In this document: piece after piece, positions 1-64,000 of the stretch
Numbering within the stretch: position 1 is the first letter of the stretch
Layout of the letters: each line of letters begins with the position of its first letter
From: Eubacterium sp. 14-2
GTDB lineage: Bacteria; Bacillota; Clostridia; Lachnospirales; Lachnospiraceae
DNA length: 64,000 bases
Assembly: GCF_000403845.2 (NCBI RefSeq)
Contig: NZ_KE159567.1
Coordinates: 690,911 to 754,910, forward strand
Reading direction: 5' to 3'
Position numbers and translations under genes: made by a program
Notes under the pieces: model-generated
What the model was told of the DNA's origin: nothing
The model's database searches: none
The model's input: only the letters and a program-made list of their open reading frames with translations

Positions 1-1
1 A

Positions 2-256
2 ATTGCAGGATATGATGAGGAAACGCTGAAAAACAGATTTGGAGCTCTTTATCATGCATTTCAGTTCGGGGCGCCGCCCCACGCAGGCATGGCGCCGGGA
101 ATTGACCGTATGCTGATGCTGCTGCGGGGAGAAGAAAACATCCGTGAAGTAATTGCTTATCCCATGAGCGCAAACGCCCAGGATTTCATGTGCGGCGCCC
201 CTGGTCAGGTAACAGAGCAGCAGCTTCGGGAAGTGCATATCAGAGTCAGAGATTAG
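2..256 (+). CDS. aspS: aspartyl-tRNA synthetase, C-terminal end (partial)
   Basis: This is the last 84 codons of a class II aminoacyl-tRNA synthetase that charges tRNA-Asp; the window cuts off the rest. Visible are the class II motif 3 region (FGAPPHAGMAPGIDRMLMLL) and the following NIREVIAYP segment, both typical of bacterial-type AspRS. The stop codon is 13 bases before the gatC start, so the genes are very likely co-transcribed. With gatCAB directly downstream, this AspRS may be a non-discriminating form that also makes Asp-tRNA(Asn) for amidation. That is inference from context; the anticodon-binding domain that would decide it lies outside the window. Confidence 0.9.
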   Translation: MAGYDEETLKNRFGALYHAFQFGAPPHAGMAPGIDRMLMLLRGEENIREVIAYPMSANAQDFMCGAPGQVTEQQLREVHIRVRD

Positions 257-269
257 GAGGGAAACAGGA

Positions 270-587
270 GTGGAAAAGACAGAAAAGACACAGGGCAGGA
301 ATGTGATTTCAGAGGAAACCATAGAATATCTGGGAATTCTGGCAAAGCTGGAACTGACTTCAGAGGAAAAAGAAAGAGCCGGAAAGGATATGGAGGAAAT
401 GCTGGATTATATTGATAAACTCAACGAACTGGATACTTCCGGCGTGGAGCCCATGGCCCATATATTTCCTGTGAACAATGTGTTCCGGGAAGATGTGGTG
501 ACAAACGGGGACGACCGTGAAAACATGCTGAAAAATGCTCCGGAAGTCCGGGATGGAAGTTATCAGGTGCCGAAAACAGTGGAATGA
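270..587 (+). CDS. gatC: Asp-tRNA(Asn)/Glu-tRNA(Gln) amidotransferase subunit C
   Basis: Small GatC subunit (105 aa) that wraps around the GatA-GatB interface of the amidotransferase which converts Asp-tRNA(Asn) and Glu-tRNA(Gln) to the amidated forms. The sequence shows the usual GatC pattern: an N-terminal helix (YLGILAKLELTSEEK), a LDYIDKLNELDTSGVEP core, and a C-terminal FREDVV...NAPEVRDGSYQVPKTVE tail. The start is a GTG, chosen because AGGAGG lies 9 bases upstream and no ATG precedes the conserved helix. Its stop overlaps the region just before gatA, indicating tight translational coupling in an aspS-gatC-gatA-gatB operon. Confidence 0.95.
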   Translation: MEKTEKTQGRNVISEETIEYLGILAKLELTSEEKERAGKDMEEMLDYIDKLNELDTSGVEPMAHIFPVNNVFREDVVTNGDDRENMLKNAPEVRDGSYQVPKTVE

Positions 588-601
588 GAGAGGGAAAGCC
601 C

Positions 602-2047
602 ATGTCATTGAAAGAAATCAGACAATTTACCGCAGTACAGCTTGCGGAAAAAATAAAACACAGGGAAATCAGTGTAACAGAAGGGGTTCAGGCGTCACTG
701 GAGCAAATCCGTGACGCAGAGCCGGAGATACACAGTTATGTGACAGTAGAGGAAGAGGGAGCCCTGCAGCAGGCGGCAGAGATTCAGAAAAAACTGGACA
801 GGGGAGAACTGGACAGCATTCTGGCCGGAGTTCCCATGGCAGTCAAAGACAATCTCTGCACCGAAGGGCTGCGGACCACATGCAGCTCCCGAATCCTTGA
901 AAATTTTGTGCCGACTTACACAGCAGAAGCAGTGCTGAACCTGCAGAAAGCAGGAGCGGTGATTCTCGGAAAAACAAATATGGATGAATTTGCCATGGGA
1001 AGCACCACGGAAACCTCAGCCTTTGGGATTACCCGTAATCCCTGGAACCGGGACCATGTGCCAGGGGGGTCTTCCGGCGGCAGCTGTGCGGCAGTGGCAG
1101 CTCAGGAATGCTTTTATGCGCTGGGCTCTGATACGGGCGGATCCATCCGCCAGCCCGGTGCGTTCTGCGGTGTGACAGGGATAAAACCCACGTATGGAAC
1201 GGTTTCCCGGTACGGGCTGATTGCTTATGGTTCCTCCCTGGATCAGATCGGGCCCATAGCAAAAGATGTGACGGACTGTGCGGCTATTCTGGAAATGGCT
1301 GCTTCCTGGGATAAAAAAGATTCTACCTCCCTGAATCGGAAGGATACCGATTTTACTTCCGGCCTGAAAAATGGCGTCAAAGGAATGAAAATCGGAATTC
1401 CGGGAGATTATCTGGGGGAGGGGCTGAACGGGGAAATCCGGGAAGCTGTACTTGCAGCGGCAAAAGAACTGGAAAAACAGGGGGCTCTTGTGGAAGAATT
1501 TGATTTAAGCCTTGTGGAATATGCTATCCCGGCCTACTATGTCATTGCCTGTGCCGAGGCCAGCTCCAATCTGGCCCGGTTTGACGGAGTGAAATACGGA
1601 TACCGCAGCAGAGAATACGAAGGGCTTCATCAGATGTACAGAAAATCCCGCTCCGAAGGCTTTGGGGCGGAAGTGAAACGGAGGATTATGCTGGGCTCCT
1701 TTGTACTGAGTTCCGGTTATTATGACGCTTATTATCTGAAAGCGCTGCGCACCAAAGCATTGATAAAACAGGCTTTTGACCAGGCCTTTGAAAAATATGA
1801 TGTTATTCTTGGGCCAACAACTCCTTCCACCGCACCGGAAATCGGAAAGAGCCTGTGCGACCCGTTAAAAATGTATCTGGGAGATATTTATACCGTTTCT
1901 GCAAATCTGGCCGGACTGCCTGCCATGACAGTGCCCTGCGGGCTGGACAAAAAGGGACTGCCCATGGGCCTGCAGTTCATGGGCGGCTGTTTTCAGGAAA
2001 AAAAGATATTGCAGGCCGCTTATGCATTTGAGCAGAACAGGAGGTGA
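602..2047 (+). CDS. gatA: Asp-tRNA(Asn)/Glu-tRNA(Gln) amidotransferase subunit A
   Basis: Amidase-signature enzyme (481 aa) that hydrolyses glutamine to supply ammonia to GatB. The catalytic Lys-cisSer-Ser triad is visible: Lys82 in AVKDNL, Ser157 in GGSSGGSCAAVAA and nucleophile Ser181 in GSDTGGSIRQPG. A longer frame starts at 584, overlapping the gatC stop. I prefer the ATG at 602 because a GAGAGGG ribosome site precedes it and the homologous N-terminus (MSLKEIRQFTA) begins there. Length fits the family. gatB follows after 4 bases. Confidence 0.96.
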   Translation: MSLKEIRQFTAVQLAEKIKHREISVTEGVQASLEQIRDAEPEIHSYVTVEEEGALQQAAEIQKKLDRGELDSILAGVPMAVKDNLCTEGLRTTCSSRILENFVPTYTAEAVLNLQKAGAVILGKTNMDEFAMGSTTETSAFGITRNPWNRDHVPGGSSGGSCAAVAAQECFYALGSDTGGSIRQPGAFCGVTGIKPTYGTVSRYGLIAYGSSLDQIGPIAKDVTDCAAILEMAASWDKKDSTSLNRKDTDFTSGLKNGVKGMKIGIPGDYLGEGLNGEIREAVLAAAKELEKQGALVEEFDLSLVEYAIPAYYVIACAEASSNLARFDGVKYGYRSREYEGLHQMYRKSRSEGFGAEVKRRIMLGSFVLSSGYYDAYYLKALRTKALIKQAFDQAFEKYDVILGPTTPSTAPEIGKSLCDPLKMYLGDIYTVSANLAGLPAMTVPCGLDKKGLPMGLQFMGGCFQEKKILQAAYAFEQNRR

Positions 2048-2051
2048 GAAC

Positions 2052-3482
2052 ATGAGCAAAGAATATGAAACAGTAATCGGGCTGGAGGTTCATGTGGAGC
2101 TTTCCACGAAAACAAAGATTTTCTGCGGGTGTTCCACCGCCTTTGGGGGAGCGCCAAATACCCACACCTGCCCGGTATGTACCGGAATGCCGGGTTCACT
2201 TCCGGTCTTAAATAAGCAGGTGGTGGAATATGCCATGGCAGTGGGTCTTGCAGCCGGCTGTACCATTACCCGAAACTGTAAATTTGACCGGAAAAATTAT
2301 TTTTATCCCGACAATCCCCAGAATTATCAGATTTCCCAGTTATATCTGCCCATTTGCAGAGATGGAGGAATTGAAATTGAAACTTCTGCCGGAACGAAAA
2401 CCATAGGAATCCATGAAATTCATATGGAAGAGGATGCGGGGAAATTAATCCATGAGGAATGGGGAGACGCTTCCCTGGTGGACTACAACCGTTCCGGTGT
2501 GCCTTTAATCGAGATTGTTTCTGAGCCCGATATGCGTTCCCCGGAGGAAGTGATTGCTTATCTGGAAAAGCTGCGGATGATGATTCAGTATCTGGGGGCT
2601 TCTGACTGCAAACTGAACGAGGGCTCCATGCGGGCAGACGTGAATCTGTCTGTGCGGGAAGCGGGGACGGAGGAGTTGGGCACCCGAACGGAAATGAAGA
2701 ATCTGAACTCCTTCAAAGCCATTGCCAGAGCCATAGAACACGAGAAAAACAGGCAGATTGATTTGCTGGAGGCCGGAAAACAGGTGGTTCAGGAAACCAG
2801 AAGATGGGATGACGCCAGAGAGTATTCCTATGCCATGCGCAGTAAGGAGGACGCCCAGGATTACCGGTATTTCCCGGAGCCGGATCTGGTTCCCCTTTCC
2901 ATCAGCGAAGAATGGATTGCTGAAATCAGGAAAAGACAGCCCCAGCTACGCCCGGAGAAAATGGCAAGATACCAGCAGGAGTATGGGCTGCCGGATTACG
3001 ATACACAGATTATTACCTCTTCCAAACATCTGGCAGATTTGTTTGAAGCCACCACGGAACTGTGTCAGAAGCCGAAAAAAGTGAGCAACTGGCTGATGGG
3101 TGAGACCATGCGCCTGTTAAAGGAACAGGAAATGGAGCCGGAGGAAATCCGCTTTTCACCGGAAAATCTGGCGAAGCTGATTGCTCTGACGGAGGAAGGC
3201 AGCATTAACGGCACCGTGGCAAAAGAAGTATTTGAAAAAATATTTGATGAGGACATTGACCCGGATGATTATGTCAGAGAACACGGTCTGAAAACTGTCA
3301 GTGATAAAGGGGAACTGCGGGACGTCATTGAACAGGTTGTCACAGATAATCCCAAATCCGTGGAGGATTACCGGAATGGAAAGGAAAAAGCCATTGGATT
3401 TCTGGTGGGACAGACCATGAAGGCCATGCGGGGGAAGGCAGATCCCGGAATGGTAAACCAGATATTGAAGGAACTGCTGTAA
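2052..3482 (+). CDS. gatB: Asp-tRNA(Asn)/Glu-tRNA(Gln) amidotransferase subunit B
   Basis: Subunit B (476 aa) phosphorylates the tRNA-bound Asp or Glu and transfers the ammonia channelled from GatA. The N-terminal cradle domain starts with ETVIGLEVHVELSTKTKIFC, followed by Cys residues of the zinc site (CGCS, then TCPVC) and NRSGVPLIEIVSEPD. A helical domain and a C-terminal YqeY-like tail (VTDNPKSVEDYRNGKEKAIGFLVGQTMK) bind tRNA. The ATG at 2052 has GAGGTGAG 6 bases upstream; the frame is open further 5' but overlaps gatA. This is the last gene of the operon; a 170-bp dispersed repeat follows. Confidence 0.96.
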   Translation: MSKEYETVIGLEVHVELSTKTKIFCGCSTAFGGAPNTHTCPVCTGMPGSLPVLNKQVVEYAMAVGLAAGCTITRNCKFDRKNYFYPDNPQNYQISQLYLPICRDGGIEIETSAGTKTIGIHEIHMEEDAGKLIHEEWGDASLVDYNRSGVPLIEIVSEPDMRSPEEVIAYLEKLRMMIQYLGASDCKLNEGSMRADVNLSVREAGTEELGTRTEMKNLNSFKAIARAIEHEKNRQIDLLEAGKQVVQETRRWDDAREYSYAMRSKEDAQDYRYFPEPDLVPLSISEEWIAEIRKRQPQLRPEKMARYQQEYGLPDYDTQIITSSKHLADLFEATTELCQKPKKVSNWLMGETMRLLKEQEMEPEEIRFSPENLAKLIALTEEGSINGTVAKEVFEKIFDEDIDPDDYVREHGLKTVSDKGELRDVIEQVVTDNPKSVEDYRNGKEKAIGFLVGQTMKAMRGKADPGMVNQILKELL

Positions 3483-3540
3483 CCGCCTGAGTCCTGTAAC
3501 AGGAAAGAAAAACGTAACAGAAGAGAAGATAAAAATATGG

Positions 3541-3710
3541 ATGCGCAGGGTCTGCCCCAGCGAAGCGAGGGTACTCGCACAAGAGGTAAAATATTGCTTC
3601 GTAATTGTGCTAAAACGCGATACGTTCAGCATACTGCGTATGCTCTGACGCACCGCAAATGGCGCAGCAAAGTGTCCAGGCCCCTCATTCATGAGGGGCC
3701 TGGACACTTT
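3541..3710 (+). repeat. 170-bp dispersed repeat, copy A
   Basis: About 128 bp of this element is repeated almost base for base at 53774-53901 (one mismatch seen), and a shortened form lies at 31458-31558. Internal hairpins include GCGAGGGTACTCGC and AGCATACTGCGTATGCT. It ends in a perfect 20-bp inverted repeat with a 2-base loop (3669-3688/3691-3710; arm AAAGTGTCCAGGCCCCTCAT). Copy C has the same hairpin with different but still paired bases. It sits between the convergent gatB and MATE genes and could terminate transcription in both directions. Function unknown; a MITE-like element or structured RNA are both possible. Confidence 0.85.
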
Positions 3711-3736
3711 GTTCCAAAAAGGAACGGGAATCACAG

Positions 3737-5065
3737 TTACGTTCTGACAGCCTTTCGGTAAATCAGCAGGGAACAGCCTGCTGTGACAAATTCAGAAAAG
3801 CAGAAGGCAGACCATACTCCTGCAGCTCCTGCAAACCGGCTGAACAGAAAGGCTGCCGGTATGATAATGACCACATAGCGCAGCAGCGAGATGTACAATG
3901 CGGGCTTTGCTTTTCCAAGGCCTTCCAGGGCCCCGGAGCTGGTAACGGAAACAGCAGATACAACAAAGCCCAGACTGATGATATGCAAAGCAGTTATGCC
4001 GATTTTGATGGTCTGGGGGCTGGTGGTAAACAGTCCGATTAACTGTCCGGGAATGATCCAGGAAAGCAGTGTTCCCACCAGCATGACCCCCATGATCAGT
4101 TTCAGGGAAGTGCGGTAGATTTCCCGTACACGTTCTGATTCTCCGGCTCCGTAATTGTAGCCCATCAGAGGACGGATGCCCTGAATAATTCCGTTGGCAG
4201 TCAGGTAAATAAAGGTCTGCAATTTGTAATAGGCCCCCAGCACCAGCACATAAGCTCCTGAAAAACCGGAGAGGATTCCGTTTAATACGGAAATCAGCAG
4301 AGAAGGCAGCGCCATGGTCAGTGTGGCGGAAACGCCGATGGAATACATTTTAGCGATAACTTCTTTCTCAGGCTTAAGGGCGCTCCGGCTTATTTTTAAC
4401 GGAATCGGCCGGAAAAAATAAAACAGGAGATATACCAGCAGAGAAAAACACTGTCCGATTCCTGTGGCATAGGCAGCGCCTGCAATTCCCATGGCAGGAA
4501 ATGGCCCAATGCCGAAAATCATCAGGGGATCCAGAATGATATTTGCGATAAATCCGCACATCATACAGAACATGGACACCTGCATACGCCCCACGGACTG
4601 GAAAATTTTTTCAAAAGACAGCCCCAACGTAATAAATACAGCAAACAGGAAGGCTCTGTTAGCATAAGCCAGTGCCAGCCGGATTACCGTTTCATCGGAA
4701 GAAAACATTCTCAGAAATGCAGGCATTCCCGCAAGGCTTAAAAGGGTGAGAATTACTCCGTGGAGGAAATTGAGAAACATGCCCTGAGTGGCAGCCTGAG
4801 TGGCCTGTTTCTGTTTTCCGGCGCCCAGATAAAAAGCGGCGCAGGCATTGATGCCGATGGCAAAACCAATGGCAATGGCGTTGATTAAATTCTGTACGGG
4901 GTAAACCAGTGCCAGCGCCGTCATGGCGTCTTCACTCAGTTTTGCCACAAAATAACTGTCCACAATATTATACAGTGAATTGACAGCCATGGAAATTACC
5001 ATGGGCAGGGACATGGACAGTACCAGCGGCAGTATCTTTTTTTCTTTCATAAATGTCTGATCCAT
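3737..5065 (-). CDS. MATE family multidrug/toxin efflux transporter
   Basis: Membrane antiporter (442 aa) of the MATE family, expected to export organic cations or drugs using a sodium or proton gradient. About twelve hydrophobic segments are visible, arranged as two similar halves, with the MATE-type N-terminus (LPLVLSMSLPMVISMAVNSLYNIVDSYFVAKL) and a polar GAYYKLQTFIYLTANGIIQGIRPLMGYNYGAG motif in the second half. The frame is open upstream, but the ATG at 5065 has AAAGGAG 7 bases before it and the upstream codons translate a leader hairpin. Substrate cannot be told from sequence. Expression is probably controlled by the leader at 5066-5273. Confidence 0.9.
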   Translation of the reverse strand: MDQTFMKEKKILPLVLSMSLPMVISMAVNSLYNIVDSYFVAKLSEDAMTALALVYPVQNLINAIAIGFAIGINACAAFYLGAGKQKQATQAATQGMFLNFLHGVILTLLSLAGMPAFLRMFSSDETVIRLALAYANRAFLFAVFITLGLSFEKIFQSVGRMQVSMFCMMCGFIANIILDPLMIFGIGPFPAMGIAGAAYATGIGQCFSLLVYLLFYFFRPIPLKISRSALKPEKEVIAKMYSIGVSATLTMALPSLLISVLNGILSGFSGAYVLVLGAYYKLQTFIYLTANGIIQGIRPLMGYNYGAGESERVREIYRTSLKLIMGVMLVGTLLSWIIPGQLIGLFTTSPQTIKIGITALHIISLGFVVSAVSVTSSGALEGLGKAKPALYISLLRYVVIIIPAAFLFSRFAGAAGVWSAFCFSEFVTAGCSLLIYRKAVRT

Positions 5066-5273
5066 AAATATACTCCTTTCAGAAAAATTCTGCTGTCTTC
5101 CTTGAATTTCGTGGTTTCTTCCATGCACGCTGTGCATAAAAAAAGCCACACAATTACAAAAGTAATTGTGTGGCGAAAAAGGCTGTTCCTTAAAAATCCA
5201 CGCTTCTGAACTTCCCCTGGGGACTGCAGAAGTTTTATGGTGTCAGTATGCCATACTTCGGAACCATTGTCAA
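5066..5273 (-). promoter_or_regulatory. promoter and attenuator-like leader of the MATE gene
   Basis: On the minus strand there is a promoter TTGACA (5273-5268), 17-bp spacer, CATACT (5250-5245). The leader then contains a CTTCTG/CAGAAG stem and a perfect 13-bp hairpin GCCACACAATTAC/GTAATTGTGTGGC (5174-5145) followed by seven T. That is an intrinsic terminator placed 72 bases before the start codon. A GTGG upstream could pair with the CCAC of the terminator arm to form an alternative structure. This layout suggests conditional termination (riboswitch or attenuation), but I do not recognise a known riboswitch class. Confidence 0.6.
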
Positions 5274-5389
5274 GCGGGCTGGGCGCTGATTCACAGAGGA
5301 ATGAAGTGAAAATGGGTTTTTACATATTTTATGTTCTCCCGGTATGACTGATTTCATGGCTGCTTTTTAGATTTTAACATAGTTTTTGT

Positions 5390-5568
5390 TAAATCGCCAG
5401 GGATTGTGTGATATAATATATATCCGGTAAATGAAACAGGCTTTTTTCTCCGGGAAAGATATGGTATGATGGAAACAGACCGGAAATACGCTGTTTTATC
5501 AGGAGGTGCCGGGTGTCCGGACGCCGACAGAAAGCTCTGGAATCGGCAATTGAAAGGAGAATCACCTC
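5390..5568 (+). promoter_or_regulatory. promoter and structured leader upstream of the VanZ-like gene
   Basis: A consensus -10 TATAAT lies at 5412-5417 with a weak -35 (TTAAAT) 17 bp upstream. The roughly 145-base leader contains three stem candidates: AACAG...CTGTT, GGTGCCGG...CCGGACGCC (one bulge) and GCCGA...TCGGC with an inner CAGA/TCTG. An AGGAGG-like sequence near 5500 has no good start codon after it in the vanZ frame. I cannot match it to a known riboswitch. The preceding 5274-5389 shows nothing recognisable. Confidence 0.4.
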
Positions 5569-6027
5569 ATGAAAAAATTTTTAACAGGAGCCCTGGTTCT
5601 TGGTTGGATGGCGGTTATTTTTGCTTTTTCCGCTCAGGATGCGGTGGAATCATCTCAGACCAGCCAGTCTGTGTCCTACCGGATTGCAGAACTTAAGAAT
5701 CGTCTGATGGGACAGGAAAAAACAGAGGACCAACTGTTGAAGCAGGCGGAAAGGATGCAGCTTGTTATCCGCAAGGGAGCTCATATGAGCGAGTATGGAC
5801 TGCTGGCCGTTCTGCTGATTTTTCATCTGGAATGTTATGATTTCAACGGCAGGAAAAAATTTCTGCTGGCGCTGGGGCTGGCGGTATGCTATGCAGCCTC
5901 CGATGAGTTTCATCAGCTGTTTGTGCCAGGGAGGGCCGGCAGGTTTGTGGATGTGTGCATCGACAGTTCCGGCAGTCTGGCAGGCCTGCTTTTGTATGAA
6001 GGAATTGTTTTGTTCAGAAAAAAATAA
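5569..6027 (+). CDS. VanZ-like integral membrane protein
   Basis: Small membrane protein (152 aa) with the VanZ-like signature: IRKGAHMSEYGLLAVLL, then ASDEFHQLFVPGRAGRFVDVCIDSSG. The conserved His, Asp, Glu and Arg of these motifs are present. There are an N-terminal membrane segment (residues 4-21) and three further hydrophobic stretches. The name comes from teicoplanin resistance clusters, but most members lie outside them and have unknown roles; no van genes are present here. A clear AAAGGAG precedes the start by 11 bases. The next gene begins 28 bases after the stop, so the two may share a transcript. Confidence 0.88.
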   Translation: MKKFLTGALVLGWMAVIFAFSAQDAVESSQTSQSVSYRIAELKNRLMGQEKTEDQLLKQAERMQLVIRKGAHMSEYGLLAVLLIFHLECYDFNGRKKFLLALGLAVCYAASDEFHQLFVPGRAGRFVDVCIDSSGSLAGLLLYEGIVLFRKK

Positions 6028-6054
6028 CAGTTACATGTGGGAGGAAGTTGTGAA

Positions 6055-7560
6055 ATGGATGTAAAGAAGAAAGAATACAACCGGGAAAAATCTGTCAATC
6101 AGTTTGTTCTTATGATTATGACAGTGATTGATTCATTTTTATTTTTTGGTTATATCAATGATTATCGGCAGGGACATATCGAATTCGGCTTTATGATTTC
6201 TGTGGTTCTCGCGGTTTTGAGTTCCCTTGCGGTCTCTTATGGAGTATTTCTGAAAAAACGGGATACCGGTGCGTTTAAACATGTGTCCATGGTGGGATAT
6301 ATGGTGGTATATGCGCTGGCCCTGTTCGGGGCCCGAAATGACCTGGTGTTCGTTATGGTATTTCCCCTGACCCTGATTTACATTCTCTACTACGATTATA
6401 AAATGATTTTACGAATTGCAGCCGGGTTTGGCGCCATCAATGTGGCTGATCTGATTTATGCGGTGGCAGTACTGAAACATATGCATTCCGGAAGTGAATG
6501 GAACAGTGCCTCTGTTTTGCTGCAGGGCGCGTCAGTGATTGTATATCTGGTGGTACTCTGCGGAACCACAAAACTGTCCAACCAAAATAATGACATGCGG
6601 ATTGCAAATGTGAGTGAAGAAAAAGAAAAAAGCGCAAGACTTCTTCAGGATGTGCTGGAGGTGGTTTCTGTGGTCCGCCAGAATTCTGAAGATGCAGAGG
6701 ACTTTATTCAGATTCTGAGCCAGAATATTGCATCCGCTGCGTCTGCGCTGGGAGATATTTCAGCAGGAAACAGCAGCAATACGGAAAATATTGGCAAACA
6801 GACGGTTATGACGGAAAATATACAGAACATGATTCTGAAAACCAGGGAAATGTCTGATGAAATGCTGGAATTATCCAGGCAGTCTGCAGAGGCGGTAAAA
6901 AACGGGCAGAATTCTGCTGATGACCTGCACAGACAGTCGGAAAAGACCAGAGAAGCCAATGAACAGGTGGTGGTTTCTGTGAATGGACTGATTGAAAACG
7001 CCGGGGCTGTGGAAGAAATTACTGAGCAGATTTTTAACATTTCAAGTCAGACAAATCTGCTGGCGCTGAATGCTTCTATTGAGAGCGCGCGGGCGGGGGA
7101 AGCAGGCCGGGGCTTTGCGGTTGTGGCAGAAGAAATCCGGATGCTTGCAGATGAGAGCCGGAAGCTGACGGAAATGATTCAGAAAATTGTGTCAGAAATA
7201 AAGCAGAATGCGGATGCGGCCAGATATACGGTGGATCATGTAATGGAAGTGACCCATGAGGAACGCAGACTGATTCGCAGTACGGAACAGCAGTTTTCCA
7301 GTATCGGAGAAAAAATGGATGGGCTGGATCAGAACGTGCAGGAGATATATCATAAAATTGATGAAATTTTCACGTCAAATCAGGTTATTGTAGACAGTAT
7401 TAATCAGATATCTGCAGTCAGCCAGGAAGTATTTGCCAGCACTCAGCAGGCGGTGGAACTGGGAGAAGATGCCAGCCGTCAGGCAGAGCAGGTGAGGGAT
7501 TGTATGAAGGAGCTGAAAAGGACGGTGGCTTCTGTGGAGCAGTACAGGGCAGAAGGATAA
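6055..7560 (+). CDS. methyl-accepting chemotaxis protein with polytopic N-terminus
   Basis: Chemoreceptor (501 aa) that would signal to CheA/CheW. The N-terminal 190 residues hold about six hydrophobic segments (for example [20 protein letters not shown]) without a large extracellular sensor domain and without an obvious HAMP domain. The rest is a long coiled coil with the conserved signalling tip around [20 protein letters not shown] and [24 protein letters not shown] start at 6037 is possible, but GGGAGG lies 10 bases before the ATG at 6055. No other chemotaxis genes are in the window apart from a second receptor at 61583-63232. Confidence 0.92.
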
Positions 7561-7644
7561 CAATGGCACTGGGCATAACCCCGGACTTTTGCGGAATGGC
7601 ACGGGCCAAAACGATAAGGGTGGTGGGGACAGAAGGGAAGAACT

Positions 7645-7698
7645 TTACATTTTTCTTACATTTTCCTGCATACTTTTTTCGGAATATCCGATTATAAT
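7645..7698 (+). promoter_or_regulatory. response-regulator operator repeats and promoter
   Basis: Three direct repeats with an 11-bp period start at 7645, 7656 and 7667 (TTACATTTTTC, TTACATTTTCC and a weaker TGCATACTTTT). They are followed by -10 TATAAT at 7693-7698, with no good -35. An 11-bp repeat array in place of a -35 is the arrangement of PhoB/OmpR-type activator sites. The next gene is an OmpR-family regulator, so positive autoregulation is a reasonable inference. Confidence 0.55.
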
Positions 7699-7796
7699 AA
7701 CAGCAGATATGATATAAGCCGAAGTGAGCGCAGATAATCATGACTCCGGCATAAATATTGATACAGGTCACAGACCAGGGAAGGACCGGATGAAGG

Positions 7797-8459
7797 ATGA
7801 TAAAAATACTCATTGTGGAAGATGACGCAAATATAGCGAAACTGATGGAAGCAACTGTGGCAATCGGCGGATATGAGGGGATTGTATGCAGCAATGGTGC
7901 AGAGGCCTTTGAAAAAATTGAACGGGGCGGATATGACCTGATACTGCTGGATGTGATGCTGCCGGACATGAGCGGGTTTGAAATCATACAGAAGCGCACC
8001 AGTACAGATACCCCGGTGATTTTCATTACCGCCAGGCAGGAACTGACAGATAAGGTGAAAGGACTGCGGCTGGGAGCAGAAGATTACATTGTAAAACCCT
8101 TTGAAGCCATGGAACTGCTGGCCAGGATTGAAGTGATTCTGCGCAGGGTAAAACGGACAGAGACTACATATTCTTATGGAGACATTTCCGTAAATGTGGA
8201 GGAACACACCTGTAAATACGACGGAGAGGAAGTCTATCTGACGCCCAAGGAATTTGAGGTTCTTGTATTTTTCATTCAGCACAAAGATGTGGCCATTTCC
8301 CGGGACCGTCTGCTGGCGGCAGTCTGGGGCTTTGAATATGAGGGAGAGACGCGGACCATCGACATCCATATTCAGCAGCTTCGCAAGAAACTGAATCTGA
8401 AAGAGAAGCTGGTAACAATTCCCAAGCTGGGATATCGGCTGGAAAGCGCAAAGGAGTGA
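7797..8459 (+). CDS. OmpR/PhoB-family response regulator
   Basis: Two-domain DNA-binding response regulator (220 aa). Residues 1-115 form the receiver domain, with acidic pocket Glu8-Asp9-Asp10, phospho-acceptor Asp52 (LILLDVMLPD), Thr78 and Lys100 (IVKPF). Residues 125-218 are a winged-helix domain ending in TIDIHIQQLRKKL...TIPKLGYRLE, typical of the OmpR class. The start has AAGGA just upstream. The kinase gene begins 4 bases after its stop, so the pair is an operon. The 11-bp repeats upstream are its most likely binding site. The stimulus is unknown. Confidence 0.94.
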   Translation: MIKILIVEDDANIAKLMEATVAIGGYEGIVCSNGAEAFEKIERGGYDLILLDVMLPDMSGFEIIQKRTSTDTPVIFITARQELTDKVKGLRLGAEDYIVKPFEAMELLARIEVILRRVKRTETTYSYGDISVNVEEHTCKYDGEEVYLTPKEFEVLVFFIQHKDVAISRDRLLAAVWGFEYEGETRTIDIHIQQLRKKLNLKEKLVTIPKLGYRLESAKE

Positions 8460-8463
8460 CGGG

Positions 8464-9879
8464 ATGAAACTGTGGCAGAAAGTTTTTCTGTATACTCTGA
8501 TACTGGTGATGCTGGCGGTAAGCATGACCAGTATTTTGCTGTTGAAAAACAGTTTTTCTTTTGCATTAAATCAGAAAAAACAAAGCGTGTACAGTGAGCA
8601 TGAATTTCTGGTGACCAGTTTTAAAAGTATGATGATTACGGAACGTCTGAAAGAAAATGCCATTGTGCTGGAAGAAAAGAAAATGAAAAAATTTATGGAG
8701 AATACCTTTGGCAAAAACACCGAAGGCAGCGGAATTCTGTTCAAAAATGCACAGAATGAACAGGTGTATGCCAATCGTGACATGGATCCGCCGGAAGAAC
8801 TGACGGAAGCAGTCCGCAGTACGGGAAAGAGTTATATGCAGGTGGAGGGAAACCGCCTCTACACAGCTTCTTCAGAGAGCATGGAAGGCAGAACTTATTA
8901 TGTGGTGACAGAAAACGATATTTCTGATGTGATGGAAATTCATGAGAATATGCTGTGGCAGATCCAGGTCATCAGTATGGTGTGCGCCATGGTAATTGCA
9001 CTGATTCTGCTGGTGGTGGTAAAAATGCTGCTGCATCCCCTGAAAAAAATAAATGAGGGAACCAGAGCCATTGCCCAGGGCAGTTATCAGAAACGGATTC
9101 CGGAACGGGGAAAGGATGAACTGTCTGAACTGGCCTGTAACATGAACTGTATGGCGGAAGCCGTGGAAACCAATGTGCGCGCTCTGGAACATGTGGCGGA
9201 GGACAGAAAACATTTCATTGACAACCTTTCCCATGAAATGAAAACACCCCTTACCTCCATACTGGGATTTTCCGATTTGCTGCAGATAAAAAAAGATATT
9301 ACGGAAGAACGGCGGATTGAGTATGCCGGAATTATCAAAGCGGAGGCCACCCGTATGCGCACCCTCTCCGGAAAACTCATGGAACTGATTACCGTAGGGG
9401 AGACCAATCTGGACTGGCAGCAGGAAGATATGCAGAAACTGTTTCTGGAAATCGGAACCTCCCTGAAGGTCATTACGGAAAAACGGAAAATGGAACTGGT
9501 GTGCGAATCAGAGCCGGGTACTCTGCGGGCAGACCGGGAACTGATGAAATCTCTCCTGTATAATCTGGTAGACAATGCGGTGAAGGCTTCCGTAGAAGGA
9601 GGCTGCATTCAGGTAACGGGCCGCTTTGTGGGAGAACAGTTTCAGATCCGTGTATCAGACCAGGGAGTGGGAATTCCGCAGGAAGAAATTGAAAAAATTA
9701 CCCAGGCTTTTTATATGGTGGATAAAGTGAGGGGACGGGCCAATGGCGGCGCAGGCCTGGGGCTGGCCCTCTGTCAGGAAATTGTTTCTCTTCACCAGGG
9801 AACCATGAAATTTGAAAGTCGTTCAGGAGAAGGGACTCAGGTGCTGATTTCCATGAAAGGAGGCCGGGAATGTGATTAA
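8464..9879 (+). CDS. sensor histidine kinase
   Basis: Membrane kinase (471 aa), partner of the preceding regulator. Order of parts: transmembrane helix (9-29), an extracytoplasmic sensor region of about 130 residues, a second helix (167-189), HAMP (190-243), HisKA with phospho-acceptor His257 in NLSHEMKTPL, and an HATPase domain with N box (LVDNAVKAS), G1 (DQGVGIP) and G2 (GGAGLGLAL). All catalytic boxes are intact. Its last codons overlap the next gene by 8 bases, so the third protein probably works with this system. Confidence 0.94.
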   Translation: MKLWQKVFLYTLILVMLAVSMTSILLLKNSFSFALNQKKQSVYSEHEFLVTSFKSMMITERLKENAIVLEEKKMKKFMENTFGKNTEGSGILFKNAQNEQVYANRDMDPPEELTEAVRSTGKSYMQVEGNRLYTASSESMEGRTYYVVTENDISDVMEIHENMLWQIQVISMVCAMVIALILLVVVKMLLHPLKKINEGTRAIAQGSYQKRIPERGKDELSELACNMNCMAEAVETNVRALEHVAEDRKHFIDNLSHEMKTPLTSILGFSDLLQIKKDITEERRIEYAGIIKAEATRMRTLSGKLMELITVGETNLDWQQEDMQKLFLEIGTSLKVITEKRKMELVCESEPGTLRADRELMKSLLYNLVDNAVKASVEGGCIQVTGRFVGEQFQIRVSDQGVGIPQEEIEKITQAFYMVDKVRGRANGGAGLGLALCQEIVSLHQGTMKFESRSGEGTQVLISMKGGRECD

Positions 9880-10909
9880 AATAAAGTCCATGGCTCTGAC
9901 TTTTCTGTGTGCGGCTATTATTCTGGGAGCCGGTTACCTTGTGATTGTGGAAAGCGGGAAAAAAGTACTGGAAAAAGAGAGAATCCTGGAAGAAACCCGG
10001 TATGAGAGCACCAGTTCCAATATTTTTTATGGGAAAATCGAAGAAGATATCGAGCTGTTTCCCTGGAATTACTACCCGGACAATGAGACCGTGTCGGAGG
10101 TTTATCCGCAATTTTACCAGATGCTTCTGGATTACGGGGACAGTATGGAAGAAGCAAAGGAAAAAACGGACTGGTATCTGTATCAGATGATTGCCTGTGA
10201 AAGCCATGAGCGGGTGGAAGATATCTGGAAGGTTTATCAGAAAAAACAGAAAAAAATTGTGGACAGCCTGGTTATGACAGAAAATTCTCCCATAGGCCCT
10301 GTTTATTTTTATCAGGATATGCTGGAAGTGAATCAAAGCCAGTATCAGGTACGGATTGCCTGCAGTGAATGGCATATTGTAAGTTTTATCTGTCAGGAAA
10401 TCAGTGCAGAAGAATGGGACAGGGCCCGCTGGGAGGAGGGGAAGGACAGACTGGCAAAAACGCTGGAGGAATCAGAACTGGAGCTGGCCGCCTGTTTCGA
10501 CTATATGGTGCTGATGAGCAGTCAGGATCTTTTTACCATGTATGATGAAGACGGGCATTACATCCACGGCCATTTGGCGGGACTACGATGGCTGGACAAT
10601 ATTCTGGAAGGGAACGTGGATGAGGAAGATATGCCCCAGGAGCTTAGCGACCTGATGAAAAACCGGGGAGTTTCCTACAGTGAGGAGAAAGACAGTGCTG
10701 CCAGCTCAAAGGGAATGGAATACGATAAGGAGGTTACTGCTGTGCAGCCGTCAGGAGAGGTATTGGAAGAAACAGAAGGTTATTCTTACCAGATTGTGGA
10801 ATTAAAAGACATGATACTGCTGCTGATGCAGGGAGAACATACCATCGGTATTTATTATGACCCGGTGAGGCAGCGTTTTTGCGGTTACAATTATTTTAAT
10901 GAATATTAA
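9872..10909 (+). CDS. membrane-anchored protein of the two-component operon, function unknown
   Basis: I do not recognise this 345-aa protein. It has one N-terminal hydrophobic segment (about residues 8-25, LTFLCAAIILGAGYLVIVES) and an otherwise soluble, acidic extracytoplasmic part; no lipobox cysteine is evident. The start is a GTG with AAAGGAGG 9 bases upstream, lying inside the kinase gene. The overlap implies translational coupling and a role linked to the kinase, for example as a signal-sensing or inhibitory partner, as auxiliary proteins do in other three-gene systems. That role is inference from position only. Confidence 0.7.
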   Translation: MIKIKSMALTFLCAAIILGAGYLVIVESGKKVLEKERILEETRYESTSSNIFYGKIEEDIELFPWNYYPDNETVSEVYPQFYQMLLDYGDSMEEAKEKTDWYLYQMIACESHERVEDIWKVYQKKQKKIVDSLVMTENSPIGPVYFYQDMLEVNQSQYQVRIACSEWHIVSFICQEISAEEWDRARWEEGKDRLAKTLEESELELAACFDYMVLMSSQDLFTMYDEDGHYIHGHLAGLRWLDNILEGNVDEEDMPQELSDLMKNRGVSYSEEKDSAASSKGMEYDKEVTAVQPSGEVLEETEGYSYQIVELKDMILLLMQGEHTIGIYYDPVRQRFCGYNYFNEY

Positions 10910-10936
10910 ATTTTTCGAAAGCCTTTGAAAAAGCAG

Positions 10937-10965
10937 TTGTGCTATTGAACTCCCTGGCTTATAAT
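10937..10965 (+). promoter_or_regulatory. promoter of the clpX-like gene
   Basis: TTGTGC (10937-10942), 17-bp spacer, TATAAT (10960-10965). It lies 49 bases before the clpX-like start codon and is the only good promoter in the 105-bp gap. Confidence 0.6.
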
Positions 10966-11014
10966 AAAGTCATGTTTCGGATATGAAGTTCGAAAAGAAA
11001 AAGGAGATTTCAGG

Positions 11015-12538
11015 ATGAAAGATAATTTTGACGATACAGATTTCCGGGAGGTGGTTTCAGATTCCGGAGAGACAGAGGAACATACGGAGTCAGAAGCTGG
11101 AGACAGCAGTGACGGAAAGGAAGGGAATTCCGCAGTGGACAGCCAGGACAGTGCAGAAAGTGAATACGAAGATATCTGCTATATCTGCCACCGGCCGGAG
11201 AGCAAGGCCGGAAAGATGATTAAGATACCAAATGAAATCTGTATCTGTGCGGACTGTATGCAGAAAACCTTTGACAGCATGAATCATGGAGGATTTCCTC
11301 TGGGAGATATGAGCAGTTTCGGGAACATGCCAAATATCAGTATGATAAATCTGTCAGATTTACAGAATATGGGCATGAATATGGTGCCCAGAAGCCAGAA
11401 ACTGAAAAAGAAGAAATCAAAAGAAGAAAAGAAGGAAAAGCCCGTGCTGGATATCAAATCCATTCCGGCTCCCCACCGGATTAAGGCCAGCCTTGACGAA
11501 TATGTGGTGGGACAGGAACATGCCAAGAAAGTCATGTCCGTGGCAGTTTACAACCATTACAAACGGGTGGCCTGCGATAACCTGGACGGAGTTGAGATTG
11601 AGAAGTCCAATATGCTGATGGTGGGGCCCACGGGAAGCGGAAAGACCTATATGGTGAGGACTCTGGCAAAACTTCTGGATGTGCCTCTTGCCATTGCAGA
11701 CGCCACCTCCCTCACAGAAGCCGGATATATCGGAGATGACATTGAAAGCGTTGTTTCCAAACTGCTGGCTGCTGCCGATAATGATGTGGAGAAAGCAGAG
11801 CATGGAATTATTTTTATTGACGAAATAGACAAGATTGCCAAGAAAAAGAATACCCATCAGCGGGATGTGAGCGGAGAGAGCGTACAGCAGGGAATGCTCA
11901 AACTGCTGGAGGGAGCTGAAATAGAAGTGCCGGTAGGAGCCAACAGCAAGAATGCAATGGTGCCGCTGGCCACAGTGAATACCAGAAATATCCTGTTTAT
12001 CTGCGGCGGTGCATTTCCTGATCTGGAAGACGTCATTAAAGAGCGTCTGAATAAAAAGTCTTCCATGGGATTCCATGCGGATCTGAAAGATAAATACGAT
12101 AAGGAAGAGAATATTCTGCACCGGGTTGAAGTGGAGGATATCCGCAAATACGGGATGATACCGGAATTTCTGGGACGTCTTCCCATTATATTTGCACTGG
12201 ATGCCCTGACAGAAGATATGTTGGTACGGATTCTGACGGAGCCGAAAAACGCCATTGTCAAACAGTATCAGAAGCTGCTGGCCATGGATGAGGTGAAACT
12301 GGAATTTGAAGAAGGGGCGCTGCGCTCCATTGCTGAGAAGGCCAGACAGAAGGATGTGGGCGCACGGGCGCTCCGGGCCATTATTGAAGAATTCATGCTG
12401 GACATTATGTATGAGATTCCAAAAGACGACAACATTGGAGTGGTAACCATTACCAGAGATTATATTGAAAATACAGGAGGCCCGGTCATCAGTATGCGGG
12501 GCTGTCTGAATCTGGAGGATAAGACAGCGCTGGCATAA
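11015..12538 (+). CDS. divergent ClpX-like AAA+ unfoldase
   Basis: ClpX-related ATPase (507 aa, about 80 longer than typical ClpX) expected to unfold proteins for ClpP. It begins with an acidic extension (1-52), then a four-Cys zinc site (Cys55, Cys58, Cys78, Cys81) and a Met/Asn-rich plus Lys-rich linker. The AAA+ module has Walker A GPTGSGKT (204-211), pore loop GYIG (237-240), Walker B IIFIDE (265-270) and GARALRAIIEEFMLDIMY near the end. MGF at 351-353 sits where ClpX has its IGF ClpP-docking loop. The Arg-Lys-His loop that grips ssrA tags in standard ClpX is replaced by SKN (311-313). I therefore read it as a specialised paralogue rather than the housekeeping enzyme. A subtilase gene follows after 48 bases. 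Confidence 0.85.
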   Translation: MKDNFDDTDFREVVSDSGETEEHTESEAGDSSDGKEGNSAVDSQDSAESEYEDICYICHRPESKAGKMIKIPNEICICADCMQKTFDSMNHGGFPLGDMSSFGNMPNISMINLSDLQNMGMNMVPRSQKLKKKKSKEEKKEKPVLDIKSIPAPHRIKASLDEYVVGQEHAKKVMSVAVYNHYKRVACDNLDGVEIEKSNMLMVGPTGSGKTYMVRTLAKLLDVPLAIADATSLTEAGYIGDDIESVVSKLLAAADNDVEKAEHGIIFIDEIDKIAKKKNTHQRDVSGESVQQGMLKLLEGAEIEVPVGANSKNAMVPLATVNTRNILFICGGAFPDLEDVIKERLNKKSSMGFHADLKDKYDKEENILHRVEVEDIRKYGMIPEFLGRLPIIFALDALTEDMLVRILTEPKNAIVKQYQKLLAMDEVKLEFEEGALRSIAEKARQKDVGARALRAIIEEFMLDIMYEIPKDDNIGVVTITRDYIENTGGPVISMRGCLNLEDKTALA

Positions 12539-12586
12539 TGTGGGGAAATATTACATACATATGTAGAAAAAAGAAAAGAGCTGCAT

Positions 12587-14269
12587 ATGGACTGTGAAGA
12601 AGCTGTATACTCAAATGATTATTATGATTTTATAATGGAATATGAGCTGCAGATGAGAGGGACTCCTGTGGCAGAATGCATACAGAGAATCAGCGAGGCG
12701 TATGATGTGGCCTATATTCCCAGAAACATGAATCCACCGCTGAATATTCAGAATTATGATTACACTTCCGTTCCAAAGTGTTATACCCTTATGGATGAGA
12801 ACGCTCTGGAGGCCAGCGGAATTTTGAGAATTCAGAATCAGCCGACCCTGTCCTTAAAGGGACAGGGTGTTTTAATTGGATTTCTGGATACGGGAATTGA
12901 CTATGAGAACCCTGTGTTCCGAAACAGTGACGGGAGTACCAGAATTGCTGCGGTCTGGGATCAGACAGACCGCAGCGGAACCAGGCCGGAAGGATTTCTC
13001 TATGGCAGTGAATATGATGATACCAGGATCAATGAAGCGCTGCAGGCAGTAAATCCCAGAGAGGTGGTGCCCATGACAGACCCGGTGGGTCATGGAACCT
13101 TTCTGGCCAGTATTGCGGCGGGCAGTCCCGTACCGGAGGAAGAATTTACCGGTGCGGCTCCCTATGCCAGAATTGTGATGGTGAAATTAAAGCCCGCAAA
13201 AGATTACCTGCGGGAATTCTTTTTTATTCCGGAAGATGCACAGGCCTTTCAGGAAAATGATATTATGGCGGGAATTGCCTATCTGGATCAGTTTGCGGCA
13301 AAGCGCCATATGCCTCTGGTTATCTGCTTTGGGCTGGGGACTAATATGGGAAGCCACACAGGGGTGAGCCTTCTGTCATCTGTGCTGAATCATATCACCC
13401 TGCGCAACGGGCGGGTAGCGGTAACAGCCACAGGAAATGAAGGAAATGAGCGCCATCACTATCTGGGAGAGATGGAAAACGGTCAGGAGTATCAGAACGT
13501 GGAAATCAATGTGGGAGAAGGGGTGAAAGGGTTTGTGACGGAACTGTGGGCACGGGCTCCCCAGCGGTTTATTGTGGAAATTATTTCTCCCACGGGAGAG
13601 CGGATGCCCAGTGAATATATTCTTTCCGGCGGCAGAGAGTATGATTTTCTGTTTGAAAATACTACAGTGACGGTGGATTACAGGATTACCGGGATTTTGG
13701 ATGGAGCCCAGATTATTTACATACGATTTGTGAATCCCTCCCAGGGCCTGTGGAATATCCGTGTGTTTCCGGAAGTGGAGATGGCCAGTGTATTTCATAT
13801 GTGGCTTCCCATGCGGGAACTTCTGTCGGGAGATGTGTTTTTTGTACGTTCCAATCCGGACACGACCCTGACGGTACCGGCAACTACCATTGTGCCCATC
13901 AGCGTTGGAGCCTATGATTCCAGAGATAACAGTATCTATCTCAAATCCGGCCGGGGATTTACCTCAAATGGATGGGTGAAGCCGGATTTTGTGGCGCCGG
14001 GTGTGGGAGTCCTTGGAGCAGGTCCGCGCAACCAGTTTGTGGCAAAGGATGGAACCAGTGTGGCGGCCGCAATTACGTCGGGAGCTGTGGCTTTGCTGCT
14101 GGAATGGGGGATTGTGCGTGGAAACTACACCACAATCACCAGTCTGGAGGTGAAAAATGTGCTGATTCGAGGAGCCACCAGAGACAGCAAACGGATCTAT
14201 CCGGACCAGGCATTTGGCTGGGGATTGTTAAATCTCTATCAGGCATTTGAAGATTTCCGTATTCGTTAG
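12587..14269 (+). CDS. S8 subtilisin-like peptidase of the Csp germination-protease type
   Basis: Subtilase (560 aa) with an intact catalytic triad: Asp101 (GFLDTGIDY), His169 (PVGHGTFLA) and Ser491 (DGTSVAAA). The region between His and Ser is about 320 residues, much longer than in secreted subtilisins, and contains a large insert. This size, the lack of a signal peptide and the N-terminal YDVAYIPRNMNPP stretch match the Csp proteases that activate the cortex hydrolase SleC in Clostridia. Csp proteins are packaged in spores. A split sleC-type gene is in this window (41686-47163), which supports the link, but the exact Csp class (B or other) is not certain. It probably shares a transcript with the clpX-like gene. 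Confidence 0.85.
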   Translation: MDCEEAVYSNDYYDFIMEYELQMRGTPVAECIQRISEAYDVAYIPRNMNPPLNIQNYDYTSVPKCYTLMDENALEASGILRIQNQPTLSLKGQGVLIGFLDTGIDYENPVFRNSDGSTRIAAVWDQTDRSGTRPEGFLYGSEYDDTRINEALQAVNPREVVPMTDPVGHGTFLASIAAGSPVPEEEFTGAAPYARIVMVKLKPAKDYLREFFFIPEDAQAFQENDIMAGIAYLDQFAAKRHMPLVICFGLGTNMGSHTGVSLLSSVLNHITLRNGRVAVTATGNEGNERHHYLGEMENGQEYQNVEINVGEGVKGFVTELWARAPQRFIVEIISPTGERMPSEYILSGGREYDFLFENTTVTVDYRITGILDGAQIIYIRFVNPSQGLWNIRVFPEVEMASVFHMWLPMRELLSGDVFFVRSNPDTTLTVPATTIVPISVGAYDSRDNSIYLKSGRGFTSNGWVKPDFVAPGVGVLGAGPRNQFVAKDGTSVAAAITSGAVALLLEWGIVRGNYTTITSLEVKNVLIRGATRDSKRIYPDQAFGWGLLNLYQAFEDFRIR

Positions 14270-14273
14270 AAAA

Positions 14274-14312
14274 ACAGGGCGTTGCGATCATTCCTGGTTC
14301 GCAGCGCCCTGT
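14274..14312 (+). terminator. intrinsic terminator after the subtilase gene
   Basis: ACAGGGC...GCCCTGT stem with an inner TGCGA/TCGCA extension, about 13 bp in all, followed by a T-rich stretch. It lies between convergent genes and may serve the cupin gene as well. Confidence 0.7.
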
Positions 14313-14348
14313 GCTGTTTGCTTTATTTTGCCGGATTACCGAAAAACA

Positions 14349-14687
14349 TCAGTCCACTTCAATCTTGTCAGATTCCTGGAAAGGTGCCAGGGTGGAAATC
14401 ATTTTTACGGTTTTGTCATAGCGGTTGATGACATAATGTACTTCTTTGGGTTCAATATGTATCATCTGGCCCTGGGTCAGGGTGTGAGTGGTACCGTCTA
14501 CTTCAATGTCGATTTTTCCTTCCAGAATATAGAAGTTTTCTTCCATAATATTGTGGTAATGGGCCTTAAAGTCCTGTCCGGCCTGGAACTGTACCACTGC
14601 AAAATTGGAACGGGGGCCTTTCATCAGATATTTCGGGCCGCTGTCTCCGAAACGATACTCTCTGTCTTTTTCATCAATAATAAACAT
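14349..14687 (-). CDS. cupin-domain protein at the end of the lsrRK side of the AI-2 locus
   Basis: Single-domain cupin (112 aa). Likely metal ligands are His43, His45, Glu49 or Glu50 and His84 (KAHYHNIMEENFYILEG ... KEVHYVIN). It is the last gene of the minus-strand lsrR-lsrK-cupin run, 44 bases after lsrK, with AAGGAGGAG before its start. In enterobacteria the AI-2 locus contains LsrG, an unrelated fold that isomerises phospho-AI-2 before LsrF acts. No LsrG-like gene is present here, so this cupin is a candidate to take that step. Cupins include sugar isomerases, which makes this plausible, but it is inference. Confidence 0.8.
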   Translation of the reverse strand: MFIIDEKDREYRFGDSGPKYLMKGPRSNFAVVQFQAGQDFKAHYHNIMEENFYILEGKIDIEVDGTTHTLTQGQMIHIEPKEVHYVINRYDKTVKMISTLAPFQESDKIEVD

Positions 14688-14731
14688 AATTTCTCCTCCT
14701 TATAATATAATGCTGCGGTGATTCTCCGGTT

Positions 14732-16294
14732 TCAGACGCCGGGTGCAGACCACATATGTCTGGTAAGTTTCTGATTTGCAAGGTCAAGCTGTTTCTGGTA
14801 TACCTGACGCCAGTTTTCGTAGAGTTCTGCATATACCCTGGCATTTTCAGGATTGGGCTGATAAGTCTTCTCAATTTTAACCACTTTGCGTACCGTTTCT
14901 TCAATATCCGTGTAAATGCCCACGCCCTTGCCTGCAAGAATGGCAGCTCCCAGAGCAGTGGCCTCTTTCACTTTGGGCACATGCACCGGAATATTCAGTA
15001 CATCAGAGACAATCTGACACCAGAGCGGGCTTTTGGAAGCGCCGGAAGCAAAGATAATTTCCCTGGGATATTCTCCTGTCACAGAAGCCACCAGTTCTAC
15101 GTTCCCTCTGGTAACCAGCGCTGAGTTCTCCATAATTGCCCGGTAGAAGGTATAGCGGTTGAATTTTTCCGGATCCAGCGCAAAGTTGGTGAAAGTGGGA
15201 GCCGCATGTTTCCAGGAAATATAGTTCATAACGTCTGAGAAGGTGCAGAACATGCCGTAACAGCCGGCAGGAATTTTTTCAGCTTCCTGGTTCATCAGGT
15301 CGTAGGGATCTCTGCCGGTTTCTTCTGCAAGCTGTTTTTCCATCTGACAGAAGGAGTCCCGGTACCAGCGCATAATCAGGCCGGGATAGAAGGCCAGCGC
15401 TTCATACTGCCAGAGATTGGGAAGGGCATGGCAGTTGACCCGTACCCGGCATTCGTCATCTGTTTTTACTACGGATGTATTATATTCAAACTGCCAGAAA
15501 CTTCCGCCGAACACAGCGCCCTGGCCCTGGGATACCAGTCCCACGCCGATACAGCCCAGCTGTGCGTCGCCGCCCCCTGCCACCACGGGAGTGCCAGAGG
15601 CAAGTCCTGTTGCCGCTGCCGCTTCTTCGCTGACAGATCCCACCACGGTACCGCTCTCATATACCTGCGGGAATATGTCTGTTTTCAGGCCGCATTTTTC
15701 CATGATGGATGTATCCCAGTCTCTGGTTGCCAGATCAAAGATACCTGTGGTGGAGCCGTTGCTGGGCTCGATGGACATAATACCTGTGAGTTTCAGAATC
15801 AGCCAGTCATTGAACATTCCGACGTAAGCTGTTTTATCATAAATTTCAGGCATTTTGTTTTTTACCCAGAGAATACGGGGCAGAGCGCCCAGGGCATAGG
15901 TCTGGCCGGATACCCGGTAGATTTCCTTTTCCAGTTCCGGTGATTTCTGAATCAGTTCCACCACTTCATCGTCAGAACGGGCGTCCACATTGGCGCAGGC
16001 CCAGAGTTCGTTGCAGTCTTTGTCGTAGAGCAGGATACCCTCCCGCATGCAGGTGGTGGAAATTGCTGCAATTTCTCCGGGATCCGTTCCGGTTTCGGCC
16101 AGAACATCCTGAATACAGCCTCTTGCCAGTTCCCAGTTCTGTACCCAGTCAAAATCCATGGAACCCGGAAAACGGGGGTCTTCCCTGTGTTCCCATTCCT
16201 GCTGGGAAACACCCAGCTGGTTTCCGTCCAGATCAAAAAGTACGGCGCGGACACTTCCGGTTCCGGCATCTAATGCCATTAAATATTTTCCCAT
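14732..16294 (-). CDS. lsrK: autoinducer-2 kinase LsrK
   Basis: FGGY-family sugar kinase (520 aa) that phosphorylates imported AI-2 (DPD), trapping it and creating the ligand for LsrR. The N-terminus (YLMALDAGTGSVRAVLFDLD), SMREG-like CMREGILLYD and WACANVDARS closely follow enterobacterial LsrK, and the length matches. The C-terminal half has the FGGY-type ATP site (VELVASVTGEYPREIIFASG). The frame is open upstream, but AGGAGGT lies 6 bases before the ATG at 16294. It follows lsrR on the same strand with an 83-base gap. Confidence 0.93.
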   Translation of the reverse strand: MGKYLMALDAGTGSVRAVLFDLDGNQLGVSQQEWEHREDPRFPGSMDFDWVQNWELARGCIQDVLAETGTDPGEIAAISTTCMREGILLYDKDCNELWACANVDARSDDEVVELIQKSPELEKEIYRVSGQTYALGALPRILWVKNKMPEIYDKTAYVGMFNDWLILKLTGIMSIEPSNGSTTGIFDLATRDWDTSIMEKCGLKTDIFPQVYESGTVVGSVSEEAAAATGLASGTPVVAGGGDAQLGCIGVGLVSQGQGAVFGGSFWQFEYNTSVVKTDDECRVRVNCHALPNLWQYEALAFYPGLIMRWYRDSFCQMEKQLAEETGRDPYDLMNQEAEKIPAGCYGMFCTFSDVMNYISWKHAAPTFTNFALDPEKFNRYTFYRAIMENSALVTRGNVELVASVTGEYPREIIFASGASKSPLWCQIVSDVLNIPVHVPKVKEATALGAAILAGKGVGIYTDIEETVRKVVKIEKTYQPNPENARVYAELYENWRQVYQKQLDLANQKLTRHMWSAPGV

Positions 16295-16377
16295 CGTATT
16301 ACCTCCTGTAAATTTAATTCCCCCAGACAGTGCATAATGCCATGGCTTTGCCTGGCGGTTTGCTGTTTTGTGCTGCG

Positions 16378-17325
16378 CTAATTCTGCCGCGGGGGTATCT
16401 GGCCCTGGCACAGCAGCGCCGCAGTGCTTTCATCTGTAATGAGAATATCCAGATAGCCTCCTTTTAATGCTGCGGTGATAGCCGCCACTTTATGCTTTCC
16501 GGCAGATACGCCGATCACATTTTCCAGCTGATGCAGGGTGCTCAAAGGCACGCTTACCAGCCGGGAGTCAATGTCAGTATCCACCAGTCTGCCTTCTTTG
16601 TCGATGAAATGGCAGATGAGATCTCCCACGGCTCCTTTCATGTCCAGAAGCAGAAAATCATTGTGGCTTAACATGGAAGATTTTAATATGGTTGCCCTCT
16701 GGTCCATGGCTCCGATGCCCACTACGGTCATGCTGGCCAGATTTATCATATTGGTAATTTCCTTAACAGAGCTTTCTTCCCGCATGGCCTGGGCCATTTC
16801 CCTGGAAGACATAATCAGGGGAGCGGGAATCAGGTACAGCTTCGCATTGAAAATATTGGTCTCGGAATTGGGCAGATAATACCCCACCCCTCCGGTAAGG
16901 GAAACAAAGGAAGCAGATATTTCCAGATTCCGCGCCAGATACTCAATGGTTCTGGAGGAAGTGTCTCCATACCCGAAATTGATGTAGCAGTTGTCGGACA
17001 CATGATTGGCAATATAAATAGAAGCTGCTTTGGCAATGGTGTCGTTGACTGCAGAGGTATCCGGGTTGGTGGGCACAATGTAGCAGTCCTTCAGATGATA
17101 TGTTTCCATCAGCCTGGTTTCCAGTTCATGGCGCCGGTCAAGGGCGGAGGAAATACGGAACTGGACGATTCCGGTCTGGCGTGCTTTTTCCAGCAGCCGG
17201 ATAACCCGCATCCGGGAAATTCCCATCTGGTCGGCAATGGCCTGCTGGGTCATATTTTCCATATAATAGTACCAGGCTGTCTTCATCATTAAATTTTCTT
17301 CAAAATCTGTGATAGCATCGTACAT
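16378..17325 (-). CDS. lsrR: LsrR-type transcriptional repressor of AI-2 uptake (SorC family)
   Basis: SorC/DeoR-like regulator (315 aa). Residues 20-60 form the helix-turn-helix (MTQQAIADQMGISRMRVIRLLEKA); the rest is the sugar-phosphate-binding domain (INFGYGDTSSRTIEYLARNL, VGIGAMDQRATILKSS, VSAGKHKVAAITAAL). It is expected to repress the divergent lsrACDBF operon until phospho-AI-2 binds. The start codon at 17325 has AAAGGA upstream. A 21-bp imperfect dyad at its own transcription start (17392-17412) is a good autoregulatory site. Confidence 0.92.
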   Translation of the reverse strand: MYDAITDFEENLMMKTAWYYYMENMTQQAIADQMGISRMRVIRLLEKARQTGIVQFRISSALDRRHELETRLMETYHLKDCYIVPTNPDTSAVNDTIAKAASIYIANHVSDNCYINFGYGDTSSRTIEYLARNLEISASFVSLTGGVGYYLPNSETNIFNAKLYLIPAPLIMSSREMAQAMREESSVKEITNMINLASMTVVGIGAMDQRATILKSSMLSHNDFLLLDMKGAVGDLICHFIDKEGRLVDTDIDSRLVSVPLSTLHQLENVIGVSAGKHKVAAITAALKGGYLDILITDESTAALLCQGQIPPRQN

Positions 17326-17391
17326 AATCGTCGGTTTCCTTTATTAAAATAATATATGAAACTGGAAAGTACCAAATGTAACAAATGTTTA

Positions 17392-17447
17392 AAGATAAAT
17401 CATATGTATCTTAAAAACAGTATAACAACCGGAAGGCGAAAAGTCAA
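17392..17447 (-). promoter_or_regulatory. lsrR promoter with operator-like dyad
   Basis: Minus-strand promoter TTGACT (17447-17442), 17-bp spacer, TATACT (17424-17419). The predicted start point falls in an imperfect palindrome at 17392-17412 whose outer arms are AAGATA/TATCTT, with 8 of 10 base pairs matched. A tandem CAAATGT pair lies just beyond at about 17373. A dyad over +1 suits repressor autocontrol. Confidence 0.6.
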
Positions 17448-17593
17448 CGTGTATATCAAAAATAATAGCCTGTAATTTGAAGATTATAGGATTTGTGATA
17501 GAAGAAAAGAAAAAACCGGGAAGGTATATTGGAAAAAATACACAATAATTTCTGAATAAAAGGAAGAAAATTGGGGAAAAAGTGTTTTGGGTA

Positions 17594-17622
17594 TTGACAA
17601 ATAATGAAATTGCATTTATGAT
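17594..17622 (+). promoter_or_regulatory. lsrACDBF promoter
   Basis: TTGACA (17594-17599), 17-bp spacer, TATGAT (17617-17622): close to the vegetative consensus. An AATAAT/ATTATT dyad spans spacer and -10 and could be the LsrR site. The rest of the 358-bp lsrR-lsrA gap is AT-rich with no other clear feature. Confidence 0.7.
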
Positions 17623-17683
17623 TATTCTATAAAACAAAATATTATCGAGCAAACATATGTTGATTTGGAATGGGGGAAAGGAA

Positions 17684-19219
17684 ATGCAAACCGCTGAAAC
17701 ATCAAGAGAAAAGAACGTACTGCTGTCCATCCAGAATATACATAAATCTTTTGGCCTGAATCAGGTGCTGAAAGGTATCAATATGAAGCTGCAGGAAGGG
17801 GAAGTCCTCTCTTTAATAGGAGGAAACGGTGCAGGCAAGAGTACCCTGATGAAGATTATTATGGGTATTTATCAGCCTGATGAGGGCTGTATTTATATGA
17901 AAGGCAGCCAGGTACACCTTACGAAACCTTCCGTTGCCCTGGCCAACGGAATTTACATGGTGCCTCAGGAACCCATGCTGTTTCCGAATATGACGGTGGA
18001 GCAGAATATCATAATCGGATTTGAGGAAAAGCCTGCGGAACTCCGCAGAAGACTGATTGCCCAGATGGAAGAAGTGGGCTGGAAGATGGATCTGAACCGT
18101 AAGGCCAGCAGCCTGTCCATTGCGGAACAGCAGCTCGTGGAAATTTTAAGAGGACTGCTCAGGCAGGCCCGGATACTGATTCTGGATGAGCCTACCAGCG
18201 CCCTTACCTTCGATGAGGCGGAGAGCCTGTTTAAATGCGTGAATGACCTGCGTTCTAAAGGAATCGGAATTATCTATATTACCCACAGGCTTGCAGAGGT
18301 ATTTGAGATTTCCACCAGTGTTGCAATTATGCGGGATGGCGTGATTACCCTCAGCGGCCAGGTAAGTGAATTTACAAAAGAAGCCCTGGTGAAGGGCCTG
18401 CTTCCCGCTGACAGTGAGAAGGAGAAAGAGGAAGCGGAAGAAACCAGCCATGAGATTGATTATAAGAATCAGAACCCGATTCTGGAACTGAAGAATTTCA
18501 GCGGTTACGGATTCAACAATATTTCCCTGAAGCTGTATCCCGGTGAGATCCTGGGTGTGGCAGGTGTGGTGGGAGCGGGACGTACCGAGCTTGCCACAAC
18601 CATATTCGGCATGGACCAGGTACTGGGAGGAAAAGTTATTCTGGACGGAAAGGACATTACCGGCCTTTCCACCCGGAAAGTGCTGGAGGCCGGACTGAAC
18701 TATGTGCCGGAGGACAGACATCTCCACGGGCTGTTCAAGATTGCGGATGTTGCACAGAACACCACTTCCGCACTGCTGTCGCAAAAGTCCATGGGCAGGT
18801 TTTTGCTGAATCGGAAAAAAGAAAAAGAAGTGACACAGAAATACATAGATGATTTCCGCATTAAGGTAACGGGGCAGGCACAGCTTACCGGAAGTCTTTC
18901 CGGCGGAAATCAGCAGAAAATTGTAATTGGACGGAGCCTTTCCACTGCGCCCAAAGTAGTAATTCTGGATGAACCCACCCGCGGAATTGACGCCGGGGCC
19001 AGAGGAGATGTGTATTCCATTATCCATCATCTTCGGAAACAGGGAGTATCGGTTCTTCTGATTTCTTCCGATATGGAAGAACTTGTGGAACTTTCAGACC
19101 GGGTGGTGTCTGTATTCCAGGGCCGCATCAACGCGGAGTTTCAAAAAGCGGATATCAATCAGGATAATCTGATGGCGGCAGCTTTTGACGTTAAGACGGA
19201 GAAAGGAGTGGGAGCATGA
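17684..19219 (+). CDS. lsrA: AI-2 ABC importer, ATP-binding protein LsrA
   Basis: Tandem ABC ATPase (511 aa) that powers AI-2 import. The first nucleotide-binding domain has Walker A GGNGAGKST and ILDEPTSALT; its signature region is LSIAEQQLVEI. The second has a degenerate Walker A (GVVGAGRTEL), a full signature LSGGNQQKIVIGRSL and ILDEPTRGIDAGA, as usual for the ribose/AI-2 importer class. A start at 17657 is possible, but GGGGGAAAGG sits just before the ATG at 17684. The lsrC start overlaps its stop (ATGA). Confidence 0.93.
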   Translation: MQTAETSREKNVLLSIQNIHKSFGLNQVLKGINMKLQEGEVLSLIGGNGAGKSTLMKIIMGIYQPDEGCIYMKGSQVHLTKPSVALANGIYMVPQEPMLFPNMTVEQNIIIGFEEKPAELRRRLIAQMEEVGWKMDLNRKASSLSIAEQQLVEILRGLLRQARILILDEPTSALTFDEAESLFKCVNDLRSKGIGIIYITHRLAEVFEISTSVAIMRDGVITLSGQVSEFTKEALVKGLLPADSEKEKEEAEETSHEIDYKNQNPILELKNFSGYGFNNISLKLYPGEILGVAGVVGAGRTELATTIFGMDQVLGGKVILDGKDITGLSTRKVLEAGLNYVPEDRHLHGLFKIADVAQNTTSALLSQKSMGRFLLNRKKEKEVTQKYIDDFRIKVTGQAQLTGSLSGGNQQKIVIGRSLSTAPKVVILDEPTRGIDAGARGDVYSIIHHLRKQGVSVLLISSDMEELVELSDRVVSVFQGRINAEFQKADINQDNLMAAAFDVKTEKGVGA

Positions 19220-20235
19220 AGTACATTAAAAAACTCACAAAGGCGAGGGAATTCAGCAGCCTGCTGTTTTTAATCGTACTGTTTGCCATTGTGGGCTGCA
19301 TCAACATAAACTTTCTGGCGCCTTCCAGTATCGCAGCATGTTTTAATGACAGCGTGGTATTTACTCTGCTGGCAGTGGGTATGGCATTTGCCATTTTTAT
19401 AGGAGAGATTGACGTTTCCGTAGGAGCCAATCTGGGATTTACCGCGTCTGTGGTAGGTTCTCTGCTGCGGGACGGACACAACTGGATCTTCTGCTTTGCA
19501 GTGGGAATTTTAATCGGCGCAGCCATCGGCCTGATCAATGGATTTGGAGTGGCAGTGCTGAAAATCCCATCCCTGATTTTTACCCTTGGTACCAACGGAA
19601 TTTTACGCGGTCTGATTTATGTGTATACCAACGGTGCATGGGTGGAAAACCTGCCGGCTCCCTTTACCGCATTTGCGGCAAAACCGCTGGTGGCAAATCT
19701 GACAGTATTTTATACGGTAACGATTCTGGCGGTGATTGTAATACATATTATGCTGACCAGGACGAAAAAGGGAAAATATTTTATTGCAGTGGGTGACAAT
19801 GAGGGCGGTGCCCTTCTGGTTGGAATTCCCACGACCCGTACTAAAATCACAGCTTATGTGCTCTGCGGTGTTTTTGCAGCCATAGCAAGTATTTTATATG
19901 CTTCACGAATTGGATTTATCACAGCCATAGCAGGAAACGGTTATGAGATGAAAGCTATCGCAGCCTGTGTAATCGGAGGCATCAGCCTTTCGGGAGGACT
20001 GGGAAGCGTAATTGGAGCTTCCATCGGCGCGGTTATTATGTCAAGTGTCAGCCGTATTCTGGTATTTATGGGATTTTCTTCTGATTACGATAATACGATT
20101 ACCGGCGTTATGCTGATTACAATTGTGGTTCTGGATGCCCTTATGCAGAGAAATGCGGCGGAGCGGATCCGACGGGAGCGTCTGAAAGCCAGAGCGGCAA
20201 ATGTGTCGGGAAATAAAGGAGGTGAACAGGCATGA
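19216..20235 (+). CDS. lsrC: AI-2 ABC importer, permease LsrC
   Basis: Polytopic permease (339 aa) of the ribose/AI-2 family, with about nine hydrophobic segments. The family motif near the end (AACVIGGISLSGGLGSVIGASIGAVIM) and an internal GEIDVSVGANLGF stretch are present. It pairs with LsrD to form the membrane channel. Both its start and stop overlap neighbours by 4 bases, showing translational coupling in lsrA-lsrC-lsrD. On its own it could be mistaken for a ribose permease; the flanking lsr genes decide it. Confidence 0.9.
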   Translation: MKYIKKLTKAREFSSLLFLIVLFAIVGCININFLAPSSIAACFNDSVVFTLLAVGMAFAIFIGEIDVSVGANLGFTASVVGSLLRDGHNWIFCFAVGILIGAAIGLINGFGVAVLKIPSLIFTLGTNGILRGLIYVYTNGAWVENLPAPFTAFAAKPLVANLTVFYTVTILAVIVIHIMLTRTKKGKYFIAVGDNEGGALLVGIPTTRTKITAYVLCGVFAAIASILYASRIGFITAIAGNGYEMKAIAACVIGGISLSGGLGSVIGASIGAVIMSSVSRILVFMGFSSDYDNTITGVMLITIVVLDALMQRNAAERIRRERLKARAANVSGNKGGEQA

Positions 20236-21230
20236 AGGCGAAGAAATTTTTAAGCTGGGAAATGTTTCTTCTGATTATTCTGATTCTGGAATTTGTCATA
20301 TTTGGAGCAAAGAATCCCAAGTTTTTGATGCCGAGAGTGTTGTTTGCCAGTGTAAATGACTTTATTGCCATATGTTTTATTGCACTGTTCGTAACCTTTG
20401 TTATGATTACCGGAGGAATTGATATTCAGGCAGCTTCCATTGTAGGCCTTACTTCTATTATTATTGGTGTGGGCTGGCAGGACGGAGGCATGAATATCTG
20501 GGTGGCGTCCATTCTTGCCATTGTGGCAGCGGCAGTTTGCGGAGCCCTTTCCGGATTCTTTATCGCCTACTGCGGCGTGCAGGCCATGGTGGTCACGCTG
20601 GGCGGAAGTTTCCTGTATGCAGGATTTGCATTGCTGGTGTCTAACTTTTCCGCTTCGGAGGCTTACCAGGGAATCAGCGGATTTCCCGACAGTTTTAAGA
20701 TTATTTCCAAGTTCAAGCTGTTTGGCGTAATACCGAGTCAGCTCCTGGTGTTTATCGTACTGATTATCATTGCCTATATTCTGCTTCACAGGACAAAATA
20801 CGGAAGAAGTATTTTCCTGGTGGGTATCAATCAGGAGGCGGCAGAATATTCCGGCATCAATACCAGGCTTGTAATTTTAAGTACCTATGTATTGTCGGCA
20901 GTCAGCGCAGCCTTTGCGGGAATTATGCTTACTTCCTATCTGGGAACCGCCAAAAGTGATCTGGGTGCGAACCTGACGCTGAATATTATTACAGCGGTGG
21001 TGCTGGGCGGTACCCTCAGTACAGGAGGAAAGGGAAGTGTAATCGGAACTGCCCTGGCCGCTCTGGTTATCGGTATTTTAAGATTTGGTCTTTCCCTTTG
21101 TTTCCGGGTGAATACCCAGTACCTGGATATTCCGGTGGGAGTTCTGCTTCTTGTGGTAGTTATCGGCCGGGCTATTGTATCCAGACCGGAGACAGCAGCA
21201 TTTTTCAAAAAGCTGAAGAAGGAATCATAA
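20232..21230 (+). CDS. lsrD: AI-2 ABC importer, permease LsrD
   Basis: Second permease (332 aa), same fold as LsrC with about nine hydrophobic segments. Conserved stretches are MITGGIDIQAASIVGLTSI in the first half and ITAVVLGGTLSTGGKGSVIGT in the second. AAAGGAGGTGAAC at its start gives a strong ribosome site inside the end of lsrC. It is followed by a 52-base gap to lsrB. Confidence 0.9.
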   Translation: MKAKKFLSWEMFLLIILILEFVIFGAKNPKFLMPRVLFASVNDFIAICFIALFVTFVMITGGIDIQAASIVGLTSIIIGVGWQDGGMNIWVASILAIVAAAVCGALSGFFIAYCGVQAMVVTLGGSFLYAGFALLVSNFSASEAYQGISGFPDSFKIISKFKLFGVIPSQLLVFIVLIIIAYILLHRTKYGRSIFLVGINQEAAEYSGINTRLVILSTYVLSAVSAAFAGIMLTSYLGTAKSDLGANLTLNIITAVVLGGTLSTGGKGSVIGTALAALVIGILRFGLSLCFRVNTQYLDIPVGVLLLVVVIGRAIVSRPETAAFFKKLKKES

Positions 21231-21282
21231 GTTTATTCATGGCATAAGCCATTGGATATAGTATAAAAAGGAGGAAAAAGCA

Positions 21283-22494
21283 ATGAAAATGAAAAAAGTT
21301 TTGTCACTCGCACTTGCATTATCCCTGGCTCTTTCACTGACAGCCTGCGGCGGAAATAATGCAGACACTTCCACTCCCGCAAAAGAGGATTCCAACACAG
21401 AAGCGGATGATTCGGCAAAAGACGATGTGGAAGAAAAAGAAACTCCGGAAGAAAACGCTGACGACGGCGAAACAGCAGATGACACATCTTCTGAAGGCGG
21501 CGCAGATGTTTCCGGTAAGACGGTTGTATTTATCCCGAAGGTAACCGGTAATGCATTCTTTGAAGCAGCAAACGACGGTGCTCAGAAATATGCGAAAGAC
21601 TGGGGCTTCACGGTTGAATACGAAGGAAGCGCAACAGCAGGTACAGCAGAGCAGGTAGAAGTAATTAACAAGGCAGTAGCAAGCGGCGCAGACGCAATCT
21701 GCATTTCCACCGTAGACGCAGCAGGCGTAAGAGATGCATTAATGGAAGCAAAAGACGCAGGCGTTGCTGTATGTACCTGGGACTCTGACGCAGAAGCAGA
21801 CGCACGTGCGCTGATGGTATCTCAGGGTACTCCTGAAATCCTTGGCCAGATGCTGGTAGACATGTCCGTAGACGCTCTGAAGAAACGCGGCGTGGATCCG
21901 GAAAAAGATGAAGTAAACTATGTATGGCATTATTCACAGGCAACTGTTACAGACCAGAACTCCTGGCAGGTGGCAGGCGAAGCTATTATCGCAGAGAAAT
22001 ATCCGAACTGGAAAAAGGTTGCTGACAACTATTACTCCAACCAGGATGCGGAACAGGCAGTTACCACAGGTGCGGCAATTCTGGACGCTTATCCGGACAT
22101 TGACCTGATTATCTGTAACGACTCCACAGCGCTTCCGGGCCAGTTAAAAGCAGCTCAGAACAAAGGTATTACAAAAGACGATATGACCATTACCGGTTTT
22201 GCAACTCCTCAGGCTATCAAAGAATACTGCGAAGCAGGCGTTCTGTATGAATGGGGTCTGTGGGACTGCGGAATCCAGGGTGCTCTTGGATGTTATCTTG
22301 CAGCTTACATAGCAGCAGGCAATGATGTGGCAGTTGGCGACAAGATTAATGTACCTGGAATCGGCGAAGTTGAAGTTATGGCAAATGACTGCCTGAACGA
22401 AGGCGACACAACAGCCGACAAGAACAACGGTGTTGTTCTCCTTCCGGAACGTGTAATCTTTGATGAAACAAATGTAAATGACTATAACTTCTAA
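21283..22494 (+). CDS. lsrB: AI-2-binding lipoprotein LsrB
   Basis: Extracellular AI-2 receptor for the importer (403 aa). A lipoprotein signal ends at SLTACGG; Cys23 would be lipidated. Residues 24-75 are an acidic, Glu/Asp/Thr-rich tether, longer than usual. The binding domain closely follows enterobacterial LsrB: FIPKVTGNAFFEAANDG, TWDSDAEADARA, TVTDQNSW and the C-terminus NGVVLLPERVIF. The ligand Lys, Asp, Asp-Gln and Pro appear conserved. The residue two after that Pro is Gln in ALPGQLKAAQ, whereas my memory of the enterobacterial protein has Ala. The ribosome site is AAAAGGAGG. Confidence 0.93.
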   Translation: MKMKKVLSLALALSLALSLTACGGNNADTSTPAKEDSNTEADDSAKDDVEEKETPEENADDGETADDTSSEGGADVSGKTVVFIPKVTGNAFFEAANDGAQKYAKDWGFTVEYEGSATAGTAEQVEVINKAVASGADAICISTVDAAGVRDALMEAKDAGVAVCTWDSDAEADARALMVSQGTPEILGQMLVDMSVDALKKRGVDPEKDEVNYVWHYSQATVTDQNSWQVAGEAIIAEKYPNWKKVADNYYSNQDAEQAVTTGAAILDAYPDIDLIICNDSTALPGQLKAAQNKGITKDDMTITGFATPQAIKEYCEAGVLYEWGLWDCGIQGALGCYLAAYIAAGNDVAVGDKINVPGIGEVEVMANDCLNEGDTTADKNNGVVLLPERVIFDETNVNDYNF

Positions 22495-22617
22495 AACAAA
22501 GTGAAGTAGTTGCAGCAGGGAAGGTATCAGAACTGCTGCAGGTGATTTGGAGAGCAGCCACCGTTTCATATGTAAACAGTGGTTGCTTTCTGTAAAAAGA
22601 CAGGAGGCTGAATAAAA

Positions 22618-23499
22618 ATGGCAGATGTAGATGGCTTAAAAGTGGCGAAAGATTATAAAGTTTCCGTACCTTTTGCAAATCAGGGAAATTTCCATGTAAA
22701 GGGTGCCAACAACCTGGACTGGGGTATGAAAAAGCACCTTTCCAATATTTTTGACCCGGCAAGCGGCAATACAGTGATGTTTGCCTTTGACCACGGATAT
22801 TTCATGGGCTCTACCGCAGGACTGGAAAGACTGGATATTCTGATTCCTCAGTTAATTCCATACGTGGATGTACTGATGGGAACCAGAGGAGCTCTTCGTA
22901 CCTGTGTTCCGCCGGAATGCCGCAAAGGAATCGCCCTTCGTACCACTTCCGGTTCTTCCATGCTGGAAGATGATCTTTCCCATGAAGTAGTTGCAGTGGA
23001 TATTGAAGATGCAATTCGTATGAATGCAGACTGTATGGCAATCCAGACCTTTATCGGTGCAGACGGACAGCTTTCCAGCCTGGACAATCTCTCAAAGACC
23101 GTCAATGCAGGACTTCGCTACAGCATTCCTACCATGGGCGTGGTGGCAGTAGGAAAGCAGATGGAGCGGACAGACCGGTTCTTTAAGCTGGCAACCAGAA
23201 TTCTGGCGGAGCTGGGCGCGAACATCATTAAAACCTATAACTGTGAAAACTTTGAAGAAGTAGTGGCAGCCTGCCCGGTACCTATCGTAGTGGCAGGAGG
23301 CAAAAAACTTCCGGAGAAGGAGGCCCTGACCCTGGCTTACGAAGTAATCAGCAAGGGCGCAAGAGGTGTTGACATGGGACGTAATATTTTCCAGAGTCAG
23401 GATCCGGTGGCAATGGCACAGGCGGTAAATATGGTGGTACATAAAGGCGCTACCGATAAAGAAGCCTATGAATTCTTCCTTGACACCAAAAAGGACTGA
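22618..23499 (+). CDS. lsrF: phospho-AI-2 thiolase LsrF
   Basis: Class I aldolase-fold enzyme (293 aa) that transfers the acetyl group of phosphorylated, isomerised AI-2 to CoA, ending the signal. It follows E. coli LsrF almost throughout: NNLDWGMKKHLSNIFDP, FAFDHGYFMGSTAGLERLD, VPIVVAGGKKLPEKEAL, GVDMGRNIFQS. The Schiff-base Lys is Lys205 in IIKTYN. It is the last gene of the lsrACDBF operon, 123 bases after lsrB with its own AGGAGG; a clear terminator follows. Confidence 0.94.
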   Translation: MADVDGLKVAKDYKVSVPFANQGNFHVKGANNLDWGMKKHLSNIFDPASGNTVMFAFDHGYFMGSTAGLERLDILIPQLIPYVDVLMGTRGALRTCVPPECRKGIALRTTSGSSMLEDDLSHEVVAVDIEDAIRMNADCMAIQTFIGADGQLSSLDNLSKTVNAGLRYSIPTMGVVAVGKQMERTDRFFKLATRILAELGANIIKTYNCENFEEVVAACPVPIVVAGGKKLPEKEALTLAYEVISKGARGVDMGRNIFQSQDPVAMAQAVNMVVHKGATDKEAYEFFLDTKKD

Positions 23500-23576
23500 A
23501 TATAAAATAAAGTTCTGGCAACTATATGTATCACAGGAAAAACGGTTGGATTTCCTGTGTGATAAAAGACATGATT

Positions 23577-23610
23577 CCCCGGTTTCATACAGATGTGGAA
23601 CCGGGGTTTT
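23577..23610 (+). terminator. terminator of the lsrACDBF operon
   Basis: CCCCGGTT/AACCGGGG stem followed by TTTT. A second hairpin (arms near ATCACAGGAAA/TTTCCTGTG) lies just before it at 23529-23564 and may stabilise the mRNA end. Confidence 0.85.
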
Positions 23611-23658
23611 AAAGTTTTACGGGAGTTTGCGAAGCAGCAGAAAGGAAGGTGGCGCAGG

Positions 23659-24129
23659 ATGAAATATGCAGTTGTTGCGGCATCTGTGTTTGCCGGAGAT
23701 TTTTTTCTGAAAAAGCATATGGAAGAACAGCGGGATATGCAGGAAAGAACAGAAATCCTGGGAGGGAAACTGGTGCTGAAAAAATATCATAACAGAGGGG
23801 CGGCGCTGAATTTTATGGAAAAACGGCCGAAACTGGTGAAAGGAGTCAGCGGAGGAATTCTTCTGGCTTTGAGCCTTCTGTGGTCTGGTATGTTACGAAA
23901 AGAGAAAAATCCCGGTGTACTGGCGGGGCTGAGCCTTGCTTTAGGAGGCGGAGCCAGTAATCTTCATGACCGTATTATGAGAGGATACGTGGTGGATTAT
24001 TTCAGTTTCCGTACGCCCTGGAAAAAACTGAATCAGATCGTGTTCAATCTTTCGGATATGTGTATTTTCCTGGGATGCTTTCTGATTATTTTCTCCGGAA
24101 GAGACCTTTTCGCGTATCAGCCGGAATGA
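23659..24129 (+). CDS. signal peptidase II (LspA)-like membrane protease
   Basis: Membrane aspartic protease of the LspA type (156 aa), which removes signal peptides from prolipoproteins. Four hydrophobic segments are visible. Conserved elements are HNRGAALNF, the GGGASNLHDR motif (Asp104), Asp113 in GYVVDYFSF and Asp133 in FNLSD; the last two correspond to the catalytic pair. The ATG at 23659 has AAAGGAAGG 9 bases upstream; an earlier in-frame start overlaps the lsr terminator. It may be a second copy beside a housekeeping lspA elsewhere, which I cannot see. Confidence 0.82.
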   Translation: MKYAVVAASVFAGDFFLKKHMEEQRDMQERTEILGGKLVLKKYHNRGAALNFMEKRPKLVKGVSGGILLALSLLWSGMLRKEKNPGVLAGLSLALGGGASNLHDRIMRGYVVDYFSFRTPWKKLNQIVFNLSDMCIFLGCFLIIFSGRDLFAYQPE

Positions 24130-24150
24130 AAAAGATCTTCCCGGAAAAGA

Positions 24151-24197
24151 AAAAACTGCTGTAAACACTGTATTCAGTGCTTACAACAGTTTTTTTT
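24151..24197 (+). terminator. intrinsic terminator after the lspA-like gene
   Basis: AAAAACTGCTGTAA pairs with TTACAaCAGTTTTT around a CACTG/CAGTG inner stem, followed by a run of T. It lies between convergent genes and may act on both strands. Confidence 0.85.
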
Positions 24198-24289
24198 AAT
24201 CAATTATAATCATCAATATTCTAATATCATAATAAAAACAAAAAATTCTATATTATTGACAAAGGCACATTGTGAAAAAACTGATTAAA

Positions 24290-24490
24290 TTAATGAACTA
24301 CAGTTACGTTTACAGCCTGGGGTCCTTTGGAACCTTCTGTAACATCAAACTCTACTGCAGCACCTTCTTCCAAGGATTTGAAGCCTTCCATATTCAGTCC
24401 GGAATAATGAACAAATACGTCATTTCCGGATTCATCGGAAATGAAGCCGTATCCTTTTTGGTTATTAAACCATTTTACTGTACCCTGCAT
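24290..24490 (-). CDS. cold-shock domain protein (CspA family)
   Basis: Single cold-shock domain protein (66 aa) that binds single-stranded nucleic acid and melts mRNA structure. The RNP motifs KGYGFI and DVFVHYS are intact, starting from [23 protein letters not shown] lies 6 bases before the ATG at 24490. Its upstream region carries a GCTATA/TATAGC hairpin next to the ribosome site. It sits alone between convergent and same-strand neighbours. Confidence 0.96.
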
Positions 24491-24725
24491 GTCACTACCT
24501 CCAATAAATAATAAAATCATCATATGCTATAGTTATTTATAGCATGGGACAATGGTAACATATAAAGTGAAAAAAGTAAAGGAATATTCCAGTAAATTTT
24601 AAAAAAATTGTAAAAAATGGTTGTTAATACGAAATTCAACCCTTGACAGACGGATTTTGGCACAGAAAAAAGAACATACGTTTTGCAATGTCCGTGAAAT
24701 GGTTCCTCCAGAGTAAAATCGGACG

Positions 24726-25241
24726 TTACACATGGGAAGCCAGCGGTTCTACGGCAATCCCGTGTTTCCGGAAAAACAGTTTTACCATGTCGTCCCATCC
24801 GTGCTCCAGAGATTTGTCCATGGAAAAAATGCGGCAGGAAATTCCTGTGGTACAGATAAGCTGCTGATTCTGATATTTCAGATTCAGGTACATGCCGGAA
24901 ACATCTTCAGCAGAAAATCCGCTGTTTATGGATGAAACAGTCCGTTTCAGATTTTCGGCAGAAAGCAGGAATACGAATTTGAAAGAGGAGGGCGGACGCT
25001 TTCCCCTGATTATCTGGAAACATACCGGACGTACCAGAGAGAAGGGAATATATGATTCCTGAGCCACCAGTTCGTAATGTTCGTCTTCCGGGCTGAAAAA
25101 GTCAGCTCTGGCATGTCCGTCTAACAGATATGTCATGCAGGTGGTAATGGAACCTTCGGACAGCAGAAAACTGTCAAAGGTATCTGTGCGTAACAGTATA
25201 TTCATAAATTCTTTTACATCCAGAATGGAAAGTGCAGTCAT
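24726..25241 (-). CDS. conserved hypothetical protein, resembles DUF5721
   Basis: Soluble protein of 171 aa with no signal peptide or membrane segment. From memory the N-terminus (MTALSILDVKEFMNILLRTDTFDSFLL) resembles the Lachnospiraceae family DUF5721, whose function is not known. GGAGGTATCAT gives a strong ribosome site before the ATG at 25241; the longer frame upstream lacks one. It is monocistronic in appearance. Confidence 0.7.
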   Translation of the reverse strand: MTALSILDVKEFMNILLRTDTFDSFLLSEGSITTCMTYLLDGHARADFFSPEDEHYELVAQESYIPFSLVRPVCFQIIRGKRPPSSFKFVFLLSAENLKRTVSSINSGFSAEDVSGMYLNLKYQNQQLICTTGISCRIFSMDKSLEHGWDDMVKLFFRKHGIAVEPLASHV

Positions 25242-25347
25242 ATGATACCTCCGGGATATAAAACAGTTGTGTGAAACATGGAACATTATATTACAGAATC
25301 GCTAAAAACACAAGGATGATATGGTAGAAATGAAAAGACAAATGTGA

Positions 25348-25353
25348 TATAAT
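25348..25353 (+). promoter_or_regulatory. -10 element of the M18 aminopeptidase gene
   Basis: TATAAT within GTGATATAATATGC, 72 bases before the start codon. The -35 position (TAGAAA) is poor, so an activator may be needed. Confidence 0.45.
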
Positions 25354-25424
25354 ATGCACTGGACAGATCTGAGTGCAAAACAATACGAAATAATTATAAC
25401 AGAATAGATTTCAGGAGGCAGAGC

Positions 25425-26711
25425 ATGGAACAGACAGAACAGAAATTATTCAGATTGCTGGAAAAGGGAACCAGTGCGGTTCTGGTGGTACGGGAAGCGG
25501 AGAGACAGCTTAAGGAGGCAGGATTTGAAGAACTGCAATTCAACCAGACCTGGGGGCTGTCGGAAAATGGAAAATATTATGTGAAGCATCACGATACCAC
25601 CCTGTTTGCCTTTACCACAGGAGAACAGGCTGAACCCCGGAATAAAATTCGTATCGGCGCGGCCCATACGGATTTTCCATGTTTGAGAATAAAACCCAGT
25701 CCCGATGTATCTGCCGGCGGATACGGGCAGGTCAATACAGAAGTGTATGGAGGAGCCATTTTAAACACCTGGCTGGACAGACCTCTGAGCATTTCCGGAC
25801 GAGTGGCGGTGGAAAGCAAAGATGTGATGCATCCGGACATGCGTTATCTTTCTGTGGAAAGGCCTTTGTTCGTGATTCCCAATCTGGCCATTCATATGAA
25901 CCGTGATGTAAATAAAGGGGTGGAACTGAATAAACAGACAGATATGCTCCCCATTCTTGGCCTGCTGGGAGAAGAAAAAGAAGAACATATGCTGATGAAA
26001 TTCCTGGCAGAGGAACTTAAGGTGGAAGAAGAAAAGATACTGGACTATGAACTGTGGGTATACTGTATGGAAGAGCCCCGGTATCTGGGGCGACAGCAGG
26101 AATTTATCCTTTCCCCCAGACTGGATAATCTGACCTCGGTGCAGGCCCTTCTCACAGGCCTTACAGAAAGCCGGCCGGCCCGCGGGCTGAATGTTGTGGC
26201 TTTATTTGACCATGAAGAGGTGGGCTGTTATACAAAGCAGGGGGCAGGCTCCATGATGCTGCTGAATCTTCTGGAAAAAATCCATGACAGTCAGGGAAAA
26301 TCTGCAGCCCAGACCAGGGAAAGCCTGTATGACGCCTTTTTACTGTCACTGGATGTGGCTCATGGCCTTCATCCCAACCAGATGGGAAAAATGGATATTA
26401 CAAATAAACCGGTGCTGGGAAAAGGGCTGTGTATCAAAGAGGCTTCCTCCCAGTCCTATGCCACAGACTGTGAGGCGGTGGCAGTTGTGGAACAGATTTG
26501 CAGGAGAAATAAAATTCCTTATCAGAAATTTGTGAATCGTTCCGATATGCCGGGCGGAGGGACCCTTGGCTCTATTGCTTCGGCCATTCTTCCGGTGCGG
26601 ACGGTGGATGTGGGAGTGCCTCTGCTGGCCATGCATTCCGCAGTGGAAACCATGGGCGCTGCCGATATGAAATCTCTGACCAGTCTGGTCACCGCATTTT
26701 TTCAGGCGTAA
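25425..26711 (+). CDS. M18 family zinc aminopeptidase
   Basis: Cytosolic metalloaminopeptidase (428 aa) that trims acidic N-terminal residues from peptides. The dinuclear-zinc motifs are present in order: AAHTDFPCLR, SPRLDNLTS, FDHEEVG, LSLDVAHGLHPN and LLAMHSAVETMG. Length is normal for the family, which forms large tetrahedral dodecamers. AGGAGG precedes the start by 8 bases. It stands alone, with its own promoter. Confidence 0.95.
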   Translation: MEQTEQKLFRLLEKGTSAVLVVREAERQLKEAGFEELQFNQTWGLSENGKYYVKHHDTTLFAFTTGEQAEPRNKIRIGAAHTDFPCLRIKPSPDVSAGGYGQVNTEVYGGAILNTWLDRPLSISGRVAVESKDVMHPDMRYLSVERPLFVIPNLAIHMNRDVNKGVELNKQTDMLPILGLLGEEKEEHMLMKFLAEELKVEEEKILDYELWVYCMEEPRYLGRQQEFILSPRLDNLTSVQALLTGLTESRPARGLNVVALFDHEEVGCYTKQGAGSMMLLNLLEKIHDSQGKSAAQTRESLYDAFLLSLDVAHGLHPNQMGKMDITNKPVLGKGLCIKEASSQSYATDCEAVAVVEQICRRNKIPYQKFVNRSDMPGGGTLGSIASAILPVRTVDVGVPLLAMHSAVETMGAADMKSLTSLVTAFFQA

Positions 26712-26790
26712 CCGGAACAAAGGGAGCAGATTCCCTTCAACAGGTCCGTAATTTTGGACGCATAATATAATGTAAGGAAGGTAGTTGGAA

Positions 26791-27987
26791 ATGAAACTGA
26801 TAAGAGGCAGGGTGCTCCTGCTGCTTCTCATAATCTTATCCGGCAGTGTGATGAACGCCTGTTCTGCTGATGTGATACAGAACATTCTGCCGGAAGGCAG
26901 GGAGTCAGAAAGCGTTCCCATAGACGAAAACAAACAGAAAGCGGAAACGCCCAGGGCAGACACAAAGCAGATTGCTCCGCCTCCGGAGCCGCAGGAGATT
27001 TCCACAGGAAAATATGCTTACGATCACCTGACGGAGGAGGAACGGGTGGTCTATGACGAAATGCTGACGGCAATTCTGAACCATGATGAAAAAATAAAAC
27101 TCTCAACCACAGACCTGGATTTGATGCGCAGGGCCTACACAGCAGTGTGCGGAGATTATGGCGGCCTGTTCTGGGTGGAGGGATATGTTTTTACCAGATA
27201 TACCAAAGGGGAAGAACTGGTGAGTCTGGAATTTGCCCCGAAATACACCATGACAGTGGAAGAGCGGCAGAATACCCAGATTCAGATTGACGAGATTGTA
27301 GGAGCCTGGCTTGCCGGAATTACAATAAATCATACGGATTATGAGAAAGCAAAATACGTTTATGAGCTGCTGGCCCTCAATACGGAATATGTACAGGATG
27401 TGGAAGACAGCCAGAATATTATCAGCGTATTCCTCAGGCAGCAGACAGTATGCCAGGGATATGCCTGTGCTGTTCAGTATCTGCTGAACCAGCTGGGCGT
27501 ACAGAGTGTGATTGTATCCGGCGTGGCTCTGGGAGAGGCCCATGCCTGGAACCTGATCCGGCTGGACGGAGAATATTACTATATGGATGCCACCTGGGGA
27601 AATAACGGTTATCGGAACAGGGAAGGACTGGAAACCTCTTTTATTGACTATAATTATATGGCCATGACTACCGGAGAAATGCTGATGGGCCATGTGCCGG
27701 ATGAAGGGCTGGAACTGCCATCATGTACCGCTGTGACAAATAATTATTACCGGAAAGAGGGAACCTGGATTGAAACATGGGAACCGGAGGCCATGGGAGC
27801 CATTCTGTCAGATGCCTGGATGCAGGGCCGGGTGGTAACCCTGCGGTTTGCAGATGATTTTCTGAAAAAGCAGGCATTCCGGTATTTTATTGAAGAAGGG
27901 TTTATTGCAGATTACTGCAATGGAATTACGGAAGTAAATTATATCGAAGACGATATGTGGAAGGAAATCAGTTTCTGCTTTAACTGA
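26791..27987 (+). CDS. secreted lipoprotein with transglutaminase-like domain
   Basis: Exported protein (398 aa) with a hydrophobic signal (LLLLLIILSGSVMNAC) and probable lipobox Cys, then a Pro/Glu-rich linker. The transglutaminase-like fold has Cys221 (TVCQGYACAVQYLL), His251 (GEAHAWNLI) and Asp266 (YMDATWG) in the expected order. Such proteins act as peptidases or cross-linkers at the cell surface; the substrate is unknown. The ATG at 26791 is preferred over a TTG at 26785, because AAGGAAGG is 9 bases before it. Confidence 0.82.
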   Translation: MKLIRGRVLLLLLIILSGSVMNACSADVIQNILPEGRESESVPIDENKQKAETPRADTKQIAPPPEPQEISTGKYAYDHLTEEERVVYDEMLTAILNHDEKIKLSTTDLDLMRRAYTAVCGDYGGLFWVEGYVFTRYTKGEELVSLEFAPKYTMTVEERQNTQIQIDEIVGAWLAGITINHTDYEKAKYVYELLALNTEYVQDVEDSQNIISVFLRQQTVCQGYACAVQYLLNQLGVQSVIVSGVALGEAHAWNLIRLDGEYYYMDATWGNNGYRNREGLETSFIDYNYMAMTTGEMLMGHVPDEGLELPSCTAVTNNYYRKEGTWIETWEPEAMGAILSDAWMQGRVVTLRFADDFLKKQAFRYFIEEGFIADYCNGITEVNYIEDDMWKEISFCFN

Positions 27988-28283
27988 TTTCAGAAAATCT
28001 GTATTTCAGATGGAGTGTCAGAGGGAAATTTTGAAATTTCTTTCCGGCGCTCCTTTTATCTTACGGGAAATGTCCGCAGTGAGCAATTCCCCTCAGGACT
28101 GAGAGGCAGGGAAAATGAAGTGGGCCTGCCTGCTTTGTTATGAAAAATAGGGCTTTTCAAAACCTGATATTTATGCTACTATAAAGTAGTATTAAAAACC
28201 ACATAAAATAATGACTGGAATATAAGAAAACTGTATTAAATATCGAATATCATGTGGAATAATACTATATCAGGAGGAAAGAC
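27988..28283 (+). other. intergenic region before degV
   Basis: A weak hairpin rich in GAAATTTTGAAATTTC near 28028 may end the preceding gene. A TACTA/TAGTA dyad near 28174 and a CCACAT/ATGTGG pair at 28199 and 28253 lie before degV. No gene or clear consensus promoter is seen. Confidence 0.4.
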
Positions 28284-29123
28284 ATGAACTATAAAATTGT
28301 AGTGGACAGTTGCGGGGAGCTGCCGGGGAAGTTAAAAGAGGACGGGCGTTTTGAAAACGTACCTCTGGAAATGTCTGTGGATGATTACAGGATTGTGGAT
28401 GATGAAACCTTTGATCAGGCTGATTTTTTAAGACGGGTGGCGGCAAGCCCCAACAGCCCAAAATCAACCTGTCCTTCGCCGGAACAATATATGTCAGCTT
28501 TTGACTGTGAAGCCGGGCATGTTTATGCAGTTACCCTTTCTTCTCAGCTCAGCGGCTCGTACAACAGCGCTGAAATTGGCCGGAAACTGTATCTGGAAGA
28601 AAAGGGGCAGAAACAGATTCATGTGTTTGACTCCAGATCTGCTTCTGTGGGTGAAACGCTGATTGCCATGAAGATTCAGGAATGTGAAGAGGCGGGACTG
28701 GCCTTTGAAGAAGTGGTGGAGAAGGTGGAAGCATTTATTACAGGAATGAACACTTCTTTTGTGCTGGAGAACCTGGAGACGCTCAGGAAGAATGGGAGGC
28801 TCAGTAATATCAAGGCATTTGTGGCGGGAGCACTGAACATCAAGCCGGTAATGGCCGGAACCGCCGAGGGAACCATCAGCCAGATTGGCCAGGCCAGGGG
28901 CATTGGAAAAGCAGTGGACAAAATGATTCACGACCTGATTGCCAAAACAGTGAATCCTCAGGAAAAAATATTTGCAATTTCTCACTGCAACTGCCCGAAA
29001 AGAGCAAAAGAGGCAGCAGAGAAAGTGAGAAAACTGGCAGAATTTAAAGAAATATTTGTGATAGATACTGCCGGAATCAGCAGTATGTATGCCAATGACG
29101 GCGGCATTATTATGGCAGTGTAA
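28284..29123 (+). CDS. DegV family fatty-acid-binding protein
   Basis: DegV-type protein (279 aa) that binds a fatty acid and, in Firmicutes, can present it to fatty acid kinase FakA. It starts with YKIVVDSCGELP and has the conserved TCPSPEQYMSAF and VTLSSQLSGSYNSA segments, then FVLENLETLRKNGRLS and NIKPVM. The ribosome site AGGAGG is 9 bases upstream. Monocistronic, with a strong terminator after it. No fakA is in the window. Confidence 0.93.
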   Translation: MNYKIVVDSCGELPGKLKEDGRFENVPLEMSVDDYRIVDDETFDQADFLRRVAASPNSPKSTCPSPEQYMSAFDCEAGHVYAVTLSSQLSGSYNSAEIGRKLYLEEKGQKQIHVFDSRSASVGETLIAMKIQECEEAGLAFEEVVEKVEAFITGMNTSFVLENLETLRKNGRLSNIKAFVAGALNIKPVMAGTAEGTISQIGQARGIGKAVDKMIHDLIAKTVNPQEKIFAISHCNCPKRAKEAAEKVRKLAEFKEIFVIDTAGISSMYANDGGIIMAV

Positions 29124-29157
29124 CGAAGCGGACACATGAGATGTAAAATGCAATATT

Positions 29158-29205
29158 AAAAGGAACAGTAATCATATTTAAAATATGGCAACTGTTCCTT
29201 TTTTC
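29158..29205 (+). terminator. intrinsic terminator after degV
   Basis: AAAAGGAACAGT/ACTGTTCCTTTT stem with inner CATATT/AATATG, followed by T. It may serve both degV and the convergent gene downstream. Confidence 0.88.
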
Positions 29206-29248
29206 GGACTATGGGGCCTGCCGGGAGGCAGAGCAGACATGGTGAAAA

Positions 29249-29689
29249 TTATTCTTCTATGTAGGCCGCTTTATCCAGAGCTGACTGGATAGCGTTCAGC
29301 AGTACCATGGAAGTATATTGGTTGTCATCTCCATAGGAAATATTTTCCAGGGACTGCTTTTCGTAAATCTGTCTGGTAAGGTTATCCAGTGCAGGCTGCA
29401 TCAGAGGATACATGGCGGCAGTGGCTTCATCCAGATTTACCAGTGTGACGGAATTGATGTGGTTGTCATCTACCACAACCTCTACATCTATGGCGTTGTC
29501 ATTTAATTGTATGGAGGAAGTATAGACCCCCGCCGTATATTTCATGGTTTCTTCCGTATCTTTGTCTTTGTTATCCGGCAGGAACATAAAAATCAGCAGT
29601 AAAATCAGCAGAATTCCAAGCACGGCAAAAATAGCTGTATAGACCACTTCTTTTAGATGCAGAACAACAATTTTGGTTTTTGAACTCAC
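29249..29689 (-). CDS. membrane-anchored protein with FMN-binding-like domain
   Basis: Protein of 146 aa with one N-terminal transmembrane segment (about residues 17-37) and an extracytoplasmic domain. The pattern YTAGVYTSSIQL...VEVVVDDNHINSVTLV...YTSMVLLNAIQSAL resembles the FMN-binding domain of RnfG/NqrC-like proteins. The usual SGAT motif that carries covalent flavin is absent (YGDDNQYTS instead), so flavin may not be bound. The start is a GTG six bases after GGAGG. The similarity is judged by eye and is moderate. Confidence 0.6.
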   Translation of the reverse strand: MSSKTKIVVLHLKEVVYTAIFAVLGILLILLLIFMFLPDNKDKDTEETMKYTAGVYTSSIQLNDNAIDVEVVVDDNHINSVTLVNLDEATAAMYPLMQPALDNLTRQIYEKQSLENISYGDDNQYTSMVLLNAIQSALDKAAYIEE

Positions 29690-29749
29690 AGGATTCCTCC
29701 TTAATCTCTCTTTGAATTACTATATGAAAGAAAAAAGGAAAATATGCTA

Positions 29750-29778
29750 TTGACAAAAAAGGAAATTTATAGTATCAT
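29750..29778 (+). promoter_or_regulatory. promoter of tRNA-Gly
   Basis: TTGACA (29750-29755), 17-bp spacer, TATCAT (29773-29778), 12 bases before the mature tRNA end. Confidence 0.8.
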
Positions 29779-29790
29779 GTTTTCAGACAT

Positions 29791-29863
29791 GCGATAGTGG
29801 CGTAGTTGGTAACGCGCGACCTTGCCAAGGTCGAGACCGCGGGTTCGAGCCCCGTCTATCGCT
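29791..29863 (+). tRNA. tRNA-Gly, anticodon GCC
   Basis: All four arms fold: acceptor GCGATAG/CTATCGC, D stem GCG/CGC, anticodon stem CGACC/GGTCG with loop TTGCCAA (anticodon GCC), and T arm with loop TTCGAGC. It is 73 bases with discriminator T. The 3' CCA is not encoded. A terminator follows. A small accessory island begins just downstream, and tRNA 3' ends are common integration sites. Confidence 0.96.
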
Positions 29864-29874
29864 TTTATGGATAG

Positions 29875-29927
29875 CAGCCGCAGACTTAAGGATTTTCCAG
29901 TAGAATCAAAGGTTTGCGGCTGTTTTT
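29875..29927 (+). terminator. terminator of tRNA-Gly
   Basis: CAGCCGCA/TGCGGCTG stem with a 32-base loop, followed by TTTTT. Confidence 0.8.
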
Positions 29928-29996
29928 GTATGGTGTTTTATGAGTTTTAATCATACCATATTAGCAATAATAATAATTTTTTTGTCATGGAATTTG

Positions 29997-30113
29997 TCAT
30001 GATTCGTAAGAAGTAAAGATAATCGGAATCTCGTACTGTGTGACTGCTGAAAACTCAGGTATCCTTCTGATATCCTTATCGGAGGGGATATCACTGAGAT
30101 GGTATTTTTTCAT
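29997..30113 (-). CDS. small protein of the tRNA-Gly island, unknown
   Basis: A 38-aa frame (MKKYHLSDIPSDKDIRR...) with a strong AGGAGGG seven bases before the ATG at 30113. Translation is therefore likely. No similarity is recognised. Just after its stop is a direct repeat of TTTGTCATG (read on the plus strand at 29981 and 29993), a hint of a mobile-element end. The gene lies divergent from the HTH gene at 30316, with TGATAATAGA operator motifs between them. Confidence 0.5.
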   Translation of the reverse strand: MKKYHLSDIPSDKDIRRIPEFSAVTQYEIPIIFTSYES

Positions 30114-30165
30114 TTCCGTTCCCTCCTGTTTGGCTTGTTTTTCCCTGCTATGGCTATGTAATATA

Positions 30166-30288
30166 TGATAATAGACGAAAATGCAATGTATAATAATACA
30201 CAAAAATAGATGATAAGAACAAGGGCTTTGCGGTACCATTTGCTACACAGGAATAGACGTTGACAAACAAATAAAAATCTATTATCAT
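30166..30288 (+). promoter_or_regulatory. operator motifs and promoter of the island HTH gene
   Basis: Promoter TTGACA (30260-30265), 17-bp spacer, TATCAT (30283-30288). An inverted copy of the motif TGATAATAGA (as TCTATTATCA, 30278-30287) covers the -10. A direct copy lies at 30166-30175, and partial copies near 30190-30215. The same motif flanks the next promoter at 30574-30615, so one repressor probably controls all. Confidence 0.65.
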
Positions 30289-30315
30289 ATACTGTATCAG
30301 AAAGGCGGTGAAATC

Positions 30316-30576
30316 ATGAGCGGAACTATAAATAAAATTCCATATGGAATGAACGGAATTATAGACTTTTCCCGATTGTGGGAATTGCTGGAGCGAAAAG
30401 GATATAATAAGCAGTGGCTTAAAAATAACGGTATCCATTCCAATACAGTAGCAAAGTTGACAAAAAATGAAAATGTGACTTGTGAGGTTATCGCTAATTT
30501 ATGTAATCTATTAAACTGCCAGACGTGGGAAATCATGGAATATAAAAAGAAAACCAAAGAAAATAATAATACATGA
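30316..30576 (+). CDS. Cro/CI-type (XRE) HTH repressor
   Basis: DNA-binding protein of 86 aa with a lambda-repressor-like helix-turn-helix (about residues 18-72: FSRLWELLERKGYNKQWLKNNG... VIANLCNLLNCQTWEIMEY). It would bind the TGATAATAGA motifs around its own promoter and the one downstream. AAAGGCGG precedes the start. Such regulators typify integrative elements and phages; no integrase is left nearby. Confidence 0.85.
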   Translation: MSGTINKIPYGMNGIIDFSRLWELLERKGYNKQWLKNNGIHSNTVAKLTKNENVTCEVIANLCNLLNCQTWEIMEYKKKTKENNNT

Positions 30577-30615
30577 TAATAGACTATTGACAAATACACA
30601 ATAATAGACTATACT
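30574..30615 (+). promoter_or_regulatory. promoter with repressor sites for the 54-aa gene
   Basis: TTGACA (30587-30592), 17-bp spacer, TATACT (30610-30615). TGATAATAGA lies directly upstream (30574-30583), and ATAATAGAC sits inside the spacer (30601-30609). A repressor bound here would block polymerase. The site begins within the end of the HTH gene. Confidence 0.7.
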
Positions 30616-30669
30616 ATGATTAGTCCAGAGATACAGGACTAATAACCCGAAAGGGAGAAAGGAGAGCAG

Positions 30670-30834
30670 ATGGAAGTTATGGGAATGACAGACAATCAGT
30701 GGAAGGACAATTTAAGAGGACAGCTTGAAAATTGGGAAGATGTAGAAGAACTCTTGCAGTCCGGAAAGGTTGAGGAAGCCTTAAAGAAAATTAAGAGGGT
30801 TAAGGACAGAATCAGCAAAGGCTTAGAGGATTAA
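30670..30834 (+). CDS. small charged helical protein, unknown
   Basis: A 54-aa frame (MEVMGMTDNQWKDNLRGQLE...) that is mostly helical and rich in Lys and Glu, with heptad-like spacing. It lies behind a near-consensus promoter and AAAGGAGAG; a second ATG at 30682 is also possible. A GC-rich hairpin GGGCGGC/GCCGCCC at 30854-30876 follows. Function unknown; its control by the island repressor suggests an element-specific role. Confidence 0.6.
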   Translation: MEVMGMTDNQWKDNLRGQLENWEDVEELLQSGKVEEALKKIKRVKDRISKGLED

Positions 30835-30937
30835 GTCAAGGGAAAACTGAAAAGGGCGGCATCACACAGGCCGCCCGATTCACAGAAATTATAACAGATT
30901 TTAGCCTATAAGTCAAAATCCAGGAGACAGAACAAAT

Positions 30938-31192
30938 ATGGAGACCTGGAGCTATGACGAATCTGGTTACGCTCTGAACCCGGACGAAAAGAGTATGGCA
31001 GTCAGGAGCGTTGCTGAACCAGTTTCATATGACGGGGACGGAGAACCAGAAGACTGGAGAGCAGACGGTTTTTTTAATAGTATGGGAAATACAGAAAAAA
31101 GTTTGCGGATTTCAGGAACTTTATTTTTGTATTTCCGAAATACCCTTTACTTTTCCACACCGAGAATATCCTCCACGCCGCAGTCCAGATAA
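30938..31192 (+). CDS. possible gene fragment of the island
   Basis: A frame of 84 codons with CAGGAGACAG before its ATG. The first 45 residues (METWSYDESGYALNPDEKSM...) are acidic and look coding. The last 30 overlap the convergent HTH gene at 31147 and look like read-through, so it may be a truncated gene. Unknown function. Confidence 0.3.
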   Translation: METWSYDESGYALNPDEKSMAVRSVAEPVSYDGDGEPEDWRADGFFNSMGNTEKSLRISGTLFLYFRNTLYFSTPRISSTPQSR

Positions 31193-31344
31193 ATGCAGAT
31201 TTTTTCCAGTATGTCAAAACTGATTCTGGTGGTTCTGTTATGATTCAGGTTTCTGAGGGTGGTAATGGAAATGCCGGTATCTTTGGCCATTTTATTCTGT
31301 GAGATTCCCTTGCGATCCAAAATTTCGCTCAACATAATTTTCAT
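31147..31344 (-). CDS. XRE-family HTH regulator
   Basis: Small Cro-like protein (65 aa), almost entirely a helix-turn-helix domain: LSEILDRKGISQNKMAKDTG, ISITTLRNLNHNRTTRISFD, then ILEKICIYLDCGVEDILGVE. AGGTG precedes the start. It is the second regulator of this island and faces away from the methyltransferase gene. Confidence 0.85.
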   Translation of the reverse strand: MKIMLSEILDRKGISQNKMAKDTGISITTLRNLNHNRTTRISFDILEKICIYLDCGVEDILGVEK

Positions 31345-31385
31345 AAAAACACCTCGTTTCTGTGGAGCTGCCGGGAATGGCAGGT

Positions 31386-31449
31386 TTTATCTTCTTAGTA
31401 GAAAACACCTTGTTACGCTAACGTGTGAAAGTATTTCCTGTAAGATAAA
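31386..31449 (+). repeat. palindromic repeat P1
   Basis: Imperfect palindrome with outer arms TTTATCTT/AAGATAAA and central ACGCTAACGTGTGA. It belongs to the family also seen at 47167, 53707 and 61494. It directly adjoins copy B of the 170-bp repeat, as P5 adjoins copy C. Confidence 0.6.
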
Positions 31450-31457
31450 AAATAATG

Positions 31458-31558
31458 ATGCGCGCTCGCACAAGAGGTAAAATATTGCTTCGCAATTGTG
31501 CTAAAACGCGATACGTTCAGCATACTGCGTATGCTCTGACGCACCGCAAATGGCGCAG
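31458..31558 (+). repeat. 170-bp dispersed repeat, copy B (shortened)
   Basis: About 100 bp shared with copies A and C, from CTCGCACAAGAGG to the CGCACCGCAAATGGCGCAG end. It lacks about 28 bp near the 5' end and the terminal hairpin. The following 31559-31754 has GC-rich low-complexity sequence, an ATGCGC/GCGCAT hairpin plus T-run at 31607-31629 and no gene until 31755. The phrase ATGTTTATTGCTG at 31571 recurs near 32636. Confidence 0.75.
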
Positions 31559-31754
31559 CTCGCGGGGGTGATGTTTATTGCTGCGCAATTCGCTCGCGCG
31601 CAGAGAATGCGCATAGCGCATCCTTTTTTATACAGTTTTTCCAGAATGGACAGGAATATGCACGGGCAGTTTCTGAAAAACAGATTAATGGTTGGGAATA
31701 TGGGGAAACTGCACCGGATTCAGACAGTACAGCAGGCAAAAAGGAGCAAAAAAG

Positions 31755-32516
31755 ATGGAAAAAGAAACATATTTAAAATTATGGCTTCAGGAAGAAGAAC
31801 AGGCCCATATCCATGGCTGGGACTTTTCCCATATTAATGGGAAATATGAAGAAGAACAGGATCTGCCCTGGAATTACAGGGAAACAGTCAGATATTATCT
31901 GAAACCGGAGCAGAAACTCCTTGATGTGGAAACCGGAGGAGGGGAATTTCTGTTATCTCTCAATCACCCCTGCTGTAATCTGGCGGCTACGGAAAATTAT
32001 CCGCCGAATGTGGAATTATGCAGGAAAAAATTACTGCCCCTGGGAATTGATTTTCAGGAAGCAGACGGAGGCGGCAGACTGCCCTTTCCTGACGAAAGTT
32101 TTGATTTGATTATCAACCGCCATGGGAATTTTAATCCCGCTGAAACAGCGCGGCTGTTAAAAAAGGGCGGTATATTTATCACGGAACAGGTGGGAGCGGA
32201 AAATGACCGGGAACTGGTGGAATTACTGCTCAGTGATGTGCCGGACCTTCCGTTTCCGGATCAGTATCTGAACATAGCGGAACAGAATTTCCGGGCAGAG
32301 GGGCTTTCCATTATAAAAGCAGAGGAAGCCTTTCGTCCCATAAAATTTTGGGATGTGGGAGCCCTTGTCTGGTTTGCCCGTGTCATTCCCTGGGAATTTC
32401 CGGGATTTTGCGTGAAGGACTGTCAGGAAAATCTGTATCGTGCACAGGAACTGCTGGAACGGGAAGGTGTAATAGAAGGAAAAATTCACAGATTTCTTCT
32501 GGTTGTTCAGAAATGA
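31755..32516 (+). CDS. class I SAM-dependent methyltransferase
   Basis: Methyltransferase (253 aa). Motif I is LLDVETGGGEFLLSL (Asp-x-x-x-Gly-Gly-Gly), motif II is near AATENYPPN, and a post-core segment SFDLIINRHGNF...LLKKGGIFITEQV marks the catalytic face. Overall it resembles the small-molecule or rRNA methyltransferases of Clostridia; the substrate is unknown. AAGGAG lies 8 bases before the ATG at 31755. It stands alone after a repeat-rich gap. Confidence 0.85.
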   Translation: MEKETYLKLWLQEEEQAHIHGWDFSHINGKYEEEQDLPWNYRETVRYYLKPEQKLLDVETGGGEFLLSLNHPCCNLAATENYPPNVELCRKKLLPLGIDFQEADGGGRLPFPDESFDLIINRHGNFNPAETARLLKKGGIFITEQVGAENDRELVELLLSDVPDLPFPDQYLNIAEQNFRAEGLSIIKAEEAFRPIKFWDVGALVWFARVIPWEFPGFCVKDCQENLYRAQELLEREGVIEGKIHRFLLVVQK

Positions 32517-32547
32517 TGTAAAAGGACAGGTGGCAGAGCTGCCTTAT

Positions 32548-32610
32548 GTATTCTGCAGACAGGGCACTGCCGCGCTGAGGCGTGAAAGCACTTTTCTTCA
32601 GAATAATAAT
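32548..32610 (+). repeat. degenerate member of the palindromic repeat family
   Basis: TTCTGCAG...GCGCTGAGGCGTGAAAGC...CTTCAGAATAATAATTA shares the order and several blocks of P5 (TTCTA...GCGCTAAAGCGTGA...GTAGAATAAAAAATAATTA), with decayed arms. A nearby hairpin with loop ATGTTTATTG follows at 32625-32655. The rest of 32517-32713 shows nothing else. Confidence 0.4.
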
Positions 32611-32713
32611 TAAAACAGGCAGCGCGGGCAGATTATGTTTATTGCTGTCCGCGCCCTGTAAGGCAGCCGATTCTCTCAGAATGGAGAGGTTTACAGGAAA
32701 GGTAAACAGAATT

Positions 32714-32974
32714 TTATTCAGCGGCTTCCTCTTCTGCATACAGGCCGCTGATATAATCGTTTAATGCGCTTAAATCAACTTCTGTCTGGGTGGGAGTTTT
32801 TTCATCTTCTTTATGGAAATACCCGAAAGCGGAATATCCCAGCCATCCCACAATGGCAACACCAACTACGGTACTACTTATGGTAAGGGCCGTGCGCTTC
32901 ATTTTCTCACGTTTCATGATTTTTTTCCGATTGGCTTTTTCTTCCTTATATCGGTCTACTTTTTTCTGACTCAT
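32714..32974 (-). CDS. small single-pass membrane protein, unknown
   Basis: Protein of 86 aa: a Lys-rich N-terminus (about 1-28), one transmembrane segment (about 30-50, LTISSTVVGVAIVGWLGYSAF) and a short acidic tail. The second of two close ATGs is chosen because AGGAG is only 1-2 bases from the first. Function not recognised. Confidence 0.65.
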   Translation of the reverse strand: MSQKKVDRYKEEKANRKKIMKREKMKRTALTISSTVVGVAIVGWLGYSAFGYFHKEDEKTPTQTEVDLSALNDYISGLYAEEEAAE

Positions 32975-33221
32975 AATCATTCTCCTTGCAATTTTCTTAA
33001 ATGAGCTGTCCGTCAGCTTTCAATCTTCTACAGTATACACCATTTCTGTGAAAAAATCTTTAAAAAATACAAAAAAAACAAAAATCAGAATGTTCCCCTT
33101 ATTTTTTATCAGGGCAGACGGGGGATTTATTGCATTGATACAACGGTAAAAGTATGTTATGATGATTCGAACAAAGAGAAAGAACACAAAAACAGAAAAC
33201 ATGCAGAATAAGGAGAAAGCA

Positions 33222-34070
33222 ATGAGTTTGGCAGATCATATTTTTATAGAAATGTGCCAGGATATTCTGGACAACGGTGTCAGCACAGAGGGAGAAAAAG
33301 TGCGTCCCCACTGGGAGGACGGAGCCAGCGCCTATACGATTAAGAAATTTGGTGTGGTCAGCCGCTATGACCTGTCTCAGGAATTTCCGGCAATTACCCT
33401 GCGCAAAACAGCCATTAAGAGCTGTACCGACGAAATGCTCTGGATCTGGCAGAAAAAATCCAATAATATTAAGGAGCTGAACAGCCATATCTGGGATGAA
33501 TGGGCAGATGAGACAGGCTCCATCGGAAAAGCGTACGGTTATCAGATGGGAGTAAAACATCGGTACAGCGAAGGGATGATGGACCAGGTAGACCGGGTGA
33601 TTTACGATTTGAAGCACAATCCCTACAGCCGGAGAATTATGACCAATCTCTATGTCCATCAGGATCTGAGCGAGATGAATCTCTATCCCTGCGCCTACAG
33701 TATGACCTTTAATGTGACCCGGAAGCCGGGACAGGAAAAACTGACACTGAATGCAGTGTTAAACCAGCGTTCTCAGGATATACTGACAGCCAATAACTGG
33801 AACGTGTGCCAGTATGCGGTGCTGATGCATATGCTGGCGCAGGTCTGCGGTATGGAAGCAGGAGAACTGTTGCATGTGATTGCAGACGCCCATATTTATG
33901 ACCGGCATATTCCGCTGGTTCGGGAACTGATTGGCCGGGAAACCCATCCGGCGCCGGAATTCTGGCTGAATCCGGAAATTAAGGATTTCTATCAGTTTAC
34001 CAGAGAGGACGTAAAGCTGATAAATTATGAAACAGGGCCGCAGATTACGGATATTCCCGTAGCGGTTTAG
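33222..34070 (+). CDS. thyA: thymidylate synthase
   Basis: ThyA (282 aa) makes dTMP from dUMP with methylene-tetrahydrofolate. The nucleophile is Cys157 in NLYPCAYSMTF, followed by the phosphate and dUMP-binding RSQDILTANNWNVCQYAVL and the HIYDRH segment. An earlier in-frame start at 33159 lacks a ribosome site; AAGGAG lies before 33222. folA follows after 64 bases, a functional pairing since thymidylate synthesis yields dihydrofolate. Confidence 0.95.
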   Translation: MSLADHIFIEMCQDILDNGVSTEGEKVRPHWEDGASAYTIKKFGVVSRYDLSQEFPAITLRKTAIKSCTDEMLWIWQKKSNNIKELNSHIWDEWADETGSIGKAYGYQMGVKHRYSEGMMDQVDRVIYDLKHNPYSRRIMTNLYVHQDLSEMNLYPCAYSMTFNVTRKPGQEKLTLNAVLNQRSQDILTANNWNVCQYAVLMHMLAQVCGMEAGELLHVIADAHIYDRHIPLVRELIGRETHPAPEFWLNPEIKDFYQFTREDVKLINYETGPQITDIPVAV

Positions 34071-34134
34071 AAAATCCTGCATGAGTTCTGGCAGGAAACA
34101 GACGAAGTTTTTGATTTGGACAGGAGGACAGACA

Positions 34135-34638
34135 ATGAACCTGATTGCGGCAGTAGACAAAAACTGGGGCATCGGCATGGACAACAGGCTGCTGGTGCGG
34201 ATTCCCGAAGATATGAAGTCTTTTCAGAAAATGACCACGGGAAAAGTGGTGGTAGTGGGAAGGAAAACACTGGAAACCTTTCCAGGGGGCCAGCCGTTGA
34301 AAAACAGAACGAATATTGTGCTGACCCAAAACCGGGAGTTTCAGGTAAAAGGCGCCCAGGTGGTGCACAGTATGGAGGAACTTCTGGAAGAACTGAAACA
34401 GTATGACAGTCAGGATATCTATATTGTGGGCGGGGAAAGTGTTTACCGGCAGATGGTAGATTTGTGCGATGTGGCCCATATAACGAAAATTGATTACGAA
34501 TATGCGGCAGACGCCTGGTTTCCCAATCTGGATGAGAGAGAGGAGTGGGAGCTGACGGCAGACAGTGAGGAGCAGACATATTTTGATCTGGAATACTATT
34601 TTCTGAAATATGAGAAAAAGGTAAAAGAGGCAGAATAA
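34135..34638 (+). CDS. folA: dihydrofolate reductase
   Basis: DHFR (167 aa) regenerates tetrahydrofolate with NADPH. Visible are LIAAVDKNWGIGMDNRLLVRIPEDMKSF with the catalytic acidic residue, VVVGRKTLETFPG, and the NADPH loop IYIVGGESVYRQM. AGGAGG is 9 bases before the ATG. The next gene begins 1 base after its stop, so the three genes may form one transcript with thyA. Confidence 0.95.
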   Translation: MNLIAAVDKNWGIGMDNRLLVRIPEDMKSFQKMTTGKVVVVGRKTLETFPGGQPLKNRTNIVLTQNREFQVKGAQVVHSMEELLEELKQYDSQDIYIVGGESVYRQMVDLCDVAHITKIDYEYAADAWFPNLDEREEWELTADSEEQTYFDLEYYFLKYEKKVKEAE

Positions 34639-34639
34639 T

Positions 34640-35590
34640 ATGGAAAATTTTATGTTCAGTCTCAATGTGACCATTCCCATTTTTCTGGTGATGGTACTGG
34701 GCTGGGGGCTGAAGCAGACCGGAATGCTGAATGATAATTTTGTGACAGTGGCAAATAAATTTAATTTTCAGGTGACTCTGCCGGTATTGCTGCTGCGGGA
34801 TATTTCTTCTGTGGATATTCGGGCGGTATTTGATCTGAATTATGTGCTGTTCTGCGCTGCTGCAAGCTCTGCCTGTTTCTGGTTAATCTGGGCCGGAACA
34901 AAACTGTTTCTGAAAGACCGGTACATGACGGGAGCTTTTGTACAGGCCTCCTTCCGCAGCAGCGCGGCGGTGATGGGACTTGCCTTTATTCAGAATATCT
35001 ATGGGACGTCCGCCATGGGGCCTCTGATGATTTTGGGTGCAGTGCCCCTCTACAATATATATTCTGTGATTGTGCTGACCTTTGAGGGGCAGCAGAGTCA
35101 GAACGCGGACAAAAAAGGAAAAATCAGGGAAGCCTGTACAAATATTCTGAAAAATCCAATTATTATCAGTATTTTCCTGGGCCTTCTGCTTTCTCTGGGA
35201 AATATCCGGTTTCCGGTGATGGTGGATAAAACCATAAACAGTGTGGCTCAGATGGCCACGCCGCTGGCGCTGGTTACGCTGGGCGCAGGGTTTGAGGGGA
35301 AAAAAGCCCTGACAAAACTGAAACCCACACTGGCAGCTTCTTTTGTGAAACTGGCGGCACAGCCGCTGATCTTTGTACCAGTGGCTCTGGCCCTGGGATT
35401 TCGGGGAGAAAAGCTCACAGGGATTCTGATTATGCTGGCCTCACCCACTACGCCAAGCTGTTATATTATGGCGAAAAATATGGAAAACGACGGGACGCTG
35501 ACAGCCAGTATTGTAGTAGCCACCACACTGCTTGCGTCTTTTACCCTGACAGGATGGATTTTTCTGCTGAAAATTTCGGGATATATCTGA
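34640..35590 (+). CDS. AEC family transporter (auxin efflux carrier-like permease)
   Basis: Polytopic permease (316 aa) with about ten transmembrane segments, split by a charged central loop near residue 155 (QQSQNADKKGKIREAC). Segments such as MVLGWGLKQTGMLND and the C-terminal GEKLTGILIMLASPTTPSCYIMAKNM are typical of the AEC family, which exports or imports organic acids such as malate. Substrate unknown. It is translationally close to folA; a MFSLN start at 34652 is also possible. Confidence 0.88.
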   Translation: MENFMFSLNVTIPIFLVMVLGWGLKQTGMLNDNFVTVANKFNFQVTLPVLLLRDISSVDIRAVFDLNYVLFCAAASSACFWLIWAGTKLFLKDRYMTGAFVQASFRSSAAVMGLAFIQNIYGTSAMGPLMILGAVPLYNIYSVIVLTFEGQQSQNADKKGKIREACTNILKNPIIISIFLGLLLSLGNIRFPVMVDKTINSVAQMATPLALVTLGAGFEGKKALTKLKPTLAASFVKLAAQPLIFVPVALALGFRGEKLTGILIMLASPTTPSCYIMAKNMENDGTLTASIVVATTLLASFTLTGWIFLLKISGYI

Positions 35591-35640
35591 GAGATTGCAT
35601 TTGGTGAAGAATGGCACTTTCCCAAATGAAAGATTTCTGC

Positions 35641-35646
35641 TACAAT
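35641..35646 (+). promoter_or_regulatory. -10 element before ilvB
   Basis: TACAAT within CTGCTACAATAGAG, 38 bases before the ATG. A CATTTGG/CCAAATG hairpin lies just upstream at about 35598. I see no T-box or leader peptide of the kind that often controls ilv genes. Confidence 0.45.
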
Positions 35647-35683
35647 AGAGCAGATACTATATACGAGGACAGAGGTGAATCTT

Positions 35684-37408
35684 ATGGCGATGGATATAAC
35701 AGGAAGAAAATTATTTGTAAAAGCATTGCTGGAAGAAGGGATTGACACCGTATTCGGTTATCCCGGCGGCATGGTAACAGATATTCTGGATGAATTATAT
35801 AAACATGAGGAAATTGAACTGGTACTGCCCAGACATGAGCAGGGGCTGATACACGAGGCGGAAGGCTATGCGAAAGCAACAGGGACGGTGGGAGTCTGCG
35901 TGGTAACCAGCGGTCCGGGAGCCACCAATGTGATTACAGGTCTGGCAGACGCCCATTACGACAACATACCATTGGTATGTATTACCGGGCAGGTGCCCTT
36001 AAGCCTCATTGGAAATGACGCCTTTCAGGAAGTGGATATTGTGGGCATGACCCGCAGCATTACCAAGTACGGTGTGACAGTCCGTGACCGGAAAGACCTG
36101 GGGAAAATTCTGAAAATGGCCTTTCATATTGCCAGAACCGGTAAACCAGGTCCGGTGCTGATTGATCTGCCCAAAGATATTCAGACAGCTCCAGGTCCGG
36201 GAGAATATCCGAAATCCGTATCTATCCGTGGATACAAACCAAATGAAAGCGTTCATATCGGACAGCTGAAAAAAGGTTACAAGCTGCTGAAAGCAGCCAG
36301 AAAACCTCTGTTTCTGGTGGGCGGAGGCGTCAATATTGCCAGGGCAAATGACAAAATGCTGCAGCTTGCAGAACAGACCAGGATACCTGTGGTAACGACC
36401 ATTATGGGAAAAGGCGCCATTCCCACCAGCCATCCTTATTATATCGGAAACAGCGGTATGCATGGAAAATATGCGGCCAATATTGCGGTGGGCCAGTGTG
36501 ACGTTCTGTTTTCCATCGGCACCAGGTTCAACGACCGGATTACCGGCGATCTGAATGAATTTGCCCCCAATGCCCAGATTGTCCATGTGGACATTGATAC
36601 AGCGGCCATTTCCAGAAATGTGGTGGTGGATGTGCCTATTGTTGCGGACGCAAATCTGGCTCTGGAAAAACTGTTGGAATGGGCGGAACCCCAGGATACG
36701 GAGGAGTGGCTGAATCAGATACGGGAATGGGACAGGGAAAATCCTCTGGAAATGCGCAGAGACAAAGGTATGACCCCTCAGATGGTGATGGAGCAGATTA
36801 ATGAACAGTTCCCGGAAGGGATTGTTGTGACCGATGTGGGCCAGCATCAGATGTGGGCCGCCCAGTACATAGAGCTGAATGAGAAAAAGCAGTATATTAC
36901 TTCCGGAGGCCTTGGCACCATGGGATTTGGATTTCCGGCGGCCATCGGTGCAAAAATCGGCTGTCCTGGGAAGCCGGTGGTGTGTATCACCGGAGACGGG
37001 GGAATGCAGATGAATCTGCAGGAACTGGCCACAGCCATGACCCAGGAAGCCAATGTGATTGTGTGTATTCTGAACAATTATTATCTGGGGATGGTGCGGC
37101 AGATGCAGCAGCTTTTCTATGGAAAGCGATATAAAGCCACCTGCCTGCGGCGGAGGAAAAACTGTCCCAATGACTGTAAAGGCCCCAATCCGGCCTGTCC
37201 TCCCTATGAGCCGGATTTTGTGAAACTGGCGGAAAGCTACGGAGCCTGCGGGATTCGTGTCACAAAAGAAGAAGAGATTGCCCCTGCATTTGAGAAAGCG
37301 AAAGAACAGAAGGTTCCGGTCTTAATAGAATTTATGATTGCAGCGGAAGAAATTGTACTGCCCATGGTAAAGGGCGGCAATCCCATGACGGAAATGATTT
37401 TGAAGTAG
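35684..37408 (+). CDS. ilvB: acetolactate synthase, large (catalytic) subunit
   Basis: ThDP-dependent enzyme (574 aa) that starts valine, leucine and isoleucine synthesis. Conserved parts are the N-terminal GYPGGMVTDILDEL and catalytic Glu in PRHEQGLIHEAEG, a FAD/central domain, and the ThDP motif GDGGMQMNLQEL...NN. An unusual Cys-rich insert lies between FYGKRY and the EPDFVKLAESYG segment, with Cys487, Cys494, Cys498 and Cys505 spaced 6-3-6. ATG 35684 has AGAGGTG upstream and is preferred to the GTG at 35675. ilvN follows. Confidence 0.95.
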   Translation: MAMDITGRKLFVKALLEEGIDTVFGYPGGMVTDILDELYKHEEIELVLPRHEQGLIHEAEGYAKATGTVGVCVVTSGPGATNVITGLADAHYDNIPLVCITGQVPLSLIGNDAFQEVDIVGMTRSITKYGVTVRDRKDLGKILKMAFHIARTGKPGPVLIDLPKDIQTAPGPGEYPKSVSIRGYKPNESVHIGQLKKGYKLLKAARKPLFLVGGGVNIARANDKMLQLAEQTRIPVVTTIMGKGAIPTSHPYYIGNSGMHGKYAANIAVGQCDVLFSIGTRFNDRITGDLNEFAPNAQIVHVDIDTAAISRNVVVDVPIVADANLALEKLLEWAEPQDTEEWLNQIREWDRENPLEMRRDKGMTPQMVMEQINEQFPEGIVVTDVGQHQMWAAQYIELNEKKQYITSGGLGTMGFGFPAAIGAKIGCPGKPVVCITGDGGMQMNLQELATAMTQEANVIVCILNNYYLGMVRQMQQLFYGKRYKATCLRRRKNCPNDCKGPNPACPPYEPDFVKLAESYGACGIRVTKEEEIAPAFEKAKEQKVPVLIEFMIAAEEIVLPMVKGGNPMTEMILK

Positions 37409-37423
37409 GGAGGGAAAACTGGA

Positions 37424-37966
37424 ATGAAAAACAGATGGATTGCATTGTATGTGGAAAATCAGGTGGGAGTGCTGGCAAAAGTCTCCGGTCTTTTTTCCGG
37501 AAAATCCTATAACCTGCAGAGTCTGACCGTGGGAACCACAGAGGATGAAACCGTGTCCCGCATGACAATCTGCGTTACCAGCGACGATATTACCTTTGAG
37601 CAGATTAAGAAGCAGTTAAACCGGATGGTGGAAGTGATAAAAGTCATTGATCTGACCGATATGCCCATTCATATGAAAGAGCTCCTGTTTGCAAAAGTAA
37701 AGGAATGCTCTGTGGCGGAAAAGGCAGAGCTGTTTCAGATTGCCCAGGTATTTCAGGTAGAGGTGTCTGACATCGGTACCGACAGCGTACTGCTGGAATG
37801 TAAAATGACAGAGCGGCGCAACAACGAACTGATTGATTTGCTGCGGAGCAAGTATAAACATATAGAAATTGTACGGGGCGGAGCGGTGGCTATCGAGTCC
37901 ATCAGTACCTCCTGTGCCGGAAGGTCGGAATATTTCCGTCTGGCCCGTCAGCCGAAAACCATATAG
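37424..37966 (+). CDS. ilvN: acetolactate synthase, small regulatory subunit
   Basis: Regulatory subunit (180 aa) that binds valine and activates IlvB. The N-terminal ACT domain (WIALYVENQVGVLAKVSGLFSGKSYNLQSL) is clear, followed by the C-terminal domain (KELLFAKVKECSVAEKAELFQIAQVFQ). AGGGAGGG lies just before the start, and the 15-base gap to ilvB indicates one operon. Confidence 0.95.
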   Translation: MKNRWIALYVENQVGVLAKVSGLFSGKSYNLQSLTVGTTEDETVSRMTICVTSDDITFEQIKKQLNRMVEVIKVIDLTDMPIHMKELLFAKVKECSVAEKAELFQIAQVFQVEVSDIGTDSVLLECKMTERRNNELIDLLRSKYKHIEIVRGGAVAIESISTSCAGRSEYFRLARQPKTI

Positions 37967-38016
37967 AAGCAGGACATTTCCGGCTGGTGCGCCAGCGGAA
38001 GAAGGGAGCGTGAAAC

Positions 38017-38538
38017 ATGCGTAAAATTTTAGTGGTTGTGGATATGCAGAATGACTTTATTGATGGTTCTCTCGGCACAACGGAAGCCCAGGCCATTGTA
38101 GATCCTGTGACTGAGAAAATGAAATCCTGGGAAAAATCAGATATTTATGTGACCAGGGATACCCATGGGGAGGATTATCTGGAAACAGCCGAGGGAAAGA
38201 AACTGCCGGTTGTCCATTGCGTGAAAGGGACAGAAGGCTGGCAGCTTCATCCTCAGATTGAAGCATTGGCGGAGCCTTCCCATATCATTGACAAACCTTC
38301 ATTCGGCTCCCTGGAACTGATGGAACTGCTGAAACAGGAAAATGAAAAAGAACCCCTGGAACTGGAACTTGTGGGGCTGTGCACCGATATCTGTGTGGTG
38401 AGCAATGCCCTTCTGCTGAAAGCAGCCATGCCGGAAATCACCATCCGGGTGGATGGTTCCTGCTGTGCAGGGGTAACACCCCGGTCTCATGAGGCAGCGC
38501 TGCTTACCATGGGCATGTGTCAGATAGAGACAGAATGA
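38017..38538 (+). CDS. isochorismatase-like cysteine hydrolase, nicotinamidase type
   Basis: Cysteine hydrolase (173 aa). The catalytic triad appears as Asp9 (VVDMQNDFI), Lys93 (DKPSFGS) and Cys126 (GLCTDICVVSNA). Asp and His residues around TRDTHGEDY fit the metal site of nicotinamidases, which turn nicotinamide into nicotinate for NAD salvage. Related isochorismatase-fold enzymes have other amide substrates, so the substrate is likely but not proven. The next gene starts 14 bases after its stop. Confidence 0.85.
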   Translation: MRKILVVVDMQNDFIDGSLGTTEAQAIVDPVTEKMKSWEKSDIYVTRDTHGEDYLETAEGKKLPVVHCVKGTEGWQLHPQIEALAEPSHIIDKPSFGSLELMELLKQENEKEPLELELVGLCTDICVVSNALLLKAAMPEITIRVDGSCCAGVTPRSHEAALLTMGMCQIETE

Positions 38539-38552
38539 CAGGAGGAAAGGTT

Positions 38553-39140
38553 ATGCTGCCCACAAGAGAAGAAGCAGAAGAAATTTTGAGAGAAGGAGAA
38601 ACCTGCAATCCGGGGCCCTGGGGAAACCACAGCCGGGTGGCCGCCCACTGTGCGGAAAAAATCGCACAGGCATGTGGGGGAATGGATTCTGAGAAAGCGT
38701 ATATCCTGGGGTTGCTGCATGATATCGGAAGGAAATTTGGCGTCAGGCATCTTGGACATGTATCGGACGGATATTCCTATATGATGTCTCTGGGATATGA
38801 TGAGGCAGCGAAAATCTGCCTTACCCATTCTTTCCATAATCAGACCACTGACGGATATATCGGACAGTTTGATACCACGGAAGAAGAAACGAAGCTGATT
38901 CAGGATACCTTAAAAACTGTGGTAATGGATGAATATGACAGGCTGATCCAGCTGTGCGATTCACTGGCAGGAGCAGAAGGCGTGCTGGATATTGAAGAGC
39001 GGATGGGAGATGTAAAACGCAGGTACGGCGCCTATCCTCAGGAAAAATGGGACAGCAATCTGGAACTGAAGAAATATTTTGAGACCCGGATGGGAAGAGA
39101 TATTTATTCTGTGGTGGAAAAAGATACGTTCCAGCCGTAA
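38553..39140 (+). CDS. HD-domain phosphohydrolase-like protein
   Basis: HD superfamily protein (195 aa) with metal ligands visible as NHSRVAAHCA, LGLLHDIGRKFG and the later LTHSFHNQ and DEYDRLIQLCDSLAG. This fits small HD hydrolases that act on nucleotides or related phosphates. AGGAGG is 9 bases before the ATG at 38553; the upstream extension overlaps the previous gene and lacks a site. It is in an operon with the nicotinamidase-like gene, so a role in nucleotide or NAD turnover is possible. Confidence 0.82.
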   Translation: MLPTREEAEEILREGETCNPGPWGNHSRVAAHCAEKIAQACGGMDSEKAYILGLLHDIGRKFGVRHLGHVSDGYSYMMSLGYDEAAKICLTHSFHNQTTDGYIGQFDTTEEETKLIQDTLKTVVMDEYDRLIQLCDSLAGAEGVLDIEERMGDVKRRYGAYPQEKWDSNLELKKYFETRMGRDIYSVVEKDTFQP

Positions 39141-39184
39141 AAAAAGCAGAACGCGGCCTTTTGACTGTGTTCTGCTCTTTTCTT
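39141..39184 (+). terminator. intrinsic terminator after the HD gene
   Basis: AGCAGAAC/GTTCTGCT stem with inner mismatches, preceded by A and followed by a T-rich run. A half-copy of the palindromic repeat (TTCTATTAGGAAAGAACCTG) starts directly after it. Confidence 0.8.
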
Positions 39185-39325
39185 CTATTAGGAAAGAACC
39201 TGTCACATCCGGTGCAGCCAGGCAGCCGGGCAGACCTGCGCTGCGCCTGACAGAGAATGTGCTGCCGAAGAGCCTGACCCAGGGGAAAAATCCCGCCCTC
39301 ACCCAGAGCTGTGTACAGCCAGTTT

Positions 39326-39841
39326 TTATCTTGCCAGTATTTCTGTGATTTCGCCCACATACATGGTGTGAAAATTATTTTCTTCTTTGCCGGAGTACCA
39401 TTTTTCTTTTATTTCCGGATTCAGAAAATGAGCTTCCGTAATGGGTACAGCGGCCATTTTTCTGCAGATCAGAACAAAATTTCCTTCATCCACAAAAGGA
39501 ACATCGTTGCTGTAATTTACATTCAGGCCGGAAGTTTTGAATTTGTCTTCCTGTCTGCCGGATACGACGCCGAAATATTTCAGATCATTTTTATATTTTT
39601 TGTCAAAAAACGTACAGGAAAAGCTGTCTCCATTGTCAATAAATTCCCTGGTATATCTGTTTTCACGCACAAAGATGAAAGCAGTGTTCTGCCCCCAGAG
39701 AACTCCAAGTCCTCCCCAGCTTGCTGTCATACCGTTGACTTTGTCCTGGTTACCGGAAGTGATGATCATCCACTCGTCTGACAGTTTTGTAAAGGGATTT
39801 AATTCTAACAAATCAATGGGATAAGATTGAAATTGATGCAT
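39326..39841 (-). CDS. flavin reductase-like FMN-binding protein
   Basis: Split-barrel flavoprotein (171 aa) of the flavin reductase family. The N-terminal WMIITSGNQDKVNGMTASWGGLG segment binds FMN in this fold, and FVRENRYTREFIDNGDSFSCTFF is also typical. It would reduce flavin or act as an NAD(P)H-linked oxidoreductase; the partner is unknown. AAAGGAG lies 7 bases before the start at 39841. The gap to ilvE (39842-40105) is AT-rich and holds a TTGACA (39990-39995) followed by TATAAT at only 14 bp, a doubtful promoter. Confidence 0.85.
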   Translation of the reverse strand: MHQFQSYPIDLLELNPFTKLSDEWMIITSGNQDKVNGMTASWGGLGVLWGQNTAFIFVRENRYTREFIDNGDSFSCTFFDKKYKNDLKYFGVVSGRQEDKFKTSGLNVNYSNDVPFVDEGNFVLICRKMAAVPITEAHFLNPEIKEKWYSGKEENNFHTMYVGEITEILAR

Positions 39842-40105
39842 AATAAAACTCCTTTGCTGTTTACTTTGCTGTTTGTTGAGACACTTTGAGTATACATCAT
39901 TTTACTGTATTTAAGATATGCAGAAAAGTTATTAAAACTGCCAATTATATAATATACAGTTATGGTAAATATAAGCCCGGAGAATAATCTTGACAGTCCC
40001 AGAAAAAAGTATAATAATTGATAAAACGATATATAATGAGTTTTTTATCATACCGGAAATCAGAAGAATCCCGCATGATAAAAATTACAGGATGGAGGAG
40101 ACGTT

Positions 40106-41173
40106 ATGGATATTAAGTTTGTAAAAAGAGATGTTTTGAAAGAAAAACCGGACCAGAAAAATCTTGGATTCGGCAAATATATGACAGATTATATGTTTGT
40201 GATGGACTGGGATCAGGGAACGGGCTGGCATGACGCCAGAATTGAGCCTTATGGGCCTATTTCAATCAGTCCTTCCTGTGTGACTCTGCATTATGCGCAG
40301 GAGACGTTTGAGGGATTGAAGGCATACCGTACCAAAGATGACAGAATCCTTTTATTCCGTCCGGAAATGAATGCCAGAAGAATGATTACTTCCAACGAGC
40401 GTCTGTGTATGCCGGGTGTTCCGGAGGACATGTTTGTGGAAGCCATAGAAGAACTGGTGAAGGTGGAGAAAGACTGGATTCCTTCAGAACCGGAGACTTC
40501 CCTGTATATCCGTCCTTTTGTATTTGCCACGGAGTCTGCTCTGGGAGTTCATATGGCCATATCCTATAAATTTATGGTTATCTGCTGTCCGGTGGGCGCT
40601 TATTATCCGGAAGGAATTAATCCGGTGAAAATACTGGTGGAAGATGAACTGGTACGTGCTGTGAAAGGCGGAACGGGATTTACCAAATGCGGCGGCAATT
40701 ATGCATCTTCTATTCTGGGACAGGTCAGGGCAGAAGAAAAAGGCTGTACGCAGGTACTCTGGCTGGACGGTGTCAACCGGAAGTATGTGGAAGAAGTCGG
40801 AACCATGAATATTATGTTCAAAATCAATGGAGAAATTTATACGGCTCCCATTGAAGGAACGGTACTTCCCGGGGTAACGAGAGATTCCATTATCCATATT
40901 TTAAAGGACTGGGGCTATAAAGTGAATGAAACCCATCTGTCGGTGGACGACCTGATGAAAGCGGGGCATGACGGTACCCTGGAAGAATCCTTTGGAACCG
41001 GAACTGCGGCGGTAATCTCTCCGGTGGGTGAATTTGTCTACAAAGACGATGTGGTTACTGTAAATGATTTTAAAATCGGAGAACTGACCCAACGGCTTTA
41101 TGATTATCTGACGGGTATCCAGTGGGGCAATGAAGAAGATAAATACGGCTGGACGCGGGAAGTAAAGTCATAA
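40106..41173 (+). CDS. ilvE: branched-chain amino acid aminotransferase
   Basis: PLP enzyme of fold type IV (355 aa), catalysing the last step of valine, leucine and isoleucine synthesis. The family signature is clear: ISPSCVTLHYAQETFEGLKAYR, PLP-binding Lys194 in GTGFTKCGGNYASS, and EVGTMNIMFKINGEIYTAPI. It belongs to the longer BCAT class of about 355 residues. ATGGAGGAG gives the ribosome site. It complements ilvB and ilvN upstream, though in a separate transcript. Confidence 0.95.
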   Translation: MDIKFVKRDVLKEKPDQKNLGFGKYMTDYMFVMDWDQGTGWHDARIEPYGPISISPSCVTLHYAQETFEGLKAYRTKDDRILLFRPEMNARRMITSNERLCMPGVPEDMFVEAIEELVKVEKDWIPSEPETSLYIRPFVFATESALGVHMAISYKFMVICCPVGAYYPEGINPVKILVEDELVRAVKGGTGFTKCGGNYASSILGQVRAEEKGCTQVLWLDGVNRKYVEEVGTMNIMFKINGEIYTAPIEGTVLPGVTRDSIIHILKDWGYKVNETHLSVDDLMKAGHDGTLEESFGTGTAAVISPVGEFVYKDDVVTVNDFKIGELTQRLYDYLTGIQWGNEEDKYGWTREVKS

Positions 41174-41365
41174 AACCCCGCCGCAGAATTACGGTACAGT
41201 CCGGCTGACTTTTTATACAGGAATTTTTCTGCTGTTTTTATAATTATTTAAGAAAAAAACAGGATGAATTTAAAGATTTTTTCACAGACTGATGTTAGTA
41301 TATCAGAAGAAATCATAGTTTTACCTTATCTGATATACTGACGTCTGGTGAAAAGAGGAGAAAAA

Positions 41366-41557
41366 ATGCGGAAAAAGCAGGATGAATTTGCAGATATTAA
41401 TTTTAATGGAAAGAAAAAACGGGGAAATATGTTTGTGCTGATGGCAGCAATTCTGGCAGTCTGTATCAGCGGTGTCCTGTATGCAAGAAAGCTGCAGATG
41501 GACGCCAGGTATATCAGTATGAACCTGGAAGAAATTCATATGGAACAGGAAATATAA
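41366..41557 (+). CDS. small single-pass membrane protein, unknown
   Basis: 63 aa: Lys-rich N-terminus, one transmembrane segment (MFVLMAAILAVCISGVLYA, about 25-45) and a short tail ending in MEQEI. The ATG at 41366 follows AGAGGAG; a GTG at 41348 is also in frame. The layout recalls small divisome or coiled-coil anchors such as FtsL/DivIC-like proteins, but it is too short to say. Nothing else is seen in 41174-41347. Confidence 0.55.
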   Translation: MRKKQDEFADINFNGKKKRGNMFVLMAAILAVCISGVLYARKLQMDARYISMNLEEIHMEQEI

Positions 41558-41607
41558 TACGCACCTGCGCGGGAAGGAAAAATTCCGGAACGTGTCAGGT
41601 GCGTATT
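41556..41607 (+). terminator. hairpin after the small membrane protein gene
   Basis: Perfect 12-bp arms AATACGCACCTG/CAGGTGCGTATT with inner GGAA/TTCC. The T-run is weak. Confidence 0.65.
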
Positions 41608-41629
41608 ACATGAAAGGAAAAACAGGGGA

Positions 41630-41656
41630 ACATTTTTTCCTGTTTTACATAAACTG
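41630..41656 (+). promoter_or_regulatory. candidate sigma-K-like promoter of the split sleC-type gene
   Basis: AC (41630-41631), 16-bp spacer, CATAAACTG (41648-41656), close to the sigma-K pattern AC-N16/17-CATAnnnTA. It lies 30 bases before the start codon, and no vegetative promoter is seen there. Mother-cell sigma-K control would suit a cortex-lytic enzyme. Short motifs of this kind arise by chance, hence low confidence. Confidence 0.35.
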
Positions 41657-41685
41657 TAAATAAGAGCAGAGATTTCGAGGTATTT

Positions 41686-42411
41686 ATGCAAAATCATCAA
41701 TTGCGTGCAGTCCAGACAGACCAGGTGGACAACGGAACCATGAAAGTTCAGGTAACTTCCACTCTGGGGCTGATTCCGGTGGAAGGCGCCACCATTACCA
41801 TTTCCTATACCGGAGATCCGGAGAGTACCCTGGAACAGATTTCCACTGACGGGGAAGGCCAGTCAGAGGTACTTACTCTGGCAGCGCCGCCGCTGGAATA
41901 CAGTATGGAGCCGGAGCAGCCTGTTCAGCCTTATGCGGAATATACCGTGCAGGTGGAGGCGGAGGGGTATCGGCCCGTCAGTATTGAAGGAGTGGATGTG
42001 TTTTCCGGAGAGCTTTCGCTGCAGAATGTGCGGATGGAGCCTCTGGAGGTATCGGAGCAGGATACGAAAAATATTGTGATTCCCGCCAACACACTGTTCG
42101 GAAATTTTCCGCCCAAAATTGCAGAGGCAGAGATTAAGCCGGTGGATGAGAGCGGGGAAATTGTACTGAGCAGAGTGGTGGTTCCGGAGTATGTGGTGGT
42201 ACATGACGGAGCTCCGGGTGACTCTACTGCCAGTGATTACTATGTGAAATACAAGGATTACATCAAAAATGTGGCTTCCAGTGAAATTTATGCCACCTGG
42301 CCGGACAGCACCATACGGGCCAATATTCTGGCGATTATGTCTTTTACCATGAACCGTGTATATACGGAATGGTACCGAAATCACCATATATTCAGGTCTT
42401 TCGTTCACTGA
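41686..42411 (+). CDS. sleC: spore cortex-lytic enzyme (SleC type), 5' half of an interrupted gene
   Basis: N-terminal part of a SleC-type cortex hydrolase that degrades spore peptidoglycan during germination. Codons 1-230 are genuine, ending in NRVYTEWY; the frame then runs into element DNA and stops after 11 foreign codons (HHIFRSFVH end). Features are an N-terminal pro-region, VPEYVVVHDGAPGDS and the SpoIID-like catalytic start KNVASSEIYATWP with candidate Glu200. The C-terminal part of the domain and the peptidoglycan-binding domain are 4.2 kb away (46578-47163). Joined at GTACCG the product would be 423 aa, the normal SleC size. As it stands the protein is incomplete and probably inactive. 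Confidence 0.88.
   Translation: MQNHQLRAVQTDQVDNGTMKVQVTSTLGLIPVEGATITISYTGDPESTLEQISTDGEGQSEVLTLAAPPLEYSMEPEQPVQPYAEYTVQVEAEGYRPVSIEGVDVFSGELSLQNVRMEPLEVSEQDTKNIVIPANTLFGNFPPKIAEAEIKPVDESGEIVLSRVVVPEYVVVHDGAPGDSTASDYYVKYKDYIKNVASSEIYATWPDSTIRANILAIMSFTMNRVYTEWYRNHHIFRSFVH
42372..42396 (+). other. left attachment junction (attL)
   Basis: GTACCG, then the inner repeat AAATCACCATATATTCAGG (42378-42396). Its reverse complement matches the sequence inside the right end with about three mismatches over 19 bases. The centre of symmetry of the two inner repeats falls on GT, the first two bases of the hexamer, which I predict as the crossover dinucleotide. Confidence 0.75.
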
Positions 42412-42587
42412 TTTTTAACGAGTTAATCATTAAATTACACGGTAAAAAAGGGTACGAATTAGTTTAAAAAGGAATGCTGTAATCTGTTTTTGGAATATCT
42501 GAATTATTGTATGTAATTCTTGAATCTCTGTCTTTTAAACGCTCACGTCTAATCTGCAATCCCTCTCGTGAATTTTCGTCAAAGTAT

Positions 42588-42771
42588 TTATCTCGAAATT
42601 TCAGTTTCATGGCAAGGCACGAATAAAACGTGTAAATGTGGATTTTCCTCGTCCATGTGGCAACTCCAGGAAACAATATTCTCACTGCCAGACAACTTTT
42701 CGGTTATTTCTACCATATCTTTTTTCCAGTCATTTATAATTCTTGATTGATACCAGATAAGGAGAAAAACA
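42588..42771 (-). pseudogene. relic of a MOBV (Mob/Pre) relaxase
   Basis: Read on the minus strand, the sequence encodes WKKDMVEITEKLSGSENIVS and then CHMDEENPHLHVLFVPC before a stop at 42590-42588. The HxDExxPHxH-VP block is the metal-binding motif of MOBV relaxases. Only about 60 codons remain and no start with a ribosome site is seen, so the gene is dead. It suggests that the element descends from a mobilisable one. Confidence 0.65.
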
Positions 42772-42785
42772 ATATAAAAAGCATA

Positions 42786-42908
42786 TTGAAAAAAGTTTTT
42801 GCATATGCTATAATGCCAACAGGCAAAAAGAAATCACAAGTCCATGCGGACAAGAAGCGAATCCCCAAACCGTGTTGCAGCACAGTTTGGGGATTCTTCT
42901 TTTTTTTA
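42786..42908 (+). ncRNA. predicted antisense RNA (antitoxin) with promoter and terminator
   Basis: Promoter TTGAAA (42786-42791), 17-bp spacer, TATAAT (42809-42814). A transcript starting near 42821 would end at a strong terminator: GAATCCCCAAAC/GTTTGGGGATTC (42859-42896) plus a long T-run to 42908. The RNA of about 88 bases has no reading frame. It converges on the toxin-like gene at 42931-43029 and would pair with the 3' part of that mRNA, as SR4 does with bsrG and RatA with txpA in Bacillus. Confidence 0.7.
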
Positions 42909-42930
42909 TAGTGGCAAAGTATCCACCAGG

Positions 42931-43029
42931 TTAGTTGTTGCTCTTATCGTCACTGTCTAACCATTTGATGATGTAGTGGCAAACTACACCAGCCAAAACA
43001 GCAACTAAAAAAGAAATCACAACTTCCAT
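42931..43029 (-). CDS. small hydrophobic peptide, type I toxin-like
   Basis: 32-aa peptide: MEVVISFLVAVLAGVVCHYI followed by a charged tail (IKWLDSDDKSNN). One membrane helix with a polar C-terminus is the layout of type I toxins. AGGAGGT lies 6 bases before the ATG, and a -10 TATAAT (43080-43075, minus strand) is upstream. The convergent antisense RNA supports the assignment. It would depolarise or disturb the membrane if the antitoxin RNA were lost, penalising loss of the element. Toxicity is inferred. Confidence 0.7.
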   Translation of the reverse strand: MEVVISFLVAVLAGVVCHYIIKWLDSDDKSNN

Positions 43030-43333
43030 GCAAACACCTCCTCCCTGTTGCGGGTGTCGGTGAGCAACACGAAAATTATAACATACTATTCGATATTTTT
43101 GTACTTTTATCTCAGGAATTTGTTCTTAGGATTTTGGCTATAGCAATCCGATGCTCGTTATTCCTGTGGACACTGACCCCCTGGCAATTTTCTTAGTCAA
43201 TATCTAATTTTACATCCGAGAAGGATTGTTCCCCGATTCTGTATCTGTTTTTCCTGTTCGGTGTCTGATACTCTAAGATATCATTTTAAAAAATCGGGTG
43301 CAGGAATAATAGCGGAAAGGAACTGATTTAAAA

Positions 43334-43362
43334 TGGACAAAACGGATAACAGGGAGTATAAT
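43334..43362 (+). promoter_or_regulatory. promoter of the Ig-like secreted protein gene
   Basis: TGGACA (43334-43339), 17-bp spacer, TATAAT (43357-43362). The preceding 43085-43333 holds no gene or motif that I can support. Confidence 0.6.
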
Positions 43363-43446
43363 TCTGGATAAGAAGAAATTTTCCAAAAATGACCGATATT
43401 TCACAAAGATGAAATGTTTGTATATATTTATGAAAGGGGAATGATT

Positions 43447-44001
43447 ATGAAAAACATCATCAGAAAATCAATCACAACTGTTATCATCATGGCTTTAGCT
43501 TTGACACTTGCTATGCCTGTTACCGCACAGGCGAAAGGTAAGACAAAAATAAAAATCAACAAAACAAAAGTCACTTTGACAATCACAAAGAAAAAGACAA
43601 AGCCGACTGTTCAGTTGAAGGTAAAGGGAACATCCGGTAAAGTGAAGTGGACGGCCTCTAATAAAAATGTTTCAGTGTCTGAAAAGGGCAAGGTGACCGC
43701 TAAGAAAAAGGGTACTGCTGTTGTAAAAGCGAAAGTAAATGGGAAAACTTTGCAGTGCAGGGTGACTGTAAAAGATAGCCGGAAACCTGTAAATAAGCCA
43801 GAACCCCCGAAAGAGTGCCAGCATGTGTGGGTTGAGAAGACTATTGTAGAAATCGTGTGCGAATGTGGAGAAGTTTTCTATGACGACAATGCACGAATCT
43901 CACACAACCGTCAATTCGTACTACAAGGTTTGAATGGACATTCATTCAGTACAAACGAACACACTTACTACGAATGCTCGAAATGTCATAAGACAAAATA
44001 A
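43447..44001 (+). CDS. secreted Ig-like (Big2) protein with C-terminal Cys/His motif
   Basis: Element cargo gene (184 aa). A signal peptide (IIRKSITTVIIMALALTLAM, cleaved near TAQA) leads into a very Lys/Thr-rich region and one bacterial Ig-like domain (INKTKVTLTI...KWTASNKNVSVSEKGKVTAKKKGTAVVKA). The last 60 residues carry CQH, CECG, several His and CSKCHKTK, resembling a zinc ribbon. It has no cell-wall anchor. AAAGGGG precedes the ATG at 43447. Possible roles are surface adhesion or metal binding; none is proven. Confidence 0.75.
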   Translation: MKNIIRKSITTVIIMALALTLAMPVTAQAKGKTKIKINKTKVTLTITKKKTKPTVQLKVKGTSGKVKWTASNKNVSVSEKGKVTAKKKGTAVVKAKVNGKTLQCRVTVKDSRKPVNKPEPPKECQHVWVEKTIVEIVCECGEVFYDDNARISHNRQFVLQGLNGHSFSTNEHTYYECSKCHKTK

Positions 44002-44003
44002 TG

Positions 44004-44039
44004 AAAAAACCTCCTGCTGAGAAGTGGGAGGTTTTTTTT
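44004..44039 (+). terminator. terminator after the Ig-like gene
   Basis: AAAACCTCC/GGGAGGTTTT stem followed by eight T in all. Confidence 0.88.
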
Positions 44040-44325
44040 GACCGGGATAATGCCCCCTAAATTCTGTTATGGACACACTTTCTGCTTTGGTAAATACGCA
44101 CAAATTCATCTAATTATTTTATGCGATTTTTCGGGTTAAAATTTCCCCGGAACATCCGACATTCGATGTGATGATAAAAATTGAATAGAAATACAGTTAC
44201 AACTGTGATTCCACAGGATTGTATGTAAGCGTAACCAACATATCTATCATCCAGATATTAGGTGCTTATATAAGTCTGGGGGGAATAATGAAATTATAAT
44301 GATTTCACATGGGGTATCCATTCTG

Positions 44326-44353
44326 ATACCAGTTATGGGGAAATCCATATAGA
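44326..44353 (+). promoter_or_regulatory. candidate sigma-E-like promoter upstream of the recombinase
   Basis: ATA (44326-44328), 17-bp spacer, CATATAGA (44346-44353), similar to the mother-cell sigma-E pattern ATA-N16/18-CATAyAAT. The gap 44040-44460 otherwise shows scattered AT-rich sequence, including a TATAAT at about 44295 without a -35. This is a weak call, noted because the skin recombinase gene of B. subtilis is mother-cell controlled. Confidence 0.2.
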
Positions 44354-44460
44354 GGATGATTCTAAGCAACTTTCTGTATAAAAAGATTAAGCGGACAGTG
44401 TGACAGATATAAGACCTGGATTATCAGTATTTAGGCTTTGTATTTGTCGTACTGTCTTTT

Positions 44461-44856
44461 TTGTTTGATTTTTTCAAATTCAATACAGAAAGCAATTTGA
44501 AAAAGAATGGTTCAGAATACGAGGATATAGTTGTCAAAGAAAATACTTGCGAGTGCAATTGGAAAGACACAATCAAAATACCCCACTTAAAGATGTATCA
44601 GGAAAGTACATATCTTCATAAAAAGAATCCTGCTGTCGCATGGGACAAAATTTTTCGGAATAGTAATAGGATAAGACTTATTTGCCCGGAGAATCTCATG
44701 TCTGGCATTGCTTATCAACAAATTACAGAAGAAAAGAATGGCATAAAGATTGTGGTTGAGTTCCCCACACATTCGGAACAGACAGACATTTTACGTCAGG
44801 AAATAAAGTCTGTTCTTTCCTGTGTATTACGGGAACAATTACAAAAAAATTCATAA
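44461..44856 (+). CDS. hypothetical protein upstream of the serine recombinase
   Basis: An open frame of 131 codons, 50 bases before the recombinase. The only early start is TTG without a ribosome site; the first in-frame ATG is codon 44, so the true start is uncertain. The sequence contains a CECNWKD stretch, PHLKMYQEST and GIKIVVEFPTHSEQTD. No family is recognised. Its place beside a large serine recombinase makes it a candidate recombination directionality factor, since these are small and unrelated in sequence. That is a guess from position. Confidence 0.5.
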   Translation: MFDFFKFNTESNLKKNGSEYEDIVVKENTCECNWKDTIKIPHLKMYQESTYLHKKNPAVAWDKIFRNSNRIRLICPENLMSGIAYQQITEEKNGIKIVVEFPTHSEQTDILRQEIKSVLSCVLREQLQKNS

Positions 44857-44906
44857 CGCAGGCAGAGGGTTATATCCCTCTGCTGATTAGAAAGGACCAT
44901 TGACTT

Positions 44907-46553
44907 ATGAAAAAAGTAAGAATGTTATTGCGTGTCAGTTCAAATCAGCAGTTAGAGCCAGACGGTGATTTGAGCGTACAAAGAGAGCTTGTAAAAGATT
45001 ATGTAAAAAAATATGAGGAATGGCAGCTTGACACAAAAGAATATTTTGAGGGAAGCAACAGTGGATATAAAAATTCAGTTGCAGACAGAAATGTACTTCA
45101 AGAAGCCTTACAGGACGCACAGGCAAAAGAATATGATATTTTGGTAGCATATAAAGACGACAGGATTGGCAGACGTATGTGGGAAATCGGCTCCTATGTA
45201 ATGGCTCTGAAGAAATTTGGCGTGGATATTTATACCGTGAAAGACGGCTGCATTTCGCCTGAAACAGATGATACAATGGGACAGATGATGTTAGCCTTGA
45301 GATATGGAAATGCACAGAAACAAAGCGCTGATACGGGTATGCGTGTAAAGGATACCGCCCAGAAGCTGGTGCAGAAAGGAAAATTTATGGGCGGAAAAGC
45401 TCCTTATGGTTACAAATTAGAGCTATCAGGAGAAATCAGCAAGCATGGACGTGCGTTACACCATCTTGTCATTGTCCCGGAAAAAGCAGAGGTTGTCAGT
45501 TATATCTATGACCTGTCTCTCAATAAGGAATATGGCTCTGCCAAAATCGCTAAAGTTTTGAACGGGCATGAAACTTATAAAGACCTTGCCCCCAATGACA
45601 CATGGAAAAGCGGAACAATCACAAGTATTTTGACGAATCCCATCTATACCGGACATACAGCTTATAAACGCAGAGAACGAATCAACGGACAATATCACAG
45701 GCTTGACAGCAAGGACTGGATTACTTCTTTTGACGCAAATGAAAATATTGCAATTATTGACGAAGATACATGGAACAAAACGCAGGAAAGACGTAAACGC
45801 CGGGGTGATAAATACATAAAAGCGTTAGAACATAAGGAGGTGAATGTGATTAGAAAGAATGACGGTATGTTAGCCTTAATAGATGTTTTATACTGCGGCT
45901 ATTGTGGAAGTAAAATGACAAATGGAAGTAAATATAACTATTGGACGATAAAAGATACCGGGGAAAAAAGAGCGAGTAAAATTGCAGTTTACAAATGCCA
46001 AAAAGCATGGCAGGGAGTACCGCATGATAAGACCAGACAAATCCGAGCCGATACGATTGAACCGATTGTATTTGAATCCATTGCAAAATACATTGGGAAA
46101 TTACAGGAAAATGAAAGTATCTTTCACGAGATTGAAAACAATCAGAATCAGGAGAAGAAACGTAAGCAAGCGGACTTAAAAAAGGAAAAACAGAATCTTT
46201 TAAGCATTCAGGACAAGATTCATATTATGGAAGAAAATATTCCAAACGCCATGACCGGCGATTATCCTTTGTCATTGGAAGAACTGGTAACAATTATCAA
46301 AAAGCACAAAGAACAGGCGCAACAGCAACAAGAGGTCGTTACATTAAAGGAAATGGAATTAAAGAACACTTCTGTAACAATCGACGAATGGGAAGATATA
46401 AAAAATAAGATTCCAACATGGCAGGATGTATTTTTAAATGCAGATGTGGCAACCAAGCGAGTATTGGTAAATAAGCTGGTAGAACGTATTGATGTAAAGA
46501 AAACAGAAGTCGTTATTCGCTTTAAAATCAACCTGAATGACTTCATTTCATAA
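44907..46553 (+). CDS. large serine recombinase of the element
   Basis: Site-specific recombinase (548 aa) expected to integrate and excise the element. The N-terminal resolvase domain has Ser11 (LLRVSSNQQ) as nucleophile and AYKDDRIGRRM with the conserved Arg residues. The recombinase domain (GGKAPYGYKL...SGTITSILTNPIYTG) is followed by a zinc ribbon (LYCGYCGSKM ... YKCQ) and a long coiled coil (about 405-480) that controls direction in this family. It resembles SpoIVCA, the skin recombinase, in size and layout. The stop is 24 bases before the right GTACCG. AAAGGA precedes the start. Confidence 0.93.
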   Translation: MKKVRMLLRVSSNQQLEPDGDLSVQRELVKDYVKKYEEWQLDTKEYFEGSNSGYKNSVADRNVLQEALQDAQAKEYDILVAYKDDRIGRRMWEIGSYVMALKKFGVDIYTVKDGCISPETDDTMGQMMLALRYGNAQKQSADTGMRVKDTAQKLVQKGKFMGGKAPYGYKLELSGEISKHGRALHHLVIVPEKAEVVSYIYDLSLNKEYGSAKIAKVLNGHETYKDLAPNDTWKSGTITSILTNPIYTGHTAYKRRERINGQYHRLDSKDWITSFDANENIAIIDEDTWNKTQERRKRRGDKYIKALEHKEVNVIRKNDGMLALIDVLYCGYCGSKMTNGSKYNYWTIKDTGEKRASKIAVYKCQKAWQGVPHDKTRQIRADTIEPIVFESIAKYIGKLQENESIFHEIENNQNQEKKRKQADLKKEKQNLLSIQDKIHIMEENIPNAMTGDYPLSLEELVTIIKKHKEQAQQQQEVVTLKEMELKNTSVTIDEWEDIKNKIPTWQDVFLNADVATKRVLVNKLVERIDVKKTEVVIRFKINLNDFIS

Positions 46554-46554
46554 T

Positions 46555-46583
46555 CCCGAATTTATGGTGATTCCCTTGTACCG
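46555..46583 (+). other. right attachment junction (attR)
   Basis: Inner repeat CCCGAATTTATGGTGATTC (46555-46573), then CCTT, then GTACCG (46578-46583). Reverse-complemented, the inner repeat matches that of attL. To the right, the sequence continues as GAACAAAGGC of sleC. GTACCG lies in the same codon phase (TAC CGG) as at the left end (TAC CGA). Confidence 0.75.
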
Positions 46584-47163
46584 GAACAAAGGCTATGACT
46601 TTACCATTACATCTTCCACGGCCTATGACCACAAATGGGTGTACGGGAGGAATTATTTTTCCAGTATTTCCCGTGTAGTAGACGAGATGTTTACCAATTT
46701 CCTGTCCAGACCCAATGTGAAACAGCCAATCCTGACCCAGTATTGCGACGGGCAGCGGGTGACCTGTCCCAACTGGCTGAGCCAGTGGGGGTCCAAATAT
46801 CTGGGAGATCAGAATTACAGCGCCATAGAAATCCTTCGTTATTATTATGGAAATAACATGTACATCAATGAGGCAGAAGAAATTTCCGGTATCCCGGCTT
46901 CCTGGCCACGTGAAAATCTGCAGGTGGGCTCCAGAGGCGATAAAGTGCGCCAGATGCAGGAACAGTTAAACCGGATTGCTCAGGTCTATACCTCCATTCC
47001 CAGAGTGGCGGCAGACGGAGCTTTCGGTCCGGCCACGGAAAGAGCTGTCCGCAGGTTCCAGTCGGTTTTCGGGCTGCCCCAGACCGGAGTGGTGGATTAT
47101 GCCACCTGGTATAAAATTTCCGAGATTTATGTGGGAGTTACCAGAATCGCGGAACTTACTTAG
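46578..47163 (+). CDS. sleC: spore cortex-lytic enzyme (SleC type), 3' half of an interrupted gene
   Basis: Carries the rest of the sleC-type frame: the second part of the catalytic domain (NKGYDFTITSSTAYDHKWVY, VVDEMFTNFLSRPNVKQPIL) and a C-terminal peptidoglycan-binding domain (LQVGSRGDKVRQMQEQLN ... DGAFGPATERAVRRFQSVFG). It has no start or ribosome site of its own; upstream codons in this frame (from 46537) lie in element DNA and read over the end of the recombinase gene. After excision it follows codon 230 of the 5' half in frame. It ends at TAG, and a palindromic repeat then serves as terminator. Confidence 0.88.
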
Positions 47164-47166
47164 TTC

Positions 47167-47233
47167 TTTTTTATTCTACAGGGAAGGCCCTGTCACTTTA
47201 AAGTATGAAAATATTATCCTGTAGAATAAAAAA
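47167..47233 (+). repeat. palindromic repeat P4 / sleC terminator
   Basis: Perfect 16-bp outer arms (47167-47182 and 47218-47233; TTTTTTATTCTACAGG). The central part CCCTGTCAC...AAAGTATGA is imperfect. It begins 4 bases after the sleC stop, ends in an A/T-rich run on both strands and probably acts as a bidirectional terminator. Confidence 0.75.
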
Positions 47234-47326
47234 GCTCTTATCGTTTATTGACAGAAGTGGGAAAAAAAGGTAAAGTAGAAACGTAGCAGGAGAATATAAA
47301 CAGGAATATACAGGGAGGAAATATAC

Positions 47327-47866
47327 ATGGCAGATTTGAAAGGAACAAAGACCCAGAAGAACCTGGAGACAGCATTTGCAGGGGAATCTATGGCAAGAAA
47401 TAAATACTCTTATTTTGCCAGCAAAGCAAAAAAAGACGGATATGTACAGATTGCCGCTATTTTTGAAGAGACAGCCGCAAATGAAAAAGAACATGCAAAA
47501 ATGTGGTATAAACTTCTGAACGACGGTGTGGGAACCACAGAAGAAAATCTGAAAGCTGCTGCAAAAGGCGAGAACTATGAGTGGACCGACATGTATGCTC
47601 AGTTTGCAAAAGAGGCAAGAGAAGAAGGTTTTAACGATATTGCGGACCTGTTTGAAGGCGTTGCAAAGATAGAGAAAGAGCATGAAGAAAGATATCGTAA
47701 ACTTCTTGATAATGTGACCGGTAAGAAAGTATTTTCCAAAGATGGAGACGTTATCTGGCAGTGCAGCAACTGCGGACATATCTGTATTGGAAAAGAAGCA
47801 CCGGAGGAATGCCCGGTATGTGCGCATCCCCAGGCTTATTTCCAGGTAAAAGCAGAAAATTATTAA
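47327..47866 (+). CDS. rubrerythrin
   Basis: Peroxide-reducing diiron protein (179 aa) that protects anaerobes. The four-helix ferritin-like domain has two ExxH-type iron sites ([14 protein letters not shown]...[13 protein letters not shown] and [13 protein letters not shown]), and a C-terminal rubredoxin domain carries [20 protein letters not shown]. Length and order are standard. AGGGAGG lies 10 bases before the start. It is consistent with a strict anaerobe. Confidence 0.95.
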
Positions 47867-47952
47867 AAAAGAAGCCGCCCTCACTGTCTGTAAAGACCGG
47901 GGGCGGCTTTGTAAATACCATCGTACTGGGCGGAAGGAAAAGTGGAAGGATT

Positions 47953-50841
47953 ATGAGAAAATTCAGGAGAGAAATCGGATTTTTTTGTATGTTGCCAGTA
48001 TGTGTCCTGATGACTGCCATGCTGATATTTTCAAAGCCAGGATACGCTTCTTCAAAAGGCACGGAGGAAAGTAAAGAAGTTATTGTAGGCTACAGTGATA
48101 ATGATGAAATGATTCAGACAGACAGTAACGGTAACCTGTACGGTTATGGCATCACTTACCTGAATGAGCTTTGCAGATATACCGGATGGGAGTGTGTGTA
48201 TGTGGAACTTCCACCGGAGGAACGGTTGGAAGGACTCCTGGACGGCCGGGTGGATTTATTGTGCAATGTGCACCGGGACTGTGCAGAACAGGAAGAACTG
48301 CTGTTCAGTGAGGAAAGTTCCGGGCCGGAATACGGTATGCTGTGTACCTGGAAAGATAATAACGAGATTTTTTATAATGATTATGAAGCAATTGATGGGA
48401 AAAAAATTGGAATTGACAGAAATTCAGATTTGGAACAGAGCCTTAGAACCTATGGGGAAACCAATGGGATAACATATGAGCCGGTATATCTGGACGGGCT
48501 TACGGAACAGATGGCGGCATTAAAAAACGAAACGGTGGATATGGTGCTTCTGTCCAGCCTTCAGGAAACATACCGGTGCAAATATGTGGGGAAAGCCGGA
48601 CTGGAAAAAGAATATTTTGCAGTCCGTAAAGGAAAAGAATCATTAATGGAAGAACTGAATCAGGCAGGTGCTGCTTTAAGGCAGGAAAAGCCTTTTTATA
48701 TTTCTTCCATATATAAGAACTTTTATGGAAATCCGGAAGAAAAACTGACGGGGATTACAAGAGAGGAATATGAATTTATTAATCAGAATGAGGCGATAAG
48801 AGTGGCCTGTGACGCCGACAGTTACCCGCTGGAATATGTGGATGAGGAAACAGGGGAGTATACCGGTGTATATGCCGCAGCCATGCGCCTGATTTCCGAG
48901 GAAAGCGGCCTGAATTTTGAATTTATTCCTCTGACGAATTTTTCCGAAGCCTGGGATCTGGTTGCCAGCGGCGAGGTGGATCTGATTGCCGGGAATTATG
49001 GAAATGAAAGAAGCGCAGAATATTACCATATGACTTATTCCCAGAGTTATCTGTCGGCGGAATATACCCTGATTGGCAGAAAAGGACTGGAAATCAGGGA
49101 TGGTATGTCCATTGCCCTTCCTAAAAATTATGTGGGACTGCGGTATTTTTTCCAGATGGAGGAGCCGGGGTGGAAAATTGCCCTGTATGACAGTGTCAGG
49201 GACTGCCTGAAAGCAGTGAACCGGGAGGAAGCGGACGTTACAGCTGTAAATGCCATTTTTCTGCAGACAGTCTATAATCTGAACCAGTATGACAACCTGA
49301 AAATCGTTCCCAATATGACGAAAACTTTTCCAATCAGCGTAGGAATCGGGAATAACCATACGGAAGAGCTGAAAAGTATTATAGACAAAGCCATCTATCA
49401 GATTCCGGAAAGTGAATTTGAAAAATGTATTACGGAACATGCCATCAATGTGGTATATGAGCCTTCTCTGATGGAGACGGCAGGCAAATTTTTCCCTCAT
49501 ATCTGCGGGGCGGTGCTGCTGATCATACTGGCTGTGTTTGTTATTATCCGAAAAAGAGAAAAACATTTCCGCCATCTGGCAATGACAGATTCCATTACCG
49601 GAATGTGGAACCGTGTGAAATTTTATAAAGAGGCGCAGGAAATTCTGGAAAAAAACAAAGACAGGACATATCTGATGATAACATTGGATATCAATAAATT
49701 TAAGTTTATCAATAACGATTTCGGTTCCAAAGCCGGAGACTGCATTCTGTGCGTGATGGGGGAACGGATTCAGGAAATATTCAAAGAGCGGGGCTATACC
49801 GCCCGGAATACAGCAGATATTTTTCTGATTCTGACAGAAGAAAAGGATTACAGGCCGGAAATGTTAGAACCCCTGAGCAAACCCATTTATTTTAACAACA
49901 ATGGCAAACGCCAGTATTATAAAGTAGTAATAAAAGCCGGAATCCGCAGGATTATGCCGGGAGAGTCCGCCTCAGACCTGATACCCTATGTGGACCAGGC
50001 CTCCATTGCACGCAAAACCATCAAAGATGTGGCGGGCTGCAGTCAGGCTTATTATGACGAAAATATGAAAAATATTCTGGAGAAGGAAAGCGCCATTGAA
50101 AAGCGTATGGAGGAGGCGCTGGAAAACCGGGAATTTCAGGTATATCTTCAGCCAAAATATGATCTTCGCTCCGAAAGAATTATGGGAGCGGAAGCTCTGA
50201 TCCGCTGGGCAGACCCGGAGAAAGGGATGATTCCGCCGGATGAATTTATTCCCCTGTTTGAGAAAAACGGGTTTATTCTGAAACTGGATTTTTTTGTATA
50301 TGAGGAAGTGCTGAAACGAATGGCACAGTGGAAACAGGAAGGCAAACCGTCCATCTGCGTTTCTGTCAACGTGTCAAGAGTACATATCAGTACAATGGAT
50401 TTTTTCAGCAATCTGAACCGGCTGGTGGAAAAATATCAGGTTTCCAGACGGGATTTTGAACTGGAGCTGACAGAAACCATTATCGGCGGGGAACTGAATC
50501 TGGTAAAATCCTTTATCCAGGAGTGCAAAAAAGAAGGATTTAAGGTGTCTATTGATGATTTTGGAAGCGGATATTCTTCCCTGAACCTGTTAAAAGAGCT
50601 TCCGGTAGACGTTCTGAAAATAGACAAAGGATTTCTGGACGAGGCGGAAGAATCCATGCGCAGCAACATCATTGTGGAACAGGTGGTGGAAATGGCCAAA
50701 CGGATGGAAATCGGGACATTGTGCGAAGGAGTGGAGACGGAACGCCAGTTATCCTTCCTGAAAAAAATCGGCTGTGATATGGCCCAGGGATATCTGTTTT
50801 CCCGGCCTGTTCCCGTAACCGAATTTGAGCAGATGATATAA
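47953..50841 (+). CDS. sensor protein: two solute-binding domains, degenerate GGDEF, EAL
   Basis: Membrane-bound c-di-GMP phosphodiesterase (962 aa). Parts: signal/anchor (about 8-32), two tandem extracellular solute-binding (SBP family 3-like) domains (about 35-290 and 295-540), a transmembrane helix (about 545-565), a GGDEF domain whose active-site motif is lost (RNTADIF), and an EAL domain. The EAL domain has EALIRW, the catalytic ELTET, DDFGSGYSSL, DVLKIDKGF and EGVET, so it should be active. The binding domains suggest that an amino acid or similar ligand controls c-di-GMP breakdown. The ATG at 47953 follows GGAAGGA. Confidence 0.9.
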   Translation: MRKFRREIGFFCMLPVCVLMTAMLIFSKPGYASSKGTEESKEVIVGYSDNDEMIQTDSNGNLYGYGITYLNELCRYTGWECVYVELPPEERLEGLLDGRVDLLCNVHRDCAEQEELLFSEESSGPEYGMLCTWKDNNEIFYNDYEAIDGKKIGIDRNSDLEQSLRTYGETNGITYEPVYLDGLTEQMAALKNETVDMVLLSSLQETYRCKYVGKAGLEKEYFAVRKGKESLMEELNQAGAALRQEKPFYISSIYKNFYGNPEEKLTGITREEYEFINQNEAIRVACDADSYPLEYVDEETGEYTGVYAAAMRLISEESGLNFEFIPLTNFSEAWDLVASGEVDLIAGNYGNERSAEYYHMTYSQSYLSAEYTLIGRKGLEIRDGMSIALPKNYVGLRYFFQMEEPGWKIALYDSVRDCLKAVNREEADVTAVNAIFLQTVYNLNQYDNLKIVPNMTKTFPISVGIGNNHTEELKSIIDKAIYQIPESEFEKCITEHAINVVYEPSLMETAGKFFPHICGAVLLIILAVFVIIRKREKHFRHLAMTDSITGMWNRVKFYKEAQEILEKNKDRTYLMITLDINKFKFINNDFGSKAGDCILCVMGERIQEIFKERGYTARNTADIFLILTEEKDYRPEMLEPLSKPIYFNNNGKRQYYKVVIKAGIRRIMPGESASDLIPYVDQASIARKTIKDVAGCSQAYYDENMKNILEKESAIEKRMEEALENREFQVYLQPKYDLRSERIMGAEALIRWADPEKGMIPPDEFIPLFEKNGFILKLDFFVYEEVLKRMAQWKQEGKPSICVSVNVSRVHISTMDFFSNLNRLVEKYQVSRRDFELELTETIIGGELNLVKSFIQECKKEGFKVSIDDFGSGYSSLNLLKELPVDVLKIDKGFLDEAEESMRSNIIVEQVVEMAKRMEIGTLCEGVETERQLSFLKKIGCDMAQGYLFSRPVPVTEFEQMI

Positions 50842-50917
50842 TAAAATACGGGGGTACTGTGAGTTAAATTAATACACAGCGGTACGGAATAATTCTGTAC
50901 CAGGAGGAGGAAAGGCT

Positions 50918-51802
50918 ATGATATATGAATTAAATAACGAAGAACTGACGGTACGGTTTTCCACACTGGGGGCAGAGATGGTTTCTCTGAAAAGTAATAA
51001 AACAGGACAGGAATATCTCTGGCAGGGAGATGAGCGGTACTGGGGCCGGCGTTCCCCGGTGCTTTTTCCCATTGTGGGAAGGCTGAAAGAAAATAAGTAC
51101 AGATATGAAAACCGGGAATACCGGATGTCTCAGCATGGATTTGCCAGAGATATGGAATTCAGCTGTACGGAGGAAAACCAGGAGGAAATCTGGTTTTCTC
51201 TGGACGCCACACCCATGACCAGAGAGAGTTATCCTTTTGATTTCAGGCTGGAAATCGGCTATGTCCTTCAGGGGACAGAAGTGACGGTGAAGTGGAAAGT
51301 GATCAGTCAGGAAAAAAAGAAGGAGATGTATTTTTCCATCGGAGGTCATCCGGGATTTTACTGTCCTCTGAGGGAAGGAGAACAGCAGGAAGATTACAGT
51401 ATCTGGCTGGATGGAAAAGACGAGGTGATATTTTCCAGAGCCAGTCTGGAGACAGGGCTTATGTACAATGGCAAAAACATGATGAAACTGTCCGGAGGCA
51501 GGCGTCTTCTGCAGGAAGGATTTTTTGATGAAGGGGCCTATATTATTGAAGACTATCAGGTGAGCAGGGTTGGACTGGCAGACCCGGAAAACCGTCGGTA
51601 TCTGACCGTATCTTTTCAGGCGCCCCTGGTGGGAATCTGGTCTCCGGAGAAAAAGAACGCGCCCTTTGTGTGCATAGAACCCTGGTATGGAAGATGTGAC
51701 CGGGAGACCTTTGAGGGAACCCTTAAAAACCGTGAATGGAGCAACAGACTGGGTCCGGGAGAAGTGTTTGAGCGGTCCTGGCAGATTCGTGTAGAACAGT
51801 AA
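50918..51802 (+). CDS. aldose 1-epimerase family protein (LacX-like)
   Basis: Galactose-mutarotase-fold protein (294 aa). Conserved sugar-site residues appear in SPVLFPIVGRL, SQHGFARDMEF, GGHPGFYCPL and VCIEPWYG. The LacX-like subgroup has an undefined aldose or sugar-phosphate substrate. AGGAGGAGG gives a very strong ribosome site. It stands alone between the EAL gene and superoxide reductase. Confidence 0.88.
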   Translation: MIYELNNEELTVRFSTLGAEMVSLKSNKTGQEYLWQGDERYWGRRSPVLFPIVGRLKENKYRYENREYRMSQHGFARDMEFSCTEENQEEIWFSLDATPMTRESYPFDFRLEIGYVLQGTEVTVKWKVISQEKKKEMYFSIGGHPGFYCPLREGEQQEDYSIWLDGKDEVIFSRASLETGLMYNGKNMMKLSGGRRLLQEGFFDEGAYIIEDYQVSRVGLADPENRRYLTVSFQAPLVGIWSPEKKNAPFVCIEPWYGRCDRETFEGTLKNREWSNRLGPGEVFERSWQIRVEQ

Positions 51803-51917
51803 CAGGCCGTATGAAAGTTGCAGTCCGGCAGAATAAAAGAAGATGAAATATGGGCATACTGTTTAATACAGCCAATTAGGAAATCAAATAATGTTCAGAA
51901 GTAAAGGAGAAGCTGAT

Positions 51918-52286
51918 ATGAAATTTTTCAAGTGTAAGGAATGCTGTACAACAGCAATGGAACTTGTGGCAGGAGAACATGATGAGGCGAAGGTTTTTCA
52001 GGAGCTGAAGGCCAATTCCACAGACGCTGCCGGTGAAAAACATGTTCCGGTTGTGGAGAAAAAGGGCGATACGGTTGTGGTGAAGGTAGGAGAACTGGAA
52101 CATCCCATGCTGGAAGCCCATTATATCATGTGGATTTATCTGGAGACAGACCGGGGCGGAATGCTGCGGAAACTTATGCCCGGAGAGAAGCCGGAAGCAG
52201 AGTTTGTTCTGCCTGCCGGAGAGAAACCGGTAGCTGCCTATGAATACTGCAATCTTCATGGCCTGTGGGTGGCGGAAATTAAATAA
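51918..52286 (+). CDS. superoxide reductase (desulfoferrodoxin/neelaredoxin family)
   Basis: Superoxide-detoxifying non-haem iron protein (122 aa). The catalytic Fe(His)4Cys site is visible: EKHVPVV, LEHPMLEAHYIMWI and YCNLHGLW. The N-terminal desulforedoxin-like part has KCKECC but no second Cys pair, so the extra rubredoxin-type iron centre is probably absent. AAGGAG precedes the ATG at 51918; the upstream extension lacks a site. It pairs functionally with rubrerythrin (47327). Confidence 0.9.
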   Translation: MKFFKCKECCTTAMELVAGEHDEAKVFQELKANSTDAAGEKHVPVVEKKGDTVVVKVGELEHPMLEAHYIMWIYLETDRGGMLRKLMPGEKPEAEFVLPAGEKPVAAYEYCNLHGLWVAEIK

Positions 52287-52296
52287 GATATTGATG

Positions 52297-52336
52297 ATGC
52301 GGCCGCATTGGAATTTTATCCGGTGCGGCCGTATTT
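52297..52336 (+). terminator. terminator after superoxide reductase
   Basis: GC-rich stem GCGGCCGCA/TGCGGCCGT around a 12-base loop, followed by a T-containing run. Confidence 0.7.
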
Positions 52337-52413
52337 ATGTATGGCGGTGACGGATACTCTGGGGATACGGAAGAGACGCACCAGGTGTTCTTTTGTGCAA
52401 ACTGCCGCCTGGT

Positions 52414-52564
52414 ACTGGTTAGACCAGAAAACATGATAAATTAATAACAAATTTCCGGGGGAAAATTCAGTAGAAGTGCTGAGAATGCAAGGGAAATTAT
52501 TAAAAAACTTGAAAAATTATAAAGAAAGTGTTAAAATTTTATCAAATAACTGGTCAGACCAGTT
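52414..52564 (+). promoter_or_regulatory. two FadR/GntR-like operators upstream of the DUF5692 gene
   Basis: AACTGGTCAGACCAGTT at 52548-52564 is a perfect 17-bp palindrome. A second site, ACTGGTTAGACCAG at 52414-52427, differs at one central base. TGGTnnGACCA-type dyads are recognised by FadR-family GntR regulators. The proximal site is 69 bases before the start codon, over the likely -35 region. No GntR gene is in the window. The rest of 52337-52632 is AT-rich without a gene. Confidence 0.6.
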
Positions 52565-52632
52565 GAAATTTATACCTTATTAAAGGGTAGCAGTTCAACA
52601 GCACAGTGAAAGAATGAAGGAGGATATGTGCT

Positions 52633-53691
52633 ATGTTATTTCAAATCTATGGTGAAAACGCCATGTATCAGTTGCTTGGCTGGGTGATGGTATTTGCCGG
52701 GCTGGTCATCTGTAATGAAATTGCCCGCCGCTCGAAAGCAGGAGGAATTTTCTTTTTCCTTGTACTGCCTGCAGTTTTGACGGTATATTTCATTGCCATT
52801 GCAGTGGGAGCTTCTTCCGGAGCAGAATGGGCCGTTAATAATCAGACTCATCTCTACATGGGCGGATGGTTCCATTATGCGAAGCTGTATGCAGCAGCAG
52901 CCGGTTGTGTGGGCTTTATGATGCTCAAATACAAATGGAGTATCGGTAAAACAGAGTGGTTTAAAGCGTTTCCTTTTGTGATTGTGGCAATTAATATTCT
53001 GATTGCGGTGGGTTCCGATTTTGAATCTGCCATCAAAGGTGCGCAGGCTCTGGCAGAGACAGGATCCAGATACTGGTTTTCCAACGAAGGCGTATGGCGC
53101 TACGGTGGATGGTGGAACTGGGTAAATGGTATTGCAGGAATCATCAACATTTTCTGTATGACAGGCTGGTGGGGAATTTACACCTCCAAAAAGAAACATG
53201 ATATGCTGTGGCCGGATATGACCTGGTGTTTCATTATTGCGTATGATCTCTGGAATTTTGAATATACATACCTGAATCTTCCTACCCATTCCTGGTACTG
53301 CGGTTTTGCATTGCTGCTGGCTCCCACTTTTGCAAACAAATTCTGGAACAAGGGCGGATGGATTCAGAACCGTGCCAATACGCTGGCTACCTGGTGTATG
53401 TTTGCTCAGGTATTCCCGCTGTTTCAGGTCAGCGGCAGATTTTCCGTACTTCCGACGCTGTACGGACCGGGATATGCAGACGGTATGGCACTGACCAATT
53501 CCACCCAGCCCGCTTTTGCAGATCCAAGGGCACAGGGAATTGTGGCTCTGATTGCACTGGGTGCCAATGTAATCTGCCTTACTGCCATTATCAAACGTGC
53601 GGTGGAGCAGAAAAAGAATCCGTACAAAGAGGAAATCTTTACCGATCAGGAGGATTTTCAGATTGCAATGGCAAGGGCGGAAGAGCAGTAG
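52633..53691 (+). CDS. polytopic membrane protein of the DUF5692 type
   Basis: Integral membrane protein (352 aa) with about nine hydrophobic segments and many Trp residues (GVWRYGGWWNWVNGIAG, FCMTGWWGIYTSKKK, WPDMTWCFIIAYDLWNFEYTYLNLP). From memory this matches DUF5692, a family of unknown function. AAGGAGG lies 8 bases before the start. The FadR-like operators upstream suggest control by a metabolite-sensing regulator. Confidence 0.75.
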   Translation: MLFQIYGENAMYQLLGWVMVFAGLVICNEIARRSKAGGIFFFLVLPAVLTVYFIAIAVGASSGAEWAVNNQTHLYMGGWFHYAKLYAAAAGCVGFMMLKYKWSIGKTEWFKAFPFVIVAINILIAVGSDFESAIKGAQALAETGSRYWFSNEGVWRYGGWWNWVNGIAGIINIFCMTGWWGIYTSKKKHDMLWPDMTWCFIIAYDLWNFEYTYLNLPTHSWYCGFALLLAPTFANKFWNKGGWIQNRANTLATWCMFAQVFPLFQVSGRFSVLPTLYGPGYADGMALTNSTQPAFADPRAQGIVALIALGANVICLTAIIKRAVEQKKNPYKEEIFTDQEDFQIAMARAEEQ

Positions 53692-53706
53692 GAATTACTG
53701 TTTTTC

Positions 53707-53762
53707 ATTCTAATAGGGAAGACCCTGTCGCGCTAAAGCGTGACAGGGTCTTCCTGTAGAAT
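53707..53762 (+). repeat. palindromic repeat P5
   Basis: Best member of the family. GGAAGACCCTGTC pairs with GACAGGGTCTTCC around CGCTAAAGCG, with outer ATTCTA/TAGAAT. It lies 16 bases after the DUF5692 stop and can end its transcript. Copy C of the 170-bp repeat starts 12 bases later. Confidence 0.8.
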
Positions 53763-53773
53763 AAAAAATAATT

Positions 53774-53943
53774 ATGCGCAGGGTCTGCCCCAGCGAAGCG
53801 AGGGTACTCGCACAAGAGGTAAAATATTGCTTCGCAATTGTGCTAAAACGCGATACGTTCAGCATACTGCGTATGCTCTGACGCACCGCAAATGGCGCAG
53901 CAAACCGTCCAGGTCCCTTATGAATGAGGGACCTGGACGGTTT
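53774..53943 (+). repeat. 170-bp dispersed repeat, copy C
   Basis: Same length as copy A and nearly identical over the first 128 bp (one mismatch seen). The terminal hairpin (53902-53918/53927-53943) has arms AAACCGTCCAGGTCCCT/AGGGACCTGGACGGTTT. Compared with copy A, several positions changed on both arms so that pairing is kept. It lies between convergent genes, like copy A. Confidence 0.85.
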
Positions 53944-53964
53944 GAATGTAATGTGTGAAATCTT

Positions 53965-55113
53965 TTACGGTGGGGCCGCCGGGGCAGAACAGCTTTTGTC
54001 TATCAGGCTCACATAGGGGTAGACGCGATGAAAGCCCCGGTTTGAGGCGAAGAGGAAATACCCCAGGCCAAACAGCAGAAACAGCATCAGAACACGGCGG
54101 TACGTCAGGGAAAATTTTCCCACAGTTCCCGGTTTTTCACGGAAAGAGTGAATCAGTTCCGGAATGGCAGTCAGGGAGAACACAAAGGGATAGATGGCAA
54201 ACCGCTCCAGGATAAAGTGTTTTGTGATAAATAATGTAATCAGAAACTGATACAGGGCGCTGTTCTGAAAAATTCTGCCCTGAGGGGAATCACCCAGCCG
54301 GTTTCGGAACAGATAAATAAGCAGACAGTAAACGCCGGAGGGAATCACATAGTCAAATCCGTTGGAATTCCAGAAGTAACCACCCTGATAAGCGGCATAT
54401 TTTACGGGAAGGAAGGGGACAAGGAGCTGAAACAGAGGATCAAAGAAAAGATATACCAGTAAGACAGCACCCGTCAACAGGCCCATGGATTTCCGGCTGA
54501 ATTTCAGGGGAAGCAGGAAGTACAGAGGATACAGGAACAGCAGTGAGTTGTGGAAGAGGCCGCCTGCTGCCATAAAAAGGGTAAAGGGCAGCAGCTTCCT
54601 GTTTTTCAGGTAAGGATAAGCCAGCATGAAAAAGGCGGTGGCAATGGACTGGCGGATCAGATTCATGTTGTATGCCAGAAACTGCAGGGTAATGTAGAGG
54701 TACGCACTCAGCCATGGAAGTCTGGAAAAGCGGTAAATAAACTGCATGGATACAGCCATCAGAAAAATATTTATGATAAGCAGAAAGAGGGGAAAGGGAC
54801 AGCCGGCCAGGGAAAAGAGCCTGCATATCACATAATAGAGGGGTTCTTCCGGGTAAATGAGGAAAATATCATCAAAGGACCAGCCGGATACAAAGGTATA
54901 AATGTCCCGGTAGGAAAAATAATCAAATCCGATGGCATAGCGGAAGGACGCCAGAAAGGTAAATATCAGAAAAGCAGCAGCCAGACATAAGGCAGCTGCT
55001 TTCTTTTCGTTTGGTACATCGTAATTTGTATTATTACGGAAGAGTATATTTTTTTCTGACAAAATATATCCCAGTCCGGTAAGGATGGAGATGGTAAAAT
55101 AATAAACAGCCAT
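53965..55113 (-). CDS. EpsG family polysaccharide polymerase-like membrane protein
   Basis: Polytopic protein (382 aa) with about ten membrane segments. The pattern FRYAIGFDYFSYRDIY, then NLIRQSIATAFFML and GGLFHNSLLFLYPLYF is typical of EpsG/Wzy-type proteins that polymerise extracellular polysaccharide. The ATG at 55113 has AAAGGAA upstream; the longer frame has no site. It follows two exported proteins and a glycosyltransferase on the same strand, so this may be a surface-polymer locus. Confidence 0.82.
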   Translation of the reverse strand: MAVYYFTISILTGLGYILSEKNILFRNNTNYDVPNEKKAAALCLAAAFLIFTFLASFRYAIGFDYFSYRDIYTFVSGWSFDDIFLIYPEEPLYYVICRLFSLAGCPFPLFLLIINIFLMAVSMQFIYRFSRLPWLSAYLYITLQFLAYNMNLIRQSIATAFFMLAYPYLKNRKLLPFTLFMAAGGLFHNSLLFLYPLYFLLPLKFSRKSMGLLTGAVLLVYLFFDPLFQLLVPFLPVKYAAYQGGYFWNSNGFDYVIPSGVYCLLIYLFRNRLGDSPQGRIFQNSALYQFLITLFITKHFILERFAIYPFVFSLTAIPELIHSFREKPGTVGKFSLTYRRVLMLFLLFGLGYFLFASNRGFHRVYPYVSLIDKSCSAPAAPP

Positions 55114-55266
55114 GATAATTCCTTTCTTTTCCTGTATCTGCGCGGATTTGAAGTTCACTGCCCCGCAGTGCGCCGACACAAAGAACTTCATGGCGCATTC
55201 TTTTATCTATATACTGCAGCAGATGGGCAAATTATTTAATCAGTCTGCTATGTCAGAATCCTGATT

Positions 55267-55848
55267 TTACTGAATGGATGTTTTTCTTACCACAAAGGTA
55301 GGCGTTACGTTAAATGTGGCGCTTTCGGATACGTCCTGGCCCAGAGTACCCACTACATAGAGGGCTCCGTCCTGATTTGCGTCCAGAATCAGCACATTCA
55401 TTTCGTCTGTCTGATTCTGCTGCAGCCATCTGGTATTAGCCAGATCCTTTGGCATTTCGTTTGCAACTTCTTCCTGTTTCAGACCGATGGCAATCTGGTG
55501 GGCATTGACTGCGCCGGTGTTGCTCCAGGTTGTATTTTTCAGCTTGCTGATGTCGATTCTGGTGGAAGCCACGTCTACCTGAACCGGTACATTGGAGTTA
55601 TTTTTCACATTGATTCTGGGAGAAATAACTTTGTTCTGGGTGGAAAGGCTGTTGCTGATGTTAAAAGGAACAAAGGTAGGCATGGTAACTGTGAGAATGG
55701 TTGGTTCCACGGTTCCTACCATTTCCACCTGTCCGGAACCTCCAACAGGAATATCCCTGGTGGAAGCTGGCTCAGCGGCAAACGCAGTTGAGGAAAAGAG
55801 CAGGCATGCTGCCAGTACAAGCTGTAAAAACATGGTTTTTTTCTTCAT
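55267..55848 (-). CDS. secreted protein, possible surface or matrix component
   Basis: 193 aa with a clear signal peptide (MKKKTMFLQLVLAACLLFSS, cleaved near AFAAE). The mature part is beta-rich: VEPTILTVTMPTFVPFNI, RINVKNNSNVPVQVDVAS and a C-terminal ATFNVTPTFVVRKTS. The alternation recalls secreted Ig-like or WxL-type domains and camelysin/TasA-like matrix proteins, but no family can be fixed. AGGAGGT precedes the start. It is 57 bases after the gene for a membrane-anchored partner. Confidence 0.65.
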   Translation of the reverse strand: MKKKTMFLQLVLAACLLFSSTAFAAEPASTRDIPVGGSGQVEMVGTVEPTILTVTMPTFVPFNISNSLSTQNKVISPRINVKNNSNVPVQVDVASTRIDISKLKNTTWSNTGAVNAHQIAIGLKQEEVANEMPKDLANTRWLQQNQTDEMNVLILDANQDGALYVVGTLGQDVSESATFNVTPTFVVRKTSIQ

Positions 55849-55905
55849 ATGTATACCTCCTGTCCCCATCTGCCGCAGTATGATAGCGTAGTTAATCGGG
55901 CGGTG

Positions 55906-56415
55906 TCAGTTCTGTACCGTAATGGTAATCTGGGCTCCCGTCTGTCCGATATATTCCCCGCTGTCCTCCTCATAAGCCAGGAAGTAAGCGGTGGCGTCGT
56001 AGGTTCCCTTTTCCAGAACCTTGTCAAGTTTGACATTTTCAATATAAGTTCCCGGTTTTAAATATCGGGAAGCATAAATTTCTTCGTCTGTTTCATTAAT
56101 CAGAATGCTGACCCGCAGGAGTTTTGCATTGTTTCCAGGGTTTTCAATCAGAAGATTGCCTTCTGAAGTCCCGTTCAGAAAAACCGGGGAGGTGTTGATG
56201 GAAAATGCAATCATGCTGCGGTCCAGAAGATTCTGCAGCTCTTTTCTGCGTTCATCTACGTCTACACCCGGCATAATGCCGGCGGTGGCATTGTCATCGT
56301 ATAAAAGATCCTCATCATCTTTTCCGGTAAACAGAAAATAGCAGACAGCAATGGTCAGGATAAGGAGCAGAAGTATTCCCGCAATAATCAGGGCTCGTTT
56401 TTTACCTTTACTCAT
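55906..56415 (-). CDS. membrane-anchored extracellular protein, unknown
   Basis: 169 aa: one transmembrane segment (about 8-30, ALIIAGILLLLILTIAVCYFLF), a linker with DDNATAGIMPGVDVDER and a beta-rich extracellular domain (INTSPVFLNGTSEGNLLIEN ... GTYIENVKLDKVLEKG). AGGAGG lies before the start. It is first in the run with the secreted protein at 55267, and both may build one surface structure. The promoter and activator-like repeats at 56466-56550 lie directly upstream. Confidence 0.65.
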   Translation of the reverse strand: MSKGKKRALIIAGILLLLILTIAVCYFLFTGKDDEDLLYDDNATAGIMPGVDVDERRKELQNLLDRSMIAFSINTSPVFLNGTSEGNLLIENPGNNAKLLRVSILINETDEEIYASRYLKPGTYIENVKLDKVLEKGTYDATAYFLAYEEDSGEYIGQTGAQITITVQN

Positions 56416-56465
56416 AAGTTTGTTTCCTCCTGTTCTTTTGTTGGTGTAAATTGTTTGTTTTTATC

Positions 56466-56550
56466 AGTATATATCGAAAATTGATTAAATTCAAGGAAAA
56501 TTAGTCGACAAAATGCCTTATAATTCGACAATTTATGAAATTATTCGACA
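56466..56550 (-). promoter_or_regulatory. promoter with three 20-bp-spaced repeats
   Basis: Minus-strand promoter TTGAAT (56494-56489), 17-bp spacer, TATACT (56471-56466). Upstream of the -35 lie three direct repeats of TCGACA (plus-strand reading) at 56505, 56525 and 56545, exactly 20 bp apart, two of them within ATTCGACAATT. A phased array next to the -35 fits a DNA-binding activator contacting one face of the helix. The regulator is unknown. Nothing else is seen in 56416-56700. Confidence 0.6.
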
Positions 56551-56700
56551 ATTATAGGAGGGATTTTTTTGGATGAAAGAAATTTTTAGAATGATAGAAT
56601 TTTTAGAATAAAAGAAATTTTGAAATGGAATCAATATGAAAATAACGGAATTTTTCAGAGAACAGATGGTGTGATCAGATTGCAGACGCCCGTGTCTGCA

Positions 56701-57879
56701 TCAGAGACCGGAAATAATTTCCAGAAGCGTGCAGGCACGGTTTTTCCAGGTATGATGAAGGGAAGCATTCTGGTATCCTTTTTCGGCCATGGCTTCAGCC
56801 TCCCTGGGGTGCTCCAGAAGCCAGCAGACGTTTTGGCTGACGGATTCGGAATGTTCCAGTGTGAAAGCCATGGAGTCCTGTCCTTTTTGAAGGATTTCTT
56901 CCAGATAATCTGAGTAATCGGTTACCACAGCACAGCCCTGGAGCATACTGTTGAAAATTCTGTCGTGAGCGCCTTTTTTAAACCAGGGCATTATGTTGAC
57001 GGAAATTTTTGCATGTCTCATCCGCACAAGGCAGGTACGGGAATCCTGCTGTCCTGCCAGAATCAGGTTTTGCGGGCAGCTGCAGCCGGACAGCTCCCAG
57101 TCTTTTCCCAGGACCAGAACAGGAATGCCCTGCTCTGCCAGAGATAAAATGATGTTCCGGCGAAACCAGGAACGTACATATAAATCAATAAATGTCATGC
57201 TGTGGAGACAGGAAAGAAGCTCCTGTCCGTTAATCTGAGGAAATTCCTTTTTCAGTCTGGAGATCAGAACCTGCTCCATGGGCTGGTCAGGACGGTTGAG
57301 AAATTCCTGTATGATATCGAAATAAAATTCTCTGCTTTCCTGGTCCATATTCCGGATATGGCGGATCAGATTTTCCGGAGCGGCATAGTTTCCGGCAAAT
57401 ATTACGTCTGTCTCACGTTCCCCGTATGGAATCCTCTGTTCCGGGAGTATGGTGCCGGCCAGAGGCAGAAAATGTACTTTGCCGTATTCCGGATAAAATT
57501 GTTCCACAAAGGCCTGATGGTCCCGGTCGATGCAAAACAGGGTGAGAAAGCTGCGGCGCAGGGAAAGCTGGCGGAAATAATACATTGGATGATCCACCAG
57601 AATGCAGCAGGTTCTGATTCGGTACTGCTCCCAGAGAGAAGTGTGTGTTCCGCACAGGAACTGGGATTCTCCGTTCAGGCCGATAAAATTAAAAGTAAGA
57701 AGTACCGTGTGTTCCAAATCCCGGAAGGAAAGGAATGTTTCCCGGCTGTCAAGAGGAGATTTCATATCCCAGAACCAGGTTTCCAGTCCCTGTTCCTCCA
57801 GGGCTTCTGCCAGCTGCTGAGAGAAAAAGGTCAGAGTTTCTATGGGGCCTCTGATAAAAATAATACGGGATGGGTTCAT
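56701..57879 (-). CDS. glycosyltransferase-like protein (DUF3880/CgeB type)
   Basis: 392-aa cytosolic protein with a two-domain layout of GT-B glycosyltransferases. The C-terminal part has GKDWELSGCSCPQNLILAGQ, then SVNIMPWFKKGAHDRIFNSMLQGCAVVTDYSDYLEEIL, the nucleotide-sugar-binding pattern of CgeB-like enzymes. CgeB is a spore-maturation glycosyltransferase in Bacillus, but the family is broad. Sugar and acceptor are unknown. It lies upstream of the surface-protein genes on the same strand. Confidence 0.78.
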   Translation of the reverse strand: MNPSRIIFIRGPIETLTFFSQQLAEALEEQGLETWFWDMKSPLDSRETFLSFRDLEHTVLLTFNFIGLNGESQFLCGTHTSLWEQYRIRTCCILVDHPMYYFRQLSLRRSFLTLFCIDRDHQAFVEQFYPEYGKVHFLPLAGTILPEQRIPYGERETDVIFAGNYAAPENLIRHIRNMDQESREFYFDIIQEFLNRPDQPMEQVLISRLKKEFPQINGQELLSCLHSMTFIDLYVRSWFRRNIILSLAEQGIPVLVLGKDWELSGCSCPQNLILAGQQDSRTCLVRMRHAKISVNIMPWFKKGAHDRIFNSMLQGCAVVTDYSDYLEEILQKGQDSMAFTLEHSESVSQNVCWLLEHPREAEAMAEKGYQNASLHHTWKNRACTLLEIISGL

Positions 57880-58040
57880 TTGAAAAAGCTCCTTTCCAGA
57901 TGGTATCTGTCTCTTTTATTACGATTATAGCACCTGGCATCTGTATTTGCCAGCGAGGATTCTTTCTTGTTTTTTTCTGTATTCAGTGTCATAATGAGGA
58001 AAGAAAACATATAACAGGGTATATCGGATGGGAGGAACTT

Positions 58041-58955
58041 ATGGCGTTACGGGGACTGATTCTGTCTTTGGGAGAAATGAATACGGCCGGGCCGGAGGAT
58101 TTGGAACGGTTTGTGATGGAGGATGGGCTGACGGAACTTCTGGACGGAATTTACCGTTACGGAGTGCAGATTGTCAATCTCGATATGTTTCAGGCGGATA
58201 CCGGAGAAAAACTTAAGGTGGTACTGGAACTGCACCGGCTGGAGCCTGAGGACTGCCTGCTGCTGGGGGCCGCGGACAGAACCCTTGCCCTGGCAGAAGA
58301 ACTGGATATTGCCGCAGTGGGATACCGAAATCCCCTTCTGCCGGGGCAGAGCCTTTCCGGTCCGCTGATACAGATAGAAGGATTTGAAGAAGTGGATTTT
58401 TATTTTCTGGAACGGATGTATCAGAGAAAATATGGGCTTCCCTGGACGGTGATTGAAACAGAGCGATGCTTTTTGCGGGAAATCATGCTGGAGGACCTGG
58501 ACACACTCTACGAGCTGTATCAGGGCGCCGGAATTACAGATTATATCGACAGATTGTATGAAGACAGGGAAAAGGAGGAAGAATATACCAGAGCGTATAT
58601 TCAGAACATGTATCTGTTCTATGGGTACGGTATCTGGACAGCAGTGGAAAAATCCACCGGAACCATTATCGGCAGAGCCGGGCTGAATAACCGGGAGATT
58701 CACGGAAAACCGGCCCTGGAGCTGGGGTACGTCATAGGGAAAGATTTTCAGAACCGGGGATATGCCACAGAACTGTGCGAGGGGATTCTGCAGTTTGCGC
58801 AGGAAGGGACAGAATTTGAGGAAATTCACTGCCTGATTGAAAAAGAAAATAAGATTTCCATTCATCTGGCGGAAAAACTCGGTTTTTCCTGGAAGGAAGA
58901 AGTCAAAATTCAGGGAAAGAACATGCAAAGGTACACGAAAACGTTGCATTTTTAG
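58041..58955 (+). CDS. GNAT acetyltransferase with N-terminal HAD-like domain
   Basis: 304-aa fusion. Residues 1-130 resemble a HAD-fold protein (LGAADRTLALAEELDIAAVGYRNP), but the nucleophile Asp motif is not seen, so it may only bind. Residues 145-300 are a RimJ/RimL-type GNAT domain (CFLREIMLEDLDTLYELYQ ... LELGYVIGKDFQNRGYATELC ... KISIHLAEKLGF) that uses acetyl-CoA. GGGAGGAAC lies before the ATG at 58041; the longer upstream frame reads through a promoter-like gap. Substrate unknown. Confidence 0.82.
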   Translation: MALRGLILSLGEMNTAGPEDLERFVMEDGLTELLDGIYRYGVQIVNLDMFQADTGEKLKVVLELHRLEPEDCLLLGAADRTLALAEELDIAAVGYRNPLLPGQSLSGPLIQIEGFEEVDFYFLERMYQRKYGLPWTVIETERCFLREIMLEDLDTLYELYQGAGITDYIDRLYEDREKEEEYTRAYIQNMYLFYGYGIWTAVEKSTGTIIGRAGLNNREIHGKPALELGYVIGKDFQNRGYATELCEGILQFAQEGTEFEEIHCLIEKENKISIHLAEKLGFSWKEEVKIQGKNMQRYTKTLHF

Positions 58956-59064
58956 ACAAAATTATTTATAATGTAGATTATCTGTATATGAGGAACAGAT
59001 ACAGATAATCTGACTCAGATAAATTTATGGAAGATGAGAGAACCTGCGGGATGGAGTAGTGCAT

Positions 59065-61401
59065 ATGGAAGATATGAAAATGATTCAACTGAACGAACAG
59101 GAAGAACTGGCCATGCATACGGATGATCATATCAGACCTACAAAGGAATTTGTAAGTCCGGAAAGTCTGTATGAAGAACTGATTGCCAGTGTGAGGCGGT
59201 ATCATCCCTCCACAGATATTTCGTTAATTGAAAAAGCATATAAGATTGCAGACGAGGCCCACACGGGACAGGTGCGCAAATCAGGAGAAGCCTATATTAT
59301 CCATCCTCTGTGCGTAGCCATTATTCTTGCAGAGCTGGAACTGGATAAAGAAACCATTGTTGCAGGAATTCTCCATGATGTAGTAGAAGATACGGTAATG
59401 ACTGAAGAAGAAATTTCTCAGGAATTCAGCGAGGAAGTGGCTCTGCTGGTAGACGGCGTCACCAAACTGGGCCAGCTGTCCTATGATGCTGACAAGGTGG
59501 AGGTTCAGGCAGAAAATCTGCGCAAAATGTTTCTGGCCATGGCAAAGGATATCCGGGTGATTCTGATTAAGCTGGCTGACCGGCTGCACAATATGCGCAC
59601 CTTAAAATATATGAAACCGGAGAAACAGAAAGAGAAGGCGCGGGAAACCATGGATATTTATGCTCCCATTGCCCAGCGTCTTGGAATTTCCAAAATAAAA
59701 ATTGAACTGGATGATTTGTCGCTGAAATATCTGGAGCCGGAGGCCTATTATGATCTGGTGGAAAAGGTGGCGGTCCGCAAAAGCGTGCGGGAAGAATATG
59801 TTTCTCAGCTGGTGGAAGAAGTAAAAAGCCATATAAAAGGAGCCGGAATTGAGGCTTCCATTGACGGACGCGCCAAACATTTTTTCAGTATCTATAAAAA
59901 AATGGTGAATCAGGATAAAACGCTGGATCAGATTTATGACCTGTTTGCCATCCGTATTATCGTAAATTCCGTGAAAGACTGTTATGCGGCTCTGGGTGTG
60001 ATTCACGAGATGTATAAGCCCATTCCGGGACGGTTCAAAGATTACATTGCCATGCCAAAGCCCAATATGTACCAGTCTCTGCATACCACGTTAATCGGCC
60101 CTACGGGCCAGCCCTTTGAAATACAGATCCGTACCCTTGAAATGCATCGGACTGCGGAGTTCGGAATTGCGGCCCACTGGAAATACAAGGAAGTTTCCAA
60201 TGGCAATAAGGTGACGGAAAAAAATCAGGAAGAGGCGAAATTAAGCTGGCTCAGGCAAATCCTGGAATGGCAGAAAGACATGTCAGACAACCGGGAATTT
60301 ATGAGCCTGCTGAAAAGCGATCTGGATTTGTTTTCCGATACGGTATTCTGTTTTACCCCTTCCGGGGATGTGAAAAATCTGCCCAACGGTTCCACCCCCA
60401 TAGATTTTGCCTACAGCATTCATTCTGCTGTGGGAAATAAGATGATTGGAGCAAAAGTAAACGGAAAACTGGTGAATATTGATTATGTGATTCAGAACGG
60501 AGACAGAATTGAGGTGCTTACCTCCCAGAACTCCAGGGGGCCAAGCCGGGACTGGCTCAACGTGGTCAAAAGTACCCAGGCGAAAAATAAAATCAATCAG
60601 TGGTTCCGCAGTGAATTTAAAGAAGAAAACATTTCCAGAGGAAAAGAACTTCTGGCTCAGTATTGTAAGACAAAGAGTATTAACTGGCCGGAGCTGAATC
60701 AGACTTCCTATCAGGCCCGTATTATGCGGAAATACGGATTCCGTGACTGGGAATCCGTGCTGGCGGCAGTGGGACACGGCGGTCTGAAAGAAGGCCAGAT
60801 TATCAATAAAATGCAGGAGTATTACAAAAAGGACCACAAAAAAGCCCTTACCGACGAAGATATCCTGCGCAATGGGGCAAATGACGGACTGGGAGCAGCA
60901 GCCTCCAATGGAAACAGCAGGGAGAAAAACGGCCGCAGCCGTTCCGGAAGCGGAATTGTGGTAAGAGGCATTGATGATGTGGCAGTACGATTTTCCCGGT
61001 GCTGTGCGCCGGTGCCAGGGGATGAAATTGTGGGATTTGTCACCAGAGGAAGGGGCATCTCCATTCACCGTACAGACTGTATCAATGTGATCAACCTTTC
61101 CGAGATAGAGCGGGTACGCCTTCTGGATGCGGAATGGCAGGCAGAAGAAGGGGAAAGCGGCAGGTATATGGCGGAAATCAAAATATACGGCAACAACCGC
61201 ACCGGACTGCTGGTAGATATTACGAAAATTCTGACAGAACGCCAGATTGACATCAATGCCATTCATTCCAACACCAGCAAACAGGGGGTTGCAACCATCA
61301 CCCTTGCCTTTGAAACGAAAGGAAAGGAAGAACTGAGCAGTATGATTGATAAAATCCGTCAGGTGGAAAGTGTAATAGATATTGAGCGGACCAGAGGCTG
61401 A
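59065..61401 (+). CDS. relA: bifunctional (p)ppGpp synthetase/hydrolase
   Basis: RelA/SpoT homologue (Rel, 778 aa) controlling the stringent response. The hydrolase HD domain is intact (HTGQVRKSGEAYIIHPL, AGILHDVVEDT), and so is the synthetase domain (ADRLHNMRT, DLFAIRIIV, GRFKDYIAMPKPNMYQSLHTT, EIQIRT). TGS (TPSGDVKNLPNGSTPIDFAYSIHS), a zinc-finger-like CCAPVPGDEIVGF segment and a C-terminal ACT domain follow. The ATG at 59065 has GGATGGAG upstream. In Firmicutes this single enzyme does both reactions. Confidence 0.96.
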   Translation: MEDMKMIQLNEQEELAMHTDDHIRPTKEFVSPESLYEELIASVRRYHPSTDISLIEKAYKIADEAHTGQVRKSGEAYIIHPLCVAIILAELELDKETIVAGILHDVVEDTVMTEEEISQEFSEEVALLVDGVTKLGQLSYDADKVEVQAENLRKMFLAMAKDIRVILIKLADRLHNMRTLKYMKPEKQKEKARETMDIYAPIAQRLGISKIKIELDDLSLKYLEPEAYYDLVEKVAVRKSVREEYVSQLVEEVKSHIKGAGIEASIDGRAKHFFSIYKKMVNQDKTLDQIYDLFAIRIIVNSVKDCYAALGVIHEMYKPIPGRFKDYIAMPKPNMYQSLHTTLIGPTGQPFEIQIRTLEMHRTAEFGIAAHWKYKEVSNGNKVTEKNQEEAKLSWLRQILEWQKDMSDNREFMSLLKSDLDLFSDTVFCFTPSGDVKNLPNGSTPIDFAYSIHSAVGNKMIGAKVNGKLVNIDYVIQNGDRIEVLTSQNSRGPSRDWLNVVKSTQAKNKINQWFRSEFKEENISRGKELLAQYCKTKSINWPELNQTSYQARIMRKYGFRDWESVLAAVGHGGLKEGQIINKMQEYYKKDHKKALTDEDILRNGANDGLGAAASNGNSREKNGRSRSGSGIVVRGIDDVAVRFSRCCAPVPGDEIVGFVTRGRGISIHRTDCINVINLSEIERVRLLDAEWQAEEGESGRYMAEIKIYGNNRTGLLVDITKILTERQIDINAIHSNTSKQGVATITLAFETKGKEELSSMIDKIRQVESVIDIERTRG

Positions 61402-61459
61402 AAAAGGAAGATATGAAGTCATGGAGATGAAGCAGACTGCTTCGTAATCTCTCCGCATA

Positions 61460-61492
61460 AACAGAGAATCCTGCAAAGAAGGATTCTCTGTT
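61460..61492 (+). terminator. terminator after rel
   Basis: Perfect stem AACAGAGAATCCT/AGGATTCTCTGTT with a 7-base loop, followed by ATCTTATC; the palindromic repeat P6 begins at once. Confidence 0.85.
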
Positions 61493-61493
61493 A

Positions 61494-61556
61494 TCTTATC
61501 GGAAATATCCTGTCACACCAATGGGTGACGGTATTTCCGGTAAGACAGAATATTAT
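61494..61556 (+). repeat. palindromic repeat P6
   Basis: GGAAATATCCTGTCAC pairs imperfectly with GTGACGGTATTTCC around CAATGG, with outer CTTA/TAAG. Same architecture as P4 and P5, with diverged arms. It lies between convergent rel and the chemoreceptor gene. Confidence 0.65.
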
Positions 61557-61582
61557 GTATATCCGCAGGCAACATGGCCCGG

Positions 61583-63232
61583 TCAGGATTGTCTGAGATG
61601 GAATTTTTCCATAAGGTTTTTTAAAAGTCCGGCCTGAGAACTGAGTTCCTGGCTGGTGGCAGCGCTTTCCTGAGCGGTGGCGGAATTGGTCTGCACCACG
61701 TTGGAAATCTGGATAATACGATCCTGAATCTGAGCCACAGATTCAGCCTGGGTACGGGCTGCACTGGCAATCCAGTTGGTGGTTTCCACCACTTCACTGG
61801 TTCCCGATACCACAGAGGCCAGACGGTCTGCAGTTTCATTTGCAATTCTGGTACCATATCCCACAGCTGTTATGGAATGTTCCACCAGATTACTGGTGGA
61901 TTTTGAGGCTTCGGCGCTCTTTCCGGCCAGCTCCTGTACTTCTCTGGCAACCACAGCAAAGCCTTTTCCGGCTTCCCCGGCACGGGCCGCTTCCACAGAG
62001 GAATTCAGGGCAAGGATGTTGGTCTGCTGGGCAATTGCTTCAATGGTTTTGATGATTTTTCCTATTTCGCTGGAGCTTTCACTGATTTCCTCCATGGCTT
62101 CTATCATTTCATGCATTTTCTGATTGCTTTCCGAGAGATGTTCGCTGACTTCTTCCACTTTCTGACTGGCCTGTTCTGCCCGTTCGGCTGTCTGCTGTAC
62201 CTGATATGCTATGGTTTTTATGGTTCCTTCCAGTTCTTCCACAGCGCCGGACTGTTCCACAGCGCCCTGGCTCAGAGCCTGAGAACCAATGGACATCTGC
62301 CTGGAACCGCTGGAAACCTGAGAGGAACTTTGCATAATCTGACTCATGGTGTGATTCAGTTTTTCCAGAATGGTATCCAGAGAGGTCTTTATGGATGTGA
62401 AGTCTCCCACATAATCCTGTGTGGTTTCCGCCGCCAGATTTCCATTGGAAACAGCTTCCAGAACAGAAGAGATTTCACCGATATATCTCCGCAGCCGGAG
62501 AATGGTATTTTCAAAAATTTCTGCCAGAAGGCCGATTTCATCATTGGAGCGAATATTGACCGTCAGTTTTTCCCCTGTTTCAAGACCCAGGTTTCCTTCC
62601 TCCATGGTGACTGCCAGCCGGGTAAGGCTGGAAAGAGGCCGGGAAACGGAACGATGGATAAAAGCAGCCATAATAATACTGCACACAGCTACAAGAATCA
62701 CGCCCACTACACAGGTAAGCAGTATGGTCTGATTAATCTGTTTAAACAGTATTTCCATGGAAATTCCTGCGAAAATCAGGCCGGTGATTTCACCGGCGGT
62801 ATTTTTGACGGGGACGTAAGAACAGAGATGATCCGTTTCCAGGATTTTTGCCTGCCCTACATAAGATTTGCCCTGCTTCAGCACAATATCTGAAAGTTCC
62901 GCCGACAGTTTTGTTCCGGTTGCGCGGGTTCCGTTTTGCTGAATGGTGGTATAGGCACGTTCATCACCTTTGAAAACTGTAAATTCGCAGCCCATTTGCT
63001 TTTTCAGATCATCCAGCAGCTGGTTCATGTCTTCGATTTCATAGTGTTCCATCTGATAGGCCAGCATATTTGTACCATTGACACAGCGGTTTTCCAGCAT
63101 TTCCATAGTCTGTTCGTAGGACATGTAAAGACACAGGCGGACAGTTATGGCGATGCTGACAACCAGCAGAAGTAACGTTAAGCTGCCTACTTTGCGTCCG
63201 AGATGACGCATTTTTTTACCTGTTCGGTTCAT
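61583..63232 (-). CDS. methyl-accepting chemotaxis protein with single-Cache sensor
   Basis: Chemoreceptor (549 aa): membrane helix (about 13-33), an extracellular domain of about 130 residues that looks like a single Cache domain ([43 protein letters not shown]), a second helix, HAMP and a signalling domain with tip [20 protein letters not shown] and [24 protein letters not shown] at 63241 is in frame, but CAGGAG abuts it and lies 8 bases before the ATG at 63232. Such Cache receptors often sense small organic acids. Confidence 0.93.
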
Positions 63233-63448
63233 TTTGCTCACTCCTGTAATTTTATGATGTATTCAGGCAATATGGTACTTATTTTCCATGCCTGTTTATA
63301 TATTATCGGTTTTTTAGGCAAAATGCAATGTGACTTTTTGCCTGGAATCTCAGGAGAAAATAAAAAAATATCTGGTCAATTTTTACAGTAAGAGTTATAA
63401 TAAAATAGCTGTTAGTTTGTGCTGAAAACGCACAGAATGGAGGAAATT

Positions 63449-64000
63449 ATGAAAATTGAACAGTATTGTGTAGGACAGGTGGCAACCAACTGTTATTTCA
63501 TTATTAATAATGAAACGAAAGAAATGCTGATTGTGGATCCCGGAGATTCTGCTCAGATGCTGGCGGACCGTATCCGGCGGGAAAATCTGGAGCCGAAAGC
63601 GGTGCTGCTTACCCATGGCCATTTTGACCATGCCATGGCGGCAGAGGAACTGGCAGAAATGTTCGGGATTAAAATATATGCCCATGAGGCGGAAAAAGAC
63701 ACGCTTAAGGATCCCGGAAAAAATGTTTCTCTGATGATTGGCTTAAGAGATGTGTATCATGCCGATGTGTTTGTAAAGGATGAAGAGATACTGGAGCTGG
63801 CAGGAATGGAGCTGAAAGTCCTGCATACGCCGGGCCATACTGCGGGAGGCTGCTGCTATTATCTGGAAAAGGAAAAAGTGCTGTTCAGCGGAGATACTCT
63901 GTTCTGCCAGTCTGTGGGAAGAACAGATTTTCCGGGCGGAAGCATGTCAGGGATTGTGCGCTCCATCAAAGATAAACTTATGGTTCTTCCCGATGAAGTA
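63449..64000 (+). CDS. metallo-beta-lactamase-fold hydrolase (glyoxalase II-like), partial
   Basis: First 184 codons of an MBL-fold hydrolase; the window ends before the stop. The zinc-binding motif THGHFDHA, HTPGHTAGG and FSGDTLFCQSVGRTDFPGG are intact. Short proteins of this type (about 205-210 aa) are annotated as hydroxyacylglutathione hydrolase-like; real glutathione chemistry is doubtful in Clostridia. ATGGAGG precedes the start by 6-8 bases. It is commonly near rel in this group of bacteria. Confidence 0.9.
   Translation, partial: MKIEQYCVGQVATNCYFIINNETKEMLIVDPGDSAQMLADRIRRENLEPKAVLLTHGHFDHAMAAEELAEMFGIKIYAHEAEKDTLKDPGKNVSLMIGLRDVYHADVFVKDEEILELAGMELKVLHTPGHTAGGCCYYLEKEKVLFSGDTLFCQSVGRTDFPGGSMSGIVRSIKDKLMVLPDEV

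Follow-up and report, generated by a model that had tools for sequence, protein, structure and literature searches.

The window, the whole stretch of 64,000 nucleotides of Eubacterium sp. 14-2 DNA that was analyzed, carries a sleC gene in two halves, whose positions an earlier sequence-only reading had placed correctly. The 5' part (41686..42371, + strand) comprises the first 228 codons plus two bases of W229, and the 3' part (46578..47163, +) encodes the C-terminal peptidoglycan-binding domain and the stop. The open reading frame starting at 41686 departs from the sleC sequence after TGGTA, within codons 229-230, and continues into the intervening DNA to a stop that ends at 42411. The intervening element spans 4,206 bp (42372..46577), as the sequence-only reading had it, and the join proposed there does give 1,272 bp and 424 codons with a single terminal stop; the two other joining phases are blocked by stops at codons 262 and 229. 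The assignment to SleC was upheld by an intact relative in genome G026, which matches PDB 9h68_A ("Spore cortex-lytic enzyme pre-pro-form") over residues 13-422 (E 7.7e-126) and is identical to the window's rejoined protein at 415 of 424 positions, stop counted. An intact second sleC had been named as an objection; none was found in the window's genome.

The left break reads TGGTACCG (42370-42377) and the right break TTGTACCG (46576-46583). Both contain GTACCG, as had been pointed out, but the core common to all genomes is GTA only and the CCG match is incidental. We placed the left attachment core at TGGTA (42370..42374, +), with a predicted crossover GT at 42372-42373, and the right core at GTA (46578..46580, +), with GT at 46578-46579; from the comparison of genomes, GT is the likely crossover dinucleotide. 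TGGTA was present at the left break in all 30 distinct split sources, a set obtained from 40 rows listed minus 8 same-genome repeats and 2 rows from G342, in which host-like sequence continues through the site up to the contig end. The att site forms a dyad, GAAT-N16-GT-N16-ATTC, of which the window holds the attP left arm ATTC at 42390..42393 (+) and the right arm GAAT at 46558..46561 (+). Across elements, GAAT occurs at 13 of 15 right ends and ATTC at 12 of 15 left ends, and the complete dyad was found on viral contig L168, whose recombinase is 63% identical. Comparison with empty sites, suggested in the sequence-only reading, yielded several such sites, one of them the predicted product of a relative: rejoined at GT, the split gene of G025 equals the 1,272-bp sleC of G026 letter for letter, with flanks 98.9-100% alike. 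Precise, reversible integration appears well supported at the sequence level.

The expected large serine recombinase was borne out by a 548-aa gene product (44907..46553, +) with Resolvase, Recombinase and Zn_ribbon_recom domains. Residues R9, S11, D85, R86 and R89, which we take to be catalytic, are invariant in an alignment of 15 sequences. An apparent TGA in the recombinase gene of G012 was dismissed as a break, the frame being open over 633 aa. Immediately 5' of the recombinase lies a small ORF (44461..44856, +), a candidate recombination directionality factor. Its BLAST cluster is present in 9 of the 15 complete elements, always just upstream of the recombinase, and a similar core was recognized by eye in the remaining ones. 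Other cargo includes a small Ig-like protein (43414..44001, +; Pfam and NCBIfam matches below cut-off), also found in larger relatives of the element, and a candidate type I toxin-antitoxin module (42846..43064, -) made up of a 32-aa membrane peptide (42934-43029, -) and a facing terminator-like hairpin (z -5.6). The module matched Rfam SpF66_sRNA at E 3e-5, below the gathering score, and the peptide matched NCBIfam CD_typeI_toxin at E 0.022, below cut-off.

No phage structural, packaging or lysis genes were found among the window ORFs scanned. Likewise, in a 7.4-kb relative (L165), a PHROGs scan of five ORFs of the insert at the codon 229 site (site 1) matched only the recombinase and the Ig-like protein, the latter by similarity to Ig domains that occur in phage structural and tail families. 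This relative encodes Mob_Pre and Rep_OBD, and the same clusters occur in G025 and L067; relaxase (Mob_Pre) and replication (Rep_OBD) genes are absent from the ORFs of the window copy. L165 looks more like a plasmid than a defective prophage, and the window element is apparently a cut-down relative of such plasmid-like mobilizable elements.

Among 29 genomes of the Lachnospiraceae genus, sleC is split at the codon 229 site in 14, intact in 14 and assigned to neither state in one. All 14 split genomes have recombinase sequence at the break (full genes in 12, contig-end fragments in G009 and G027), and the other 15 genomes gave no recombinase match at E 1e-40. Across 80 named loci, 17 are split at this site and another 5 solely at a second site near codon 295, whose recombinase lineage is 25-28% identical to the codon 229 lineage; L112, which reads through the second site and breaks about nine codons later, was counted apart. 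Some sleC genes carry splits at both sites, and elements at the codon 229 site occur in both orientations among genomes. Split forms are also common in public contigs (e.g. P0179 on 405 and P0182 on 316). The split is no isolated accident, and chance is excluded because this break and its core recur in numerous other genomes. The repeated interruption of sleC at one codon across many relatives hints that the gene may be rebuilt only during sporulation.

The split state is scattered, with 10 changes among 28 rows against a shuffled mean of 9.7, and recombinases 99.5-99.9% alike reside in sleC genes merely 60-76% alike. The elements therefore move, and these two observations together rule out vertical inheritance as a general rule. 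In the pair L068/L071, recombinase dS is 0.50 and sleC dS 1.29, which looks like transfer. Between G000 and G025 both values equal 0.58, but this does not count as proof of co-descent, because the elements are in opposite orientation. The initial description of a precise, in-phase, recombinase-type insertion stands, but the element is less unique than it seemed and belongs to a large, fast-moving group. Given this turnover, the majority of insertions may be so recent that open halves are no proof of function.

Internal stops were absent from all 27 split left halves and all 15 split right halves examined. Eight of the 27 left halves (G027, L096, L068, L071, G391, G060, G191 and G231) had no right half in the retrieved stretch, and in four (G011, G015, L067 and L165) the right half is itself split again. 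G011 and G015, each split at both sites and carrying the same site-1 element, show 67 synonymous and 7 nonsynonymous differences between their sleC exons (dN/dS about 0.03). Their recombinase dS (0.158) is below that of sleC exons 1 and 3 (0.28-0.37) and two of the cargo genes hardly differ (dS 0-0.004), so that in one of the two the element may postdate the species split. On polarised sister branches, slightly more amino-acid change was observed when sleC is split (N/S 36/239 vs 23/257, p 0.07). Overall, the comparisons support the view that split sleC genes are under purifying selection.

The putative -10 region of the sleC promoter (41648..41656, +) reads CATAAACTG in the window and sigma-K-type CATANNNTA in most relatives. 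Of 27 genus genomes, 25 have CATANNNTA at 37-42 nt 5' of the sleC start (shuffled rate 1.8%), with AC 16-17 nt upstream in 23 of those 25; the two misses, the window copy and G025, both differ in the last base. Homology and promoter type suggest that sleC is a sporulation-specific gene. In C. difficile, sleC has been reported as sigma-K dependent (excerpts of PMC3789822), and sigK is uninterrupted in our case; together with the promoter type, this fits the logic of the skin element. Within 13 elements, strict sigma-K-like sites were not enriched (13 seen, 10.2 expected), a relaxed sigma-K pattern was seen 33 times (25.7 expected) and sigma-E-like sites were enriched (7 vs 2.1 expected). No sporulation promoter stands out ahead of the recombinase in these 13 elements, and no sigma-E-like site precedes one. 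The small-ORF core is preceded by a position-conserved AC-N18-[CA]ATA motif and, in G025, by one strict sigma-K-like site (element position 1939, - strand); neither was used as a small-ORF promoter, as the stretch is coding in some elements. A search for excised circles gave none: no close recombinase was found among plasmid records (one record at 25% identity) or phage records (two at 25-26%), the 7.4-kb element had no match among plasmid records, and an attP pattern had no exact match in IMG/VR.

We consider it reasonably probable that a recombinase-driven insertion in sleC is precisely excised in the sporulating mother cell, in the manner of skin. A small integrative element would have entered sleC at codons W229-Y230 through its own serine recombinase, which would recognize the dyad around GT, and precise removal would restore TG-GT-A and the full reading frame. 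Excision would take place in the sporulating mother cell, presumably aided by the product of the small ORF 5' of the recombinase gene; this cell, itself doomed, would produce SleC for the spore and the forespore chromosome would retain the element, just as happens with sigK and its skin. Site-specific integration, in-phase halves, movement between species and empty sites equal to the predicted product are supported by comparison of genomes, and we infer that excision is timed to sporulation.

An unlikely but serious alternative is a plain mobile element that uses the conserved sleC codon pair as attB, the silencing of sleC being tolerated via other cortex hydrolases or rare reversion, with no developmental timing. 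The rapid gain and loss described above, with several recent transfers, agrees with this, and open halves could then reflect youth; so do the slightly higher N/S in split lineages and a G011/G015 element possibly younger than the species split. Serine recombinases are also frequent in conserved genes of other kinds (parts of PMC10083194), and the window's genome encodes three SleB/CwlJ-domain (PF07486) proteins that could substitute for SleC, a point against the developmental reading. A plain element accounts less readily for the low dN/dS maintained in the doubly split G011 and G015 despite their shared site-1 element, for the uniform lack of internal stops in the halves examined, and for the fact that different recombinase lineages hit two positions in a gene whose promoter is of the sigma-K type.

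We regard as improbable a stochastic switch, in which low-frequency exit and re-entry during growth would let only some cells make germination-ready spores as a form of bet-hedging. Of 62 split-type left halves among the matches listed, 8 have a counterpart in an intact protein whose left half is at least 99.5% the same (100% for 7, 99.6% for 1). Databases also contain intact proteins that differ by 1-2 residues from the product of the window's own rejoined gene, and for yin in C. botulinum yabG the sections of PMC10747680 that describe it report excision in a fraction of the culture at every time point. However, strain polymorphism could equally explain the coexistence, and the intact forms may be strains without the element. 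Finally, it is scarcely credible that the two halves act together as separate proteins from DNA that is not rearranged. Each half has a start codon in the assembled sequence, but no ribosome-binding site was seen before the right-half ATG at 46537, inside the recombinase gene; the cut interrupts a conserved region that PDB 9h68 covers, and in other genomes, because the element is reversed there, the right half follows an unrelated sequence.

Returning to programmed excision, we note that about half of the species in one commensal genus have a split sleC and that the family as a whole shows two split sites. We tentatively extend the proposal, with rather less confidence, to a hot spot for developmental integration in the sleC of gut Lachnospiraceae, used by two serine recombinase lineages (plasmid-like elements at codon 229 and a second lineage near codon 295), sometimes together. 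One SleC would then need two programmed mother-cell deletions, and occupancy may set which spores germinate and when. Annotation may score a split sleC as defective and lead to the mistaken conclusion that the ability to germinate has gone. The empty, filled, reversed and double states represent natural replicates for testing mobile-DNA control of spore germination in gut commensals.

The sequence-only reading knew of no element in sleC, and we likewise found none in the open-licence papers searched. In that literature, intervening elements of spore-formers target sigK, spsM, spoVFB, gerE or yabG, and no gene split twice was found in spore-formers. Like the sleC element, skin in sigK of B. subtilis and C. 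difficile carries a serine recombinase and splits a mother-cell sporulation gene, which is rebuilt precisely and in frame, as predicted for sleC. The C. difficile skin system has a small directionality factor under sigma-E and SpoIIID (excerpts of PMC5025042). In contrast to skin, the sleC element interrupts a germination enzyme gene rather than a regulator, is 4.2 kb with a plasmid-like relative, and its timing is presumed. Similarly, gin in gerE of B. cereus ATCC10987 is a non-phage element with a serine recombinase and an extra factor (GirC and GirX), but it spans 28.6 kb, encodes three recombinases and has a shared sequence of 9 bp (portions of PMC5595907), whereas the sleC element has one recombinase and a GTA core. 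The yin element in yabG of C. botulinum V73 shares with ours the class Clostridia, a late sporulation gene as target, and a recombinase with a putative directionality factor; it is described in parts of PMC10747680 as a prophage unique to one strain, whereas sleC elements are widespread and the site-1 ones examined are not phage-like. SPbeta in spsM and vfbin in spoVFB also interrupt sporulation genes, and spsM is rebuilt by excision (parts of PMC10747680 and PMC4191935), but these two are prophage-like and lie in other target genes. The doubly split sleC finds its closest counterpart in the heterocyst interruption elements of cyanobacteria, where single genes likewise hold several recombinase elements (10 of 87 interrupted genes, with four in nifD, according to portions of PMC4874684), although in a different development, different hosts and different genes.

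The sequence-only reading had placed the two halves of one germination enzyme on either side of about 4.2 kb, restorable in frame, and both points were confirmed. The 5' part (41686-42371) and the 3' part (46578-47163) of sleC are separated by 4,206 bp, and fusing them at their common GT, the predicted crossover dinucleotide, yields 424 codons with a single terminal stop; the remaining two phases of the join contain stops at codons 262 and 229. The gene is identified as sleC because the intact relative in genome G026 matches PDB 9h68_A ('Spore cortex-lytic enzyme pre-pro-form') over residues 13-422 (E 7.7e-126). The 3.99-Mb source genome was searched for an intact second sleC and none was found, each half giving one match (E limits 1e-3 and 1e-20). 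The insert encodes an Ig-like protein, a small ORF and, as had been proposed, a large serine recombinase (548 aa). At 42846-43064 lies a candidate toxin-antitoxin module composed of a 32-aa membrane peptide (minus strand) and, facing it, a strong terminator-like hairpin. Possibly of type I, this module could retain the element in growing cells.

The break at codon 229 (site 1) has a recurrent architecture. With repeats and two doubtful rows left out, TGGTA was present at the left break in all 30 split sources and ATTC at dyad distance in 22, and TGGTA occupies the equivalent place in all 20 intact genes listed. The right end is G|TA in 15/15 complete elements, with GAAT 16 bases before GT in 13/15 and ATTC 16 bases after it in 12/15; the exceptions are G376 (TCGA at both arms), G018 (right arm GAAA) and G011/G015 (left arm ATTT). 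By hand count, an uninterrupted GAAT-N16-GT-N16-ATTC adjoins the gene of a 63% identical recombinase on L168 (IMGVR_UViG_3300032007_000029, a 145.8-kb viral contig), in line with expectation for attP. In G025 and close relatives, read by eye, the element is inverted and the recombinase adjoins the left half; its arms match those of the window, and its centre is AC in its own orientation and GT toward the host, as expected of a serine recombinase with its direction set by the central dinucleotide. Loci L021, L067 and L165 likewise share one element family with the window in opposite orientations in sleC, with GT or AC at the attP centre when read in the direction of the recombinase.

Empty sites were sought in relatives and found. 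Flanks of empty G026 and filled G025 are 98.9-100% identical, their alignments overlap by 3 bases at the break, and joining the two parts of G025 sleC at GT reproduces all 1,272 bases of sleC in G026. In the protein database, intact proteins P0012-P0014 differ from the rejoined protein of the window by one or two residues, and among the matches listed, 8 of 62 split-type left halves had an intact protein with an at least 99.5% identical left half. At the sequence level this shows that split and intact states coexist in near-identical backgrounds, and leaves the timing of the change unaddressed; strains that never held the element would give the same picture.

Within the genus, the sleC 5' half is present in 29/29 genomes and the 3' half in 27, being missing from G022 (74% complete) and G027 (82% complete). 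Open-frame calls gave 14 split and 14 intact genes, the sequence of G022 being cut off at sleC. Full-length recombinase relatives (46-100% identity, including that of the window) occur in 12 of the 29 genomes, every one split, and in split G009 and G027 the contig ends at the break with recombinase fragments identical to that of the window. Among named public-genome loci, the best 80 of at least 434 relatives, 55 were intact, 17 split at site 1 (L067 at the second site too), 5 split at the second site only, 1 (L112) broken farther along and 2 unscored. The 5' half was matched in 250/397 family genomes, a count informative on presence and not on split frequency.

DNA identity is 99.5-99.9% among the recombinase genes of G025, G028, Hominisplanchenecus (L067) and L165, a contig from a viral collection, and 60-76% among their sleC left halves. 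Mapping split versus intact onto a sleC tree of 28 rows takes 10 changes, at least 5 of them forced by supported branches; the observed number is not below that obtained when labels are shuffled (mean 9.7). In a 7.4-kb version there are genes for a relaxase (Mob_Pre, cluster cl7) and for a plasmid replication protein (Rep_OBD, cluster cl4), neither of which is in the window copy; because of these genes the element group looks more plasmid-like than phage-like. Related recombinases are also present on viral contigs. L165, an IMG/VR 'viral' contig, has sleC cut at both sites (4285-12335), its site-1 insert coding for a Rep protein of plasmid type as well as a relaxase. Cargo varies highly among the elements of L022, L027, L028 and L031, where by eye we take it to include a nucleotidyltransferase/HEPN pair, part of a beta-galactosidase and a DNA methyltransferase. 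The small ORF directly upstream of the recombinase gene is the obvious candidate for a directionality factor: it has BLAST relatives in 9/15 elements and a similar core by eye in the rest, and the 11 relatives retrieved by a database search all lack a functional name. Its product presumably resembles TnpW-type proteins.

At a second site, about codon 295, sleC is cut by a recombinase which, wherever compared, belongs to a separate lineage (25-28% identical to that of the window in L078, L084, L093 and L165), with a TGA core and halves in phase by eye. Splits there include [Ruminococcus] torques ATCC 27756 (L093) and Anaerostipes butyraticus (L084), and were also seen in L078, L063, L097, L154, L155, L157-L159, L162, L163 and L171-L172; inserts range from about 2.6 kb (G252, G280) to about 61 kb (G015, from 3'-half match coordinates). 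Both sites are cut in G011, G015, L067, L165 and the partial contig L166. In L112 (3171-3401) sleC is continuous across the second site and is interrupted some nine codons beyond it.

Split genes were examined for marks of retained function. Internal stops were absent from 27/27 split left halves (8 of them without a right half in the fetched stretch) and 15/15 right halves. The strongest case is G011 and G015, which are cut at both sites, share a site-1 element and differ across three sleC exons by 67 synonymous and 7 nonsynonymous changes; about three in four would be nonsynonymous in an unconstrained gene. The site-1 element may, however, have entered one of them after their separation, since dS is 0.158 for the recombinase and 0 to 0.24 for cargo genes versus 0.28 and 0.37 for sleC exons 1 and 3 (0.13 for short exon 2), and the second-site inserts diverge shortly past the junction. 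Five polarised sister pairs (N/S 36/239 on split versus 23/257 on intact branches, p 0.07) hint at slight relaxation of selection on split branches.

Regarding timing, the sigma-K-type motif CATANNNTA is located 37-42 nt upstream of the sleC start in 25/27 genomes (shuffled 1.8%), with AC 16-17 nt farther upstream in 23 of the 25; in the other two, the window copy and that of G025, the motif is replaced by CATAAACTG. The sigK gene is a single unbroken frame scoring 299.9 bits, barely above the family cut-off of 298.65. As sleC of C. difficile is reported to be sigma-K dependent and essential for germination (PMC3789822), SleC would, given this motif and an intact sigK, be produced late, in the mother cell. 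That cell dies, so excision there would be without cost to the element. When the elements were scanned for promoters, none of sporulation type turned up for the recombinase.

That a mobile element has integrated precisely into sleC and has an exact return path is well established from these sequence comparisons. Mother-cell rebuilding of the gene is the favoured explanation and a somewhat probable one, held back because the age of the G011/G015 element is doubtful and slight relaxation is hinted. The sequence-only reading knew of no such element described in sleC, in agreement with the open-licence PMC literature consulted, which shows none in this gene and places intervening elements in sigK, spsM, spoVFB, gerE and yabG. 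Genes bearing several elements, as sleC does here, have been reported in cyanobacteria (PMC4874684).
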